Both the position numbers and the translations under genes were made by a program. From Sedimentisphaerales bacterium (GTDB lineage: Bacteria; Planctomycetota; Phycisphaerae; Sedimentisphaerales; Anaerobacaceae): a stretch of 64,000 nt of DNA. Location of the stretch: NCBI GenBank assembly GCA_016936075.1, contig JAFGPS010000134.1, positions 1 to 64,000 of the forward strand, written 5' to 3'. The notes beneath the pieces are model-generated. The model did not search any database. It was not told where the DNA came from and saw nothing but the letters and a program-made list of their open reading frames with translations. Below are positions 1-64,000 of the stretch, piece by piece. Position 1 is the stretch's first letter; every line of letters begins with the position of its first letter.

Positions 1-3
1 GCA

Positions 4-1185
4 GTGTATCAACAGGATGATTTCTTTGTTGATATCAAGACAAGATACGAGATTGATGATATTACGGAGTTTGTTATTAATCCGAGCTACCACAGGATTC
101 ATTTGAAAGAACAATCATGGATTTCTCAATATGGAGTCAATCATCTTCCGCCATTAGGCTCACGAAGCGGACAGGACTCAATTGAAAACCACTGGCAGCT
201 AAAATCCTATATTGATCGAGAATTATCCGAGAACCTGGATACGATGCTCGGTATAGATTTACTTTTTGCAGACTTCCAGCAGGCTGACGGACTTGTTGTT
301 CAGGACGGCAACACCGTACAGATTATACCGGAGCGATACGAACTTGGGACTTGGCCGATTATGGGGGCTTTTTGGCAGGTTTCGTGGCATCCAATTGAAA
401 AGCTGGATATTACGGCAGGTTTACGGTTTGATGATTTTGATGATCAGGGTAATTCTAAATTAACATCACGGCTTGGCGCGGTTTATACCGTTAATGATAA
501 CTGGACTGTAAAAGCTTTGTATGGAGAGTCGTATTTATCACCACAGTGGGAACATACGAAGATGAATCCGAATTATTTTGCGTTTGTTTCCAATCCAAAT
601 CTCGATCCAGAAGAATTGCAAAGTACAGATTTTATTGTCCAGTATCAAAAAGAAAATATTTCCGGATGGGTGGATGTTTTTATACATGAAATCGATGGAA
701 TAATTACACCGGTTACACAAGCTGGCAAGCAAATCTATACGAACCTTGGCCGAAGTCAGTACTGGGGAACAGAGACCGGATTTAATGTTGATATAACTAA
801 AAAGTGGCGGGCTTTCGGGTCGTATAGTTTTGTGGACGATACAGGCAGAAGTGATGACCAGTTTACACAGAACGGTAAGATTAAGAATGTGCCGCAGCAT
901 GTATATCGTTATGGATTAAGGTATCAGCCATTTAAAGAAATGACAATGTCACTATGGGGACGCTCTTATTCGGAAGTTCAAACAAGTGATTCAGTAACAG
1001 GTGATACAAAAATTGCACCATGGACAAGTCTTGATTTTACGACTACATACGCGAAGAAAAATTATGAGCTGCAGTTTAAGGTTATTAATCTATTGGATGA
1101 AGAATACGAAGTCGGAGGCACAGTAACACGACCTTTGCCGCGATATGAACGCGGATTTGTATTTTCTTTATTGTACCGTTTTTAG
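4..1185 (+). CDS. TonB-dependent receptor, C-terminal part (5' truncated by window edge)
   Basis: Beta-barrel-like sequence with receptor C-terminal pattern (...INLLDEEYEVGGTVTRPLPRYERGFVFSLLYRF, terminal aromatic). Confidence 0.85.
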   Translation: MYQQDDFFVDIKTRYEIDDITEFVINPSYHRIHLKEQSWISQYGVNHLPPLGSRSGQDSIENHWQLKSYIDRELSENLDTMLGIDLLFADFQQADGLVVQDGNTVQIIPERYELGTWPIMGAFWQVSWHPIEKLDITAGLRFDDFDDQGNSKLTSRLGAVYTVNDNWTVKALYGESYLSPQWEHTKMNPNYFAFVSNPNLDPEELQSTDFIVQYQKENISGWVDVFIHEIDGIITPVTQAGKQIYTNLGRSQYWGTETGFNVDITKKWRAFGSYSFVDDTGRSDDQFTQNGKIKNVPQHVYRYGLRYQPFKEMTMSLWGRSYSEVQTSDSVTGDTKIAPWTSLDFTTTYAKKNYELQFKVINLLDEEYEVGGTVTRPLPRYERGFVFSLLYRF

Positions 1186-1290
1186 TTGAAGTAATAAAAA
1201 TATTGACGTTAGAGCGGTTATTACAGATAATACATAATATCTGAATAATCGAATTTAAGGTTGCCAGAATATTTATAACCAATAAAAACT

Positions 1291-1671
1291 ATGCCCAGAC
1301 CAGAAAAATTTAGAAGAATATGTCAAAAACCAGCAGCTAATTACTATAAGCCGCGAGGAATTCCTCTATCTGCTTTGGAACTGGTTACTCTGACTTTCGA
1401 TGAGCTTGAAGCTGTTCGATTGGCCGATATGGAAGGACTGTATCAGGAACAGGCGGCGGAGGAAATGCACGTTTCACGCCAGACTTTCGGTAGAATAATA
1501 GAATCGGCGCATAAGAAAATCGCGGATGCACTCGTAAATGGAAAAGCACTTTCCATTGAAGGCGGCAATATTAAAATTGATGATTCAAACACAGATAGAA
1601 ATTCATCTGAATTTACACGCAATTGTTTTCGAACCGGACGACATGGTCACAGAAGAGGTCAAGGCGAATAA
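1291..1671 (+). CDS. DUF134 family HTH DNA-binding protein
   Basis: MPRPEKFRRICQKP...LTFDELEAVRLADMEGLYQEQAAEEMHVSRQTFGRIIESAHKKIADAL is typical of DUF134. Confidence 0.9.
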   Translation: MPRPEKFRRICQKPAANYYKPRGIPLSALELVTLTFDELEAVRLADMEGLYQEQAAEEMHVSRQTFGRIIESAHKKIADALVNGKALSIEGGNIKIDDSNTDRNSSEFTRNCFRTGRHGHRRGQGE

Positions 1672-1677
1672 TCTACG

Positions 1678-2733
1678 TTATAATTCGAAGCCTGCGATTG
1701 CAGTTTTACAGTTTGGGCATTTAGAATCTTTTATGTTATTTGCTACAATTCGATAACCTGTACGTTCTATTAGTAATTGATTGCATTTATAGCAAAACGT
1801 GCTTTCTGATTTCGAGCCGAATACATTTCCTATATAAATATAATGCAGACCGGCGGATTTACCTATTTCGTAAGCTATCTCAAGGCTCTCAGTCGGAGTG
1901 GGCATAGAATCGAGATGTTTATACTGTGGATGAAATCTGCTAATGTGCCAGGGGATATCCGGACCAGCGTTATTAACAATAAAGTCAGCGAGCTTTTGTA
2001 ATTCTTCTTCGGAATCGTTTTCGCCGGGAATCAGCAGTGTAGTAATTTCCATCCAGATATTTGTTTCTTTGGCGATGTAGGAAATAGTATCGAGTACAGG
2101 CTGCAATCGGCTTTTGCAGAGACGATGATAAAAATCTTCGCTGAATGCTTTCAGGTCAACGTTTATTCCATCGAGCCAGTTTGACGCAAAGTCGATAGCT
2201 TCTGTGGTCATAAAACCATTACTCACAAAAACATTTGCGAGACCTTGTTCTTTTGCGAGTTGGCCGCAATCATTGCATAATTCCATGAATATAGTCGGCT
2301 CAGTATAAGTATAGGCAATACTTTTGCATCCATCGCGTTTGGCGGCGGCTATGATTGTTTCAGGACTTATTGACTGGCCTTTGATTGCTCCGTCTTCGAT
2401 AGCCGCTTGGCTTATCTGCCAGTTCTGGCAAAATTCACATTGGAAATTACAGCCCATCGTAGCGATAGAGAAACTTTGCGAGCCGGGCAGGAAATGGAAA
2501 AGCGGTTTTTTTTCGATAGGGTCAGGATTGGCTGAAATTAATTTATCGTAGTTAAGCGAATATAAAGTGCCATCGATATTTTTACGTACGCAGCACTTTC
2601 CTGTTTTGCCGTTATTAATCACACATCGCCAGTTACAGAGCCTGCATTGGACCTTTTCCTGTTCGTTTAGAGGCTCCCAAAGAACCGCTTTTTTAAGATT
2701 TTCTTTTCTTGATTCCATAAAAACCTTTGTCAT
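1678..2733 (-). CDS. amrS: AmmeMemoRadiSam system radical SAM enzyme
   Basis: CNFQCEFCQNWQIS radical SAM CxxxCxxC motif; family-like context (YTYTEPTIFMEL, DLKAFSEDFY). Confidence 0.9.
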   Translation of the reverse strand: MTKVFMESRKENLKKAVLWEPLNEQEKVQCRLCNWRCVINNGKTGKCCVRKNIDGTLYSLNYDKLISANPDPIEKKPLFHFLPGSQSFSIATMGCNFQCEFCQNWQISQAAIEDGAIKGQSISPETIIAAAKRDGCKSIAYTYTEPTIFMELCNDCGQLAKEQGLANVFVSNGFMTTEAIDFASNWLDGINVDLKAFSEDFYHRLCKSRLQPVLDTISYIAKETNIWMEITTLLIPGENDSEEELQKLADFIVNNAGPDIPWHISRFHPQYKHLDSMPTPTESLEIAYEIGKSAGLHYIYIGNVFGSKSESTFCYKCNQLLIERTGYRIVANNIKDSKCPNCKTAIAGFEL

Positions 2734-2831
2734 TGTTCTTTATTTTCAGTACTCTAATATATAGAATATTAGAAATTTGTGCAATTGTAACATAATTAAT
2801 ATTGCTTAAAAATAATCAGGGAGGAATACTT

Positions 2832-3791
2832 ATGAAAGCGATTGTATATAAAGAATATGGACCACCGGAAGTGCTTCATATAGAGGAAGTTGAAAAGCCT
2901 GTACCGAAAGATAATGAAATACTTATAAAAGTTCATGCTGCGGCAGTAACATCAGGTGACGTAAGGCTTAGAAAAGCAGACCCGTTTATAGCCAGATTTT
3001 TCAATGGTTTGACAAAGCCGAAAAATACTATACTTGGAGTAAATTTTGCAGGGAAAATTGAAGAAACTGGTAACAACGTCACTCAGTTCAAGGAGGGTGA
3101 TGAGGTTTTTGGTTCTACTGTTTCTGGATTTGGCGCTTACGCGGAATATGTTTGCATATCAGAAGATGGAGTATTAGCAAAGAAAACTGCTAATATAACT
3201 TTTCAGGAAGCCGCTGCCGTACCTTTCGGAGCGTTGACATCATTACATTTTCTTAGGAAGGCAAATATACGGCAAGGGCAAAAAGTTCTTATATACGGCG
3301 CTTCCGGAAGTTTAGGAACAGCCGCGATACAACTTGCCAAATATTTCGGAGCAGAGGTTACAGGATTGTGCAGTACGGCTAATTTGGAATTAGTAAAATC
3401 TCTCGGAGCTGATAAAGTCATTGATTATACGAAAGAAGATTTTACGAAGAGTAACCAGGCATGGGATATTATCTTTGATACAGTTGGTAAGAGTCCTTTT
3501 TTTGCCTGTGTTAAAAAACTGAACGAAAAAGGAATTTATCTCAGGTCTGTTCATATTAATATGTCATCTCTCGTTCGTGGATTATGGACAAATTTGACAA
3601 GCAATAAAAAAGTAATTGGCGGAATGGCCGGCGAGAGTAAAGAAGATTTGCTTTTTATAAATGAACTTATTGAGAGCGAAAAGTATAAGCCGGTTATTGA
3701 TAAAAGTTATTCTTTTGAGCAAATTGCCCAAGCTCATGAATATGTCGATAAAGGTCACAAAAAAGGAAACGTGGTTATTACGATAGAATAA
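2832..3791 (+). CDS. NAD(P)-dependent alcohol dehydrogenase / quinone oxidoreductase (MDR family)
   Basis: MKAIVYKEYGPPEVLHIEEVEKP...; start chosen at 2832 after AGGGAGG; ORF track start 2802. Confidence 0.85.
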   Translation: MKAIVYKEYGPPEVLHIEEVEKPVPKDNEILIKVHAAAVTSGDVRLRKADPFIARFFNGLTKPKNTILGVNFAGKIEETGNNVTQFKEGDEVFGSTVSGFGAYAEYVCISEDGVLAKKTANITFQEAAAVPFGALTSLHFLRKANIRQGQKVLIYGASGSLGTAAIQLAKYFGAEVTGLCSTANLELVKSLGADKVIDYTKEDFTKSNQAWDIIFDTVGKSPFFACVKKLNEKGIYLRSVHINMSSLVRGLWTNLTSNKKVIGGMAGESKEDLLFINELIESEKYKPVIDKSYSFEQIAQAHEYVDKGHKKGNVVITIE

Positions 3792-3825
3792 TACACACTA
3801 ACCAAACGAAGCTATTTTAGGAGTA

Positions 3826-4686
3826 ATGATGCATAAAGAAAAACCGAGCAGAACAGCTTGTAAGGTTGCTTTGAATATTATTACTCTCGGTGTAAAAGAT
3901 GGAATGGAAAAAATCCTTCCTCCAGGTATTGTGGAAGCTACGGAAAAACTGCTCCTTGCTTCAGAGGCAACTCGACCCGGATTTGTGAAATGGGCCAATT
4001 CTCAAAGAGCAGTTTCAATATATGAGAAATTTGACTGGATGATGCCGGGACAGTTTGAAGCCTTCGCTTATAGAAAAGCTTTCTGTGAAAAACAGGTCAT
4101 TGATGCAATTAATGAAGGTGCAACCCAAGTTCTCGTTCTCGGGGCTGGTTACGATACTATGGGCTGGAGGCTGGCGCCGAAGTATCCTGAAGTTAAGTTT
4201 TTTGAAATTGACCATCCGGCTACTGCTACTCTCAAAGCTAAAGGAATTAAAATGATGGGAGAACGAAAAAATCTGCACTTAATTGCGGAGGACCTTGGCA
4301 AAAGTAAATTGGAAGATGTACTCAATGCATCTGAATTCTGGAATACTAATGCAAAATCATTAATAATTGCAGAGGGACTTTTGGAATATCTTACCCCTGA
4401 AGCAGTCAGGGATTTATTCAATCAATGTAATTTAGTTACCGATTCCGGCAGCCGGATTGCTTTTACTTTTATCCCTACTGGTTCAGATGGCAAACCTGAT
4501 GCCGGTCCCAAAACCAAATTAGTATTATGGATTCTAAAGATGGGAGGCGAGCCCTGGCTCTGGAGTATCTCGCCTGAAGATATTGGAAGTTTCCTTGAAG
4601 ATTTGGGATGGGAATACAAATCTGATTTACTTGAATCGAAAGAAAGACACGGAGTGGAATTCTACGGTGTAGCTGAAAAAGAGTGA
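3826..4686 (+). CDS. Class I SAM-dependent methyltransferase, leucine carboxyl methyltransferase-like
   Basis: VLVLGAGYDTMGWRLA...FFEIDHPAT pattern of LCMT/TIGR00027-like methyltransferases. Confidence 0.8.
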   Translation: MMHKEKPSRTACKVALNIITLGVKDGMEKILPPGIVEATEKLLLASEATRPGFVKWANSQRAVSIYEKFDWMMPGQFEAFAYRKAFCEKQVIDAINEGATQVLVLGAGYDTMGWRLAPKYPEVKFFEIDHPATATLKAKGIKMMGERKNLHLIAEDLGKSKLEDVLNASEFWNTNAKSLIIAEGLLEYLTPEAVRDLFNQCNLVTDSGSRIAFTFIPTGSDGKPDAGPKTKLVLWILKMGGEPWLWSISPEDIGSFLEDLGWEYKSDLLESKERHGVEFYGVAEKE

Positions 4687-4825
4687 TATAAGGATAACCA
4701 TAAGCTATTTTATAGTAATTCTAGTCTTTTAATAAATTTAGTCGCGAGAAATATTGACATCTCCTTAAATGTTATATATTATACAAAATAGATATTATCT
4801 GTTATGAATATCGTTTGAGAGAACT

Positions 4826-7066
4826 GTGAGGAGAATAATCATGCTTAAATGGAAATGCTTGTTTATCGCTTTTGTATTGTGCTTTATTTCTCAATTCATA
4901 TATGCTCAACAATTCGAAATGATACACGACGGCGTTACCCGAACATATGTAGTTTACGAACCAAATAACCTGGAAGCGAATCCGAATGGTTATCCTCTTA
5001 TTGTTGCTTTGCATGGTGCAGGTTCTGACGGTATTACAATGATTGGTACAGCATTTTTGGGTCAAAAAGCAACAAAAGAAAAGTTCATTGTCGCATCTCC
5101 CGATTCGTTGCGCTATCCAATGGCTTGGTGGAACGCCGGTGATGGTTATGAAGAAATCACTGGTGGTACTGATGACCTTGGTTTTATATCCGCCCTAATA
5201 GATAAGATGATTGCAGAATATAATATTGATCCAACAAGAGTATATATTATGGCCCATTCGAATGGTTCAATGATGGCATATCGTGTCGTTGCGGAATTAT
5301 CTCATAAAATTGCTGCAATGGCAGTAAATTCAGGCCAAATGGTATATGACTTCGAAAAATGCAATCCCGAATACTCTGTCCCAATTATGCACTTTCATGG
5401 CCTCGAAGATCCGATATGTCCCTTTGAAGGCGGGGAAAACGAGCAGATAATTCTACCTCCAGTAGAAGATGTGATAGAATTTTGGAGTCAGTTGAATGAT
5501 TGTTATTCAAATCCTTATACAATATTGGATTCAAATGGTATTCTTGGAAGAAAATGGGATAGCTTTGACGGAAACGGAGATGTAATATTTTATACAATCG
5601 AAGGATGGGGACATCCATGGCCCCGCAAAGATGAGCCTGGAATAGATACGACTGATGTCATGTGGGATTTCTTGAAACAGTATCGAAGAGTTATCGAGAT
5701 AGATTCTAACGATTGGTATGTTGACCCGAATGGGAGTAATACAGGTGATGGTTCGCAGGAAAATCCGTGGGATTTGATAACCGCGTTTTCACATGGAAGT
5801 ATCAGTCCCGGTGACACAGTATGGCTGAATGGCGGCTTATATACCGGGCCTTTTACGAAAGACTCGAATTTAGCTGGAACTGAATATGCTCCAATCAAAT
5901 ACAGAGCTATGCCCGGCCAGCGAGTTATACTTACAACATATGATCCAAATAATCCTGCTTTGATGAATAAAGCGGATTATATCTGGTTCTGGGGGATAGA
6001 AATATCAGGTGAAAATCTTGAGCATACAGATATATATGATGTGTCAGGTATTAAGCAGGAATCTGTCACTGGCGCAAAGTATATAAATATGATAGTTCAT
6101 GACTGGTCAAATGGTTCTGGATTTGATACGGGTTTCAATGGTACTGAACTGTCTGGCTGCATATCTTATAGAAACTATAAAGGTTTTTATGGTCTAAATG
6201 ACGTAAACGATTCTTCAGAAAACTTTCCATGGTTAAGGTACTATGATTGTATCGCTTTTGATAATAATAGAAATGACTTTATACATATTGGTGAATCTCA
6301 TCAGTTGTCTAATATTCTACATCGAGGATGTGTTGCTTATGGTAATACCATTTTACCAGAGTTCTTGCTGGGGAGTAACCAGTTTGATGATAATTTAGTA
6401 ATGCAGGAATGTTTCTCTTATTCACCGCCTGATTCTTCTACTAACACATCGGTTTGGTGGACCGCTCGGTCGCCAATGGACGGCGTGGTCACGATTGAAA
6501 ATAACACATTTGTTGGAGGGGGCCATGGTACAACTATTGACGGCTGGGAACAAATTACTTTTACAGGCAATTTATGCTATACGGCAGATGGATATTTGCT
6601 TGATATTGGAATAACTGGAGATGTGAGTAACTGCACGATTAACGAGAACATATATTTTCAGGGCTCGGATAAATTCTGTTACAACGAAGGTGTGCATTAT
6701 AATACACTTGAATCATGGCAGGCCGCTACTGGTTGGGACGCAAATAGTATTCAGATTTCAGGTAGGCCGGATGCGCCGTGGATTAATTTGAGAGTCAATA
6801 AATATGAGCCGGGCCGGGCTCACTTGATAGTCTATGACTGGCCGAAATTTGAAACTATTATAGTTGATATGAATGATTTATGGCCCCAAGATGGGACTCT
6901 TGAAGAAGGTCAGGAATATCGATACAGAATTGTCAATGTTGAAGATATCTGGGGCGAACCTGTCGTAGAGGAATTTTTGACCGATGGTTCTATTGTTGTG
7001 CCCATGCAAGGAATATACTCACCTGAGTGTGTCTGCTATATAGTAACACGCGAAATTATCGATTAA
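4826..7066 (+). CDS. Secreted two-domain protein: PHB-depolymerase/feruloyl-esterase-like domain plus right-handed beta-helix domain
   Basis: Signal peptide; GYPLIVALHGAGSDG and MAHSNGSMMAYRVV (GxSxG-like); second half WYVDPNGSNTGDGSQENPW...SPGDTVWLNGGLY typical of beta-helix proteins. Confidence 0.8.
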   Translation: MRRIIMLKWKCLFIAFVLCFISQFIYAQQFEMIHDGVTRTYVVYEPNNLEANPNGYPLIVALHGAGSDGITMIGTAFLGQKATKEKFIVASPDSLRYPMAWWNAGDGYEEITGGTDDLGFISALIDKMIAEYNIDPTRVYIMAHSNGSMMAYRVVAELSHKIAAMAVNSGQMVYDFEKCNPEYSVPIMHFHGLEDPICPFEGGENEQIILPPVEDVIEFWSQLNDCYSNPYTILDSNGILGRKWDSFDGNGDVIFYTIEGWGHPWPRKDEPGIDTTDVMWDFLKQYRRVIEIDSNDWYVDPNGSNTGDGSQENPWDLITAFSHGSISPGDTVWLNGGLYTGPFTKDSNLAGTEYAPIKYRAMPGQRVILTTYDPNNPALMNKADYIWFWGIEISGENLEHTDIYDVSGIKQESVTGAKYINMIVHDWSNGSGFDTGFNGTELSGCISYRNYKGFYGLNDVNDSSENFPWLRYYDCIAFDNNRNDFIHIGESHQLSNILHRGCVAYGNTILPEFLLGSNQFDDNLVMQECFSYSPPDSSTNTSVWWTARSPMDGVVTIENNTFVGGGHGTTIDGWEQITFTGNLCYTADGYLLDIGITGDVSNCTINENIYFQGSDKFCYNEGVHYNTLESWQAATGWDANSIQISGRPDAPWINLRVNKYEPGRAHLIVYDWPKFETIIVDMNDLWPQDGTLEEGQEYRYRIVNVEDIWGEPVVEEFLTDGSIVVPMQGIYSPECVCYIVTREIID

Positions 7067-7292
7067 TAACAAATTACATCTTTCAAATATAATTTCCAGA
7101 AACTACATAAAAAATAATGAAATTATTTAGTGATATATACATTTTTTAAATTTTCGCTATTTAAGTCACACTTAAAATATAACTGTAGAAAAACACTATA
7201 GTTAGACACTTTTTTTAAATATCCAATATCTGATTTCTGGTTTCATAAAATCTAAATTATAACCTTTTTTTAATCATCTACTGGTTTTACCG

Positions 7293-7326
7293 TTGACAAA
7301 CTACGGGTTATGCCGTAGTTTATATT
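7293..7326 (+). promoter_or_regulatory. Candidate promoter/operator for the blaI-like gene (dyad AAACTACGG-N6-CCGTAGTTT beside TTGACA)
   Basis: Perfect 9-bp inverted repeat 7298-7306 / 7313-7321 overlapping TTGACA at 7293-7298, about 50 bp upstream of the ORF. Confidence 0.55.
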
Positions 7327-7373
7327 TTAGTTTGGAAAAATAAATTTTTGCGAATATTAATGGAGATATTATA

Positions 7374-7769
7374 ATGGCAAGACCACGTCATAAAAATCCA
7401 ACACCATCTGAACTGGAAATCCTGCAGATTATATGGGAAAATGGACCGTGTACCGTAAGAGATGTTATGAATATCCTCAAATCCACAAAGTCGCGTGCTT
7501 ATACTTCAGTCATGAGTCTTATGAATGTTATGGCTGAAAAAGGCATGCTAAAAGCAAAGCCAGAAGGTAGAGCTTTTATATATTCTGCAAGTATTTCCCA
7601 GGATAAAACTCAATCCCAAATGTTAAAAGATATTTTAAATAGAGTATTCGATGGTTCAGCAAGTTCACTTGTCAGCCATTTACTAAATCAGGCCGAACCG
7701 GATGGCCAGGAACTAAAAGAAATACATAAAACTATTACTGAGTTTGCTCGAAAGAAAGGGGAGAAATAA
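7374..7769 (+). CDS. BlaI/MecI/CopY family transcriptional repressor
   Basis: PTPSELEILQIIWENGPCTVRDV...YTSVMSLMNVMAEKGML winged helix. Confidence 0.92.
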   Translation: MARPRHKNPTPSELEILQIIWENGPCTVRDVMNILKSTKSRAYTSVMSLMNVMAEKGMLKAKPEGRAFIYSASISQDKTQSQMLKDILNRVFDGSASSLVSHLLNQAEPDGQELKEIHKTITEFARKKGEK

Positions 7770-10741
7770 TGTCAATGATCGAATTCTTTTCACAGCCAGT
7801 TTGGTCACGGCTCGGTTTGTCATTAGTGCACTTTTTATGGCAAGGACTACTATTAGTTATTTTAGCTGGTCTTTATATTAAAGTATTTAAGGTAAAGCGT
7901 GGTAATTCCCGTTATCTAATATATCTTGTGGGATTTTTGCTAATGATAGCTTGTCCAGTAATTACTTATATGACAATAGATATCCCAGAACAAAACATTA
8001 TAGCATCGCAGGTTCAGCAAGAAAACACGAACGGTGCTATTATAATTCCAGTAAATACTCCTTCATCTACAACAGGTAATTTAATAAGAACTGAAACTGC
8101 AAATTCCCCTGTTACAGAGCTGCCATCAAAACAAATTCCAATTTCCTTTTCTCAAATACTATCCAATTATCTACCATGGTTATTAATATCCTGGATTATC
8201 GGTGTTCTGCTTCTCGGTATAAGATTAGTCATGGGATTTATAGGCATACATCGCTGGTCCCGTAATTTGCAGCCAATACCTGAAAATTTAATTAATCGTG
8301 TTAAGATATTAAGTGAACGATTGAACTTACAAGGATTTTCAAGGATATTTATTTCACCATTCGCTTCACAGGCTATGGCTATCGGTTATTTACGGCCTAA
8401 AGTTTTATTACCTGTCTCAATGATAACACAGATGCAACCGGAAATGCTCGAAGCCGTAATAGCACATGAACTGGCACATATTCGCAGATTCGATTTATGG
8501 ATAAATCTAATTCAGCGAATAGCAGAAATTTTACTTTTTTATCATCCGGCTATATGGTGGTTATCGAACAAGCTTCGTGATGAACGTGAGTTATGTTGCG
8601 ACGAACTTGCGGCCAATACAATAAATAATCGCCTGGTATATGCGAGCGCTTTGGAGCTTGCAGGAAAAACACAATTACTAACAAAGCAACCAATCCTTGC
8701 TGCTGGATTAGGCAAAGATGATAAGCCGACATTGAATCGCGTTCGTCATATTCTTAATATAGCTCCAGCGCAAAACAATAGCCGCTTTTGGCTTGCCGGA
8801 GTTGTTGCGGTTTTACTTTTAATAGGAATATCAATATCAACTGCATTGTCATTAAATTCTGCAAGAAGTAATAATACCGCTATCGAAAGCGAAACACCTG
8901 CGCAAGCACTAACGCGCAGCCAATCTGCCAAAAGACTTCGAAGGCTCGGAGAAATCCTGATGAAATATGTCAACGATTATGAAGGGACAACGACTTTTGA
9001 TAATCCGGATTTGAGTCCATATATGAATGAAGAAGATATTGAGCTTCTTGCTGATTTCGTTACTGCTAATATTGAATTTATACCAGGTATCGAAGGTATG
9101 CAAATTGAACACAATCCTGAAAAGATTCCGATTGGTTATGATAAAACTATCTTGCAGCAAAGAAAAAGTACTAACGTTTTATTTGCAGATGGTTTCGTTG
9201 ATTTTCTAAACTCTGAAGAACTTGAAAAACTCGGAATTACTGCTCAAACAAGCTATTTCGAGATTGAAGATGTTAATTTCGAACCGATACATCAGGGTAA
9301 AAATATTGTTCATATAACTGTTAAAAATACATCGGATGTTGACAGGACTTATCGAGTAAATATTTATACACGCTCGCCGGAATTGGGTGAAGACGGCATC
9401 GGTTGGGGCACATCATTTTTCGCAACGATAAAAGCAAACCAGAGACAATCGGTAAGATTCTCTTACAAAATCCAAGGCCCTATTACTGGCTCGACATATG
9501 TTCGTTTGGATCATTACGATATGGGACTGGCTTCTGATTTCGATGAGAATGAATTAGATAGAGATATAGAGTGGTTCAAAAGAGTAACATATCCGAGTTC
9601 CGAACTAAAGAAAGATACTTTACAAAAAGCCGTTCAACTAAGTGATACTGATGAGAAAACAAAAGCTGTTGTTTCGAAATTCCAACAAATACAAGAGCAG
9701 ATAAAAAATAAAGAGTACGAAAAAGTCTGGGAATCATTTACACAAGATTACAAGGACGCAGAATACCAAATACGTACAAAGGCATTTGAAAAATTCAAAA
9801 AAGCGATGGAACCTGAGCATCCTCTTGATTCAGCTTTCGTATGGGAAAAGGAAGATTTTCTTAAATTAAAGCCAAAGAATGTATTCGAACAGAATGACAT
9901 AGTGAGCGTGGAAGCTTTTTGTGATGATTTTATCTGGACTATCGATTTTAAATTAGAAGATAACCAATGGAAAATTGACTGGATAGGCGGATACATCCCC
10001 AGAGTTATCTCATTGCAAAACTGGCAGGAAGTTCTTATACCCAAATTAAATCTTCATGAGACTGACCATTTCGATATTCACTATTTTGAAAATTCAACTG
10101 CAGAAAAAGAAATCGAACAAATAGCAGAGATAAAAGAAAAAGGCTATAACGAAATATGTAAATTTCTTAATGTCACTTCTGAGCTCAGGATTCGCTTGAT
10201 TTTATTCGAAGATCAACAAAAGAAAATGCTTGAAACAGGGCATCAGGGTGACGGCTGGGCTTTTAATAATACTATTGTTGAAATATATAACGAGAAAACC
10301 AAACTCGATCCTTATCACGAAACGACACATATTCTTATGAGGCCTTTTGGAAATCCTCCTGCTTTATTTAACGAAGGATTTGCTGTTTATATGTCTGAAA
10401 GACTCGGCGATGATTCTTTGAAAAACTTAGGCGGCGGGAATTTGAAAATTTATGAGCGAGTTGCAGAGCTAAAGGCTAAAAATGAACTTTGGGATTTGAA
10501 AGAATTGATAGGTTTTAATGAAATTGGCTCTTTGGAAAGCAGATCCCAAGTAGCATATCCACAAGCTGCTTCTTTTGTAAAGTTCCTGATTGATGCTTAT
10601 GGCAAAGATAAATTTCTCGAAACGTATAAAACTCTGGTAAATGGACAAAGCAGCGAAAAAAGCATTCAGAGACTGGAGGGAATTTATAAAGAATCATTCC
10701 GTGATCTTGAAAAAGAATGGATTAAAACAATTGAAAAATAG
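7769..10741 (+). CDS. BlaR1-like M56 family metallopeptidase with extra C-terminal gluzincin (peptidase MA-like) domain
   Basis: N-terminal TM region, M56 motif HELAHIRRFDLW; C-terminal second HExxH (YHETTHILMRPFGNPPALFNEGFAVYMSE). ATG overlaps stop of upstream gene. Confidence 0.88.
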   Translation: MSMIEFFSQPVWSRLGLSLVHFLWQGLLLVILAGLYIKVFKVKRGNSRYLIYLVGFLLMIACPVITYMTIDIPEQNIIASQVQQENTNGAIIIPVNTPSSTTGNLIRTETANSPVTELPSKQIPISFSQILSNYLPWLLISWIIGVLLLGIRLVMGFIGIHRWSRNLQPIPENLINRVKILSERLNLQGFSRIFISPFASQAMAIGYLRPKVLLPVSMITQMQPEMLEAVIAHELAHIRRFDLWINLIQRIAEILLFYHPAIWWLSNKLRDERELCCDELAANTINNRLVYASALELAGKTQLLTKQPILAAGLGKDDKPTLNRVRHILNIAPAQNNSRFWLAGVVAVLLLIGISISTALSLNSARSNNTAIESETPAQALTRSQSAKRLRRLGEILMKYVNDYEGTTTFDNPDLSPYMNEEDIELLADFVTANIEFIPGIEGMQIEHNPEKIPIGYDKTILQQRKSTNVLFADGFVDFLNSEELEKLGITAQTSYFEIEDVNFEPIHQGKNIVHITVKNTSDVDRTYRVNIYTRSPELGEDGIGWGTSFFATIKANQRQSVRFSYKIQGPITGSTYVRLDHYDMGLASDFDENELDRDIEWFKRVTYPSSELKKDTLQKAVQLSDTDEKTKAVVSKFQQIQEQIKNKEYEKVWESFTQDYKDAEYQIRTKAFEKFKKAMEPEHPLDSAFVWEKEDFLKLKPKNVFEQNDIVSVEAFCDDFIWTIDFKLEDNQWKIDWIGGYIPRVISLQNWQEVLIPKLNLHETDHFDIHYFENSTAEKEIEQIAEIKEKGYNEICKFLNVTSELRIRLILFEDQQKKMLETGHQGDGWAFNNTIVEIYNEKTKLDPYHETTHILMRPFGNPPALFNEGFAVYMSERLGDDSLKNLGGGNLKIYERVAELKAKNELWDLKELIGFNEIGSLESRSQVAYPQAASFVKFLIDAYGKDKFLETYKTLVNGQSSEKSIQRLEGIYKESFRDLEKEWIKTIEK

Positions 10742-11107
10742 CAGGCCGTGACTGGTTGGGACGCAAATAGTATTCATGTTTCTGGGAAGCCGGATATGGC
10801 CTGGATTAATTTGAGAGTCAATAAATATGAGCCGGACCGAGCTAATCTGGTGATTTACAACTGGCCTGAGACCAATACTGTTGCTATTGATATAAATGTT
10901 TGATGTCCGGAAGATGTGGTACTCGAAGAAGGTCAGGAATATTATTACAAAATTGTAAAAGTCGAAGATATTTGGGGAGAGCCTGTCGCAGAGGGCTTTT
11001 TTAGTGATGGAAATATTATATTGCCTATTCAGGGACAATATGCTCCTGAGTTTGCCTGCTATATAATAATACGAGAGATAAAGGAAAATTCTGACTTTTT
11101 TAAATAG
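10742..11107 (+). pseudogene. Degenerate duplicate of the 3' end of the 4826-7066 gene
   Basis: caggccgtgactggttgggacgcaaatagtattca... closely matches 6719-7066; internal TGA around 10901; continues as LEEGQEYYYKIVKVEDIWGEPVAEGF. Confidence 0.9.
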
Positions 11108-11242
11108 ATTCATGGTTACTTTGTAATAAAAAACTTGAATTTGAATTGATAAAGCTTTTTAATATAAGTGTAATTCGATATTTGGAATGTTGCAGGGAAA
11201 TCTATTAAATAATTAATCATTAAATTAACGGGTGATTTAAGA

Positions 11243-11977
11243 ATGGCGAAGAGAAATATCTTTTCACAAACAGGCAACTGGTTACGTAAACATAAATTAA
11301 TTAGACCTTTACACTCTCAACCGGAGTTGGGTAAGGATGGTTTAATTAGCCATGAAGATAAAAACTCAAAAAATAGTGAATTAATCATCAAAACAGTTTC
11401 ACATAAGGATAAACAGCTCGATAAGCTTCAGGAAGGTTTTGATAAACTTGTCGAACGCCTTCAGGGGATTAATGATCACCTGGACAAGCAGGCAAACCAG
11501 CACCAGGAATTAATGGATAAAATTCAGCAATTACCCAAAATTCTGGAAAGTTTCCCTGAAATGGTTGAAAATCAAAAAAAGATTACCGAGGAGCTAACCG
11601 AACAGCTAAAAGGAACCGCCGCTAAAAATGAGCAATTTGTTGACGCGGTAGATAAGATTCCTAATCAGATAGCCAAGCAAACTGATGCTCTTGTTAATAT
11701 TGACCATCAACTGGCAGCAGCGGCGGAAATTGATGTGCAAATGTCGCAAAGTATGAATAATTTTAATCAAATTCTCGATAAACTTAATGATAGCACAGTA
11801 AAACATACAACAGGTATCGAGCAAATGAGCAAAACTTTCTCTGCCAGTGATAGGTACCTGAAATACATCATTTCAAAGCAAAATAAACGATTTATGTGGA
11901 TTTTCGTAGCTGCTATCAGTGTTTGTGTGGCTACAATTTTGATTCTTACCGGGATAATTATTTACATTAAGAATTAA
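11243..11977 (+). CDS. Coiled-coil protein with C-terminal transmembrane helix, function unknown
   Basis: Long heptad-like segment; C-terminal FMWIFVAAISVCVATILILTGIIIYI. Confidence 0.75.
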   Translation: MAKRNIFSQTGNWLRKHKLIRPLHSQPELGKDGLISHEDKNSKNSELIIKTVSHKDKQLDKLQEGFDKLVERLQGINDHLDKQANQHQELMDKIQQLPKILESFPEMVENQKKITEELTEQLKGTAAKNEQFVDAVDKIPNQIAKQTDALVNIDHQLAAAAEIDVQMSQSMNNFNQILDKLNDSTVKHTTGIEQMSKTFSASDRYLKYIISKQNKRFMWIFVAAISVCVATILILTGIIIYIKN

Positions 11978-12078
11978 ATTCATTATATTGTGTCTGTAGC
12001 TGGCAAACTTATAAATTTTTGATATACTAAAAATATTGTGTCTAAAGTGGGGGTGTATCAGATAAAACAGTTGAAACT

Positions 12079-12111
12079 TGGATAGGTTTCGTTAAACTAT
12101 CCAGACTTTTT
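12079..12111 (+). terminator. Candidate intrinsic terminator upstream of hppA
   Basis: TGGATAG...CTATCCA stem followed by agacTTTTT. Confidence 0.5.
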
Positions 12112-12161
12112 AAATTTTATGTGTGATTTATTATAGACAGTTTATGAAAGGAGTAACAAAA

Positions 12162-14624
12162 GTGAAAGTTCGTAAGTGTGTATTTGCATTAATAGTACTA
12201 GCAATAGCTCTTAGTACGATAGCAATGGGCGCCGAAGCACCAGTAGAAGATGCCGGAGCAGCCGTTGGCGCTGCAGGCGGAGCGGGTGGTACTGCTGGCG
12301 ACGGAACATGGTTATGGTGGATAGCACCAATTGGATCCTTATGTGCGCTGGGTTTCGCCATCTATTTCTATAAGAAAATGATGGAAGCTCCCGAAGGTAC
12401 ACCAAAAATGATTGAAATCGCCAAACATGTTCGTGAAGGTGCTTATGCTTACCTTTACAGGCAATATAGCGTTGTTACAATCGTGTTTGTTGTACTATTG
12501 GCAATTTTTGCCTTCCTTGCTTATAAAGGCGTTCAAAATCCATTCGTACCGATAGCATTCCTTACAGGTGGTTTCTTTAGTGGATTATGCGGCTTTTTAG
12601 GTATGAAAACCGCGACAAACGCTTCTGCAAGAACCGCGCAGGGTGCAAGCAAGAGCTTAAACAGCGGCCTGCAGGTTGCTTTCCGCTCAGGTGCGGTTAT
12701 GGGTTTGGTCGTTGTAGGTTTTGGTCTTTTTGACATTTCAATGTGGTATATCATTCTCGATAAGTTTGTTTATACAGTCACAAACATGGATAACGGTGTA
12801 AGACTGTGGGGATTACAGTTGGTCAAAGAGGGCATGGAGCATGAACACAAGCTCGTGGAAATAACAACAACAATGATTACATTCGGTATGGGTGCTTCAA
12901 CTCAGGCATTATTCGCCCGTGTTGGTGGTGGTATCTATACAAAAGCCGCAGACGTCGGAGCCGACCTTGTCGGTAAAGTCGAAGCCGGTATTCCGGAAGA
13001 CGATCCAAGAAATCCTGCTACAATCGCTGATAACGTCGGTGACAACGTTGGTGACGTAGCTGGTATGGGTGCAGACCTTTATGAAAGTTATTGCGGCTCG
13101 ATTCTTGCAACCGCTGCTCTTGGTGCTGCTTTATCACTTGGTACGCTTCCTGAAAGTATGACAACACTTAAAGCTGTACTGGCGCCTATGGTTGTTGCCG
13201 GTATCGGTATTCTGCTTTCTATCGTTGGTATGTTCATGGTTCGTTGTAAGGAAGATGCAACACAAAAGAACCTTCTTAGAGCATTATTGATTGGTACACT
13301 TGGCAGTTCAGTTTTAATTATCGCTGCAGTTGCATTACTTGCCGGTCTTGGCTGGATTACATGGGGTATATTCGGTTCTGTAGTTTCAGGTCTTGTTGCC
13401 GGTGTTCTCATCGGACAATTCACAGAATATTATACATCAGATGAATACAAACCAACAAAAGGTATTGCTGAGCAGGCAGTAATGGGTCCGGCTACAACAA
13501 TTATTGACGGTCTTGCCACTGGTATGTACTCTGCTGGTTTGCCGGTAATTACAATTGTAATCGGTATTCTTTGTGCGTATGGCTTCGCGGGAGGCTTCTC
13601 AAATATGGCTATGGGTCTTTATGGTATCGGCTTTGCCGCAGTCGGAATGCTCGCAACACTGGGTATCACACTGGCAACAGATGCATACGGCCCAATCGCT
13701 GATAACGCTGGTGGAAACGCTGAAATGGCCGGCCTTGGTGAAGAAGTAAGAAAAAGAACAGACGCTCTTGACTCACTCGGTAACACAACCGCGGCAACTG
13801 GAAAAGGTTTCGCAATTGGTTCAGCAGCTCTTACAGCAATGGCTCTTCTGGCAGCTTACATCGAAGAAGTAAGAATCTGGATTGGTCGTCTTGCTGATGA
13901 AAATGCTGATGGAATTTATAAAGTTGGCGAAATGGCGTTTGCGGCAACTGATGGTGTTGTAAAAGATGGAGTCGAAGCAGTCAACGTAAAAACAGCTTTA
14001 ATCGCTGATTTTGTTAAAGCATATGATTTAACAATTATGAATCCTAAACTTATCGGCGGACTCTTCCTTGGTGCAATGATGGCATTTGTCTTCAGTGCAA
14101 TGACAATGAAAGCAGTCGGTCGTGCCGCTGGTTCCATGGTGAACGAAGTTCGTCGTCAGTTCAAGGAAATAGCAGGAATTATGGAAGGTACAGGCAAGCC
14201 TGATTATGCACGCTGCGTTGCAATTTCAACAAAGGGTGCTCAGAAAGAAATGCTCCTTCCTTCACTTCTGGCTATTATCGTTCCGGTATGTGCGGGCTTA
14301 TTACTCGGCGTAGCCGGTGTTATGGGTCTTCTGGTCGGTGGTCTTACAGGTGGTTTCGTTCTTGCTATCACACTGAACAATGCAGGTGGTGCATGGGACA
14401 ACGCCAAGAAGTACATCGAAAAGGGTGCTCATGGTGGCAAAGGCTCGGAAGCACACAAAGCCGCAGTCGTTGGTGATACAGTCGGCGATCCTTGCAAAGA
14501 TACATCTGGACCAAGTTTGAACATTCTTATCAAACTCATGACAATGGTCAGCGTTGTATTCTCAGGTGTTATAGTCAAATTCGCACCAGCTATCAGCTCA
14601 TGGCTACACCTCGGCAGCCAGTAA
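12162..14624 (+). CDS. hppA: Membrane-bound K+-stimulated ion-translocating pyrophosphatase
   Basis: [44 protein letters not shown] start at 12162 after AAAGGAG (ORF track start 12123). Confidence 0.95.
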
Positions 14625-14677
14625 GACATAAACATCGCTCTGCTATTGACGCAGGCGTGTAATAGAGTTAATCTATA

Positions 14678-14708
14678 GGGGTGGTCGCTTTGACCATCCC
14701 TTTTTTTT
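14678..14708 (+). terminator. Rho-independent terminator between hppA and rsfS
   Basis: GGGGTGGTC gcttt GACCATCCC followed by TTTTTTTT. Confidence 0.85.
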
Positions 14709-14731
14709 GGGTTCGGATAAGGAATACAAAT

Positions 14732-15088
14732 TTGGCAAAAAGACAAGTAAATGTTCAGAAGAAATTCGCTGTAGCGGCTGCGAAAATAGCCGCTGAAAAT
14801 CATTGTACGGATATTGTGGTTCTCGATTTGAAGGGAATCTCACAGGCTACAGATTATTTTGTTATCGCTACAGGTACGAGCGGCAGGCAGATGAAAACTG
14901 TAGCAGATGAAATTTCACAGGCCGGCAGGGATTCTGGTTTTCAAAGATTTGGCAGAGCAGGATATGACCAGGGGCGCTGGATTCTATTGGATTTCATAGA
15001 TGTTGTCGTACATATATTCGATAGTGAGAATCGCCAGTATTACGACCTCGAACTGCTTTGGGGCGATGCAAAGAAAGTAAAAGTTTAG
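14732..15088 (+). CDS. rsfS: Ribosomal silencing factor RsfS
   Basis: [38 protein letters not shown] start at 14732 after AAGGAA, downstream of the terminator. Confidence 0.9.
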
Positions 15089-15102
15089 CTAAAAGATTTT
15101 TT

Positions 15103-15123
15103 GTAGGGTGTGCTGTGCACACC
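15103..15123 (+). repeat. REP-like palindrome copy 1 (GTAGGGTGTGCTGTGCACACC)
   Basis: 5' GTAG + 7-bp perfect stem GGTGTGC-TGT-GCACACC. Confidence 0.9.
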
Positions 15124-15163
15124 AAAACTATAATGGACGAAGTAAACGACATTATTTTTTATT

Positions 15164-15739
15164 ATGCCTGATTTTAGAAGATATTTTACACCGGGAGGAA
15201 CATTTTTTTTTACAGTTGTGACTCACAACAGGCATCCTATCTTTTGTTCTGATAAAGCACGTGAATTATTACGTCAATCAATACAAGAAATAAAAAAAGG
15301 AAAAACATTTGAAAGTTTAGCGTTTGTTCTCTTGCCTGAACATTTTCACTGCATTTGGAGATTACCACAGGAAGACGGAAATTTTACTGTTCGTATGGCT
15401 TGTATAAAAAAGATGTTTACGAAATTGTGGCTTGATAATGGTGGAGAAGAAGTCCAGATATCGAAAACCAGACAGAAGCATCGAGAAAAAGGAATCTGGC
15501 AAAAAAGATTTTGGGAACATACAATTCGTGATGAAGATGATTATATTAATCATGTGAATTATATTCATTATAATCCTGTAAAACATAATCTTGCTAAATG
15601 TCCACATGAATGGCCATATTCCACTTTTCATAGGTGGATGAGAGATGGTTATTATCAACAAGAGTGGCTTTGTGTATGCAAATCTGGTAAATTATACAAG
15701 CCGGATTTTGATAATATTAAAGATACTGTTGGAGAATAA
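15164..15739 (+). mobile_element. RAYT (REP-associated tyrosine transposase, Y1/IS200-like)
   Basis: MPDFRRYFTPGGTFFFTVVTHNRHPIF...LLPEHFHCIWRLP...KRFWEHTIRDEDDYINHVNYIHYNPVKH; HxH-type and C-terminal RAYT signatures; flanked by REP copies. Confidence 0.93.
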
Positions 15740-15746
15740 AAAAAAT

Positions 15747-15767
15747 GGTGTGCACAGCACACCCTAC
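15747..15767 (-). repeat. REP-like palindrome copy 2 (inverted)
   Basis: GGTGTGCACAGCACACCCTAC is the exact reverse complement of copy 1. Confidence 0.92.
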
Positions 15768-15850
15768 GAAAATATATATTTATTGCTAATTTGTAGGGTA
15801 GCTATAATCACTAAATTTTAAACAATATCGAAACATGTAATATCTAATAT

Positions 15851-15871
15851 GTAGGGTGTGCTGTGCACACC
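15851..15871 (+). repeat. REP-like palindrome copy 3
   Basis: Exact copy of 15103-15123. Confidence 0.92.
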
Positions 15872-15887
15872 ATTTTTAAGACAATAT

Positions 15888-17714
15888 ATGAAACCAATTA
15901 TAGAAATACTCGAAGAAAAAATAAGTGCCGTAATGTCCGAAGTTGCTGGGCAGGAAAAATGTTCTGCGGTTATCAAGCAGGCGAGTGACCCGAAATTCGG
16001 AGACTACCAGGCCAATGGCATTATGGCTCTGGCGAAACAACTCAAAACCAATCCTCGCAAACTCGCCGACCAGGTTGTAGAAAAACTCGATATAAGCGAT
16101 ATTTGCGAATCTCCAGAAATAGCCGGACCAGGATTTATAAATCTGAGACTGAAACCAGAATTTATTTCAAACGGACTTCTCGAAATCAATAAAGATTCAG
16201 TAAACCTTGCAGTAGAAAAAACAACAGAACCGAAAAATGCCGTTGTCGATTTTTCGGGTCCCAACATTGCAAAACAAATGCACGTAGGCCATTTGCGAAG
16301 CACAATCATAGGCGATTGTATTTGCAGAATGCTTAAATTTCTCGGCCATAACGTTATCCCCCAAAACCATGTTGGAGATTGGGGTACGCAGTTTGGAATG
16401 CTCATAGCTTATCTAAAAGATCAGCAACATAATGTCGATCCAGATTTTGTAGTGACATTCGACAACGATTCTGGCGAAATTACTGAGGATATTGAAAAGG
16501 CTAATTCTATTTTTGTTGAAATTAGCGACTTAGAGAAATTTTACCGTGACGCGAAACAAAAATTTGATATTGATCCTGAATTTAAGAAATGGGCACGAAC
16601 AAGCGTCTTTTTGCTTCAAAGACGAAATAAAGAAGAAGTTTTAATGTGGGAAGCGATTGTGAGAGCTTCCAGAGAGCATTATCTACCTATTTATGAGAGG
16701 CTAAAAGTAAATTTAAAGGCGAAGGATGAGAGGGGGGAAAGTGCTTATAACGATGATTTGCCTCATGTTGTTGCAGATTTGAAAAAGGCAAATTTAGCAA
16801 AAGAATCTGATGGAGCGATGTGTGTTTTTCTTGATGGATTTAAGAATAAAGAAGGTGAGCCTTTACCTTTTATTATTCAGAAGTCAGATGGAGCGTTTTT
16901 ATATGCAACGACAGATTTGGCGGCTTTGCGGTATCGTGTGGGTAAATTAAAGGCTGATGAGATAATTTATGTAACTGACGCAAGGCAAAAGCTGCATTTT
17001 GAGATGTTGTTTGCGGTAGCGCGTAAAGCAGGTTGGGCGAATGACAATGTAAAGCTTAATCATGTAATGTTTGGTAGTGTTTTGGGTGAGAACGGCCAGC
17101 CGCTAAAGACTCGTTCGGGTGAGAATGTGAAGTTGAAAGAATTGCTCGATGAAGCGATTGAGCGTGCTACAAAAGTTGTCGAGCAGAAAAATCCTGAGTT
17201 GTCGTTGGAAGAGAAAAAGAAAATTGCCCAGGCCGTTGGGATAGGTGCTGTTAAGTATGCGGATTATTCTAATAACCGCACGAGTGATTATGTGTTCAGC
17301 TTCGATAAGATGCTCGCTATGGAAGGAAACACCGCTCCCTATATGCAATATGCCTATGCTCGTATAAAATCGATTGAGCGCAAAGCAGAGAGCAAGGGAG
17401 TCGATATAGCAACTGAGCTTGGAAGTATTAGTACATTGAATTTAAGTGAGCCTACAGAGCTTGAGCTTGCCAAACACCTTATGCGTTACGGCGAAGCGAT
17501 TCAATATGCGGTTAGTGACTTCAAACCGAATTATCTTACAGCTTATCTTTACGAGCTTGCCCAGAAATTCAGTACATTTTATACGAGTTGTCCCGTTCTT
17601 ATAGCCGAGCCTGACCAGAGGCCCACAAGATTGCTATTATGCGATTTAACCGCTCGAACAATCAAGCACGGCCTGACAGAATTGTTAGGTATCGACGTAG
17701 TCGAACAAATGTAG
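15888..17714 (+). CDS. argS: Arginyl-tRNA synthetase
   Basis: FSGPNIAKQMHVGHLRSTIIGD; start at 15888 (MKPIIEILEEKIS) because the ORF-track start at 15858 lies in a REP. Confidence 0.95.
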   Translation: MKPIIEILEEKISAVMSEVAGQEKCSAVIKQASDPKFGDYQANGIMALAKQLKTNPRKLADQVVEKLDISDICESPEIAGPGFINLRLKPEFISNGLLEINKDSVNLAVEKTTEPKNAVVDFSGPNIAKQMHVGHLRSTIIGDCICRMLKFLGHNVIPQNHVGDWGTQFGMLIAYLKDQQHNVDPDFVVTFDNDSGEITEDIEKANSIFVEISDLEKFYRDAKQKFDIDPEFKKWARTSVFLLQRRNKEEVLMWEAIVRASREHYLPIYERLKVNLKAKDERGESAYNDDLPHVVADLKKANLAKESDGAMCVFLDGFKNKEGEPLPFIIQKSDGAFLYATTDLAALRYRVGKLKADEIIYVTDARQKLHFEMLFAVARKAGWANDNVKLNHVMFGSVLGENGQPLKTRSGENVKLKELLDEAIERATKVVEQKNPELSLEEKKKIAQAVGIGAVKYADYSNNRTSDYVFSFDKMLAMEGNTAPYMQYAYARIKSIERKAESKGVDIATELGSISTLNLSEPTELELAKHLMRYGEAIQYAVSDFKPNYLTAYLYELAQKFSTFYTSCPVLIAEPDQRPTRLLLCDLTARTIKHGLTELLGIDVVEQM

Positions 17715-17739
17715 AGGAACAAATGTAGAGGAACAAATG
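17703..17739 (+). repeat. 14-bp tandem repeat GAACAAATGTAGAG (2.6 copies) at argS/yjbQ junction
   Basis: Copies at 17703-17716, 17717-17730, partial 17731-17739; contains argS stop and yjbQ start. Confidence 0.95.
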
Positions 17740-18147
17740 AAAATAATAAATGATAATTTTAATGTAAGTACACGCGGCCGGAATCAGATGATTGATATTA
17801 CAAGCCAGATTCAGTCTATCGTGAACGATTCAGGTATTTCCGATGGTGATGTTGTAGTATATTGTCCTCATACTACAGCTGGTATAACAATTAATGAAAA
17901 CGCTGACCCCGATGTGCAGCATGATATACTCTTAACTCTTGAAAACATATTTCCGCAGCGCCGAGCAGGTTACAGGCATTCTGAAGGCAATTCTGATTCG
18001 CATTGCAAAAGCTCTCTTGTCGGCTGCAGCGAACTGGTACTGATTAAGAAAGGTTGCCTGATACTTGGAACCTGGCAATCTGTGTTTTTCTGCGAGTTCG
18101 ACGGTCCAAGAAACAGAAATGTTATAGTGCAGGTTCGAGGACAATAG
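17737..18147 (+). CDS. yjbQ: Secondary thiamine-phosphate synthase YjbQ family (UPF0047)
   Basis: VVVYCPHTTAGITINENADPDVQHDIL...GSWQSVFFCEFDGPR-like motifs. Confidence 0.93.
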   Translation: MKIINDNFNVSTRGRNQMIDITSQIQSIVNDSGISDGDVVVYCPHTTAGITINENADPDVQHDILLTLENIFPQRRAGYRHSEGNSDSHCKSSLVGCSELVLIKKGCLILGTWQSVFFCEFDGPRNRNVIVQVRGQ

Positions 18148-18169
18148 TACTTAAAAAATCACATTATAT

Positions 18170-18958
18170 ATGACAATGAAAGCGATTGTTCAATTACAAA
18201 ACATTATTTTCAAACGTAATGACCGTACTATACTCAATGACATTTCCTGGGCTATCGAGAAAAACCAGCATTGGGCATTACTCGGTGCCAACGGCTCCGG
18301 CAAAACCTCACTATTAAAAATTATCACTGGTTATGAATGGCCCACTCAAGGCTCAGTTCGTGTATTTGGCCAGCGTTTTGGTGAATGCAATCTTCGTGAG
18401 ATTCGCAAGCATATAGGCTGGGTAAGTACTGCTCTGGAACACAGGCTGCCGGAAAAGGATTCGGCAATTGAGATAGTTCTCTCTGGTATTGATGCTTCAA
18501 TGGGGATTTTTCGCGATATAACTGAAAAGGACCTCAAGCTTGCTCAAGATGCCCTTGCAATGGTCAATGCTTCTGATTGTGCAGATAGAAAATTCGGTAT
18601 TCTTTCGCAGGGTGAACAGCAGCGAATACTTATCGCACGAGCATTGGTAAATCAGCCGGGATTACTGATTTTAGATGAACCTTGCGCAGGACTCGATCCG
18701 GCGGCGAAGGTACGATTTCTGGATGATCTTTCTCATCTTAGAAATCGCAGCGATTCTCCTACTATGATATTTGTAACTCACCATATAGAAGAAATCGACT
18801 CGTGGATAAATCATGTCGTGATCCTGAAAAACGGTGAAGTCCTCTCGTCAGGCTTGAAGAATGAAGTTCTTACAACTGATATATTAAGCCGAGCATTTGA
18901 TATGGATATGCTTGTTCAAAAAGAGGGACAAAAATATTATATAAGACAACACTTCTGA
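18170..18958 (+). CDS. ABC transporter ATP-binding protein (stand-alone, YlmA-like)
   Basis: GANGSGKTSLLKII Walker A; LSQGEQQRILIARAL signature; LILDEPCAGLD Walker B. Confidence 0.9.
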   Translation: MTMKAIVQLQNIIFKRNDRTILNDISWAIEKNQHWALLGANGSGKTSLLKIITGYEWPTQGSVRVFGQRFGECNLREIRKHIGWVSTALEHRLPEKDSAIEIVLSGIDASMGIFRDITEKDLKLAQDALAMVNASDCADRKFGILSQGEQQRILIARALVNQPGLLILDEPCAGLDPAAKVRFLDDLSHLRNRSDSPTMIFVTHHIEEIDSWINHVVILKNGEVLSSGLKNEVLTTDILSRAFDMDMLVQKEGQKYYIRQHF

Positions 18959-19009
18959 ATTTTTTTGAGGCAATGGTTTTGAAAAGTTATTTATCAATGC
19001 GCAGAAAAA

Positions 19010-19066
19010 GGGCGAGGAGGCGGATCCGGCTGGGGGGGAGACCGGTGTACCACACTGCCTCGCCGA
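19010..19066. ncRNA. Candidate GC-rich structured small RNA / hairpin of unknown identity
   Basis: GGGCGAGG...CCTCGCC closing stem with inner CCGG/CCGG; isolated GC-rich island in AT-rich gap, possible TTGAGG-N17-TATTTA promoter upstream and terminator downstream. Confidence 0.4.
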
Positions 19067-19074
19067 GGTTTTTA

Positions 19075-19099
19075 GAATTGCTTAAACAGCAATTTTTTT
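19075..19099 (+). terminator. Intrinsic terminator
   Basis: AATTGCT taaac AGCAATT + T-run. Confidence 0.75.
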
Positions 19100-19511
19100 C
19101 GTAATATATAGAAAAACTATCTTCAAGTTCTTATAAGAAAAAACTAAATATCTACCAGTATAGGCAAAAACAAAAGGGCACTCAAACAAACCCCCTAACA
19201 ATATTCAATCAATATTAAGATTATTATATTAAATCTTATAAAAAAAGCAAGTAAAAAATGGCTATTTTGACTTTCTATCATTATTTTTTCAAATAAATTC
19301 AGTACCAGTATATTAATCTATTGTCAATATAGTTATTACTGGAACATATTAAGTACTATAAGAATAATTCGTATGATTTCCAAAAAACGTAAGAAAAAAA
19401 GTTAAAAATTCCGTACTTATAATTTTATACTGGAAAAATTCTGATATCTTGATATTTTTAAGATATGTTTTTTTATTATGATGAATTTGTTAAATACCAA
19501 ACTGCTGTAAT

Positions 19512-20228
19512 ATGAATAAAATATCCGAAAGAATCAAGCGTGTAGAAGAGAATATCTGCTCGGCCTGTTCCAGAAGCGGCAGAGAACGAAGTGAAGTAAA
19601 CCTCGTCGTAGTTACAAAATCAGCCTCGTTTGAAGCAATTTTAGAGGTTCTTAAGCTTGGAATAACTGAATTTGGCGAAAACCGTGTTCAACAGCTTAAA
19701 AAGGTTGCATCCCAATTACTGGATACTTTCAAAGACAGGGATCCTGAGATATTGCGTAAAATCAACTGGCACATGATTGGGCACCTTCAGCGAAATAAAG
19801 TTAGACAGGTATTATCTTCAGTTTCCTTGATTCATTCCGTCGATACGCTTCGTTTGGCCGAAGAAATCAATGCCGGAGCAAAAAAATTAAATTTACGCCC
19901 GAAAATACTTCTCCAGGTTAACACGTCTAATGAGCCGCAAAAATACGGCGTTCCTGTTGGTGCTGCAATTCATCTTGCCGAACAGTTTGAGACCTTGCAT
20001 AACGTGGAGTTGGTCGGTTTAATGACTATGGGGCCTCTTACACTTGACAAAAACGTAGTTCGTTCATGTTTTTCCCGTGCCGCTGAGTTATTTTATGAGA
20101 TAAAAGGTGAAAAAATTGTCGGTCCTCGATTTGCACAACTTAGTATGGGCATGAGTTCAGATTATGAAATAGCGGTTGAAGAAGGAGCAACCATTCTTCG
20201 AATCGGCTCTGCAATCTTTGCAGGATAG
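19512..20228 (+). CDS. yggS: YggS family pyridoxal phosphate homeostasis protein
   Basis: LVVVTKSASFEAI...FGENRVQQL...WHMIGHLQRNKVRQVL...LSMGMSSDYEIAVEEGATILRIGSAIFAG. Confidence 0.93.
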   Translation: MNKISERIKRVEENICSACSRSGRERSEVNLVVVTKSASFEAILEVLKLGITEFGENRVQQLKKVASQLLDTFKDRDPEILRKINWHMIGHLQRNKVRQVLSSVSLIHSVDTLRLAEEINAGAKKLNLRPKILLQVNTSNEPQKYGVPVGAAIHLAEQFETLHNVELVGLMTMGPLTLDKNVVRSCFSRAAELFYEIKGEKIVGPRFAQLSMGMSSDYEIAVEEGATILRIGSAIFAG

Positions 20229-20402
20229 CTGAAAAAATATTAAAAATTAACAAAGTCCCCTCCAAAACATGCCGAAAATTAGCATGTAAACAATGATTTG
20301 CTGCTTTTAATCAGTAATAATGCTGTATGGTCTTATAATTTAGTATTGATTTAAAGCATGACAGGCAAATCCAGGCCCTATAACATTAGGGGAATATTTG
20401 TA

Positions 20403-21674
20403 ATGGAAAAAGTTGATTTACTCAACGCAATTGATTTGTCAAGCAGTTACACCGATGTGTTGTATCTTACAAACCGGAATATGCTTCCGCACGAAGTAAA
20501 AAAACTTTTCAAGCACAAAAAAATCTCCTATCGTATTCTTTCCATAGAAAAATTCTCAGAGGTTCGCGGCAGTCTTGATTTAATTGGAACTGTTGTTATA
20601 GATATTATTAAATCTGATTTCTCAGATAAAATTGTTCGTATTATCGAATCTCTTGAGATTAAGCATATTGGAGTAATTTTAATCACAGAAAAAACTGAAG
20701 AACCTGTAAAAAGTTTCTCTTTATCGCCAATAAAGAACAGTTTTTCACTGAGTAAAACTTCGGAATCTGTTTCCATAGATGATTTGTGGGCAAGAATAAG
20801 TGTTAATCTCTCATCCCGGAAGAGAAATTCAGGAATGTCTGTCATACCTGCAACACCGCTAAAGCAGGTTCATACTATTTATAAAAACAAATTAGCCGAA
20901 CAGCTTGTCTCGACCAAGTCATTAGTAGAAAACTTATCGGAACAACTTCGTTTGGCAGGTCTTGTTCAGCAGGATTTTCTTCCTAAAGTTTTGCCCAGTG
21001 ACGACAAGATTCAGTGGGCTACATTTTTTATGCCGGCTGAGTGGGTTTCCGGAGATATTTATGATATTGTACGTTTAGACGAAAATCACATTGCATTCTA
21101 TATAGCTGATGTTGTCGGTCATGGAATGCCGGCCGCTTTGCTTACAATATTTTTAAAACAAGCAATGGTAATGAGAAAAACTATAGGAAACAACTACAAA
21201 ATATTTTCACCTGCGGAAGTAGTAAAAGCACTCAATATCAAAATGGCGGCACAAAAACTATCCGGTTATCAGTTCGCAACCTGTTGTTATTGTCTTTTAA
21301 ATACAAAAACACTGGAATTATCATATGCTCGTGCCGGACATCCCTATCCTATTTTAATCAGGCCTGGAAAAGAGCCTGAACAATTGGAAGTTAGAGGTTC
21401 TCTGCTTGGTGTTTTCGAGCAGGCCGAATATCACGAGAATACTATTCAATTACAGCAGGGCGATAAAATTCTGATGTATTCTGATGGTGCTGAATCCTGT
21501 GTTGGAAATTTCAATGATAAAGCAGGTTTTTGCTTTACAGAACAGTTTCATGATTTCAAGAATATGCCAATTCTCGATTTGATGTATGGATACAGTACTT
21601 TTATACAGGAAAAGGAATTCAGCCAGGCTGAAATCGATGATGTTACCATGTTGGGTCTTGAAATCATAACTTGA
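20403..21674 (+). CDS. PP2C-type SpoIIE serine phosphatase with N-terminal degenerate receiver-like region
   Basis: QQDFLPKVLP...GDIYDIVRLDENHIAFYIADVVGHGMPAALLTIFLKQ...YSDGAE; start at 20403 preferred over 20358. Confidence 0.88.
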   Translation: MEKVDLLNAIDLSSSYTDVLYLTNRNMLPHEVKKLFKHKKISYRILSIEKFSEVRGSLDLIGTVVIDIIKSDFSDKIVRIIESLEIKHIGVILITEKTEEPVKSFSLSPIKNSFSLSKTSESVSIDDLWARISVNLSSRKRNSGMSVIPATPLKQVHTIYKNKLAEQLVSTKSLVENLSEQLRLAGLVQQDFLPKVLPSDDKIQWATFFMPAEWVSGDIYDIVRLDENHIAFYIADVVGHGMPAALLTIFLKQAMVMRKTIGNNYKIFSPAEVVKALNIKMAAQKLSGYQFATCCYCLLNTKTLELSYARAGHPYPILIRPGKEPEQLEVRGSLLGVFEQAEYHENTIQLQQGDKILMYSDGAESCVGNFNDKAGFCFTEQFHDFKNMPILDLMYGYSTFIQEKEFSQAEIDDVTMLGLEIIT

Positions 21675-21831
21675 TCCTCATTTTTTGTATTATTATTGCC
21701 TTTTTGATTTTTCCCCCTAACCAGAAAATTACTTGCAAAAACATATTTTCGCGTTATACTTCTTTTTTAACTTCTTTTTCATTGCATAGAAGATTGTACG
21801 CAATGTGAACTAATAGAAAAGGAATATAGCG

Positions 21832-22317
21832 ATGGCGGATAAAGACATCGACATAAAAAAAATAAAAGAATTAATTGATATAATGAAGCAAAACGGACTT
21901 GAAGTGATTGAAATAAATCATGGTGATGATAAGATTTATCTCAAAAGAAGCCAGCCTCAATCATTTTCAGGGCCTATAATAACCTCAATGCCGACAATTA
22001 AACCTGAAATGGCGCCGTCTTCAGGACAGGCAAATGTAACCAATTCTTCAGGTTCAGCCGTTCCGGTTGATGATAGTTTAATTACAATAAAATCGCCTTT
22101 AGTTGGTACATTTTATGCCAAACCGAGTCCCGATTCTGACCCATTTGTGGAAACCGGAACACCAGTTGAGCCTCAGACGGTAGTTTGTATTATCGAAGCG
22201 ATGAAAGTTATGAATGAGATTAAAGCTGAGACCAGCGGAACTATTGTCGAAGCATTTGTAACCGATGGTCAGGCTGTAGAATATGGCCAGGTGCTTTTTA
22301 AGGTCAAACCGGATTAA
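21832..22317 (+). CDS. accB: Acetyl-CoA carboxylase biotin carboxyl carrier protein
   Basis: Biotinyl motif [15 protein letters not shown]. Confidence 0.95.
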
Positions 22318-22360
22318 TCAAGATGAATAGTCCCTGCCAGTACCATAAGAGAAGGGGAAT

Positions 22361-23698
22361 ATGTTTTCAAAAATTCTGATTGCAAATCGTGGTGAAATAG
22401 CGCTTAGAATTATTCGAGCCTGCCATGAACTAAATATTGAAGCGGTTGCGGTTTATTCCGAAGCTGACAAGGAGGCTCCATATTTACAACTTGCCGACGA
22501 AGCAATTTGTATAGGTCCCGCCGATTGTTCAAAAAGTTATCTTAATATCGCAAGTATTATAAGTGCCGCTGAAATTACTGATGTAGAAGCAATTCATCCC
22601 GGATATGGCTTTTTGGCGGAAAATACAGAATTTGCACAGATATGCGGTGAATGCGGCATTACGTTCATTGGCCCGCCTGTAGAAGCCATGAAAAATCTCG
22701 GTGATAAAGTCATGGCTCGAAAAATCGCAAAACAGGCTAAAGTGCGGTGTGTTCCGGGTTCTGTTGGAACTATTGAAGATGGCCCTGAAGCTCTAAAGCT
22801 GGCTAATGATATGGGATACCCTGTAATAATCAAAGCATCGGCAGGGGGCGGTGGCCGCGGTATGAGAATTGTTCATAACGATATTTCTCTGCGGTCGGCA
22901 ATTAATTCAGCTCGTGCCGAAGCAGAAGTTGCATTCGGCAACGGTGACGTATATATGGAAAAATTTATTGTCGAGCCAAGACATGTCGAAGTGCAGGTTA
23001 TGGCCGATAGCAAAGGCCATGCGGTTCATTTTTATGAGAGAGACTGCTCTATCCAGCGAAGACATCAGAAAATGGTAGAGGAATCACCTTGCCCGATTCT
23101 TGATAAAAAAACTCGCGAGGAGCTTTGTGGGTCGGCATTGAGAATAATAAAAGAATCAAAATATGTAAATGCCGCTACTGTAGAATTTCTTTTGGATAAG
23201 GATAAGAATTTTTATTTTATTGAAGCAAACGCAAGAATACAGGTCGAACATCCTGTAACAGAAATGGTTACAGGTCACGACTTAATTAAATTGCAGCTTC
23301 AAATTGCTTCGGGTATGCCTTTAACGTTAACCCAAAAAAATATTAAGCTTAACGGTGTTGCTATTGAATGCAGAGTTAATGCAGAAGACCCGGATAATAA
23401 TTTCTCTCCATGTCCTGGAAGAATTACACGATACATTCCGCCGGGAGGATTTGGAGTTCGTGTCGATACGCATGTTCATCAGGGCTGGAACGTTTCACCG
23501 ACATATGATTCGATGATTGCAAAGGTTATAGTTCATCAAAAAACACGTACAGAAGCCATTACGACAATGAAAAGAGCTTTGGGAGAATTTATTATCGAGC
23601 CAATTAAAACAACTATCCCGGCGTGTCTTGAAATACTCTCGCACAATCTCTTTGTTAAAAGTGAAGTCGATACAGGTTTTATCGAAAGAAACTTTTAA
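22361..23698 (+). CDS. accC: Acetyl-CoA carboxylase biotin carboxylase subunit
   Basis: [21 protein letters not shown]...[10 protein letters not shown]...[20 protein letters not shown]. Confidence 0.97.
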
Positions 23699-23755
23699 TA
23701 CATTGTTTTTTTTAATCAAATTGTTCGCCATATCATTTTATTCGATATAGATACT

Positions 23756-24421
23756 ATGAAAGAGATCAGATTTAAAGCTGTTTTATTCGACCTTGACGGA
23801 ACTCTCCTCGATACACTTGAGGATTTAGCCAATTCCATGAATGTGATTTTGAATGCGCATGGAATGAATACTTTCCCAATTGACGATTATAAAGAATTTT
23901 TAGGTCTGGGCCTTGAAGCATTGATTAGATGTGTTATCCCTGAAGATAAGGTTAATGATAAAATTGTCGATGAGTTTCTTGCATGTATGCGGGTTGAATA
24001 TGGAAAACGCTGGGCTGAAAAAACAAAGCCGTATCCTGAAATACATGAATTGCTTGATGAATTGCAGGCAATGGATTTAAAACTGGTAGTTCTTTCCAAT
24101 AAAGCAGATGATTATACACAAATTATAGTCAGCAAACTTTTACCAAATTGGCAGTTTGATATAGTACGTGGACTAAAGGATGATTTCCCACCGAAACCTG
24201 ATCCTGCGTCAGCGTTGCAGATTGCTCATGAGCTTAAAATAGAACCCGCAGATTTTCTTTATCTTGGAGATACAGATATTGACATGCAAACCGCTAACGC
24301 AGCCGGTATGTACGCGGTTGGAGTACTATGGGGTTTCCGTACAGCCGATGAGTTGAATGAAAACGGCGCAAAAACACTTTTAGAATCACCTTTACAAGTG
24401 CTTGATTTGCTTAATAATTAG
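23756..24421 (+). CDS. gph: HAD-family phosphoglycolate phosphatase-like hydrolase
   Basis: AVLFDLDGTLLDTLEDLANSMN...VLSNK...YLGDTDIDMQTANAAGM. Confidence 0.85.
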   Translation: MKEIRFKAVLFDLDGTLLDTLEDLANSMNVILNAHGMNTFPIDDYKEFLGLGLEALIRCVIPEDKVNDKIVDEFLACMRVEYGKRWAEKTKPYPEIHELLDELQAMDLKLVVLSNKADDYTQIIVSKLLPNWQFDIVRGLKDDFPPKPDPASALQIAHELKIEPADFLYLGDTDIDMQTANAAGMYAVGVLWGFRTADELNENGAKTLLESPLQVLDLLNN

Positions 24422-24433
24422 AAAAAATACAAA

Positions 24434-25759
24434 TTAACCTTCCAATGCAATCAGGTCTTCGTAGGTTTCACGTTTCCTGATTATTGAGAAGTTGTCTCCA
24501 TCAACGAGGACTTCTGCGGCTCTGCAGCGTGCGTTGTAGTTGCTGCTCATTGTATAGCCGTAGGCTCCCGCGGTAAAGACAGCTAATAAATCTCCTCGTT
24601 TTACAGGAGGTAATGCTCTGTCCTTTGCCAGGAAGTCTGCACCTTCACAAATCGGGCCAACAACATCATAAATTTCTGTTCCATCTGTCTTAAAGTTTTG
24701 TTCCCTTTGGGATGGAATAAACTTTTCATCGACTTTCGCGGGCCAGATAAAGTGGAATGCTTCATAAAGAGAAGGTCTTATCAGGTCATTCATGCCCGCA
24801 TCGACGATAGCGAACTTTTTGCTTCCACCTTGTTTGTTATAAATAACACGTGTAAGGAGTATACCTGCGTTAGCACATATACTTTTGCCTGGCTCAAGAA
24901 TGAGTTTTAAGTTTTTATCTATTAGCAACGGCACGATTCCATCAGCATATTGTTGTGCCGATGGAACTGTATCTGATTCGTAATCAGCACCATAACCGCC
25001 TCCCAAATCGAGAGCTTCGACTGTATGGCCGCGTTTACGTATATCTTCTATTACAGGAAGAATTTTTTTAACTGCGTTAACATAAGGATCAATAGTTTTT
25101 CCGCCGCTTCCGAGGTGCACATGCACTGCGCACAGGCTAACATTTTCATCACCTGCGTATTTATCAAATATATTGATTGCATGTTCGATATCAACACCGA
25201 ATTTTGTTTCTTTTACACCTGTTGTAATATATGCATGAGTTTTATATTGAACATCAGGATTGATACGCAGTGCTGCTTTAGTTTTTTTACCTTGTTTTTT
25301 AGCAATCGTAATAAGATTTTCAAGTTCTTCCTGTGATTCAATATTGAAATATTCTATACCTGCATTCAATGCTTCAATTATCTCATTATCGGTTTTGCCT
25401 ACACCGGCATATACACTTTTTGATGCATCACCATTGGCTTTTTGAACTCTAAATAGTTCTCCGCCGCTTACAATATCGAATCCACTGCCTGCTTCAGCCA
25501 TGAATTTCAGGATATTAATATTGCCGCAGGCTTTTACTGAATAACATATAGTTGTTTCGATTTCACTGAATGCTTTCTGCATTTTATGCAAATGATCTAT
25601 GAATGTGTTTTTACTATATATATAAACAGGTGTTCCTACAGCTTGTGCAATTGTTTCTATTTTGACATTTTCAGCAAATAAATTGCCATTTTGATAGCTA
25701 AAATAATCCATAATATTATCCATATTATCAGTTTCTTGTAAAAATTCTTCTTTAAGCAC
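24434..25759 (-). CDS. lysA: Diaminopimelate decarboxylase
   Basis: TPVYIYSKNTFIDH...YSVKACGN...ALDLGGGYG...EPGKSICANAG...GPICEGADFLAKDR. Confidence 0.95.
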   Translation of the reverse strand: MLKEEFLQETDNMDNIMDYFSYQNGNLFAENVKIETIAQAVGTPVYIYSKNTFIDHLHKMQKAFSEIETTICYSVKACGNINILKFMAEAGSGFDIVSGGELFRVQKANGDASKSVYAGVGKTDNEIIEALNAGIEYFNIESQEELENLITIAKKQGKKTKAALRINPDVQYKTHAYITTGVKETKFGVDIEHAINIFDKYAGDENVSLCAVHVHLGSGGKTIDPYVNAVKKILPVIEDIRKRGHTVEALDLGGGYGADYESDTVPSAQQYADGIVPLLIDKNLKLILEPGKSICANAGILLTRVIYNKQGGSKKFAIVDAGMNDLIRPSLYEAFHFIWPAKVDEKFIPSQREQNFKTDGTEIYDVVGPICEGADFLAKDRALPPVKRGDLLAVFTAGAYGYTMSSNYNARCRAAEVLVDGDNFSIIRKRETYEDLIALEG

Positions 25760-25844
25760 TATGAGAGAGTATAAACATTTTCGAATTTATTGCAAGTCTG
25801 CACTCGTTTTATGGGGATAATGATTGTTTTTGATAAGATAAAAC

Positions 25845-25885
25845 AAAAAGGAAGGTTTAACCGCAATGGTCAAACCTTCCTTTTT
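25845..25885. terminator. Strong bidirectional intrinsic terminator
   Basis: AAAAAGGAAGGTTTaACC gcaat GGTcAAACCTTCCTTTTT. Confidence 0.88.
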
Positions 25886-25935
25886 CAAGTGTAACCATAA
25901 CAGAATTAATTTTCATTATGGTTTTAATTTTTACA

Positions 25936-26067
25936 CTATTTTTTTTTCTTTTTTGCGACTTTCTTTTTCGCAACTGGCTTCTTTGCTGCAGCTTTCTTCT
26001 TTACTACTTTCTTTTTTGCGACTTTCTTTTTCGCAACTTTCTTCTTTGCTACTTTTTTCTTTGCCAT
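25936..26067 (-). CDS. 43-aa Lys/Val/Ala-rich repeat protein (histone H1 tail-like); missing from ORF track
   Basis: Translated by hand: MAKKKVAKKKVAKKKVAKKKVVKKKAAAKKPVAKKKVAKKKKK*; perfect SD AGGAGGTG 7 nt upstream; terminator downstream. Confidence 0.8.
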   Translation of the reverse strand: MAKKKVAKKKVAKKKVAKKKVVKKKAAAKKPVAKKKVAKKKKK

Positions 26068-26394
26068 TAGTTGTCACCTCCTTTTGGCTAACAAAATCCA
26101 TTTATAATTTTATTTCTATGACAACAGTAATTTCATTAAATATTTTTACAATATAGTATATAAATATTGTTTAAAAATATTCATAATTCATTATCGTCTA
26201 AAACTTTACTAATACTTGATAAAAATTTCAAGCACCATTTTCAATAAGACAAAATATTTTTTTGTATTTATTCCTTATAAAAGAGTAAAATATTGATAAG
26301 AAATTTTGTTCTTTTTAAATTTTAAACTATTTAGTACAGTATATTATTGTTGATTATCAGAGATATATTGATAGTGACATTGAGAAAATATCCT

Positions 26395-27015
26395 ATGAAT
26401 AATAAGAAAATAATATTGTTTGGCGGCACGTTTGATCCTGTCCATCTTGGTCATACAACTGTTGCAAAAGCGGCGATAGAATATATAGAAGCTGACCGGA
26501 TAATATTTATCCCGGCTAAGTGTTCGCCGCTCAAAAGTGCTCTGCCAAGAGCGAGTGACATTGACCGTTTGGAAATGCTTACTCTTGCTATCGAAGATGA
26601 GGATAAATATGAGGTCAGCGATTACGAAATAAGTAAACCAACTCCGAGTTTTACTCTTGATACAGCAAGGTATTTTAACTCCATCTATGGTAAAGAATAT
26701 GCCCTTTATTGGCTGGTCGGAGCAGATAGTATTGATGACCTGATTTACTGGCATCGTATTACAGAATTGATAGATGAATGCAATGTCGCGATGATGTATA
26801 GAGCAGAATATGAAAGACCGGATTTTGAAAAATACAAGTCTGTCTGGGGCCTCGGAAGAGTCGATAAATTACAAAAAAATATCATCCCTACACCTTTGGT
26901 TAATATTAGTAGTACAGAAGTAAGGAGGACGCTGTCTTCTGGTGGCGATGTTATACAAATGCTTGATAATAAAGTACTTAGCTATATTAAAGAGCATAAG
27001 CTATATGGGATTTAA
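26395..27015 (+). CDS. nadD: Nicotinate-nucleotide adenylyltransferase
   Basis: KIILFGGTFDPVHLGHTTVAKAA...NISSTEVRRTLSSG; start at 26395. Confidence 0.92.
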   Translation: MNNKKIILFGGTFDPVHLGHTTVAKAAIEYIEADRIIFIPAKCSPLKSALPRASDIDRLEMLTLAIEDEDKYEVSDYEISKPTPSFTLDTARYFNSIYGKEYALYWLVGADSIDDLIYWHRITELIDECNVAMMYRAEYERPDFEKYKSVWGLGRVDKLQKNIIPTPLVNISSTEVRRTLSSGGDVIQMLDNKVLSYIKEHKLYGI

Positions 27016-27044
27016 TTGAAGGAAAGAAGCTGAATGCTCTTGTT

Positions 27045-27710
27045 TTATTCCTGTTTTTGATAGTTACTAATTTGCTCGAGTATCCACTTATTCCATTGGT
27101 CCATTCCCTGGCCGGTTTTCGCTGATAAAGGGAAGATTTTCAAATCTTTATTTAATATGGTCGCATCTTTTTTGGCCTTTTCAATATCGAAATCCACATG
27201 TTCGATAAGGTCGATTTTGTTTATAATCATTGCTTTTGCCTTAGCGAAAATAGACGGATATTTTGCCGGCTTATCATCACCTTCCGCTACAGATAATACA
27301 ACGACTTTTCCCGACTCTCCAAGTTCGAAAGCCGAGGGACATACAAGGTTGCCAACGTTCTCAATGATAATCAAATCGAGGGTGTCAATAGGTAGTAATT
27401 TTATTCCTCTGCTTATTTGTTCCGCTGATAAATGGCATGCGCCTTCGGTGTTAATTTGAATCACTGGTGCGCCTGTTTCTTTTATTCGCTGAGCGTCTAT
27501 ATCGGTTTGAATGTCACCCTCTATGACACCTATTCTTGTTTTATTTTTTAACTCGTTGATTGTTCTTGCAAGAAGAGTTGTTTTGCCTGAACCAGGAGAT
27601 GAAATCATATTCAAACACAAGATGTTGTTTTGTGCAAAACAGAAGGAATTCTGTATAGAAATTTTTTCATTTTCACTAAGAATTTTTTTTTCAATTTTTA
27701 CATTTTTCAT
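27045..27710 (-). CDS. hypB: Hydrogenase nickel incorporation GTPase HypB
   Basis: MISSPGSGKTTLL...VIEGDIQTDIDAQRI...IIENVGNLVCPSAFELGE. Confidence 0.95.
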   Translation of the reverse strand: MKNVKIEKKILSENEKISIQNSFCFAQNNILCLNMISSPGSGKTTLLARTINELKNKTRIGVIEGDIQTDIDAQRIKETGAPVIQINTEGACHLSAEQISRGIKLLPIDTLDLIIIENVGNLVCPSAFELGESGKVVVLSVAEGDDKPAKYPSIFAKAKAMIINKIDLIEHVDFDIEKAKKDATILNKDLKIFPLSAKTGQGMDQWNKWILEQISNYQKQE

Positions 27711-27715
27711 AAATT

Positions 27716-28060
27716 TTATTCCATTTCTAATTCAACTTCTTCCAAAATCAAAGGTGAATCAGGTAATAATTCCATGCTTTCACCTTGACAATTCGGGCAT
27801 TTTATACTTAAAAAATCAATCACATAATTGTTATTACACTCTTTGCAAATAGCTTGCAAAGGTTTATGTTCAACAATTAATTTCATGTTCTCACATATTG
27901 TTCCTTTTGCAATAGCATTGAAAGCAAAACCAAGTACATCTTCGTTAATAGCATTAAGTTTACCACAGCTTATTTTTGCAGTAACAGGTTTTGCGTTTTG
28001 CTTTATCGCTTCTTCGGATATTTGTTTGAAAATACTTTCTGCAATCATTGTTTCGTGCAT
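27716..28060 (-). CDS. hypA: Hydrogenase maturation nickel metallochaperone HypA
   Basis: MHETMIAESIF...CKECNNNY...CPNCQGES zinc site; MHE start at 28060. Confidence 0.93.
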   Translation of the reverse strand: MHETMIAESIFKQISEEAIKQNAKPVTAKISCGKLNAINEDVLGFAFNAIAKGTICENMKLIVEHKPLQAICKECNNNYVIDFLSIKCPNCQGESMELLPDSPLILEEVELEME

Positions 28061-29085
28061 CAGCATATCCTCGGAAGTTCGCGTCCATATGGCATTTGAA
28101 CAATTCTTTTACCGCCAATTTTAGTTTCAAGTTCAACAACAGGTACATTTGAACTTGTTTTTACTTCACCTATTATCATAGAATCTTTTCCCAAAGGATG
28201 TTTTCTGCAAGTACTTAATACTTCATCTGCGGCCTCTGGTGAAACAACGGTAATGAATTTACCTTCATTTGCAATTGCTAATACATCAAAGCCAAGCATA
28301 TCCGCCGCTGCCTGTACTGTTTTATTTACAGGTATATCATTTTCCTTGATTATTACGCTTAAACCGCTGCTTTTTGTTATTTCATTCAGTGTAGCTGCTA
28401 AGCCTCCGCGAGTTGGATCACGCATAAATTTTATACCATTTACATTTTCTAATAGCTTACATGTCAAATCAGATAAAGCTGCGCAATCACTTTTTAACTG
28501 CGATTCGAATTTGATTCCTTCACGTTGCGAAATAATTGTCATGCCATGGTCGCCGAGAGTACCATTAACAATAATCTTATCACCTGCTGCTATTCTATCT
28601 ATCCCTAAATCTGCATTCGCGATTTTGATTCCAATACCCGCAGTGTTAATAAAAATCTTATCTGCCGCTCCTTTTTCAACGGTTTTTGTATCACCAGTGA
28701 CGATATCAACGTTATTTTCTCGAGTGATTTGCCCGATACTTTCTAAAATCTTTTCGAGCAAGCTTATTTCAAAACCTTCTTCAATTATTAATGCAAGTGA
28801 CAAAGCAATAGGTTTTGCGCCTGCTACAGATAAATCATTTATTGTTCCGCACGCTGCAAGTTTACCTATATCACCACCATTGAAAAAAAGAGGCTTAACT
28901 ACATAACTATCTGTTGTAAAAAATAATGAGTTGGAAGAAACATTTAATTCTGCTGAGTCACCTAACTTCGATAAAGTGTTATTATGAATCTTCGGAAGTA
29001 TATGCTTTCGTAATAATTCTTCAGTTAACTGCCCGCCGCCGCCATGTGCGAGTAATATTTGTTCGTTTTCGTCTTTTATCATCAT
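28060..29085 (-). CDS. hypE: Hydrogenase expression/formation protein HypE
   Basis: LLAHGGGGQLTEELL...C-terminal ...GRELPRIC. Confidence 0.96.
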   Translation of the reverse strand: MMIKDENEQILLAHGGGGQLTEELLRKHILPKIHNNTLSKLGDSAELNVSSNSLFFTTDSYVVKPLFFNGGDIGKLAACGTINDLSVAGAKPIALSLALIIEEGFEISLLEKILESIGQITRENNVDIVTGDTKTVEKGAADKIFINTAGIGIKIANADLGIDRIAAGDKIIVNGTLGDHGMTIISQREGIKFESQLKSDCAALSDLTCKLLENVNGIKFMRDPTRGGLAATLNEITKSSGLSVIIKENDIPVNKTVQAAADMLGFDVLAIANEGKFITVVSPEAADEVLSTCRKHPLGKDSMIIGEVKTSSNVPVVELETKIGGKRIVQMPYGRELPRIC

Positions 29086-30158
29086 TTATTTCCATGTTGT
29101 CCATATTTGTACCACGCCGCACATGCACCTTCGGAACTAACCATGCAGGGACCTATAGGTTTGAGTGGGGTGCATTTCTTTCCGAACAATGCGCATTCAG
29201 TAGGATCAATAAGACCACACAGTACTTCGCCGCATCTGCATCCACCGATTTCTTCGCTTGATTTTTCTATTAAACCAAATTGTTTTGACGTATCGTATTT
29301 GCTATATTCACTTTTTAATCCAAGTGCGCTTATTTCTATTTTTCCTAAACCTCGCCAATAACCATCTGCTGGTTCAAAACATTCATTAACAATTTGTTTT
29401 GCTACAGCATTTCCTTCTTCAGTTACAACTGCACCGTATAAAGATTTCAGTTCAGGTTTACCTTGTTCAAGCTGCTTGCATATTTCAGCAAGTCCATCGA
29501 TTATCTGCAATGGTTCGAAACCTGCAACAACACAAGGCCTTTTGAAATCATCTACAATTTCTCTGAATGCTCCGTAACCAATTATTGCGCTGACATGTCC
29601 GGGACAAAGAAACGCATCAATTTTATTATTCATTCCGCTAAGTAATGCTCGCATTGCAGGAACTACAAGTTTATGTCCGCACAAAATGCTGAAATTATCT
29701 ATCGAATCTTTTGCTGCTTCCTGAACGACAACCGCGGAAGCAGGGGTAGTTGTTTCAAAACCTACTGCGATAAAGACAACTTGTTTATCAGGATTTTCTC
29801 TTGCGATTTGCAATGCGTCTTCACTGCTCAAAACAACTCTGATATCCGCTTTAGATTGTTTTGTTTCGAGCGATCCCTCTTTGCCAGGAACGCGAATCAT
29901 ATCACCATAAGTTGCGATGATACAATCATCCCGGCCAGCTAATTCCAAAACTATATCGATATAACCCTGGCTCGTAACACAAACTGGACAACCGGGACCA
30001 GATAGCAAATGCAGATTTTCTGGTAAAAGCGAACGTACGCCGCTGCGGAAAATCGAAACTGTATGCGTGCCGCAAACTTCCATGATGTTGACTTGCCTGC
30101 CTATAGCTTTACAGGTTGCATCCAACATATCTTGAGCTTTTTTTATCTTTTGTATCAT
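29082..30158 (-). CDS. hypD: Hydrogenase formation protein HypD
   Basis: MEVCGTHT...GPGCPVCVTS...GFETTTPA. Confidence 0.97.
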   Translation of the reverse strand: MIQKIKKAQDMLDATCKAIGRQVNIMEVCGTHTVSIFRSGVRSLLPENLHLLSGPGCPVCVTSQGYIDIVLELAGRDDCIIATYGDMIRVPGKEGSLETKQSKADIRVVLSSEDALQIARENPDKQVVFIAVGFETTTPASAVVVQEAAKDSIDNFSILCGHKLVVPAMRALLSGMNNKIDAFLCPGHVSAIIGYGAFREIVDDFKRPCVVAGFEPLQIIDGLAEICKQLEQGKPELKSLYGAVVTEEGNAVAKQIVNECFEPADGYWRGLGKIEISALGLKSEYSKYDTSKQFGLIEKSSEEIGGCRCGEVLCGLIDPTECALFGKKCTPLKPIGPCMVSSEGACAAWYKYGQHGNK

Positions 30159-30166
30159 TTACTTAC

Positions 30167-30409
30167 TCATCCGGAAAGTTTGTTCTGGGTATCAATATAA
30201 TCATCTATTTCGGAAATCAGTTGCCATGTTTTTTTCGCTTCTTCTTCATCTACCTGAGAAATTGCGAAGCCCGCGTGAACTAAAACTAAATCACCTAACT
30301 TGACGTTCGGCAAAAGCGTAGTCTTCGCTTTGAACCGATTGCCCATCGCATCGACAACCGCTTTATCACCTTCCAATTCAATTATTCTTGCTGGTATTGC
30401 TAAACACAT
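30167..30409 (-). CDS. hypC: HypC/HybG/HupF family hydrogenase chaperone
   Basis: MCLAIPARIIELEGDKAVVDAMG...GDLVLVHAGFAIS. Confidence 0.95.
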   Translation of the reverse strand: MCLAIPARIIELEGDKAVVDAMGNRFKAKTTLLPNVKLGDLVLVHAGFAISQVDEEEAKKTWQLISEIDDYIDTQNKLSG

Positions 30410-30423
30410 AATTCGTATCTCGT

Positions 30424-30445
30424 ATCTCGTGGCTCGTAACTCGTC
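30424..30445 (+). repeat. Inverted-repeat arm (left) flanking the four-helix-bundle ORF
   Basis: ATCTCGTGGCTCGTAACTCGTC; matches reverse complement of 30874-30895 at 19/22. Confidence 0.85.
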
Positions 30446-30797
30446 ACAGTTTCTTTATAAGGCTCATAAGCATACGGCTTTCGTGGTTAATGTCTTTTGC
30501 TAAATCCTGTAATTTATTTTCAGTTATATAATTTCTTCTTCTTGATAATATCAATTGTGTATCTAATTCTGCGCATGAACCCAACGCAATATATAAAAAC
30601 TGTCTATATTCTTTACTATGGTTTCTGACAAATCCTTCTGCAATATTCGAAGAGATTGATACAGAAGCTCTTCTCATTTGCCCAACTAAACCAAATAGTT
30701 CTGATTTAGGGAAATTTTCTGTGATTGCATATATTTCATCAGCAATCTCAATTCCCTTTTGCCATATATTCAATTCTTTGTAATCTTTGACAGTCAA
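30444..30797 (-). CDS. Four helix bundle protein, 23S rRNA intervening-sequence (S23) family
   Basis: YKELNIWQKGIEIADEIYAITENFPKSELFGLVGQMRRASVSISSNIAEGFVRNHSKEYRQFLYIALGSCAELDTQLILSRR is the classic family signature. Confidence 0.93.
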   Translation of the reverse strand: MTVKDYKELNIWQKGIEIADEIYAITENFPKSELFGLVGQMRRASVSISSNIAEGFVRNHSKEYRQFLYIALGSCAELDTQLILSRRRNYITENKLQDLAKDINHESRMLMSLIKKL

Positions 30798-30835
30798 AAT
30801 CTTATCTTAATTAAAATTTCCAATATCGAGCTACT

Positions 30836-30895
30836 AGCGACTAACGACCAGCGACAAGATACGAGCGACTAACGACGAGTAACGAGCGACGAAAT
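30836..30895 (-). repeat. Short-repeat block containing the right inverted-repeat arm (30874-30895) and overlapping hypF 3' end
   Basis: AGCGACTAACGAC at 30836-30848 and 30864-30876; arm GACGAGTAACGAGCGACGAAAT. Confidence 0.85.
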
Positions 30896-33247
30896 CGCTG
30901 CTTGTCCAATGGATATTCCCCCATCGTTTGAAGGAACTATCCTGTTAAATAATACGTTAAATTCATTTTTCTTCAAGAGCTTTATCGTTTTGCTCAATAA
31001 ATAACGATTACAGAACACGCCGCCGCTTAGGGCTGCTGTATTGATATTTGTGCTTTTTCTCGCTTGTATAGCCATTTCTACCAAAGATTGAGCGAGGGTA
31101 TTATGAAATTTGGCTGAAATTATTCCTTTGTCGATATTTTGTTCTAAATCCGATACTATGCCTTGAATTGCTGGGCCAATATCAAAAATTTGTATTTCAT
31201 CAATGAGATTAATTGAAAAATTATACTGCTCTTCGATATTTTCAGAAGCAATCGCTTCCAGTGCGATAGGTAATTGTGCATCGAAATGATTGTAGTTTCC
31301 GATACCGAGCATAGCAGCAACCGCATCGAATACTCTTCCTATGCTCGATGTTTCTATGCAATTTACACCTTTTTCAATCTGTTCGAGGATGATTTGCTTT
31401 TTTACAATATCATTTTCGATTTTGTTGAGAAGCCAGTCGAATTTCTCTAACGAAAAATCATCGCCGTATGCTTTTTTTAATAACGACAATACAGGTCTTA
31501 TCGCTTCCTTGCTTGCCTTGTTCGCGCCTGCCAACTCATAGTATGCTAAATGGCCGAAACGCTCGAAATTTTCCAAAGAGGCTATGAGACACTCACAACC
31601 CCAGATTTTTCCATCTGAGCCGTATCCTGTGCCGTCACAGACTAAACCTATAACAGGTTCACTGATATTATTTTCCGCCAATACAGAAGCAACGTGTGCC
31701 CAGTGGTGTTGTACTTGTATTATATGTGGCATGGCCTTGTGGCATGGCCATCCTGGCCATGTATTCATGGGCTGGAAGCCCATGACACCTTGCTCATGAT
31801 ACATTTGTGCATATTGTGTTGACATGTAACCCGGATGTAAATCACAAACAACAACTTCCGGCTGAACCTTGAACAGTTTCGCTAAATGCTCAATAGAATT
31901 TATGTAATGATGATAAACTTCCGCATCTTCCAAATCGCCTATATGTTCGCTGCAAATCAGTTGATTACCTTTAGCGAAACAGAAAGTATTTTTCAAATCA
32001 GCACCGGCCGCGAGAATGTCCTTCTCACAATTGTTTTTAGTAATTATAGGAGTCGGAACATATCCTCTCGACCTGCGAATCAAAACAGGCTCATCTTCAA
32101 TTATATGAACTACCGAATCATCTACCTGTCTGTATATTTCTCTATCGTGCATCAAAAAAGCGTCTGCAACATCACTTAGCTTTTCCAAAGCATATTCTTT
32201 TTTGCAAATCAGCGGCTCATCTGAAATATTGCCGCTTGTCATTACAAGCACATCAATTCCATGAGCAAATAGCAGAAAATGCAGCGGCGTATAACACAAC
32301 ATAAAACCGAATGTAGATGTTCCTTCAGCAGCATCTTGAGCGATTAAATTGGCTTTGTTTTTTGGTAATAAAACAATAGGGCTTTGAGGACTTTGCAAAA
32401 TCTTCTCTGCTGTATCATCGACAATCGCATATTGTTTTATCTTATCAATTGAATCCGTCATTAATGCAAATGGTTTATGGTCGCGTTTCTTGCGTTCTCT
32501 AAGCCGCTTCACTGCGTTGTTATTCAGAGCATCTACGGCTAAATGAAATCCGCCAAGCCCTTTTATCGCGACAATTTTTCCATCCAAAAGCATCTTAGCG
32601 GCTTGCTCTATCGCTAATTGGGTTTGTTTTTCAATTTTCCGGCCGGTATTATCTGTAAGCCATACTTTCGGCCCGCAAGTCGCACAAGCTACAGGCTGCG
32701 CATGAAAACGCCTGTCCGTCACATCCTTGTATTGTGCGGCACATTTATCGCACATTTCAAAAACCGACATTGTCGTATTCGGCCTGTCATAAGGAATATT
32801 TTTGATAATCGAATATCGCGGCCCGCAATTTGTGCAATTGATAAATGGATAACCAAACCGAAAATCATCCTTATCGCGCATTTCAGAAAGACAATCCTTA
32901 CAAGTAGCTGTATCAGCCGTGACATGTGAAACAGGAACTCCATTGGAATCGCTTGTTTGGATAGTGAATTCTTTTTCATTTTCAACAAGCTCAATCTCAC
33001 TAATTTTAAGAGTTTCTATATGAGCCAGCGGCGGCTTATATTGCTCGGAGTTAAGTTTTAATACGAACAGGGATATTTTATTCTCCTGTCCCTGTAATTC
33101 GATAGTTACGCCGCTCGTATCGTTATAGATAAAACCCGTAAGACCAAGCTCGGTCGCGATTCTATATACGGCAGGGCGAAACCCAACTCCCTGAACTCGT
33201 CCCGTTATTAATATTTTCTGCCTTTTAATCAATATATAATTTCTCAA
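30869..33247 (-). CDS. hypF: Carbamoyltransferase HypF
   Basis: Acylphosphatase GRVQGVGFRPAVYRIA; zinc fingers CKDCLSEM/CTNCGPRYS; QHHWAHVASVLAEN; GGISIGQA near C-terminus. Confidence 0.96.
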   Translation of the reverse strand: MRNYILIKRQKILITGRVQGVGFRPAVYRIATELGLTGFIYNDTSGVTIELQGQENKISLFVLKLNSEQYKPPLAHIETLKISEIELVENEKEFTIQTSDSNGVPVSHVTADTATCKDCLSEMRDKDDFRFGYPFINCTNCGPRYSIIKNIPYDRPNTTMSVFEMCDKCAAQYKDVTDRRFHAQPVACATCGPKVWLTDNTGRKIEKQTQLAIEQAAKMLLDGKIVAIKGLGGFHLAVDALNNNAVKRLRERKKRDHKPFALMTDSIDKIKQYAIVDDTAEKILQSPQSPIVLLPKNKANLIAQDAAEGTSTFGFMLCYTPLHFLLFAHGIDVLVMTSGNISDEPLICKKEYALEKLSDVADAFLMHDREIYRQVDDSVVHIIEDEPVLIRRSRGYVPTPIITKNNCEKDILAAGADLKNTFCFAKGNQLICSEHIGDLEDAEVYHHYINSIEHLAKLFKVQPEVVVCDLHPGYMSTQYAQMYHEQGVMGFQPMNTWPGWPCHKAMPHIIQVQHHWAHVASVLAENNISEPVIGLVCDGTGYGSDGKIWGCECLIASLENFERFGHLAYYELAGANKASKEAIRPVLSLLKKAYGDDFSLEKFDWLLNKIENDIVKKQIILEQIEKGVNCIETSSIGRVFDAVAAMLGIGNYNHFDAQLPIALEAIASENIEEQYNFSINLIDEIQIFDIGPAIQGIVSDLEQNIDKGIISAKFHNTLAQSLVEMAIQARKSTNINTAALSGGVFCNRYLLSKTIKLLKKNEFNVLFNRIVPSNDGGISIGQAAISSLVTRR
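31743..31785 (-). repeat. Double palindromic repeat inserted within hypF coding sequence
   Basis: CATGGCCA-TCC-TGGCCATG (31743-31761) and TCATGGGCT-GGA-AGCCCATGA (31765-31785), perfect hairpins. Confidence 0.88.
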
Positions 33248-33355
33248 AGATTACAACAAATTTCATAAGAAATACGTTTCATATCCAAACGGAGTTCTAA
33301 TATACCAGATGTGAAAGGAAATAGGAGTTGTTTTTTGGCGATTATATCGAGGTTT

Positions 33356-34525
33356 TTATTTCGCAAGGTGAGCGATTGCCTGTTCGTTACCCGCGGATGC
33401 GGCTTTTTTGAGCCAGTAATTTGCCATGCGTTTATTTTTCACAACTCCTTCGCCATCCTGATAAGCTAACGCGAGAAAATATTGAGCTTCACTATCCGAT
33501 TCCTGAGCGGCAAGTTTTAGCCAGTAAACCGCTTTTTTATAGTTTTTGCGTGTGCCGTTACCATTGTGATAACAAATTCCAAGATACATTTGCGCTTTAG
33601 TATCTCCTCTTTCAGCCGCGCTTTTAAATAATTTAAATGCTTTTTTATAATCTTTTTTGACATTATGACCATGCCAATACATATACCCAAGATAAGCCTG
33701 TGAAAATGCATCGCCCAGGCTCGCTGCTTTTTCAAATAATTCGAGGGCTTTTTTTACATTTTTCTTCGTTCCTTTTTCATATAGATAAGCTCCCGCAAGA
33801 GCGCTTAGTCCTTTAAGACAGTTCTTTTCTGCTGAAAGACGAGCATATTTGAAGCCTTTCTTGGTATCTTTTTTTACTCCTTCTCCGTCGAAATAACACA
33901 TAGCCAATAGTGCCTGTGCGCTTGCGTTTCCGGCTATAGCCGCTTTTTCCAACCAGTGTGCTGCGGTTCGTTTATTTTGTTTTATTCCATAGCCATATTT
34001 ATATGACTCGCCCAATCTAAGCTGAGATTTGGTATGTCCATGTTTTGCGGCTTGTCTGAATCAGTAAGAAGCGAGTTCTAAGTTTTGTTTTATACCGCGG
34101 CCTGATTGATAAGAATCCCCAAGCATATATTGAGCTCCGCGATGTCCTCCTTTGGCCGATTTTTTAAACCATTCGTTTGCCTTTCGAAAGTCCATTGGAA
34201 TTTCTTCGAATCCAAATATGTAAGCCATCGCTATATTGAATTGAGCATATTCATTTCCTGAGCGTGACGCTTTCTTGAACCATTTGAAAGCTGTTTTAAT
34301 ATTTGCTTTCGTTCCCTCACCCCATAAATAAATGATACCGAGAAACAACTGGGCGTTATCATGTCCCTGTTCCGCGGCCAAATGAAACCACTTTATAGCG
34401 TTTTTATAATTTTGTTTTAAAGATTCGCCTTCGTAATATTGATGACCAAGAAGGAATTGTGATTCGGGATCACCTTGTTGTGCATTCTCTTGCAGCTTTT
34501 CTAAATAAGATTTGCGTTGTGACAT
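33356..34525 (-). pseudogene. Sel1-like repeat (SEL1/TPR) protein gene interrupted by one in-frame TGA (halves 34061-34525 and 33356-34015)
   Basis: Same frame reads ...LELASY*FRQAAKHGHTKSQLRLGESYKYGYGIKQNKRTAAHW...; the TGA at 34061-34063 occupies a conserved Trp position. Confidence 0.8.
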
Positions 34526-34702
34526 ATTTTTCCTGATTAATAAGTTCGTATCTCTTTATTTTCAATGATTTATATAAGAAATCTTAAGAATTGTCAAAAT
34601 GATAAAAGTTGAAAATAGCTTTTCTTTTGAATTTAAAAAAGTTTGCAAAATTTGGATAACCATGATAAAATCAAGAAAATCAGGTTTTTTGACCAGATTT
34701 CC

Positions 34703-34775
<73 letters not shown>

Positions 34776-35224
34776 TTGAGATTATTCACCTTCTGTTTTT
34801 AATGCGTGCAGTTTACCCAATACCTGACAAATCTGAAATCAGTGAAGATATTCCTGAAGGCTACAGGCAAGACTATCTATAAGCTAAAAGTGTTGTAGAT
34901 ATTAGCCCAAAAACCTCTGCTGCTATTAGCAGACGTTTATTGCAGAATCTATTGCGAGATGAGATGAGAATAAGCAACTCTAATTTATCCAAACAAATTG
35001 ATTCTTTTTTAGAGATGAAAGGTGTTCCTTCACACCTCTCCGCTTCTATTGATGCTATCCGAAATATTGGAAACTTTACTGCACATCCAAATAAGGAAAC
35101 GAGTACAGGAGAAATAATAGTAGTTAAACCTGGTGAAGCTAATGGCTTCTTTAAGTACTTATGTCAATGTTTGATTTTCTATTCGTTCAACCAAAGCGAA
35201 TTGAAATTAGACGGCAAAAGCTAA
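34776..35224 (+). pseudogene. DUF4145-like protein remnant with in-frame TAA
   Basis: YPIPDKSEISEDIPEGYRQDYL*AKSVVDISPKTSAAISRRLLQNLLRDE...IDAIRNIGNFTAHPNKETSTGEIIVVKPGEA in one frame. Confidence 0.75.
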
Positions 35225-35291
35225 ATGAAAAGCTCAGAAGCATGGGTAAGCCAGAAATGAAAGGCTAACAAATACCTGCTTGATCTTCAAA

Positions 35292-35374
35292 TGCGAGCGG
35301 AGGGAGTCGAACCCACACGTCCTAAGGACACTAGGACCTAAACCTAGCGCGTCTGCCAGTTCCGCCACGCTCGC
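35292..35374 (-). tRNA. tRNA-Leu (anticodon UAG)
   Basis: Reverse complement GCGAGCGTGGCGGAACTGGCAGACGCGCTAGGTTTAGGTCCTAG...GTGGGTTCGACTCCCTCCGCTCGCA; loop TTTAGGT. Confidence 0.95.
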
Positions 35375-35396
35375 GTTACACTATTATTAACTCCCG

Positions 35397-35684
35397 TTAA
35401 AATGGGAGATTTCCTTCATCTTTCTTTTCTTCTTCGTCCTGTTGTTTCTTATCCAGCCGCGGCTGGCAAGCTTCTGTCTGAGATATCATTTCTATTCTTT
35501 TTTCAGCTTTAACGAGTATTTCCCTGCAATGCTTTATCAGGGTCATTCCCTTTTCGTATTGCTCGATGCTATCCTGGAGCGGGATTTGGCCCTGCTCGAT
35601 TTTGCCTACAATATTGGTCAACTCGCGGATCGAGTCCTCGAAATTCATCTTTTCAATACTGTTATTTTGTTTTTTTTCTGCCAT
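35397..35684 (-). CDS. xseB: Exodeoxyribonuclease VII small subunit
   Basis: MNFEDSIRELTNIVGKIEQGQIPLQDSIEQYEKGMTLIKHCREIL. Confidence 0.95.
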   Translation of the reverse strand: MAEKKQNNSIEKMNFEDSIRELTNIVGKIEQGQIPLQDSIEQYEKGMTLIKHCREILVKAEKRIEMISQTEACQPRLDKKQQDEEEKKDEGNLPF

Positions 35685-35730
35685 ATATTTATTTTGCTAC
35701 AAAACTTCGTAATTTCTATGTTGTATAGTT

Positions 35731-37080
35731 TTACTTGTTTATGACTTTACTTTCAATCAAATTTTCTTTGGCAAGTTCAGTTATTATTAAATCTCCCAAT
35801 TGAATATCTTCGGAAGTCCTTATTAATTTGCCAGTATTGAGGTTTTTCGTAATGCTGTAGCCGCGTTGCAGAACCGATTTCGGATTTAGTCCTTCAAGGC
35901 GGTTTGATGCTCCGGTAAGGCTCATTTGCATTTTATTAATAATTGCGTTTATACATGTATTAGTGTGGTTTTGCAGGTTGTTTAATTCGAGCTTTTTCAC
36001 GCCTAAAAGTCTGTGCGGCTCGATTTTTACGACTTTTTCATAACTCTCTGAGAGCATTCGTTTAGCGCTATTCAGTAGAGTTTGCATGGATTCTGCCATT
36101 TCTGAAGAAATATCATCCAGCCGCTGTTCAGACATTCGCACGATTGATATTGGATTTCTGAACATTGAGCTTGCCAGAATAGTTTTCAAGTGTTGATTCG
36201 CTAATTCCAAAACTCCATGTGTATGCCCGGCGATTCTCATTTCGATGTTGTTCAACTGCTCGAGAATTTCGTACATATCAGGTACGGCTACGACGCCTGC
36301 TTTGGTTGGAGTCGAGGCTCTTTTATCCGCGACAAGGTCGGCTATTGTCGTATCAACTTCGTGGCCAACAGCGCTGATAATGGGGATTTTCGAGTCGAAA
36401 ATGGCTCTTGCGAGGACTTCTTCGTTGAATGCCCAGAGGTCTTCAAGCGAGCCGCCGCCCCGGCCAACTATCAGGATATCAAGTTTTAAGGTTTTGTTTC
36501 GCTTATTGATTTGCCGCAATGTAGAAGCGATTTTCGCAGCGGCTCCTTCGCCCTGAACCGGAACCGGGTACAGGTAAAGTTTCGCACATGGCCACCGACT
36601 GTAAATGCTATCGACTATGTCATGAACAGCCGCTCCGGTTTCACTTGTTACGATTCCAATCCTTTCGGGATACTTCGGAATCGGCTTTTTATGTTCGTCA
36701 TCGAAAAGACCTTCGGCCTGGAGTTTTTTCACCATTTGCTCAAAAGCCAATTGCAACGCTCCAACTCCGGCGGGCTCGAGCTTTTCGACATAAAACTGGT
36801 ATTTGCCGCTTGCTTCGTAAACATCTATGTAGCCAGTACTTAAAACGGACATTCCATCATCCGGATCGAATTTCAAAGTCTTGAATTTGCTCGCCCACAT
36901 AACGCAGGGCAAAATTCCGGTTACGTCTTTGAGCGAAAAGTAGCAGTGGCCGCTCGAATGGCGTTTGAAATCCCGGATCTCTCCTTTGACCACCAGTCTT
37001 GAAGGCAGATTTGCTTCGAGCACTACTTTGATTAGTGTGTTTATCTGGCCTACGGTATAGATTTTTACGTCTTTTTGCAT
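35731..37080 (-). CDS. xseA: Exodeoxyribonuclease VII large subunit
   Basis: YTVGQINTLIKVVLEANLPSRLVVKGEIRDFKRHSSGHCYFSLKD...GRGGGSLEDLWAFNEE; start at 37080. Confidence 0.96.
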   Translation of the reverse strand: MQKDVKIYTVGQINTLIKVVLEANLPSRLVVKGEIRDFKRHSSGHCYFSLKDVTGILPCVMWASKFKTLKFDPDDGMSVLSTGYIDVYEASGKYQFYVEKLEPAGVGALQLAFEQMVKKLQAEGLFDDEHKKPIPKYPERIGIVTSETGAAVHDIVDSIYSRWPCAKLYLYPVPVQGEGAAAKIASTLRQINKRNKTLKLDILIVGRGGGSLEDLWAFNEEVLARAIFDSKIPIISAVGHEVDTTIADLVADKRASTPTKAGVVAVPDMYEILEQLNNIEMRIAGHTHGVLELANQHLKTILASSMFRNPISIVRMSEQRLDDISSEMAESMQTLLNSAKRMLSESYEKVVKIEPHRLLGVKKLELNNLQNHTNTCINAIINKMQMSLTGASNRLEGLNPKSVLQRGYSITKNLNTGKLIRTSEDIQLGDLIITELAKENLIESKVINK

Positions 37081-37497
37081 AATTTTGAGCCTTTTTAAGA
37101 ATACATATGAATTATAGCCCAAAAATAGATTTCATCAATTTCCATTTCAAAATAAATCAAATTGAGCCGTTATACAGGTTCGATTTGCACTTTATAGGAC
37201 CGCCAGATGATTAATATTATCAGCCTTATTATCTGGGATTGCGAATTTGCCATAAGAGTCTCATTTTCTATATTTTTATAGGGGGTTATAAGAAAACATT
37301 ATATACATCACCTATATTTCCTATATTACCCATTATGGGCTTGAAAAATGCCGAAAATAGGATTATAAATAACGGCATAATTGATAATCTTTATTCTCAG
37401 GGAAGAGGGATAATCTTTTTTGCAGTGGATATTCATATGTTGTTATTGGAATGTTTTTATATGTTTTATCTACCACTTTGGAGTTATATCAATTGAG

Positions 37498-38265
37498 ATG
37501 TATCCAAATAGGAACAAAAGTTTAATACAGCAGGCTGATACCAGTAACGCTATGTATTTATTGAGCGGGAAGGTACCGGTCTGGTTTTTCTGGGTTTTGA
37601 CAATTTTTCTCCTGATAATATCTGGAGTAACGTATCGTGCTTTAGCTTCAAAGATCGTCAATACATCGATAAACTTACCTGTTCCGCTCAGTGAATTTCC
37701 CATAACAATTGGCGATTGGGTAGGTACGGAGATGCCTATACCTACAACGACTCGCGAGTATATGGAACAAAACTTTGCCGACGATTATCTCAGTCGTCGT
37801 TATATAAATAATAATACGAAAGAATGGGTTGATGTTTATTTTGTGTATTGTTCCTCCATGCCAGGCGGAATGCTTGGTCATCAGCCTCGCATATGTTACC
37901 CAGGTAATGGATGGATTCATGACAGTACAGTTAATTCATCCTTTACTACGAATCAGGGGCAAGCAATTGATTGTCTCATACATCGTTTTCATAAGCCGGA
38001 ACCTTCTTTCATAGAAACTGTAATTCTGAATTATTATGTTGTTAATGGTCATTTATCAACAAACCAGAAAGGTGTTACAGGTTTTTCGAGCAGAAGTTTT
38101 AATCTTGCAAGAAATCCTGCACGTTATATTGCTCAGATACAAATCAGTTCCGTAATGGAGAATTCGATAAGAACAGCCGCTAAAGATATGGCGGAACTTT
38201 TGCTTGATTTTTTACCAGATGAAAACGGTGTTGTCGCTGCTTTCGAGAAATATGGACATTATTAA
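37498..38265 (+). CDS. Exosortase-associated EpsI domain protein
   Basis: N-terminal TM; FPITIGDWVGTEM...MPGGMLGHQPRICYPGNGW; start at 37498. Confidence 0.88.
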   Translation: MYPNRNKSLIQQADTSNAMYLLSGKVPVWFFWVLTIFLLIISGVTYRALASKIVNTSINLPVPLSEFPITIGDWVGTEMPIPTTTREYMEQNFADDYLSRRYINNNTKEWVDVYFVYCSSMPGGMLGHQPRICYPGNGWIHDSTVNSSFTTNQGQAIDCLIHRFHKPEPSFIETVILNYYVVNGHLSTNQKGVTGFSSRSFNLARNPARYIAQIQISSVMENSIRTAAKDMAELLLDFLPDENGVVAAFEKYGHY

Positions 38266-38346
38266 ATTCAGGCCAGTTATTTCAGGCCTTTAATTGGATT
38301 ATAAAATTACATAAGTATTTGAGTGACATAAGGATATGTTAAAAAA

Positions 38347-38388
38347 GGTGCTGTCACCCACCGGGACGGAGTGCGCCCTGACATGTCA
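38347..38388. repeat. GC-rich palindromic REP-like element
   Basis: GGTGctgtCACC + GGG...CCC + perfect TGACATGTCA palindrome in AT-rich gap. Confidence 0.55.
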
Positions 38389-38453
38389 TATCAATTATAA
38401 ATAATCTTTTTGAGATATCAATATTTACTTATATATGGAGGTAAATAAGAGAA

Positions 38454-39617
38454 ATGAATAAAAGCAAAAATAATGAAAACGTCAAAAATATATCAGTTTT
38501 AATTCCTGATGCTGAAGATTGGTTAACGTTAAAAGCACTTCGCTGTATCGGGCAGGAATCGACTTTTAAAAATCATCTTTTATCCAAGAAAAAAATGCCT
38601 CTTTCTCGTTTTTGCCGGTATAGTACAAGTTATCATTATAATACGAGCCAAAATGATGAAGAATGGATAGACGAGATTAATAAGCTGATATCAAAACTTC
38701 ATATAGACGTAATAATGCCTGTTACTGTGCCAGGAGTTGAGCTAATCTCGAAAAATCGCAGCAAAATTTCTGAATCCGCACGAATACCTCCTATAGCGGA
38801 GCCAGAGAAAATTTCATTAACCAATGACAAATGGGCGTTTCATAATTTTTTACTTCAACATGATTTACCTTCAATACCAACAATTTATGTAGGCAACTCC
38901 GGCGAAAATATAGATATATCCGAAGTGGATTCAATTGCATTTCCAGCATTATTGAAACCTGCATCTGAATCCGGCGGTTACGGTATTGTAAGGGTTGAAA
39001 ACAAAAATGATATTGAAAGAGCATGGCATGATAAGCATATGATGAAAAATCATGATTATATTCTTCAAAGCTTTCTTCCCGCCGATCATTACTCGTATTC
39101 AATATGCGCCCGTGAAGGTGAAATATTAGCCTATACTTTATATAAATCATTATTGCATTCGAATCCTTATCGTATAGGAGTATTACAGGAATTTAAAAAA
39201 GACGATAACATACTTAACATTGGCAGAAAGTTGATTTCGGATCTTAAATGGAGTGGTATAGGTAATATTGATTTTCTTGTAGATAAGCGGGACAAATCAG
39301 CGAGAATTCTTGAGTTTAATCCACGGTTTTGGCAATCACTTATAGGTAGTGAAAATGCAGGTATCAATTTTCCGGCATTATGGTGTCGTGAAGCAATGGG
39401 ATTAAAATCATCATATATCAATCGCGATTGTATCTTTGCAAGTCCATCGATGTATATAAAAACAATATTTGATCGTTTCAAAGGAAAACGAAATAACACA
39501 GATATTCGATGGAAAGAAAGCGGCTTTAAATTTACATATAACGATCCGATGCCGGAAGTAGTTGATATGTTTGACCGGATAGGAAAAAAACTGAAACGTT
39601 TGTGTGTAAGTAAGTAA
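38454..39617 (+). CDS. ATP-grasp domain protein
   Basis: FPALLKPASESGGYGIVRVENKNDIERAW...GIGNIDFLVD...ILEFNPRFWQSL. Confidence 0.88.
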   Translation: MNKSKNNENVKNISVLIPDAEDWLTLKALRCIGQESTFKNHLLSKKKMPLSRFCRYSTSYHYNTSQNDEEWIDEINKLISKLHIDVIMPVTVPGVELISKNRSKISESARIPPIAEPEKISLTNDKWAFHNFLLQHDLPSIPTIYVGNSGENIDISEVDSIAFPALLKPASESGGYGIVRVENKNDIERAWHDKHMMKNHDYILQSFLPADHYSYSICAREGEILAYTLYKSLLHSNPYRIGVLQEFKKDDNILNIGRKLISDLKWSGIGNIDFLVDKRDKSARILEFNPRFWQSLIGSENAGINFPALWCREAMGLKSSYINRDCIFASPSMYIKTIFDRFKGKRNNTDIRWKESGFKFTYNDPMPEVVDMFDRIGKKLKRLCVSK

Positions 39618-39669
39618 TTATAGTCAACTGAGTTAATTGCCGTTCTGTTGGTAAGCGAATAATTTATAT

Positions 39670-40323
39670 ATGGATTCAAATAAAATATATAAAGAAGATA
39701 TTAAGGATGGCAATATTATCATACGTCGTGCGGTTCATGACGATATTGATGCGCTTGTACATATCAGCAGAATCAGTTTTCCTGACCTTTTAATATGGTG
39801 TACAGAAAAACACGCGAGAAAAACGTGGAATTGTTTTATTAAATCAGAATTTCAAGAGGTTTGGGTTTGCCAGTTTAATCATGAAGTAGTTGCCATATTC
39901 AGGCTTGTGAAAGATATAAATAAAATCAAAGAAGAAATTCAGGAACTAAAGCCTGGTCTTATTCCTGCTCTTTGTTATTTAATAACGCGGCCCAGAATCC
40001 TGTATGAAAAAATTATTCGTAAAATTAATAACAAAAAATCAACTGATATAATCTATGATAAGAAAACTAATGAGCTTGCTAAAAACAGTATTTGGTGTTA
40101 TTCAGTTGCGGTACTTCCAAAAATGCGTAATCAAAGTATAGGCTCTAAAATGATATCTGTTTGTGAGAAAAGAGGATTTGAGTCAGGATATGATTCAATA
40201 AAAATCTTTATCAAGAAAAATAATAAAGATTCTATTCGGTTTTATGAACGATTGGGATTTACCAAAGTAGCAAAAATTAAAAGCGATCTTTATATATATA
40301 TCAGAATGCTTTCCGTATCTTAA
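39670..40323 (+). CDS. GNAT family N-acetyltransferase
   Basis: IIRRAVHDDIDALVHI...VAVLPKMRNQSIGSKMISVCEKRG...NNKDSIRFYERLGFTKV. Confidence 0.88.
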   Translation: MDSNKIYKEDIKDGNIIIRRAVHDDIDALVHISRISFPDLLIWCTEKHARKTWNCFIKSEFQEVWVCQFNHEVVAIFRLVKDINKIKEEIQELKPGLIPALCYLITRPRILYEKIIRKINNKKSTDIIYDKKTNELAKNSIWCYSVAVLPKMRNQSIGSKMISVCEKRGFESGYDSIKIFIKKNNKDSIRFYERLGFTKVAKIKSDLYIYIRMLSVS

Positions 40324-40326
40324 ATC

Positions 40327-41829
40327 ATGGAAGTAAAATCGAATACACTTGGAATACTGCGAGGCGAGAGCTTAAAAGCCAAAAGTGCCAGAGGAATTGT
40401 GAAGCTTGGGACCGGCACAGGAATCGAGCGGGTATTACGTTTGGTTCGCACAATGATTCTGACAAGGATTATCGCGGTTGACCAGTTCGGCTTAATGTCA
40501 ATCATCCTCGTTCTTGTGAATATATTCGAGCAATTATCCGAGGTAGGTTTAAAGCTTTCAGTAATACAAAGCAAACGCGGATCTGAATATGAATATCTTA
40601 ACGCGACATGGTGGTTACAGGCAATTCGAGGTTTGGGGCTTTTTGCAGTCGCAATGGCAGCGGCTCCTTTTATAAGCTCTTTTTACGGTAAGCCGCATTT
40701 ACTTAGATTATTACAAGTCTCGCTGCTTGTTATTGTATTCAGGGGTTTTATAAGCCCGCGCGCACATGCGCTTCAAAAAGAATATAAATTCGGCCTTGTG
40801 ACATTGCATTTACAAGGCAGTGCCTTATTTGGAACGATTGTCACACTTGTATGTGCATATTATTTGAGAAATATCTGGGCTTTGGTAATTGGTTATGTCG
40901 CTGAGAATTTATGTTTATCTATCTTATCTTATATTATAGCTCCATTCAAACCAAGATTGGGTGTTGATAGAGATCATTTAAAAGAATTAACCGCATTTGT
41001 CCGCGGTATGATTGGCTTACCAAGTCTATCAATGATAGGGTATGTTGCTCCTACTTTTGTTCTTGGAAAGTTGGTATCAGAAAATTCTTTAGGATTATAT
41101 GCTTTAGCAGTACAGCTTGTGAGCATACCGCTGAATTTTTTTAATAAAGTTATCAATCCGGTCATATTGCCTGGTTTTGCAAAAAAACAGGATGATAGAG
41201 CCGCACTCAATAAAGCGGTGCTCAATATAAGCAAAATGGTAGGCATTGTAATGTTACCTTTGGTTATATATATGATGTCATGTTCCAGCGGATTATTATA
41301 TTTTTTGTGGGGTCCTCAATATGTTGACGCGACAATACCTTGCGTTCTGCTTAGTCTTCTTATTATAGTAAGAACACAGGGACCTGTTCTGAGTTCAGTT
41401 TACATGGCAGTAGGGCAGCCTCATTTACAAAGGCGTTTCGTTATCTTAATGACCTCATTGATTGTTATTTTTATTTATCCCGCAATTATACATTACGGAT
41501 TAATCGGAGCAGCCGCTACTGCCGTTCTTAGTAATTATATTGCTATGTTTATGCAGATATTCTGGTGCAAAAGAATCATTCCATTAAATTTTTATGATTA
41601 TATAAAATGCTATATACCGGGATTACTGATGGCTTTTGCTCCGGTAATTACAGTTCTTTTACTTGTTGTCTCGGGAGTCGATTCTTTGGCAATAATTGTA
41701 ATTTCCGGCGGTTTTGCATTATTTATGGTCTATGCAGTTTATTTTGGAAGACTATTTCTTTCGAGACAACAAAAATCAATATTCCCTGTTGCTGAGAAAG
41801 AAAAAATCAGTCTATGTGATATAGCATAG
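40327..41829 (+). CDS. Polysaccharide flippase (Wzx/MOP family)
   Basis: Multi-TM; LVRTMILTRIIAVDQFGLMSIILVLVNIFEQLSEVGL. Confidence 0.9.
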   Translation: MEVKSNTLGILRGESLKAKSARGIVKLGTGTGIERVLRLVRTMILTRIIAVDQFGLMSIILVLVNIFEQLSEVGLKLSVIQSKRGSEYEYLNATWWLQAIRGLGLFAVAMAAAPFISSFYGKPHLLRLLQVSLLVIVFRGFISPRAHALQKEYKFGLVTLHLQGSALFGTIVTLVCAYYLRNIWALVIGYVAENLCLSILSYIIAPFKPRLGVDRDHLKELTAFVRGMIGLPSLSMIGYVAPTFVLGKLVSENSLGLYALAVQLVSIPLNFFNKVINPVILPGFAKKQDDRAALNKAVLNISKMVGIVMLPLVIYMMSCSSGLLYFLWGPQYVDATIPCVLLSLLIIVRTQGPVLSSVYMAVGQPHLQRRFVILMTSLIVIFIYPAIIHYGLIGAAATAVLSNYIAMFMQIFWCKRIIPLNFYDYIKCYIPGLLMAFAPVITVLLLVVSGVDSLAIIVISGGFALFMVYAVYFGRLFLSRQQKSIFPVAEKEKISLCDIA

Positions 41830-41917
41830 GTCAGATAGAAACTATTAACAAATTTGTTATCGTAATGTACAGGTGCTTTAGTATAATACTATCTTTCGTT
41901 TATTAATTTGGAATATT

Positions 41918-43021
41918 ATGATAAAAATTATAAATATTGTTGGTGCTCGTCCGAACTTTATGAAAATAGCTCCGATTATGAGAGCTTTTAATAGTTCTGG
42001 AAAAATAGATCCGATTCTTGTACATACAGGTCAGCATTATGATGAAAAGATGAGTGACCTTTTCTTTCGTCAGTTGAATATTCCTGAACCTGATATTAAT
42101 CTTGAGATAGGTTCGTCAAGTCACGCCGTACAGACCGCGAATATTATGAAAGCATTCGAGCCAATTCTACTCGAACATAAACCGGACGCGGTTCTTGTCG
42201 TCGGTGACGTAAATAGCACAATCGCCTGCGGAATTGTCGCGGTAAAACTCGGGATAAAGCTCATTCATGTCGAAGCAGGTTTGAGAAGTTTCGACAGAAC
42301 TATGCCGGAAGAAATAAATCGCATCCTTACAGATTGCATAAGTGACATGCTTTTCTGCACAGAACAGAGCGGCGTGGATAATCTTATAAAAGAGGGAATA
42401 TCGAAAGAAAAAATATTTCTCGTCGGAAATGTTATGATTGATACGCTTTTAAGCAATAAAGCAAAAGCCGACGAATCTGATATTCTTGACAAACTTGATT
42501 TGAACGGAAAAGATTTTGCGGCGTTGACTTTGCACAGGCCGTCTAATGTGGATGATCCGGTTGTTTTCGGCGGGATTGCAGATGCTCTCGAAGTTATTCA
42601 AAAAGACATGCCGGTAATTTTTCCGATTCATCCGAGAACACTTAGAAATCTTCAGTCTTTCAATTTTGAGAGTCGTTTTAAACAAATGCCGAATTTGAAA
42701 CTCATCGAGCCTTTAGGTTATCTTGATTTTCTAAAAATAACATCTTCGGCCAGAATTGTTTTGACCGATTCCGGCGGAATTCAGGAAGAAACAACAATAT
42801 TAAAAGTTCCGTGCCTGACTCTTCGTGAAAATACAGAACGTCCTGTTACCGTTCAGAGCGGCTCAAACAAAATCGTTGGAACGAATCCTGAAAATATTAT
42901 TCAGGCTTACAGAGAGGTAATGAACTCTAATACAAGGGATACACAAATCCCTCCTCTTTGGGATGGCAAAGCGGCGGAGCGAATTGCTGAAACAATAATC
43001 GAGAAGATTAACCTTGATTGA
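41918..43021 (+). CDS. wecB: UDP-N-acetylglucosamine 2-epimerase (non-hydrolysing)
   Basis: IINIVGARPNFMKIAPIMRAF...HTGQHYDEKMS...HVEAGLRSFDRTMPEEINR...LTDSGGIQEE. Confidence 0.95.
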   Translation: MIKIINIVGARPNFMKIAPIMRAFNSSGKIDPILVHTGQHYDEKMSDLFFRQLNIPEPDINLEIGSSSHAVQTANIMKAFEPILLEHKPDAVLVVGDVNSTIACGIVAVKLGIKLIHVEAGLRSFDRTMPEEINRILTDCISDMLFCTEQSGVDNLIKEGISKEKIFLVGNVMIDTLLSNKAKADESDILDKLDLNGKDFAALTLHRPSNVDDPVVFGGIADALEVIQKDMPVIFPIHPRTLRNLQSFNFESRFKQMPNLKLIEPLGYLDFLKITSSARIVLTDSGGIQEETTILKVPCLTLRENTERPVTVQSGSNKIVGTNPENIIQAYREVMNSNTRDTQIPPLWDGKAAERIAETIIEKINLD

Positions 43022-43097
43022 AATAATTTTAGCAGGGAAAATAGCATAAATATAAGAATGTATGTACTAATACTTTATTAGTAAAATAATCATTTCT

Positions 43098-44936
43098 ATG
43101 AAACACGAAAAAACTCAAAAAATTGGGAACGTTTTAGTTAGAAATATTCGCGAAATTAATGCAGATGCACCAGTCTATTGCGATGGCGAGCAGGAGAAGG
43201 TGCTTTATGATAATTTTGTTAAAGACAGAAATTATGAAAACAATTGCAATGACACTAAATTCTTATCCTGGGTCGAGCAATATCATCTGTCACCGGTTCG
43301 GCATAATCTGTTAAAGTGGTTTCCTTTTAACCCTGAAGGAAGTGCTCTTGAAATAGGAGCAGGCTGTGGTGCGTTAACAGGAGTTCTCACACAAAAACTG
43401 AAGAAGGTGACATCACTCGAGTACAGCGAACAACGAGCCATGATTACTGCGTTACGTCATCAGAATAATTCGAATCTGGAAGTTGTTATCGGCGGCTTGC
43501 AGGATTATAACACGGAAGAGAAATTCGATTATATAACTGTAATCGGAGTTTTTGAATACGCGGGTAAATTCTATGAAGGCAGTGACCCTTATAAATCATT
43601 TTTAGATAAGATAAAGTCATTTTTGAAACCTGACGGAGTTTTATTGCTGGCTATCGAAAATAAAATCGGTGTTAAATATCTTTGCGGTGCGAAAGAAGAC
43701 CACACGGAGAAGGTTTATGATTCGGTTTATAACTATCCATATAGCATCGGAGTTCGGACTTTCAGTAAAAAGGAATTGTCCGAGGTATTAAATGCTTCTG
43801 GTTTTATAAATTTGGAATGGTATTATCCATGGCCGGACTATAAACTGCCAAAGCAGGTTATTTCTGATGATACTTTGCCTGACGATATAAATCTTCTTTG
43901 GGATTTATTCCCAAATGGCAGCAGTGTTAAAAATCTGATGTCGGAAAAAAGACTCGCTAAAACTCTCAATGATGCCGGTTTATTAAGTGAATTCGCTAAT
44001 TCTTTTCTTGTTATTGCCAGTTCACAGGAAATATCATCTGAATCTAAGTGTGTTCATTTTATTGGTTCGAGCATGAAGAAAAAAAGTCACTATAGAACCA
44101 ATAAGAAAATATATAGAAACGGGAATAAACTGCAATTCATTGTGTCACCAGACAATGAAAAGGCTGTCGAATATATAAAACTAATTGCTGAAAGAGAATT
44201 ATCTGCGAAAAACTTCTTTAGTGAAAACGCGGAAGTAATTAACGGGGAACTTAATGGAAACAGTTTGGTTTATCCATATATAGCTATCCCGTCAATAACA
44301 GAAATGATGGCGGCTCAGATAAATAATGGAGATGCTGAATTCGGTAAATACTGGATAGAGCGGTATGTTGACTTTTTATCAGGATTGTCTTCACAAAAAT
44401 GCGTTCCACAAGAATTTCTCAAAGAGTTGGAATTACCTGAACATGAAATTCAGGAATCTGTATGCAGTATAAATTGCGGCATTTTAGATTGTGTCCCTCG
44501 CAATATCATGATTGATGCCGATAAGAACAAATATTATATAATTGATAATGAGTTTACATACGATTTTCCTGTTCCGATTGATTTTCTAATCTGGAGTGCG
44601 ATTAATACTCTTGTGACTGAACTTCAGGATGTGATTCAGCCCAAGGTGAGTCAAAGCCGTCCTGTAACGATTTTCAGCGGCCATGGAAATAATCGTTATT
44701 ATATACCATTGAGTTGGCTCAGTATTCTTGATAATCTGGTAGTTCCAAGAAAGAAGCTTGTGAAATTATATTCTGCCTGGCAGAGTAAAATACTTAGTGG
44801 TACAACAAGAGTCAATATAAGATTGAATGACAAGAAAAACGCTATCCATAAAGTTACAGTAGCAGAAATAGCGCCAAAGAATCAAATGGGTGAGAATCTT
44901 TATCGAATTTTACATAAAGTCAGAAGGCTTTTTTAA
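43098..44936 (+). CDS. SAM-dependent methyltransferase with C-terminal kinase/phosphotransferase-like region
   Basis: ALEIGAGCGALTGVLTQKL; C-terminal GILDCVPRNIMIDADKNKYYIIDNEFTY resembles a catalytic-loop/metal-site pair. Confidence 0.75.
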   Translation: MKHEKTQKIGNVLVRNIREINADAPVYCDGEQEKVLYDNFVKDRNYENNCNDTKFLSWVEQYHLSPVRHNLLKWFPFNPEGSALEIGAGCGALTGVLTQKLKKVTSLEYSEQRAMITALRHQNNSNLEVVIGGLQDYNTEEKFDYITVIGVFEYAGKFYEGSDPYKSFLDKIKSFLKPDGVLLLAIENKIGVKYLCGAKEDHTEKVYDSVYNYPYSIGVRTFSKKELSEVLNASGFINLEWYYPWPDYKLPKQVISDDTLPDDINLLWDLFPNGSSVKNLMSEKRLAKTLNDAGLLSEFANSFLVIASSQEISSESKCVHFIGSSMKKKSHYRTNKKIYRNGNKLQFIVSPDNEKAVEYIKLIAERELSAKNFFSENAEVINGELNGNSLVYPYIAIPSITEMMAAQINNGDAEFGKYWIERYVDFLSGLSSQKCVPQEFLKELELPEHEIQESVCSINCGILDCVPRNIMIDADKNKYYIIDNEFTYDFPVPIDFLIWSAINTLVTELQDVIQPKVSQSRPVTIFSGHGNNRYYIPLSWLSILDNLVVPRKKLVKLYSAWQSKILSGTTRVNIRLNDKKNAIHKVTVAEIAPKNQMGENLYRILHKVRRLF

Positions 44937-44977
44937 TAAACGTAAGTTTCGTAATGATGGAGAGTAAATAAAAAGAA

Positions 44978-46297
44978 ATGCAAGGGACAATTCTGACATT
45001 TGGAATCGTTGCTTCAATATTAGCGATAGTATTACGGCCGAAGTATGCGCTGGTAGTATATTTTACAATACTTATCTGGTTTCCTGATTATTTACGCGTA
45101 AGTATAGGAACGATAGATATATCCTGCTCTCGAATGGTAGCGACGGTATTACTGATAAGATGTCTGAGTAACCAGAAATTAATGTCGAAATTTAAGTGGT
45201 CGCAGTTCGATAAGATTGTTACGTACAGTATTATGGTTTATGTTGGTGTAACGTTAATTACGCGACCTCGATGGTCGTTAGTAGAAAACCGTGCCGGTTT
45301 TGTAATGGATACATGGTTTGCTTACATGATTGTTAGATTTGTCATAACAGATAAGGAAAAACTGGTATCGGTAATAAAATGTGTCAGTGTGGTTCTTATA
45401 CCTCTTGCGATTCTGGGTTGTATCGAAGCGATTACAGGCTGGCAGCCATTTGTTCCTCTGAGCAGTTTAAGCCCATGGCTTATTAGGGAAATAGTCAGAC
45501 AGTACCGATGGGGTTTCACCAGGGCAATCGGACCTTTTGAACATGCAATTTTGTTCGGAAGCTGTTTTGCGATTTTTTTACCTCTTGTTTATTATTTGCG
45601 TCATGAAAAAAATATTTGGAGAATGTTGGCGTATTTAATTTCAGGATTAGTCTTTCTTGGGGCTATAAGCAGCTTCTCTATGGGACCATTAGTAATGATT
45701 GTGGTAGTCCTCTTCTGCCTTTCTATGGAAAGATTCAGAGTGTGGGTAAAGCCTATGATTAAATTTTTCATTTTTTCATTTGTATTTATTCAGTTATTCA
45801 GCAACAGGTCATTTTATCATGTGCTATTTTCCTACGTGGGTTTAATTGGAGGTGCAGGATATCATCGAGCAAGAATGATAGATCTTGCTATAAGTCATTT
45901 AGGGGAATGGTGGCTGGCTGGTTATGGTGATAGACCTATCGATTGGGGATGGGGTGTATGGAGCTTTGAGGGGCATACTGATGTAACAAATGAGTATCTT
46001 GTTGCCGGCCTTAGATATGGCTTGATAGGTATGTTTTTCCTCTGTATGGTGTTATTTATAGCATTTCGGAATCTTATATCAGCTTATAAAAAAAGTAATG
46101 ATCCAAATATGAAATCTTTATATTGGGCACTTGGAAGTATTTTATTATCTATTACAGTTGTATGGACTTCGGTCAGTTTCTTTGGGCAGCTAATGCCGCT
46201 TTTTTACTGCGTATTGGGAATGATTGGCTCTTGCACCCTTTTTACTTTAGATATAAAATGCAAAAAAAAGAAAATGCTTTATGTTGGTAGTAAATAA
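44978..46297 (+). CDS. O-antigen ligase/polymerase-like (Wzy) membrane protein
   Basis: Polytopic; YRWGFTRAIGPFEHAILFGSCFAIFLPL, NEYLVAGLRYGLIG pattern. Confidence 0.82.
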   Translation: MQGTILTFGIVASILAIVLRPKYALVVYFTILIWFPDYLRVSIGTIDISCSRMVATVLLIRCLSNQKLMSKFKWSQFDKIVTYSIMVYVGVTLITRPRWSLVENRAGFVMDTWFAYMIVRFVITDKEKLVSVIKCVSVVLIPLAILGCIEAITGWQPFVPLSSLSPWLIREIVRQYRWGFTRAIGPFEHAILFGSCFAIFLPLVYYLRHEKNIWRMLAYLISGLVFLGAISSFSMGPLVMIVVVLFCLSMERFRVWVKPMIKFFIFSFVFIQLFSNRSFYHVLFSYVGLIGGAGYHRARMIDLAISHLGEWWLAGYGDRPIDWGWGVWSFEGHTDVTNEYLVAGLRYGLIGMFFLCMVLFIAFRNLISAYKKSNDPNMKSLYWALGSILLSITVVWTSVSFFGQLMPLFYCVLGMIGSCTLFTLDIKCKKKKMLYVGSK

Positions 46298-46332
46298 ATT
46301 GTGGTGTAATTTATATTTACTGTTAATAAGAC

Positions 46333-47115
46333 ATGAAGACAAAAATCAAGGGTAAGGAATACAAAATTATGGGAGATACCCATTCGAATATGAAAGATAT
46401 TTATTTAGGTATTGTATGTCCAATGGCTAACGAGAAGAAGACCGCTGTTGAATTTATAAATTCAGTACTGGGACAATGTCAGGGATTCAAACAAGTAACT
46501 TTCTTTGTTATATTTGATTTAGCCTGTAAGGATGGGACTGCCGATATGCTTAGGGAATTGGCGAAACAAGAGTCCAGGCTTAAAGTTGTATGGTCGCCGG
46601 AAAATAAATGTGTTGTTGACGCATATATTCGAGGATATAAGGAATCATGCAATTCTGGCTGTGACTGGATACTTGAAATAGATGGAGGTTTCAGTCACAA
46701 TCCAGCAGATATGCCCGAGTTATTCAACAAAATGTCGCAGAATTATGATTGTGTGTTCGGAAGCAGATTTTGTAAGGGTGGCACGATGATGGATGCTCCG
46801 CTAAAGCGGCGGATTATAAGTCGTGGGGGGACAATGCTTGTTAATTTATTGCTCGGTACAAAACTTAAAGATATGACGAGTGGTTTTGAACTTTTTACGA
46901 AATCAACTCTGGAAGCTGTGTTAAAAAATGGAATAATATCAAGGGGACATTTTTTCCAGACGGAAATAAAAGTATTTTGTCATAGATTTCATATTGCAGA
47001 AGTACCAATTCATTATCGCTCACCAAGTAAGAGTGTAAATACCGGTGTTTTAAAAGATGCTTTTGGTAACCTGTTTCGTTTATTCAAACTGCGTCTGTCA
47101 GGAAACATAAAATAG
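46333..47115 (+). CDS. Glycosyltransferase family 2 (DPM1-like)
   Basis: YLGIVCPMANEKKTAVEFINSVL...WILEIDGGFSHNPADMPELF...FGSRFCKGG. Confidence 0.88.
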   Translation: MKTKIKGKEYKIMGDTHSNMKDIYLGIVCPMANEKKTAVEFINSVLGQCQGFKQVTFFVIFDLACKDGTADMLRELAKQESRLKVVWSPENKCVVDAYIRGYKESCNSGCDWILEIDGGFSHNPADMPELFNKMSQNYDCVFGSRFCKGGTMMDAPLKRRIISRGGTMLVNLLLGTKLKDMTSGFELFTKSTLEAVLKNGIISRGHFFQTEIKVFCHRFHIAEVPIHYRSPSKSVNTGVLKDAFGNLFRLFKLRLSGNIK

Positions 47116-47133
47116 CTACAGAGAGACATTGAT

Positions 47134-48153
47134 ATGAAGGATAATGTAAACATAGTAATAACATCTATTTCAGCTCCCAATGAAATAATGACTGGAATTG
47201 CCGAGGAATGCAAACAAAGAGATTATAAGTTTATAGTTATTGGTGATGTGCCGAGTCCCTCAGATTTCGAAATTGACGGCTGTGATTTTTATAGTATTGA
47301 CGACCAGGTTAAAACTGGTTTTGAATTCGCCAGCAAGTGCCCGTTGAGGCACTATTCCCGAAAAAATATTGGTTATCTTATAGCAATAAAAAATGGCGCG
47401 ACTATTATTGTTGAAACAGATGATGACAATATGCCTTATGATACTTTCTGGCGTTTACCAGAGCGATATAAGACCGAAAAAGTTATCGAGAAATCAGGCT
47501 GGGTGAATATGTATAACTACTTCACAGATGAAAAAATCTGGCCGCGAGGTTTCCCGCTTGAGGAAGTCAGTAAAAAAATAAAATCGTTTGAATCACTTGA
47601 TGCAAGAAAAATGGATTGCCCGATTCAGCAGGGACTTGCGGATGCCAATCCTGACGTTGACGCGATATATCGTTTGATTATGCCTTTGCCGCAGATGTTC
47701 AGGAAAGACAGGCAAGTTATTCTTGCAAAAGGTGCATTGTGTCCTTTTAATAGCCAGAATACCGTATGGTTTTCCGATGCATTTGCATTACTTTATCTGC
47801 CGTCATATTGTTCATTTAGAATGACAGATATCTGGCGCGGTCTTATCGCTCAGAGAATTGCGCATGTTAATGACTGGGGAGTGCTTTTTTATGAACCGAC
47901 AGTGACACAGGATCGCAATGAACATAACCTTATGCGTGATTTCAAAGATGAGATACCGGGTTTTCTTAATAATGCCCAAATATGCAGGGAACTTGAGCGG
48001 CTTGATTTAGTTCCGGGTGTTGACAAAATCGGTGATAATCTCCGTTTATGTTATAAGAAACTTGTTGAAATGAATCTGGTACAGCCGGACGAACTAAGCT
48101 TGCTTGATACTTGGCTCGAAAGTGTTAATGAAATGCTGGATAGCAGACAGTAA
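47134..48153 (+). CDS. STELLO-like glycosyltransferase (DUF288)
   Basis: IVITSISAPNE...FIVIGDVPSPSDFEIDGCDFYSIDDQ...HYSRKNIGYLIAIKNGATIIVETDDDNMPY. Confidence 0.75.
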   Translation: MKDNVNIVITSISAPNEIMTGIAEECKQRDYKFIVIGDVPSPSDFEIDGCDFYSIDDQVKTGFEFASKCPLRHYSRKNIGYLIAIKNGATIIVETDDDNMPYDTFWRLPERYKTEKVIEKSGWVNMYNYFTDEKIWPRGFPLEEVSKKIKSFESLDARKMDCPIQQGLADANPDVDAIYRLIMPLPQMFRKDRQVILAKGALCPFNSQNTVWFSDAFALLYLPSYCSFRMTDIWRGLIAQRIAHVNDWGVLFYEPTVTQDRNEHNLMRDFKDEIPGFLNNAQICRELERLDLVPGVDKIGDNLRLCYKKLVEMNLVQPDELSLLDTWLESVNEMLDSRQ

Positions 48154-48216
48154 TCTTATCTGATAGACAATTCTGACATAGAAAAGTTTTATTTCGTTGT
48201 ATTTACGAAGAACTTA

Positions 48217-49653
48217 ATGACAAACAAAACTTTATCCATAAAATTGCAAAATCAATCCGAAGATGATCTGCGCTATGGAACAATTCTAAACTCGAATATA
48301 TTTGCTCTTGTTTACCTGGGCATTTTGGTTCTGATTGTGCACGGTGGTTCTTTGTTATTCGGATTTACTCGCGAAGATATTCTTTTACTTAAACATCTTA
48401 GCGAGTGGAATTTCTGGGAGAAGGTATTTGGTTATTGGCGCCCTGTATGGCTTTTATGGCTTTCATTTCAATATACTTTATTCGGTCTCAATCCATTTGC
48501 GATGCATGCCGCGAGTCTGATGTTATTTGCGGTTAATTGCTGGCTTGCTTTTTATTTAATAATTTCTCTTGGTATAAAAAGGCCTGTTGCCTTGGTCTCT
48601 GTATCTCTATGGATAATAATGTCTGGTAATATCGATGCCGCTGTCTGGATTAGTGAATGTAATGATCTTCTTGCCATGTTTTTCCTCCTGTTGGCAAGTT
48701 TAATATGGTTGTTCTTTTGCTTAGATAACAAGCCTTCAATTTTTTATGTACTTTTGGCCGGTATTTGCTGGTTACTTTCGATATTGAATAAGGAAGTTGG
48801 AATGTTTTGGCCGGTTGGAGCCGTTATTATCGCGTTCTTAAAATCCGGTGATTCCGGGAATAAGTTCAAAAGGTCCGGTTATTATTATTTTGTTATGTCA
48901 CTTCCTTTCGTTTTTATGGTGATTTACGTTTTAATGAAAATAGCCGCTCAGGGTTCAAATGCTGGTTTGAATATGTATGAGTATGCCGGTAAGGAAGACG
49001 CTGCTTATAATTACCCATTAATACTAAAATTGGTTAAGATGACGATTCATTATATGGAAGGTATTTTTTACAGCTTTTTGCCATTAGAGTTATTTTTATC
49101 GTGGACAGGTCTTATTATTGGAGCCTTTTCGAGTATCAGCTTAATCTTTTGTCTTATCTGGCGGAATACAAAATCATTTAATTCTAAGAAGTCTTTGCTG
49201 TTGGGTGGAGTGTTTTGGATATTATTTTTCTCAATTCATACATCTTTTAATACGTCCGTACGTACACAATATATAGCGACATTCGGAACTTCATGTATTA
49301 TAAGTCTTTTATTATTTTCACCGCAGACAAAAACATTATTTAAAACTACATTTATTTGTATTGCAATCTATATTGGGATGCACCTGCTTTTGGGGAAACA
49401 AGTAGCGGCTTATTTTTCTCCTTCCAGTACTGATACAATTGCCTGTAATGCAAGAATATTAAAATCTTTTCCGATATCCGAAGAAAAAAGAGAGTATTTG
49501 AAAAAAGAATTGTGGTATGTGGATTTTGATGCTCTTACTGATTATGAGGATGTTATGTTTGTAGATAAAGGACCGTGGAAGAAAGTCAAGACTGAGCTTT
49601 TTCAACGATTGATTACTGAGAAATTTGTTGATAAGAATGAAAAACAGCCTTAA
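48217..49653 (+). CDS. Polytopic membrane protein, GT-C/GT39-like
   Basis: Hydrophobic, early FTREDILLLKHL and YWRPVWLLWLSFQYTLFGLNPFAMHAASLMLF pattern. Confidence 0.65.
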   Translation: MTNKTLSIKLQNQSEDDLRYGTILNSNIFALVYLGILVLIVHGGSLLFGFTREDILLLKHLSEWNFWEKVFGYWRPVWLLWLSFQYTLFGLNPFAMHAASLMLFAVNCWLAFYLIISLGIKRPVALVSVSLWIIMSGNIDAAVWISECNDLLAMFFLLLASLIWLFFCLDNKPSIFYVLLAGICWLLSILNKEVGMFWPVGAVIIAFLKSGDSGNKFKRSGYYYFVMSLPFVFMVIYVLMKIAAQGSNAGLNMYEYAGKEDAAYNYPLILKLVKMTIHYMEGIFYSFLPLELFLSWTGLIIGAFSSISLIFCLIWRNTKSFNSKKSLLLGGVFWILFFSIHTSFNTSVRTQYIATFGTSCIISLLLFSPQTKTLFKTTFICIAIYIGMHLLLGKQVAAYFSPSSTDTIACNARILKSFPISEEKREYLKKELWYVDFDALTDYEDVMFVDKGPWKKVKTELFQRLITEKFVDKNEKQP

Positions 49654-49680
49654 GGCAAGAAGAATAAATGCGAGAAGAAA

Positions 49681-50922
49681 ATGCGAGGAAATAGGAATAA
49701 TAATATAGAATTGCCCGGAGGATGGGAATTAAACATCGCCGAAAGTCGAGAGGAAATAGAAGCTATCCGGCCGGTTTGGGAAAAGTTGCAGAGCCTGGAA
49801 AGCTGCCCGACGGTAGATGCTGATATAGACAGGTATCTTACCGTGATGGATACGAAAAGCGATTCGGCAACGCCGTATATTATGGTTCTTTCTCTTAATC
49901 ATAAGCCGGTCGCGATGGTTGTTGGCAAAATCGAAAAGCGGCAAATCGATATTAAATTCGGTTATAAGAATTTATTCAGACCAAAGCTTAAAAGTCTTGT
50001 AGTGACTTATGGTGGAATTTTAGGTGAGATTAATACCGGTACCGCCTCTTTAATAATCAGAGAATTGATGAAACAACTTAAATCTCGGAAAATTGATATG
50101 GTTTATTTCAATCGACCGAGAGAGGACTCCAAGATATTCAATCTTAGTCGAAAGCTTCCAGGATTTTTATGTCGTGACTATGTTCCGGTAATAGATACAC
50201 ACTGGCAAACAACGGTTGCAGATAGTAAAGAAGAGTTTAATAAAGCCTTATCACGAAATGAAAGACGTAATATTTCAAGGCATACTAAGCAGCTTGAACA
50301 AAAGGCTTCAGGTCAGGTTGAGTTGAAAACCTATCGCGGATTAGATAGACTGGATGAGTATATTTCAATAGCTTCCGAAATTTCAGCTATTACTTATCAG
50401 AAAATGATTACAGGTGGTTTTAATGATAGTAATATTATTCGTTCCTTATTGACAGATTCAGCGAAAAAAGACTGGCTTCGTGCTTATATATTATATGCGG
50501 GTTCGGAACCTGTCGCATTTGAATCAGGTTCAGTGTATCGCTCGACATATTTTGCGGAATACAGGGGATTTCATCCCGACTGGACATGCGGCAGTCCTGG
50601 TTCTGTATTATTGCTGAAAGTATTAGAGGAATTCAGCGATGACCAGAATATTAAAAAATATGATTATGGTTTTGGTGATGCGCCGTATAAACAACGATAT
50701 GGACATGAAAAATGGGCCGAGGCACCGATTTATATTTTCGCTCCGAGAGTATATCCTGTGCTGATAAATATAATACGAACCTTTTTTGCATCGCTTAATA
50801 TTTCGATTAAGCATATCCTTGGAAAATTAGGTTTCGTTGACAGGATCAAACGCAGTTGGAGAAAGCGGCTGGAACAAAAAGCTATAGAAAAACAAAAAAA
50901 TAAATCCTTATCCGAAGCTTAA
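49681..50922 (+). CDS. BioF2/FemAB-like GNAT acetyltransferase
   Basis: SRNERRNISRHTKQLE...YAGSEPVAFESGSVYRSTYFAEYRGFHPDW...YDYGFGDAPYKQRYGHE. Confidence 0.78.
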   Translation: MRGNRNNNIELPGGWELNIAESREEIEAIRPVWEKLQSLESCPTVDADIDRYLTVMDTKSDSATPYIMVLSLNHKPVAMVVGKIEKRQIDIKFGYKNLFRPKLKSLVVTYGGILGEINTGTASLIIRELMKQLKSRKIDMVYFNRPREDSKIFNLSRKLPGFLCRDYVPVIDTHWQTTVADSKEEFNKALSRNERRNISRHTKQLEQKASGQVELKTYRGLDRLDEYISIASEISAITYQKMITGGFNDSNIIRSLLTDSAKKDWLRAYILYAGSEPVAFESGSVYRSTYFAEYRGFHPDWTCGSPGSVLLLKVLEEFSDDQNIKKYDYGFGDAPYKQRYGHEKWAEAPIYIFAPRVYPVLINIIRTFFASLNISIKHILGKLGFVDRIKRSWRKRLEQKAIEKQKNKSLSEA

Positions 50923-50947
50923 TTAGAGGTAATTCAAAATATTAGCT

Positions 50948-51637
50948 GTGTGGTTAATCCTGATTATCATTCTTGTTATTTTTGTATATTATGGTATCCC
51001 ATATATATACGGAAAATACGCAAAGAGAACGCTCAAAAACAAGGCAGTAAAATCGAGAGTGCTTGCATTAACATTCGATGATGGTCCCAGTGACAATTTA
51101 ACTTTAGCTATTATGGATTTATTGGATAAATACAATGCTAAGGCTTCCTTTTTCCTGCTTGGACGAAATATTGCTGGAAGGGAAAATATAGTAAAACAAA
51201 TTTCAGTAAGAGGGCATGACATATGTTCTCATGGTTTCGACCACTTGAATTATTTGAAAATATCTCCCTGGTGTTCAATTAAAGATATTAAAAAAGGCTG
51301 GGATGCAATCGATTCCGCTTTAGGAATTGATAAAGAAAAGTATTTGTTCAGGCCGCCTTATGGAAAATTGAACATAGTATCTCTCGCTTATTTATTATTG
51401 AAGAAGGTACATGTTGTTTATTGGACAGATGATTCTGGAGATTCCTGGAAAACAAAACCGAGCAGTGACAGAGTTGCAAAACTGATTGATAACTCACTCG
51501 GTGCAGTTATTTTAAATCATGATTTTAATCGTCGTGAGAAACAAACAGAGTCATGGGTACTCGAATCTGTCAGGCTTGCACTTGAAAAAGCTAAAGAAAA
51601 GAATATGAGTATTGTGACAGTATCACAATTAAATTAG
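50948..51637 (+). CDS. Polysaccharide deacetylase (NodB-type)
   Basis: VLALTFDDGPSDNLTLAIMDLLDKYNAKASFFLLG...RPPYGKLN. Confidence 0.92.
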   Translation: MWLILIIILVIFVYYGIPYIYGKYAKRTLKNKAVKSRVLALTFDDGPSDNLTLAIMDLLDKYNAKASFFLLGRNIAGRENIVKQISVRGHDICSHGFDHLNYLKISPWCSIKDIKKGWDAIDSALGIDKEKYLFRPPYGKLNIVSLAYLLLKKVHVVYWTDDSGDSWKTKPSSDRVAKLIDNSLGAVILNHDFNRREKQTESWVLESVRLALEKAKEKNMSIVTVSQLN

Positions 51638-51737
51638 AACCATCTTTTATGTTTGACAAAATTTCATATACTGATTAAATAAGAAAATAATTATGAACCA
51701 TGTTTTTAGTATTATGTGAAAGTTTGGGATTTGTTGA

Positions 51738-52379
51738 ATGAAGATAATCGAAGTTAAAGAACTTGAATTCGCCGCTGTTAAAGTAATCAAATTCGCTCGT
51801 TTTGGCGACCATAGAGGCTATTTTACAGAAAGCTATCGCAAAACCGATTTTCATAATCCCGAGACAATGGGCTTTATGAAGGACGTTGAATTCGTACAGT
51901 GCAACGAAAGCTTTTCAAAAACCGGCACTATTCGCGGCCTGCATTTTCAGTGGAATCCCTACATAGGCAAACTTGTACGCACACTTCGAGGACGAATGAT
52001 TGACATGGTTCTCGATATAAGAAAAGGTTCTCCGACTTTCGGAAATATAATTCTATATGATATGCCGGCAGACAATGATATGAACTACGGCGAATGGATT
52101 TGGGTACCGCCGGGATTCGCGCACGGCAATATCTTTACTGAAGATACTATGATTCAATATTTTTGTTCAGGTCATTACAACCCGGCTTGCGAAGCAGGGA
52201 TTTCTCCGCTTTCGAAAGATATTAGCTGGAATTTATGTCAGCCGGAACTCAAGAAGATATTCGATAAAATAGCACCTACTACGACATTAATTACCGACAA
52301 GGATAAAAACGGTTTTTCCGTCAGTCAGTGGAATGATAACGAAAATTCAATCCAGTTTGATTTTGGAAAACTGAAATAA
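51738..52379 (+). CDS. rfbC: dTDP-4-dehydrorhamnose 3,5-epimerase family
   Basis: GDHRGYFTESYRK...FVQCNESFSKTGTIRGLHFQWNPYIGKLVRTLRGRMIDMVLDIRKGSPTFG. Confidence 0.93.
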   Translation: MKIIEVKELEFAAVKVIKFARFGDHRGYFTESYRKTDFHNPETMGFMKDVEFVQCNESFSKTGTIRGLHFQWNPYIGKLVRTLRGRMIDMVLDIRKGSPTFGNIILYDMPADNDMNYGEWIWVPPGFAHGNIFTEDTMIQYFCSGHYNPACEAGISPLSKDISWNLCQPELKKIFDKIAPTTTLITDKDKNGFSVSQWNDNENSIQFDFGKLK

Positions 52380-52394
52380 TAAAAAAGCTGTAGA

Positions 52395-52420
52395 GCCTGC
52401 CCGCCTTCGGTGGGTGCGAG
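52395..52420. repeat. GC-rich hairpin
   Basis: CCCGCC-TTC-GGTGGG (52400-52414), isolated in AT-rich gap. Confidence 0.5.
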
Positions 52421-52469
52421 ATATTTACTATATAAATTCATCTTAATTGGATATAGCCATTAATTTATA

Positions 52470-53438
52470 ATGGATGTCACCATCATAATTGTAAACTGGA
52501 ATACCAGGGACCTTCTTCGGGACTGTCTTAATTCGGTTATTGAGCAGACGAAAAAAGTCGAATATGAAATTATCGTTGTCGATAACAATTCGGCAGATGA
52601 TTCAGTTCAAATGGTCAAAGACGATTTTAAGCAAGTGGTTTTAGTGGAAAACACTGATAACCGAGGTTTTGCAGCCGCTAATAATCAGGCTATGAAAATC
52701 GCGAAAGGCAGATATGTATTACTGCTAAATAGTGATACTGTCGTATTGGATGGAGCAATCGAAAAAACAATAGATTTCGCGGATAAAAATTCGGAAGTAG
52801 GAGTGACAGGTTGCAAAGTGTTAAATCCTGACCGCTCATTGCAGCAAACCTGCTTTATGTACCCATCTGTTTTGAATATGTTTTTATCAAGTACTTATCT
52901 TTATAAAATATTTCCGAAAAACAAATTCTTTGGGCGAGAACAAATGACATGGTGGGACAGGAACGATACTCGCGAGGTTGACGTTGTCACCGGATGCTTC
53001 ATGCTTGTCAGAAAAGACGCAATTGAAAAAGTCGGCTTGATGGATGAAGACTACTTCATATACGGCGAAGAAACAGACTGGTGTTTCAGGTTCAAAAAAA
53101 GCGGCTGGAAAATTATGTTTACTCCCGTTGGCCAGATTATTCATTATGGCGGCCAAAGCACATCACAGGTAAAAGCGGAAATGGTTTTGCAATTGCGAGG
53201 TAGTATACTTTTATTCATAAAAAAACATAAAGGCGTTTTGTCACACATATTGGCAAGATTCTTTGTTGCTTTGTTTTTCTTTTTGCGTGTTCCATATTGG
53301 TTCCTAAAGGGAATTACGCGAAAAGGACTTTGGCGAGAGTCGATACGAACAGCTACTGTTTACGCATCAGGTGGTTTTAACTGCCTGTTTAACTGGGAGA
53401 AACTATTAATCAAAAATCCTGTAGATAAGGGCATCTAA
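52470..53438 (+). CDS. Glycosyltransferase family 2 (rhamnosyltransferase-like)
   Basis: VTIIIVNWNTRDLLRDCLNSV...VVDNNSADDS...NRGFAAANNQAMK...YFIYGEETDWCFR. Confidence 0.92.
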   Translation: MDVTIIIVNWNTRDLLRDCLNSVIEQTKKVEYEIIVVDNNSADDSVQMVKDDFKQVVLVENTDNRGFAAANNQAMKIAKGRYVLLLNSDTVVLDGAIEKTIDFADKNSEVGVTGCKVLNPDRSLQQTCFMYPSVLNMFLSSTYLYKIFPKNKFFGREQMTWWDRNDTREVDVVTGCFMLVRKDAIEKVGLMDEDYFIYGEETDWCFRFKKSGWKIMFTPVGQIIHYGGQSTSQVKAEMVLQLRGSILLFIKKHKGVLSHILARFFVALFFFLRVPYWFLKGITRKGLWRESIRTATVYASGGFNCLFNWEKLLIKNPVDKGI

Positions 53439-53456
53439 TAAAATGAATTTTATGGA

Positions 53457-53540
53457 TGGCAGCCTCATCCTGATTGTTTTTATCAGGAGGGGATGATAAA
53501 CTCATATCAAACCATCCCCAAGCTTCGCTTGAGGCTGCCA
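53457..53540. repeat. Multi-hairpin palindromic element (cloverleaf-like)
   Basis: Outer 11-bp TGGCAGCCTCA/TGAGGCTGCCA enclosing TCCTGAT/ATCAGGA, GGGGAT/ATCCCC, AAGC-TTC-GCTT. Confidence 0.8.
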
Positions 53541-53598
53541 CCCTTAACAAGATAATGAATATTATTAGGAAATTTAAAAACATAATATTTCCAACAAA

Positions 53599-54768
53599 AT
53601 GAATCATACCGATGAAATTAATGTGTTGTGTTTCGGCGGCGAGGACTGGTGGTATCATAATCGCGGGCATACCGATATGCAATTGATGCGCCGCTTTGCT
53701 AAAAAGGGGACTGTGCTTTACGTAAACTCAATTGTAATGCAGAAGTTGAATCTCGGCCATAGCAGAAAATTTGTTCAAAGACTGGTTCGAAAAGCGAAAA
53801 GTATTTTTACCGGCCTGAAAAAAACTGAGGAAGGCTTCTGGGTATATAGTCCTTTTTCTCTGCCGGTGCAGCACATTAAAATACTGAAACCTTTGAATGA
53901 AATGCTTTTAAGGTTACAAATCAAATATGTCACACGTAAAATTGGTCTTGTGTCACCTGTTGTCTGGGTTGCTTGTCCTCCAGCTTGTGATATGGCGATA
54001 AAGATGAAGAAGAAAAAGCTGGTTTATCAGCGAACTGATCGCTTCGAGGATTTTCCAAATGTTGATATCGAATTGATAAAGAGCTTCGACAGCAAGCTTA
54101 AGAAGAACGCTGATTTAACAATATATGTAAACGAGGCACTGTTTCAGGATGAAGCGGACCAATGCAGGAAGGCATCCTATCTCGATCATGGAGTGGATTT
54201 TGATATGTTTTCTGGTCCGGTAAAAAGCGATTCCGAACCTTCGGATTTAGTTTCAATTCCGAAGCCCAGATTAGGTTTTATCGGAAGTATAGATGATTGC
54301 AATCCTGATATAGATTTTTTGGGAAAGGTCTCTCAAATAATGCCCGATATCTCATTTGTAATGGTAGGCAGAGAGCAGATGGATTGTTCTGCTTTTAAGG
54401 GCCGGGAAAACGTCTGGATGCTTGGACAAAAGCAATACGAACTCGTTCCTGAATATGGGAAACGATTCGACGTTTTATTATTGCCGTTAAAGCAAACCAA
54501 ATGGGCCGAAGCAGTTAATCCTCTGAAACTTAAAGAGTACCTGGCGATGGGAAAACCGGTAGTTAGTACGCCTTTTCCGGAATTAAAAAAATATAGTGAT
54601 GTCGTATATACAGCGGATACTCCTGATGCATTTGCAGGATGTATACGAACGGCATTATCGGAAGATAATCCGGAATTAATCCGGAAAAGGCGTGAAAAAG
54701 TAAAGGATTCATCGTGGGACAGCAAGGCGGCGGCAGTACTTAAAAAACTATTCCCAAACGAGTTGTAA
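53599..54768 (+). CDS. Glycosyltransferase family 1/4 (TuaH-like)
   Basis: LGFIGSIDDCNPDIDFLGKVSQIMPDISFVMVG...VLLLPLKQTKWAEAVNPLKLKEYLAMGKPVVSTPFPEL. Confidence 0.9.
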   Translation: MNHTDEINVLCFGGEDWWYHNRGHTDMQLMRRFAKKGTVLYVNSIVMQKLNLGHSRKFVQRLVRKAKSIFTGLKKTEEGFWVYSPFSLPVQHIKILKPLNEMLLRLQIKYVTRKIGLVSPVVWVACPPACDMAIKMKKKKLVYQRTDRFEDFPNVDIELIKSFDSKLKKNADLTIYVNEALFQDEADQCRKASYLDHGVDFDMFSGPVKSDSEPSDLVSIPKPRLGFIGSIDDCNPDIDFLGKVSQIMPDISFVMVGREQMDCSAFKGRENVWMLGQKQYELVPEYGKRFDVLLLPLKQTKWAEAVNPLKLKEYLAMGKPVVSTPFPELKKYSDVVYTADTPDAFAGCIRTALSEDNPELIRKRREKVKDSSWDSKAAAVLKKLFPNEL

Positions 54769-54792
54769 TCAGGAATAGGATATTGGAGTGGT

Positions 54793-55251
54793 ATGAAAAA
54801 GAAAAAGATATGCCTTGCCGCTTCCGGCGGAGGTCATTTAACAGAGTTATTGAGACTCTCGGATAGCTGGCAAAGTTATAGTACATTCTTCGTTACTACA
54901 GTTCCTGTTGTTCAGGATGAGCTTAAAGGTTCAGGTGAAGTGTATGTTGTCGGTGAATGTAACAGAAATAATATCGGACTTGTTTTTATTGTTCTATTAA
55001 GATGTATAAAAATAATTTTGAAAGAAAGACCAGACATTGTAATAAGTACGGGAGCAGCGGCGGGATGTATGATTTGCTTCCTTGCCAAAATTCTGGGAGC
55101 TAAAATTGTCTGGATAGATAGTATTACGAACGTGGAAAGAATTTCTCTTTCAGGTAGAATGGTCAGGTATATTGCGGACCTTTTTCTTGTGCAATGGCCT
55201 GAACTATTGTCGAAATATCGGAAAGTGGAATTTGCGGGAACACTAATATGA
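54793..55251 (+). CDS. Alg14/PssD-like glycosyltransferase subunit
   Basis: KICLAASGGGHLTELLRL...ERPDIVISTGAAAGCMICFLAKILGAKIVWIDS. Confidence 0.9.
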   Translation: MKKKKICLAASGGGHLTELLRLSDSWQSYSTFFVTTVPVVQDELKGSGEVYVVGECNRNNIGLVFIVLLRCIKIILKERPDIVISTGAAAGCMICFLAKILGAKIVWIDSITNVERISLSGRMVRYIADLFLVQWPELLSKYRKVEFAGTLI

Positions 55252-55739
55252 TTTTTTTGGCCGTTGGAACACAATTTCCTTTTGATCGACTTGTAAAAGC
55301 ACTGGATGAATGTCTGGATAGTGGAATAATCGATGAGGAAATTTTCGGCCAGATAGGCGAATCTTCCTATAAGCCGCGTAATTTTAAATCGATAGATTTC
55401 CTGGGTAAAAAAGAATTCGATAACGCTCTAATGGAAGCTTCTAAAGTAATTGGACACGCAGGGATTGGTATTATAAGAACCGCCTTGGAAAATAATAAAC
55501 CTCTGCTTGTTATGCCAAGACTAAAAAAATATCATGAAGTTGTGCATGACCATCAGGTAGAGATTGCACGGAAATTTGAAAAGCTTGGTCATATACTGGT
55601 AGCTTATTCTGAACAGGAATTGTCAGCGAAAGCTCAGGAACTGAAACGTTTTGTACCAAATAGAAGAGAAGTTCAAATTGACTCTGTCGTCAGAAGAATT
55701 TCAGAGTTCCTTCAGCAGAATAATGAATCCCCAAACTAA
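55248..55739 (+). CDS. Alg13/PssE-like glycosyltransferase subunit
   Basis: MIFLAVGTQFPFDRLVKALDE...VIGHAGIGIIRTALENNKPLLVMPRLKKYHEVVHDHQVEIA; ATGA overlap with upstream gene. Confidence 0.9.
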   Translation: MIFLAVGTQFPFDRLVKALDECLDSGIIDEEIFGQIGESSYKPRNFKSIDFLGKKEFDNALMEASKVIGHAGIGIIRTALENNKPLLVMPRLKKYHEVVHDHQVEIARKFEKLGHILVAYSEQELSAKAQELKRFVPNRREVQIDSVVRRISEFLQQNNESPN

Positions 55740-57708
55740 TACATTTTCAAAACAAAACATAAAAGTGCTTATTCTTGCCGGTGGATATGACTTTGGAAGG
55801 TGTGCTTTGGCTACAAGTTTACCTGTACCTTTATGGCCTCTCAATGGCCGAGCATCGATTGAGCACTTATTAGAGAATCTGGCAGATCAGGAGATAAAGC
55901 ATGTTGTTATACTTCCCGGTCCAAATCAGTCCTTTTTCACTAAATCACTACAGATGGATAATCGTATTGAGATAGAGTATTTAGTTGAACCTTTACCAGT
56001 AGGAACGGCCGGGAGTATTCGCGAAGCTGGTAAAGATACAGATAAGTCATTATTTATATTATTACCGGCAAGCATGATATGTCCTCCTGATATTGATTTG
56101 CTGATAAATGAACATATAAAAGGCAACGCCGATTTGACAGTTGTTCTTGAGACAGTAAATTCAGACAATTGCGAAAGAGAAGGGCAAGCCTGCGGAATAT
56201 TTATTTGCGAACGTTCTGTTTTGGAATTAATACCTCAAGGTGGTTATTCTGATATCAAGGAAGGATTAATTCCGAAAATGCTCCAGGCCGGAAGGAATGT
56301 ACATGCAGTGACATTATCCCACCGGACAGGTAATTTCCGTGATTGCCGGGAATATCTTCAGGCAGTATCCAATAATATCGAAGGTATTGCAAAATTGAAT
56401 AATACCGAACATTGTGAAAGTAATGATTTATATAATCTATGGACGGGAGCAGAAGTAAAAATCAACCCATCCGCGAGAATTGCTGGAAATGTTATTCTCA
56501 TGGATAATGTTCATATTTCAGAAGGAGCGGTTGTAATCGGTCCGAGCGTAATCGGAAAGAATGTCACTGTAGGAAAAAACAGCGTTGTTGTGAATAGTAT
56601 AGTTTGGGATAATTCAGTTATCAATTCAAATTGTTATGTCGAACATAGTATTCTGGATTATAACTCTCATCTATATTCTCATGCAAATATTACAGGAAAT
56701 TGCATAGCATCCGGAACAAGAGAAACTGCAAAAGTTATAAGGGGTGATTTAAAGAACACCACAAAAAAAAGACATAAAACGTTACAACACATATCTGTGA
56801 GAATTAAATATGGATTTCATAAGATATTTGGAATGTGTACACAGAAAAACCTGAAATATCTTGCTCCATTATTGCTATCCATTGCTTTTTTATGGTCATA
56901 TTGGGCGGGTATCAGAGACCTTTGGAATATATGGCTGCAAAGCGATGAATATTCTTCAGGCTTGCTGGTTCCTTTTATCGCCGGATATATTATATGGCTC
57001 AGGAGAAAGGAAATCTTGAGTGTACCTGTAAAGCCTTCGATTTGGGGTTTGTTCCTTTTTATATTAGCTCAGGCAATGAGATTATTCGGATTATTTTTTC
57101 TATTCGGTTCTGCAGAAAGAATCTCTATCGTTTTTAGTATTGCGGCGATAGTTTTACTTTTATTCGGTTGGAAACTATTAATGAAAGTGTCAACCGTAAT
57201 TTTATTTTTATTTCTTATGCTTCCATGGCCAAACCGTATTCATGCGGCTGTGTCACTGCCTCTGCAGCAGGTTTCAACTGCTTCTGCGGTATTTTGTCTC
57301 GAAGTATTAGGTTTCGATATTCTACGTGAAGGAAATGTTATACATATTGGAAATGCGGTAGTTGCTGTCGCAGAAGCATGTAACGGCCTTAGAATGATTA
57401 CTGCCTTTTTTGTAATTACAGGACTGGTAGCGCTGTTAGTCAATAGAACATGGTGGGAGAAACTTATTGTACTGATTTCAAGTGTGCCCGTGGCATTTTT
57501 ATGTAACACTCTGAGATTGGCAATAACTGCAATAATATTTACATGGATTAAAGGTCCGTATTGGGAAAAAATATTTCATGATTTCGGTGGGTACGCCATG
57601 ATGCCATTGGCACTTGGTTTTATTGTTGGAGAGCTTTGGCTTATTGACAAGCTGACAATAGTTCCTGAAGAGAAGAAAGAAATCATAATAGAAAGACAAA
57701 AAAGATAA
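55723..57708 (+). CDS. Fusion: nucleotidyltransferase + left-handed beta-helix (NDP-sugar pyrophosphorylase-like) with C-terminal exosortase
   Basis: N-term KVLILAGGYDFGRCALATSLPVPLWPLNGRASIEHLL; hexapeptides ARIAGNVILMDNVHISEGAVVIGPSVIGKNVTVG; C-term exosortase VAEACNGLRM, NTLRLAI, FHDFGG; start at 55723. Confidence 0.88.
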   Translation: MNPQTNTFSKQNIKVLILAGGYDFGRCALATSLPVPLWPLNGRASIEHLLENLADQEIKHVVILPGPNQSFFTKSLQMDNRIEIEYLVEPLPVGTAGSIREAGKDTDKSLFILLPASMICPPDIDLLINEHIKGNADLTVVLETVNSDNCEREGQACGIFICERSVLELIPQGGYSDIKEGLIPKMLQAGRNVHAVTLSHRTGNFRDCREYLQAVSNNIEGIAKLNNTEHCESNDLYNLWTGAEVKINPSARIAGNVILMDNVHISEGAVVIGPSVIGKNVTVGKNSVVVNSIVWDNSVINSNCYVEHSILDYNSHLYSHANITGNCIASGTRETAKVIRGDLKNTTKKRHKTLQHISVRIKYGFHKIFGMCTQKNLKYLAPLLLSIAFLWSYWAGIRDLWNIWLQSDEYSSGLLVPFIAGYIIWLRRKEILSVPVKPSIWGLFLFILAQAMRLFGLFFLFGSAERISIVFSIAAIVLLLFGWKLLMKVSTVILFLFLMLPWPNRIHAAVSLPLQQVSTASAVFCLEVLGFDILREGNVIHIGNAVVAVAEACNGLRMITAFFVITGLVALLVNRTWWEKLIVLISSVPVAFLCNTLRLAITAIIFTWIKGPYWEKIFHDFGGYAMMPLALGFIVGELWLIDKLTIVPEEKKEIIIERQKR

Positions 57709-57778
57709 GAAGTTATTGTATAAATAATTTTCGTATATAGTGAAAATCAAATTATAAAATAATTTGGGAGATAAACGA

Positions 57779-60055
57779 ATGAACGATTTAGAAAAGCAAG
57801 ATGATCAGATTTTAGAAAGTGATATTGTTAATATAGATGTCCCTGACGAATCTGAGACAGAAACGCCTAATTTTTTGGCAGGTGTATTACGACGCTGGCA
57901 TATTGCATTATTGACATTTTTTGTGATTTGTCTTATTGGATTACCGGCAATCTGGTTATTGATTAAACCTGTTTATGTTGTAACCGGATCTATCAGAATC
58001 GCTCCGATCCTGGAAGATATTTTAACTTCTGCCAGGGATAGAGGAGATATTTCGGATTATCAGAGTTTTATGAATACACAGGTAGAAATGATTACCAGCA
58101 CACAGGTTGTCGATAGGGTGGCAGATAATTTAAAAGATTCCAATCTTTCTTTCTTTCGAGTTAATTCAAATGGAGTAATTTCGAAAATCAAACAGAAGCT
58201 GGAAGGGACACAAATTAATCGTGAACCGGCATGGATATTAAAGCAGGCACTATTCAATGGGAGAATTAAAGTTGCTGCGCCTCGTGGTAAGGAATTAATA
58301 GAGATAAGCATGAAAAGAAGCGAGAGCGCCGAATCGATCAGGATTGTCAATTCTTTTATCAATGCTTTTATGACAGTAGGTGTTTCATATTCAACACAGG
58401 AAGAGGATAGAAATCTGGGAATTCTTCGTGACCAAAGGAAAGTTATTAATCAGGAGATTGAAGATTTAAGGCAAAGTATTTATATGATGGCAAAAGAATA
58501 TGGGACAGAGAAGCTGGACTCAAGACAGAATTTGATGATGAGAAGGCTCGAAAGTCTGAATGCCGAATTAATACAGATAGAAAAGGGGAAAAATAATCTC
58601 GAAGCTCAGATTAAACTTCTTGAAAGAGATTCTGATGATCCGATTCCGCCTGACGAAGCAATGAAGATGAAAATGGAATATATAAATGGAGATAACTCTG
58701 TCGCGAAATTTGAAAAAGAAATCGCTGATTTGGAGCAAACTGTCATCATTGCGGAAAAAACACTGACTCCGCAGCATCCAGACTATATCCTGCAGACTGA
58801 ATTACTCGAGTTATACAAGAAAAATCTCGAACATATGAAAACAGAAGTTGGATTAGAATTTGATAAGATACTCGAAGAAGAAAAAGAAAAATCCAATGTA
58901 GCAAAACTCGAAAAGACGAGAACATCATTAAAACATCTGGAAGAGTACGAATTGCGGCTTAAAGAAATGATTACAAGAGAAGATGGAGACGCAATAGAAA
59001 TAGGGCGGCTCGGACTTGAAATTCAAAACAAACAGGAAGATCTGGCAATGAAGAAGGCATGGCTTGATACGATTCTCGAGAGAATACAGGACCTGGAATT
59101 ACAGCAGAAACGACCTGCAAGAATTTCAGTGTGGCGAAATGCAGATATTGTTAATGTTGTGGATAAACGTGTAAAACTAACATTCGGAGTAATTCTTGGT
59201 GGATTGGCTTGCGGTGCGTGGCTGGCATTTTTGAGGGACCGTGCGGATAAGAAACTTCGTCTGCCTGAAGATGCCGCAAAACGTATAGGTATAAGAGTTA
59301 TTGGAACAACAACAAGCATGTATGCTGTTAAGTCGTCACTTTTGCCTGAGCAGATAATTGATGATTACCAGACAATACGTGCCAATCTATCTTTAATTAA
59401 CGGCCATGAAATACCTCATGTACTGGTCGTTACAAGCCCTTCGATGAGAGAAGGAAAGACTACTTTCTCGGTTAATCTGGCTACAAGTCTGGCAGAGGCG
59501 GGAAAGAAAGTACTTCTTATTGACGGTGACTTGAGAAAACCTGACGTTGGAAAACTTCTTAACCTTCCGAAAGATACAAAGGGAATTCAGGATGTACTAA
59601 GCGGAATACCTTTTGAACATGCAGTCCAGGCGATAACAACTTCGGGACTTGATGTACTGGCTGCTGATTTCTATGATCATAGTGATGGTTATGAGCTTTT
59701 AGCTAAGCCGCAAACCGCAGAACGTATAAGGAATATCAGTAACAAATATGATCATGTAATTATTGATACTCCTCCTGTTCTATATTTTCCTGATGCTATG
59801 ATTTGGTCAAAAATGGCTAATGCTGCTGTATTGACAAGTTTTGCAGGACAAACAACATTGCCTGAATTAAAAGAAGCTAATGAAAGAATGCTTAAGGCTA
59901 ATGCTAAAGTGCTGGGTTGTATTGTAAGCAGTGTTGAAGCTGAAAATAGTTATTATCACCATAGTGCCGCTTATTATGCACAAAATGCGAGAGCCAGACG
60001 AGCAAGAAAAAAAGCTTTGCTTTCATTTGAAAAACGTAAAGCAAAAGCAAAATAA
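57779..60055 (+). CDS. Wzc-like polysaccharide co-polymerase / tyrosine autokinase
   Basis: Wzz-like N-terminus and coiled coil; SPSMREGKTTFSVNLATSLAEAGKKVLLIDGDLRKP; HVIIDTPPVLYFPDA; C-terminal YYHHSAAYYAQ. Confidence 0.92.
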   Translation: MNDLEKQDDQILESDIVNIDVPDESETETPNFLAGVLRRWHIALLTFFVICLIGLPAIWLLIKPVYVVTGSIRIAPILEDILTSARDRGDISDYQSFMNTQVEMITSTQVVDRVADNLKDSNLSFFRVNSNGVISKIKQKLEGTQINREPAWILKQALFNGRIKVAAPRGKELIEISMKRSESAESIRIVNSFINAFMTVGVSYSTQEEDRNLGILRDQRKVINQEIEDLRQSIYMMAKEYGTEKLDSRQNLMMRRLESLNAELIQIEKGKNNLEAQIKLLERDSDDPIPPDEAMKMKMEYINGDNSVAKFEKEIADLEQTVIIAEKTLTPQHPDYILQTELLELYKKNLEHMKTEVGLEFDKILEEEKEKSNVAKLEKTRTSLKHLEEYELRLKEMITREDGDAIEIGRLGLEIQNKQEDLAMKKAWLDTILERIQDLELQQKRPARISVWRNADIVNVVDKRVKLTFGVILGGLACGAWLAFLRDRADKKLRLPEDAAKRIGIRVIGTTTSMYAVKSSLLPEQIIDDYQTIRANLSLINGHEIPHVLVVTSPSMREGKTTFSVNLATSLAEAGKKVLLIDGDLRKPDVGKLLNLPKDTKGIQDVLSGIPFEHAVQAITTSGLDVLAADFYDHSDGYELLAKPQTAERIRNISNKYDHVIIDTPPVLYFPDAMIWSKMANAAVLTSFAGQTTLPELKEANERMLKANAKVLGCIVSSVEAENSYYHHSAAYYAQNARARRARKKALLSFEKRKAKAK

Positions 60056-60069
60056 ATATTCTGTTTAAT

Positions 60070-61722
60070 ATGAATTTAATTATCATACATCGAAATAATG
60101 ACCTGAAGGAAAGCGATTGCGAAGACTTTCTACGTTTTGCATGGTCCAGTAATCCATTAGCAAAATTAGTCTTTGATGGTTTTAGCAAATATTCTGCGGT
60201 ACAGGCTGCAAAAACACTCTATGCTTTACCTCAGGACTGGTCTGTTTTAAATAAAGCATGTAAAGACAGGATAATCTCGTATGATAAAAATATTTCCATT
60301 CCTTCGAGTTTCATAGATGGAACTGGTCAGAAGATTGGAAAAAATAAATGGTTCGTTATTTCAAATGGAAGATTCTTCACGAAAATTAATCAAAATCTGC
60401 TTAATCGAGTTATGAATTATATAAAAGCAGACGTTGTATTGATAAATGCCGAGCCTGGTTTGCTTGGTGAACAGGAAAAGATTCGCATGACTGATCAGGG
60501 TAAAGTAGCTGGTTTTCGTCGTCTTTATTCTGATTCGACAAAGCTATGTCCTGTCCCTGATGACTGGCCTGCATTTCTTTTTGTAAAACCGGAATTATTT
60601 AAGAAGATATTAGTTGATAATTCTCTGCCGCTTTCATTTTCAGAAATAATTGAAATATGCAAATCCAATTCACTAAAATTATGTTCTCTTAATGCAGGCG
60701 GCGTAATGCTGGATATTGGAAAAGAAGATTGCCTGCTTGAGTTCAGTAAATGGATTATGAATCAGAAAAAAGATTCGGAACTTCGAAACACATATTCTGT
60801 AAAGATACCGGGTGACTCAAGATTGACGGGAAAAGTACTTCTTGGCAAAAATGTTCGTATTGGTGCGAAAGTACTTATAGCAGGTCCGGCTGTGATTGGT
60901 GATAATTCCGTTATTGAAGAAAACTCTTTAATTTATTCTTCAATTTTGGGTCCTAATGTTGTTGTAAATGCGAATCAGTCTGTTCAAAACAGAATTTGCA
61001 GTGAGCAAGATAAACTAAATGTTATAAATAAAAATAGTAATATTATACAATCGAACAGATTATCGCTTGTGCGAAGTTCTGAAGACTGTTTCCGAAACTG
61101 GCCAAAAATATCTTACCCAGGATTCCTAAAGAGAATAGCGGATATTGTTTTTGCTTTGATTGTCTTAACATTATTCGTTCCTTTGTTTCCTTTTATTGCT
61201 ATTGCGATAAAATTAACGTCACCCGGCCCGGTATTTTATGGTGATAAGCGACAGGGTCTTCATGGTAAGAATTTTCGTTGTCTGAAATTCAGAACCATGA
61301 TTACAGGAGCAAATGAGATACAACAGAAACTTCGTCATGTCAGCCAGGTTGATGGGCCGCAATTTAAAATGGAAGATGATCCTCGAATTAATTTTGTTGG
61401 CAGATTTTTGAGAGAAACATATATTGATGAAATACCTCAGTTTTTAAATGTTTTATTTGGGCAGATGAGTGTAGTGGGCCCGAGACCGTCACCTGAATCA
61501 GAAAATACATTATGCCCATCCTGGCGTGACGCGAGATTATCAGTCAGGCCTGGCATTACGGGATTATGGCAGTTATACAGAACTCGTGAGCCAATGAAAG
61601 ATTTTCAGGAATGGATTTATTATGATACTGAATATGTTAAAAAACTGTCTGTGAAAATGGATTTTAAAGTATGCTTGAAAACAGCACAAAAAATGCTGGA
61701 TACTTTTATCAACCAATTCTAA
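60070..61722 (+). CDS. Fusion: LbH/nucleotidyltransferase-like N-terminus with C-terminal polyprenyl-phosphate sugar phosphotransferase
   Basis: SRLTGKVLLGKNVRIGAKVLIAGPAVIGDNSVI hexapeptides; KRIADIVFALIVLTL...SPGPVFYGDKRQGLHGKNFRCLKFRTM...VGPRPSPESE. Confidence 0.9.
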   Translation: MNLIIIHRNNDLKESDCEDFLRFAWSSNPLAKLVFDGFSKYSAVQAAKTLYALPQDWSVLNKACKDRIISYDKNISIPSSFIDGTGQKIGKNKWFVISNGRFFTKINQNLLNRVMNYIKADVVLINAEPGLLGEQEKIRMTDQGKVAGFRRLYSDSTKLCPVPDDWPAFLFVKPELFKKILVDNSLPLSFSEIIEICKSNSLKLCSLNAGGVMLDIGKEDCLLEFSKWIMNQKKDSELRNTYSVKIPGDSRLTGKVLLGKNVRIGAKVLIAGPAVIGDNSVIEENSLIYSSILGPNVVVNANQSVQNRICSEQDKLNVINKNSNIIQSNRLSLVRSSEDCFRNWPKISYPGFLKRIADIVFALIVLTLFVPLFPFIAIAIKLTSPGPVFYGDKRQGLHGKNFRCLKFRTMITGANEIQQKLRHVSQVDGPQFKMEDDPRINFVGRFLRETYIDEIPQFLNVLFGQMSVVGPRPSPESENTLCPSWRDARLSVRPGITGLWQLYRTREPMKDFQEWIYYDTEYVKKLSVKMDFKVCLKTAQKMLDTFINQF

Positions 61723-61796
61723 ATGTTGGGAAATATAATAATTAATTTCATTAAGCTTATTACAAGTCTGAATATAAAAATAAAAAGGAGATCAAC

Positions 61797-64000
61797 ATGC
61801 CGCAAAGATATTTTAACTGGAAATTAGCCGTAGTACTTGTTATTGGTTGTACTGTATTGGCTATAACAGCTGTCGGTTTACGAAAATGGCGTAATGCGAA
61901 CAGTGCCAAAAATGGCCTTATTCTTGGTAACAAGGCTTATGAGGAGCATGATTGGGAAGAAGCCGCCAAGTCGCTTGGCCGTTATATCGCTATTAACCAG
62001 AATGATGTGGAAGTATTGAAGAAGTATGCAGATGCCCAGCTTAAAATACGACCTTCGAGCGGTAATCACATTAAACAGGCGGCCGAGACTTATCGAATTG
62101 TATTAAGAATCGAGCCGGATAATTTCGAAGTGGCAGAACAGCTAACTGAACTTTATTTTCTTTTAAGAGATTACAGTACTGCGGAATTGATTGCAGGCAG
62201 GCAGCTTGAAACTAATCCAAATCCGGAGTTGAGTCGATTGCATGCCATTTCCCTTACATATCAACGAAAGTTTAAAGAAGCTGCAGACGAATTGAAGGAA
62301 CTCTGCTCAAAATATCCTGATCAAATACTTGCTTTTGAGACAACAGGACAACTTGCAGAGCAGCATCCAGAAGAATTCACAGAGCCTGCTTCTTATTGGT
62401 ATGATGAAGCAGTTAAAAACAATCCATCCTCTGCCTTGGCTTATATTGTGCGTGCAGGTTATTATCGCAGGAATAAAGAAAATAATTCAGCTATATCACA
62501 ACTGGAAGAAGCTGAGAAACAGGAATTATCAAAATCTGAAGTCAGTCTAAGACTTGCTATGGAATATATTAATTTGAATCTTCTTGATAAAGCTGAAAAG
62601 ATTCTTGATAAAGTCAGGGAGATGTCACCGGGAGATCAGGGACTTTGGCAAATGTTGGCTCAAACCGCATTAATGTCAAAATCAAAAGAAAAAATGTTAG
62701 AAACCGCACAGTCAGGTTTAAAGGAGCTTTCTACTCAGCCATGGGACTTCATACCAATAGCTTCAGAGTTATTTATCCGTGCAGGAGAATTCGAAAAGGC
62801 AGAACACTATATATCTCAGTTGAAAGAAAAGAACTTCGAGCCATCGAGTATATCATATCTTGAGGGTCTTTTATCAGCAGAGAAAGGAGATTTTCTCAAC
62901 GCGTCTAAACTTTGGGAATATTCAATTGAATCGGGAAATAATTCCACAAGAGTAAGGCTGGAATTGGCGTCTGCACAGTTAAAATCAGGAAATACTCAGT
63001 CAGCGATAAATAATCTTGATAAACTTGTTGAAGAGAGACCAGATTCTTTTGAAGGTTTATTAATGCTGGCGAAAGTATTGGTTCAAACTGGAAACTGGGT
63101 TGAAGCCTTGGAATATGCTCAAAAAGCAATACAGCTTGCTCCGGAAAATCAAGAAGCTCTTTTATTACAAATACAGGCTCAAATACAAATAGTGGGCTCG
63201 AGTTCAGAAATCTCGCAAAATTTACAAAATATTGAGAAGAATTTAACCATGTTGGATTCTGAAGGTACCAGTTCCGTTGAGACTGGACTTCTTCGATATC
63301 AGATTGAAATGCGCAAAGGTAATTATACAAAAGCTCAAGAAATCCTTAATCAGCTAAAACAGAAATATCCATCGCAGGTTAATGTTTATCAGGCAGAAGC
63401 TGAATTGTATGCCGCTCAGGAAAAGATAGATGAAGCGATAACGATATTGCGGCAGACTATAGAGAAATTTCCCGAAGCTTCAGGGCCTGTAAAATATCTT
63501 GCCGCTTTGCTGGATACACAGGGTAAAAAAGATGCCTGTATTGAAGTAATTACACAAGCGTTGAATCGTATTGAAGAACAGTCTGTCCAGCGAGATTTGA
63601 ATTTGCTTCTTGCAGCTTTTTATAACCGTTGGAATCAAAAAGATAAAGCATACGAACAACTTGAGATGATAGCAAGAAAGTTTCCGAATGATATCACAAT
63701 TAAACGGAACCTTCTATCATGTGAGCAGGTTATTGAAAAATCTGCAAAAGCTCAGCAACTTGTAGATGAAATTAAGAAACTTGAAGGAGATGACGGCTGG
63801 CAATGGAGGTACGAGCAGGCAAGAATCTGGTATCTTTCGGATAGTTTCAAGGAGTATTATACCCAGATTGTTACTCTTATCCAGAAAAATATATTTGAAA
63901 ATCCTTCTGACCAGGGAAGCCGCTTATTATTAGCAAAGACTTATGAAAAAGCCGGGGAACTTCAACTGGCAATTACAACGTATCGTGAAGCACTGAACAG
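61797..64000 (+). CDS. TPR repeat protein of exosortase/EPS locus (PrsT-like), 3' truncated by window end; missing from ORF track
   Basis: ATG at 61797 after AAAAAGGAG; MPQRYFNWKLAVVLVIGCTVLAITAVGLRKW...; many TPR-like repeats; spot-translated in one open frame to the end. Confidence 0.88.
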   Translation, partial: MPQRYFNWKLAVVLVIGCTVLAITAVGLRKWRNANSAKNGLILGNKAYEEHDWEEAAKSLGRYIAINQNDVEVLKKYADAQLKIRPSSGNHIKQAAETYRIVLRIEPDNFEVAEQLTELYFLLRDYSTAELIAGRQLETNPNPELSRLHAISLTYQRKFKEAADELKELCSKYPDQILAFETTGQLAEQHPEEFTEPASYWYDEAVKNNPSSALAYIVRAGYYRRNKENNSAISQLEEAEKQELSKSEVSLRLAMEYINLNLLDKAEKILDKVREMSPGDQGLWQMLAQTALMSKSKEKMLETAQSGLKELSTQPWDFIPIASELFIRAGEFEKAEHYISQLKEKNFEPSSISYLEGLLSAEKGDFLNASKLWEYSIESGNNSTRVRLELASAQLKSGNTQSAINNLDKLVEERPDSFEGLLMLAKVLVQTGNWVEALEYAQKAIQLAPENQEALLLQIQAQIQIVGSSSEISQNLQNIEKNLTMLDSEGTSSVETGLLRYQIEMRKGNYTKAQEILNQLKQKYPSQVNVYQAEAELYAAQEKIDEAITILRQTIEKFPEASGPVKYLAALLDTQGKKDACIEVITQALNRIEEQSVQRDLNLLLAAFYNRWNQKDKAYEQLEMIARKFPNDITIKRNLLSCEQVIEKSAKAQQLVDEIKKLEGDDGWQWRYEQARIWYLSDSFKEYYTQIVTLIQKNIFENPSDQGSRLLLAKTYEKAGELQLAITTYREALN

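Follow-up and report, generated by a model that had tools for sequence, protein, structure and literature searches.

An S23 gene with heptamer-repeat arms between hypF and hypC as a probable insertable cassette resembling rRNA intervening sequences

Proteins of the S23 family are encoded within intervening sequences (IVSs) of 23S rRNA genes in Coxiella, Leptospira, and other bacteria, elements that have complementary ends and are excised by RNase III (PMC4990558). In the Coxiella 23S IVS, tandem GACAGAT heptamers lie just upstream of the S23 ORF, with one fewer unit in some strains (PMC4990558). Complementary 7-nt motifs also form a hairpin in the P6b region of the Nostoc tRNA-Leu (UAA) intron, where whole units are gained or lost and wholesale replacement occurs (PMC4476775), and arrays of the 7-nt unit TAACTGA occupy intergenic positions just before start codons in Beggiatoaceae (PMC4679880). 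At the protein level, the Avd/bAvd accessory proteins are four-helix bundles homologous to S23 (PMC10053308).

The element described here shares with S23-encoding rRNA IVSs the protein family, a length of about 430–490 nt, and complementary ends, but it lies between protein-coding genes rather than in an rRNA helix, and its arms are a locus-specific repeat array. Its complementary heptamer repeats build a hairpin as those of Nostoc P6b do; the latter, however, reside within a group I intron, comprise only two motif classes, and contain no ORF. The Beggiatoaceae arrays, in contrast, are direct repeats of one sequence, and S23 is unmentioned in PMC4679880. Unlike in the Avd/bAvd systems, no reverse transcriptase or template repeat was seen adjoining the S23 gene studied here. 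REP and REPIN elements with RAYT transposases offer a further likeness, being short dispersed hairpins that sometimes lack an ORF. Each genome family of them has a single consensus, however, they enclose neither an S23 nor a GxxExxY gene, and they show no heptamer period; no common REP consensus was found across the S23 arms, which differ between loci. To our knowledge, the abundant S23 proteins have so far lacked a clear function beyond rRNA IVSs. In the open-access literature searched, no paper linking non-rRNA S23 genes with heptamer arms was found, nor any report of the GxxExxY parallel described below.

The window is the whole 64,000-nt stretch analysed, from a Sedimentisphaerales bacterium (contig JAFGPS010000134.1). 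In it, hypF, the S23 ORF, and hypC all lie on the minus strand, arranged as follows in order of transcription:

30869–33247, minus strand: hypF, upstream host gene (TIGR00143), with its C-terminal tail SSLVTRR encoded by the 5' arm
30828–30895, minus strand: 5' arm, a degenerate heptamer array of CTCGTNN type on the transcribed strand, overlapping the last codons and stop of hypF
30444–30797, minus strand: S23/four-helix-bundle ORF, TTG start, 117 aa (PF05635, TIGR02436)
30411–30445, minus strand: 3' arm, a heptamer array of ACGAGNN type on the transcribed strand, directly adjoining the start codon of hypC and sharing 2 nt with the S23 stop
30167–30409, minus strand: hypC, downstream host gene (PF01455)

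The sequence-only reading had placed a four-helix-bundle ORF of S23 type between hypF and hypC, and profile searches agree, identifying a full-length S23 protein (PF05635, E=1e-39, 135 bits against a cut-off of 33.8; TIGR02436, the S23 23S-rRNA IVS protein, 8e-38) from a family with solved structures (2gsc, 2rld). Weak matches (PF22296, NF033474) additionally relate it to Avd of diversity-generating retroelements. The inverted arms that had been described are likewise present, ATCTCGTGGCTCGTAACTCGTC at 30424–30445 and GACGAGTAACGAGCGACGAAAT at 30874–30895, complementary at 19 of 22 positions, as is their overlap with coding sequence: the S23 stop codon (30444–30446) takes in the final 2 nt of one arm, and the other encodes C-terminal residues of HypF, whose stop codon lies at 30869–30871. 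Both 22-nt arms are parts of longer degenerate 7-nt arrays (about 30411–30445 and 30828–30895). Their best pairing score, 16, was reached by 22 of 20,000 block-shuffled flanks, so that the pairing in the window is by itself moderately significant, and the strong evidence is instead the recurrence of this architecture around many other S23 genes. Two other features of this region were observed. HypF carries an inserted peptide, MGFQPMNTWPGWPCHKAMPH (31724–31792, residues about 486–508), which recurs elsewhere in the same genome (C150, C119, and C106) as a dispersed repeat in coding sequence with no relation to the heptamers, and Sel1-like repeat ORFs, apparently one split in two, lie upstream of the hyp operon (33356–34525).

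The window's genome contains about nine PF05635 genes, and by inspection seven of them, the window copy included, have inverted short-repeat arms. The arm letters differ per locus (for example, GACTTAA, CAGAATA, AAATCTC, GATGATG, CACAAAG, and ATCAAAA), and several copies sit at operon junctions, namely between a prfA-like gene and its neighbour, def-fmt, asd-truA, leuC-leuD, and an aconitase-like gene and its neighbour (names assigned by eye from translations). Other armed S23 loci therefore exist in this genome, as they do elsewhere, but nothing near-identical to the window element occurs a second time in the genome; no recent transposition was caught, nor was a target-site duplication made out.

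This architecture was surveyed in 113 S23 genes with enough flanking sequence, drawn non-randomly from the best-scoring family matches in the window's genome, its relatives, and several other phyla. The arm score was defined as the best complementarity between the 110 nt upstream and the 110 nt downstream of the gene, with scores of at least 16 considered strong. Such scores were found at 65% of the 113 loci. The figure was 0% when the flanks were displaced by 400 nt, 2.3% when arms of separate loci were paired, and 0.1% after shuffling. Independence of the loci is incomplete, as 39 of the 3240 pairs formed by 81 armed loci have homologous flanks. At a threshold of 14, arms were present at 62 of 93 planctomycete-side loci and at 22 of 27 loci from a wider genome collection (Omnitrophota, Patescibacteria, Deltaproteobacteria, Bacteroidota, Nitrospira, and others). 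Carriers of armed copies that are in culture include Epilithonimonas and Nitrospira moscoviensis. Identity within S23 flanks rises to 0.36, 0.35, and 0.33 at lags of 7, 14, and 21 nt, against about 0.27 at other lags, whereas offset flanks show a weak codon period and nothing else periodic. Strong arms within 110 nt are absent at about 30% of S23 genes, some of which have extra ORFs or misplaced starts, while others may be real exceptions. The heptamer is locus-specific, and the two arms of one locus match each other; a single universal repeat sequence was rejected, since the letters change from locus to locus. Location within rRNA was rejected as well, because the window copy lies between hypF and hypC and an Rfam scan of 12 further S23 loci found rRNA in none. 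Among armed loci in different gene contexts (defined solely by the absence of flank similarity in tblastx), mean arm similarity was 0.54 for S23 proteins at least 65% identical (42% of pairs above 0.6) and at the background level of 0.22 for distant pairs. Close S23 proteins in different contexts thus share arm sequence, and arms and ORF appear to travel together.

Orthologous junctions provide a second line of comparison. The hypF-hypC gap measures 11–43 nt in many relatives that lack the element, whereas an S23 element occupies it in four others (L053, L055, L058, and L063) and, by inspection, in two more (L041 and L115); three (L060, L064, and L082) have ORF-less repeat hairpins at this position, and L057 carries other cargo or sequence between repeat remnants. 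Nucleotidyltransferase/HEPN-like gene pairs were noticed by eye downstream of hypF in L057 and L054, and L055 has a further S23 gene after hypC, preceded by a repeat of different sequence. In two genera, an extra ORF of ~145 aa (LWERKSS...) intervenes between the 5' arm and S23 (L055, 2539–3046; L058, 3888–4332, in reverse complement); Pfam and PADLOC returned no match for it, and hence no defence-system or Pfam identity. The S23 gene and the same arm type are common to five or more genera at the hyp junction, so that this copy may be old and vertically inherited. The hyp-locus S23 ORF is under purifying selection, with pN/pS of 0.11–0.26 among orthologues, values for which synonymous sites are largely saturated. 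Between genomes G002 and G017, S23 is 84% identical in nucleotides, compared with 68–75% for hypF and hypC, but identity is no higher than 75% in the adjoining extra ORF, and recent lateral homing at this junction was set aside as suggestive only.

The leuC-leuD junction presents a varied picture, with empty sites of 15–33 nt (L261, L265, L266, L268, L270, and L273), arms from which the ORF has been deleted (L262 and L269), and occupied states comprising two S23 subtypes as well as GxxExxY (PDDEXK_3) ORFs with longer-unit arms. Its S23 copy is decayed in G001 and intact but of another subtype in G000, a genome of the same genus. Occupied and empty orthologous sites are therefore present at both hypF-hypC and leuC-leuD. 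A de novo scan of 1.18 Mb from three genomes found 7 nt to be the commonest short tandem period in two of them; in the third it ranked next after 10 nt. Heptamer arrays in inverted pairs were located around S23 genes and also as ORF-less hairpins, and one pair surrounds a 299-codon ORF with no Pfam match in the part searched. Solo ACGAGNN arrays of about 28–42 nt were also observed inside ORFs of apparently housekeeping genes (L002, L013, L014, L015, L018, and L022), including kdsB-like, valS-like, and selD-like genes and others, where they are read as TSHERRATS-like peptides.

A parallel class was encountered in genes for GxxExxY proteins. Among 63 such loci with flanks, 56% have inverted arms at a score of at least 14, against 0% at offsets. 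Of the GxxExxY loci, 25 have a best repeat unit of 9 or 10 nt, two have 8, and none has 7, whereas for S23 it is 7, 8, or 14 in 55 loci and 9 in four (Fisher p = 2e-15 for unit length against ORF family). The two distributions indicate that unit length follows the encoded protein family.

Across these loci, the architecture is conserved, the arms are locus-specific and mutually complementary, arm sequence follows S23 lineage, orthologous junctions occur in occupied, empty, and ORF-less states, and the hyp-locus gene is under purifying selection. It is probable, at roughly 0.7, that 30411–30895 represents one copy of a small insertable cassette in which an S23 ORF lies between inverted arms of degenerate 7-nt repeats, and an IVS-like insertable hairpin cassette outside rRNA is the best reading of the window element. 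The sequence-only reading had already proposed an IVS-type S23 element outside rRNA; empty junctions in many relatives, with others occupied or bearing an ORF-less hairpin, armed copies in the same genome and elsewhere, and arms that follow S23 lineage across contexts all agree with it, neither of the outcomes that it had named as refuting was observed, and the phenomenon extends more broadly than had been suggested. Such cassettes would enter short gaps between the stop and start codons of co-oriented genes, with arms and ORF presumably moving together, and would work like a 23S rRNA IVS set between mRNA cistrons, transcribed by read-through from the host operon. Loss of the ORF would leave a repeat hairpin, and the S23 product may recognise or help copy the hairpin of its own repeats. 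It would be mainly processes at the DNA level (hairpin-templated copying and slippage in whole-unit steps), and not selection for mRNA folding, that maintain arm complementarity. The element encodes no known DNA-moving enzyme; it may move via a reverse transcriptase or a Y1 transposase, either route being possible given the genome's single RVT_1 match and its 11 Y1_Tnp matches. A weak match to a REP-associated type of Y1 transposase, one of these 11, lies on the window's contig (15209–15571, plus strand). Separately, a Y1_Tnp match was seen within a 1268-residue open frame (G000:C51:2767–2964), on a contig that also carries a valS-like gene with a heptamer array.

On the model of the sequence-only reading, the arms might pair in the polycistronic hyp transcript and RNase III might cut the stem, removing the S23 segment and leaving the mRNA split or re-joined. 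In its favour, RNase III excises the S23-encoding IVSs of 23S rRNA (PMC4990558). Folding gives some encouragement: compared with shuffled sequences, the sense strand of the element in the window folds better (z=-3.5), the antisense strand less so (z=-1.3). Nearly all elements are also in sense orientation, S23 being co-oriented with tandem neighbours at 100 of 104 loci, which agrees with transcription of the element but exceeds only slightly the 0.85–0.90 seen for ordinary operon genes; with that baseline, the bias counts mainly against a randomly oriented transposon, and it was downgraded as proof of RNA mobility. If sense-strand RNA helices were under selection, G-U should exceed A-C among arm mismatches, but there was no significant excess at 101 S23 loci (141 vs 121) or with GxxExxY loci combined (183 vs 152, p=0.10), unlike in tRNA acceptor stems of the same genomes (6 vs 0, a small sample). 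This asymmetry test was thus negative for pairing selection at the RNA level, though a small effect may exist. Moreover, IVS excision proceeds without re-ligation and would sever hypF from hypC in the mRNA, and an mRNA-level IVS is considered unlikely.

The lack of a strand-specific RNA signal would suit a REPIN-like DNA hairpin that carries S23 as cargo and is mobilised by Y1/HUH (REP-associated) transposases of the host acting in trans, for which the Y1_Tnp matches and the ORF-less hairpins could also be invoked. However, REPs follow one consensus per transposase and these arms are wholly different between loci, while the dependence of unit length on ORF family points to the ORF rather than to a trans factor, which makes this explanation quite improbable. 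Most doubtful is an ordinary operonic gene, in which S23 would be a stable accessory gene and the arms intergenic repeats generated by slippage and unrelated to mobility. The spread of the hyp-locus copy over several genera under purifying selection and the heptamer arrays found alone inside coding genes would suit it, but inverted pairing occurs at most loci and not at offsets, and the leuC-leuD junction is empty in some genomes and filled in others by GxxExxY cassettes or by S23 of differing subtypes.

The insertable cassette may in turn belong to a broader class of protein-coding hairpin elements. In this tentative proposal, which we favour less, each protein (S23, or GxxExxY of the PDDEXK family) would set the unit length of its own arms (7 or 9–10 nt), build or copy them, and spread between operon junctions, with rRNA IVSs as the rRNA-inserted members. 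The evidence points to the S23 cassette as an insertable element that is widespread, has been poorly described, and prefers the spaces between adjacent genes, and possibly to a new class of elements. Most sampled S23 genes lie at the centre of cassettes with repeat arms at operon junctions, a setting that these common orphan genes have in common. Together with the GxxExxY class and its different unit length, the cassettes suggest a testable nucleic-acid substrate for the products of these genes, namely their own arms, and a possible origin of rRNA intervening sequences.
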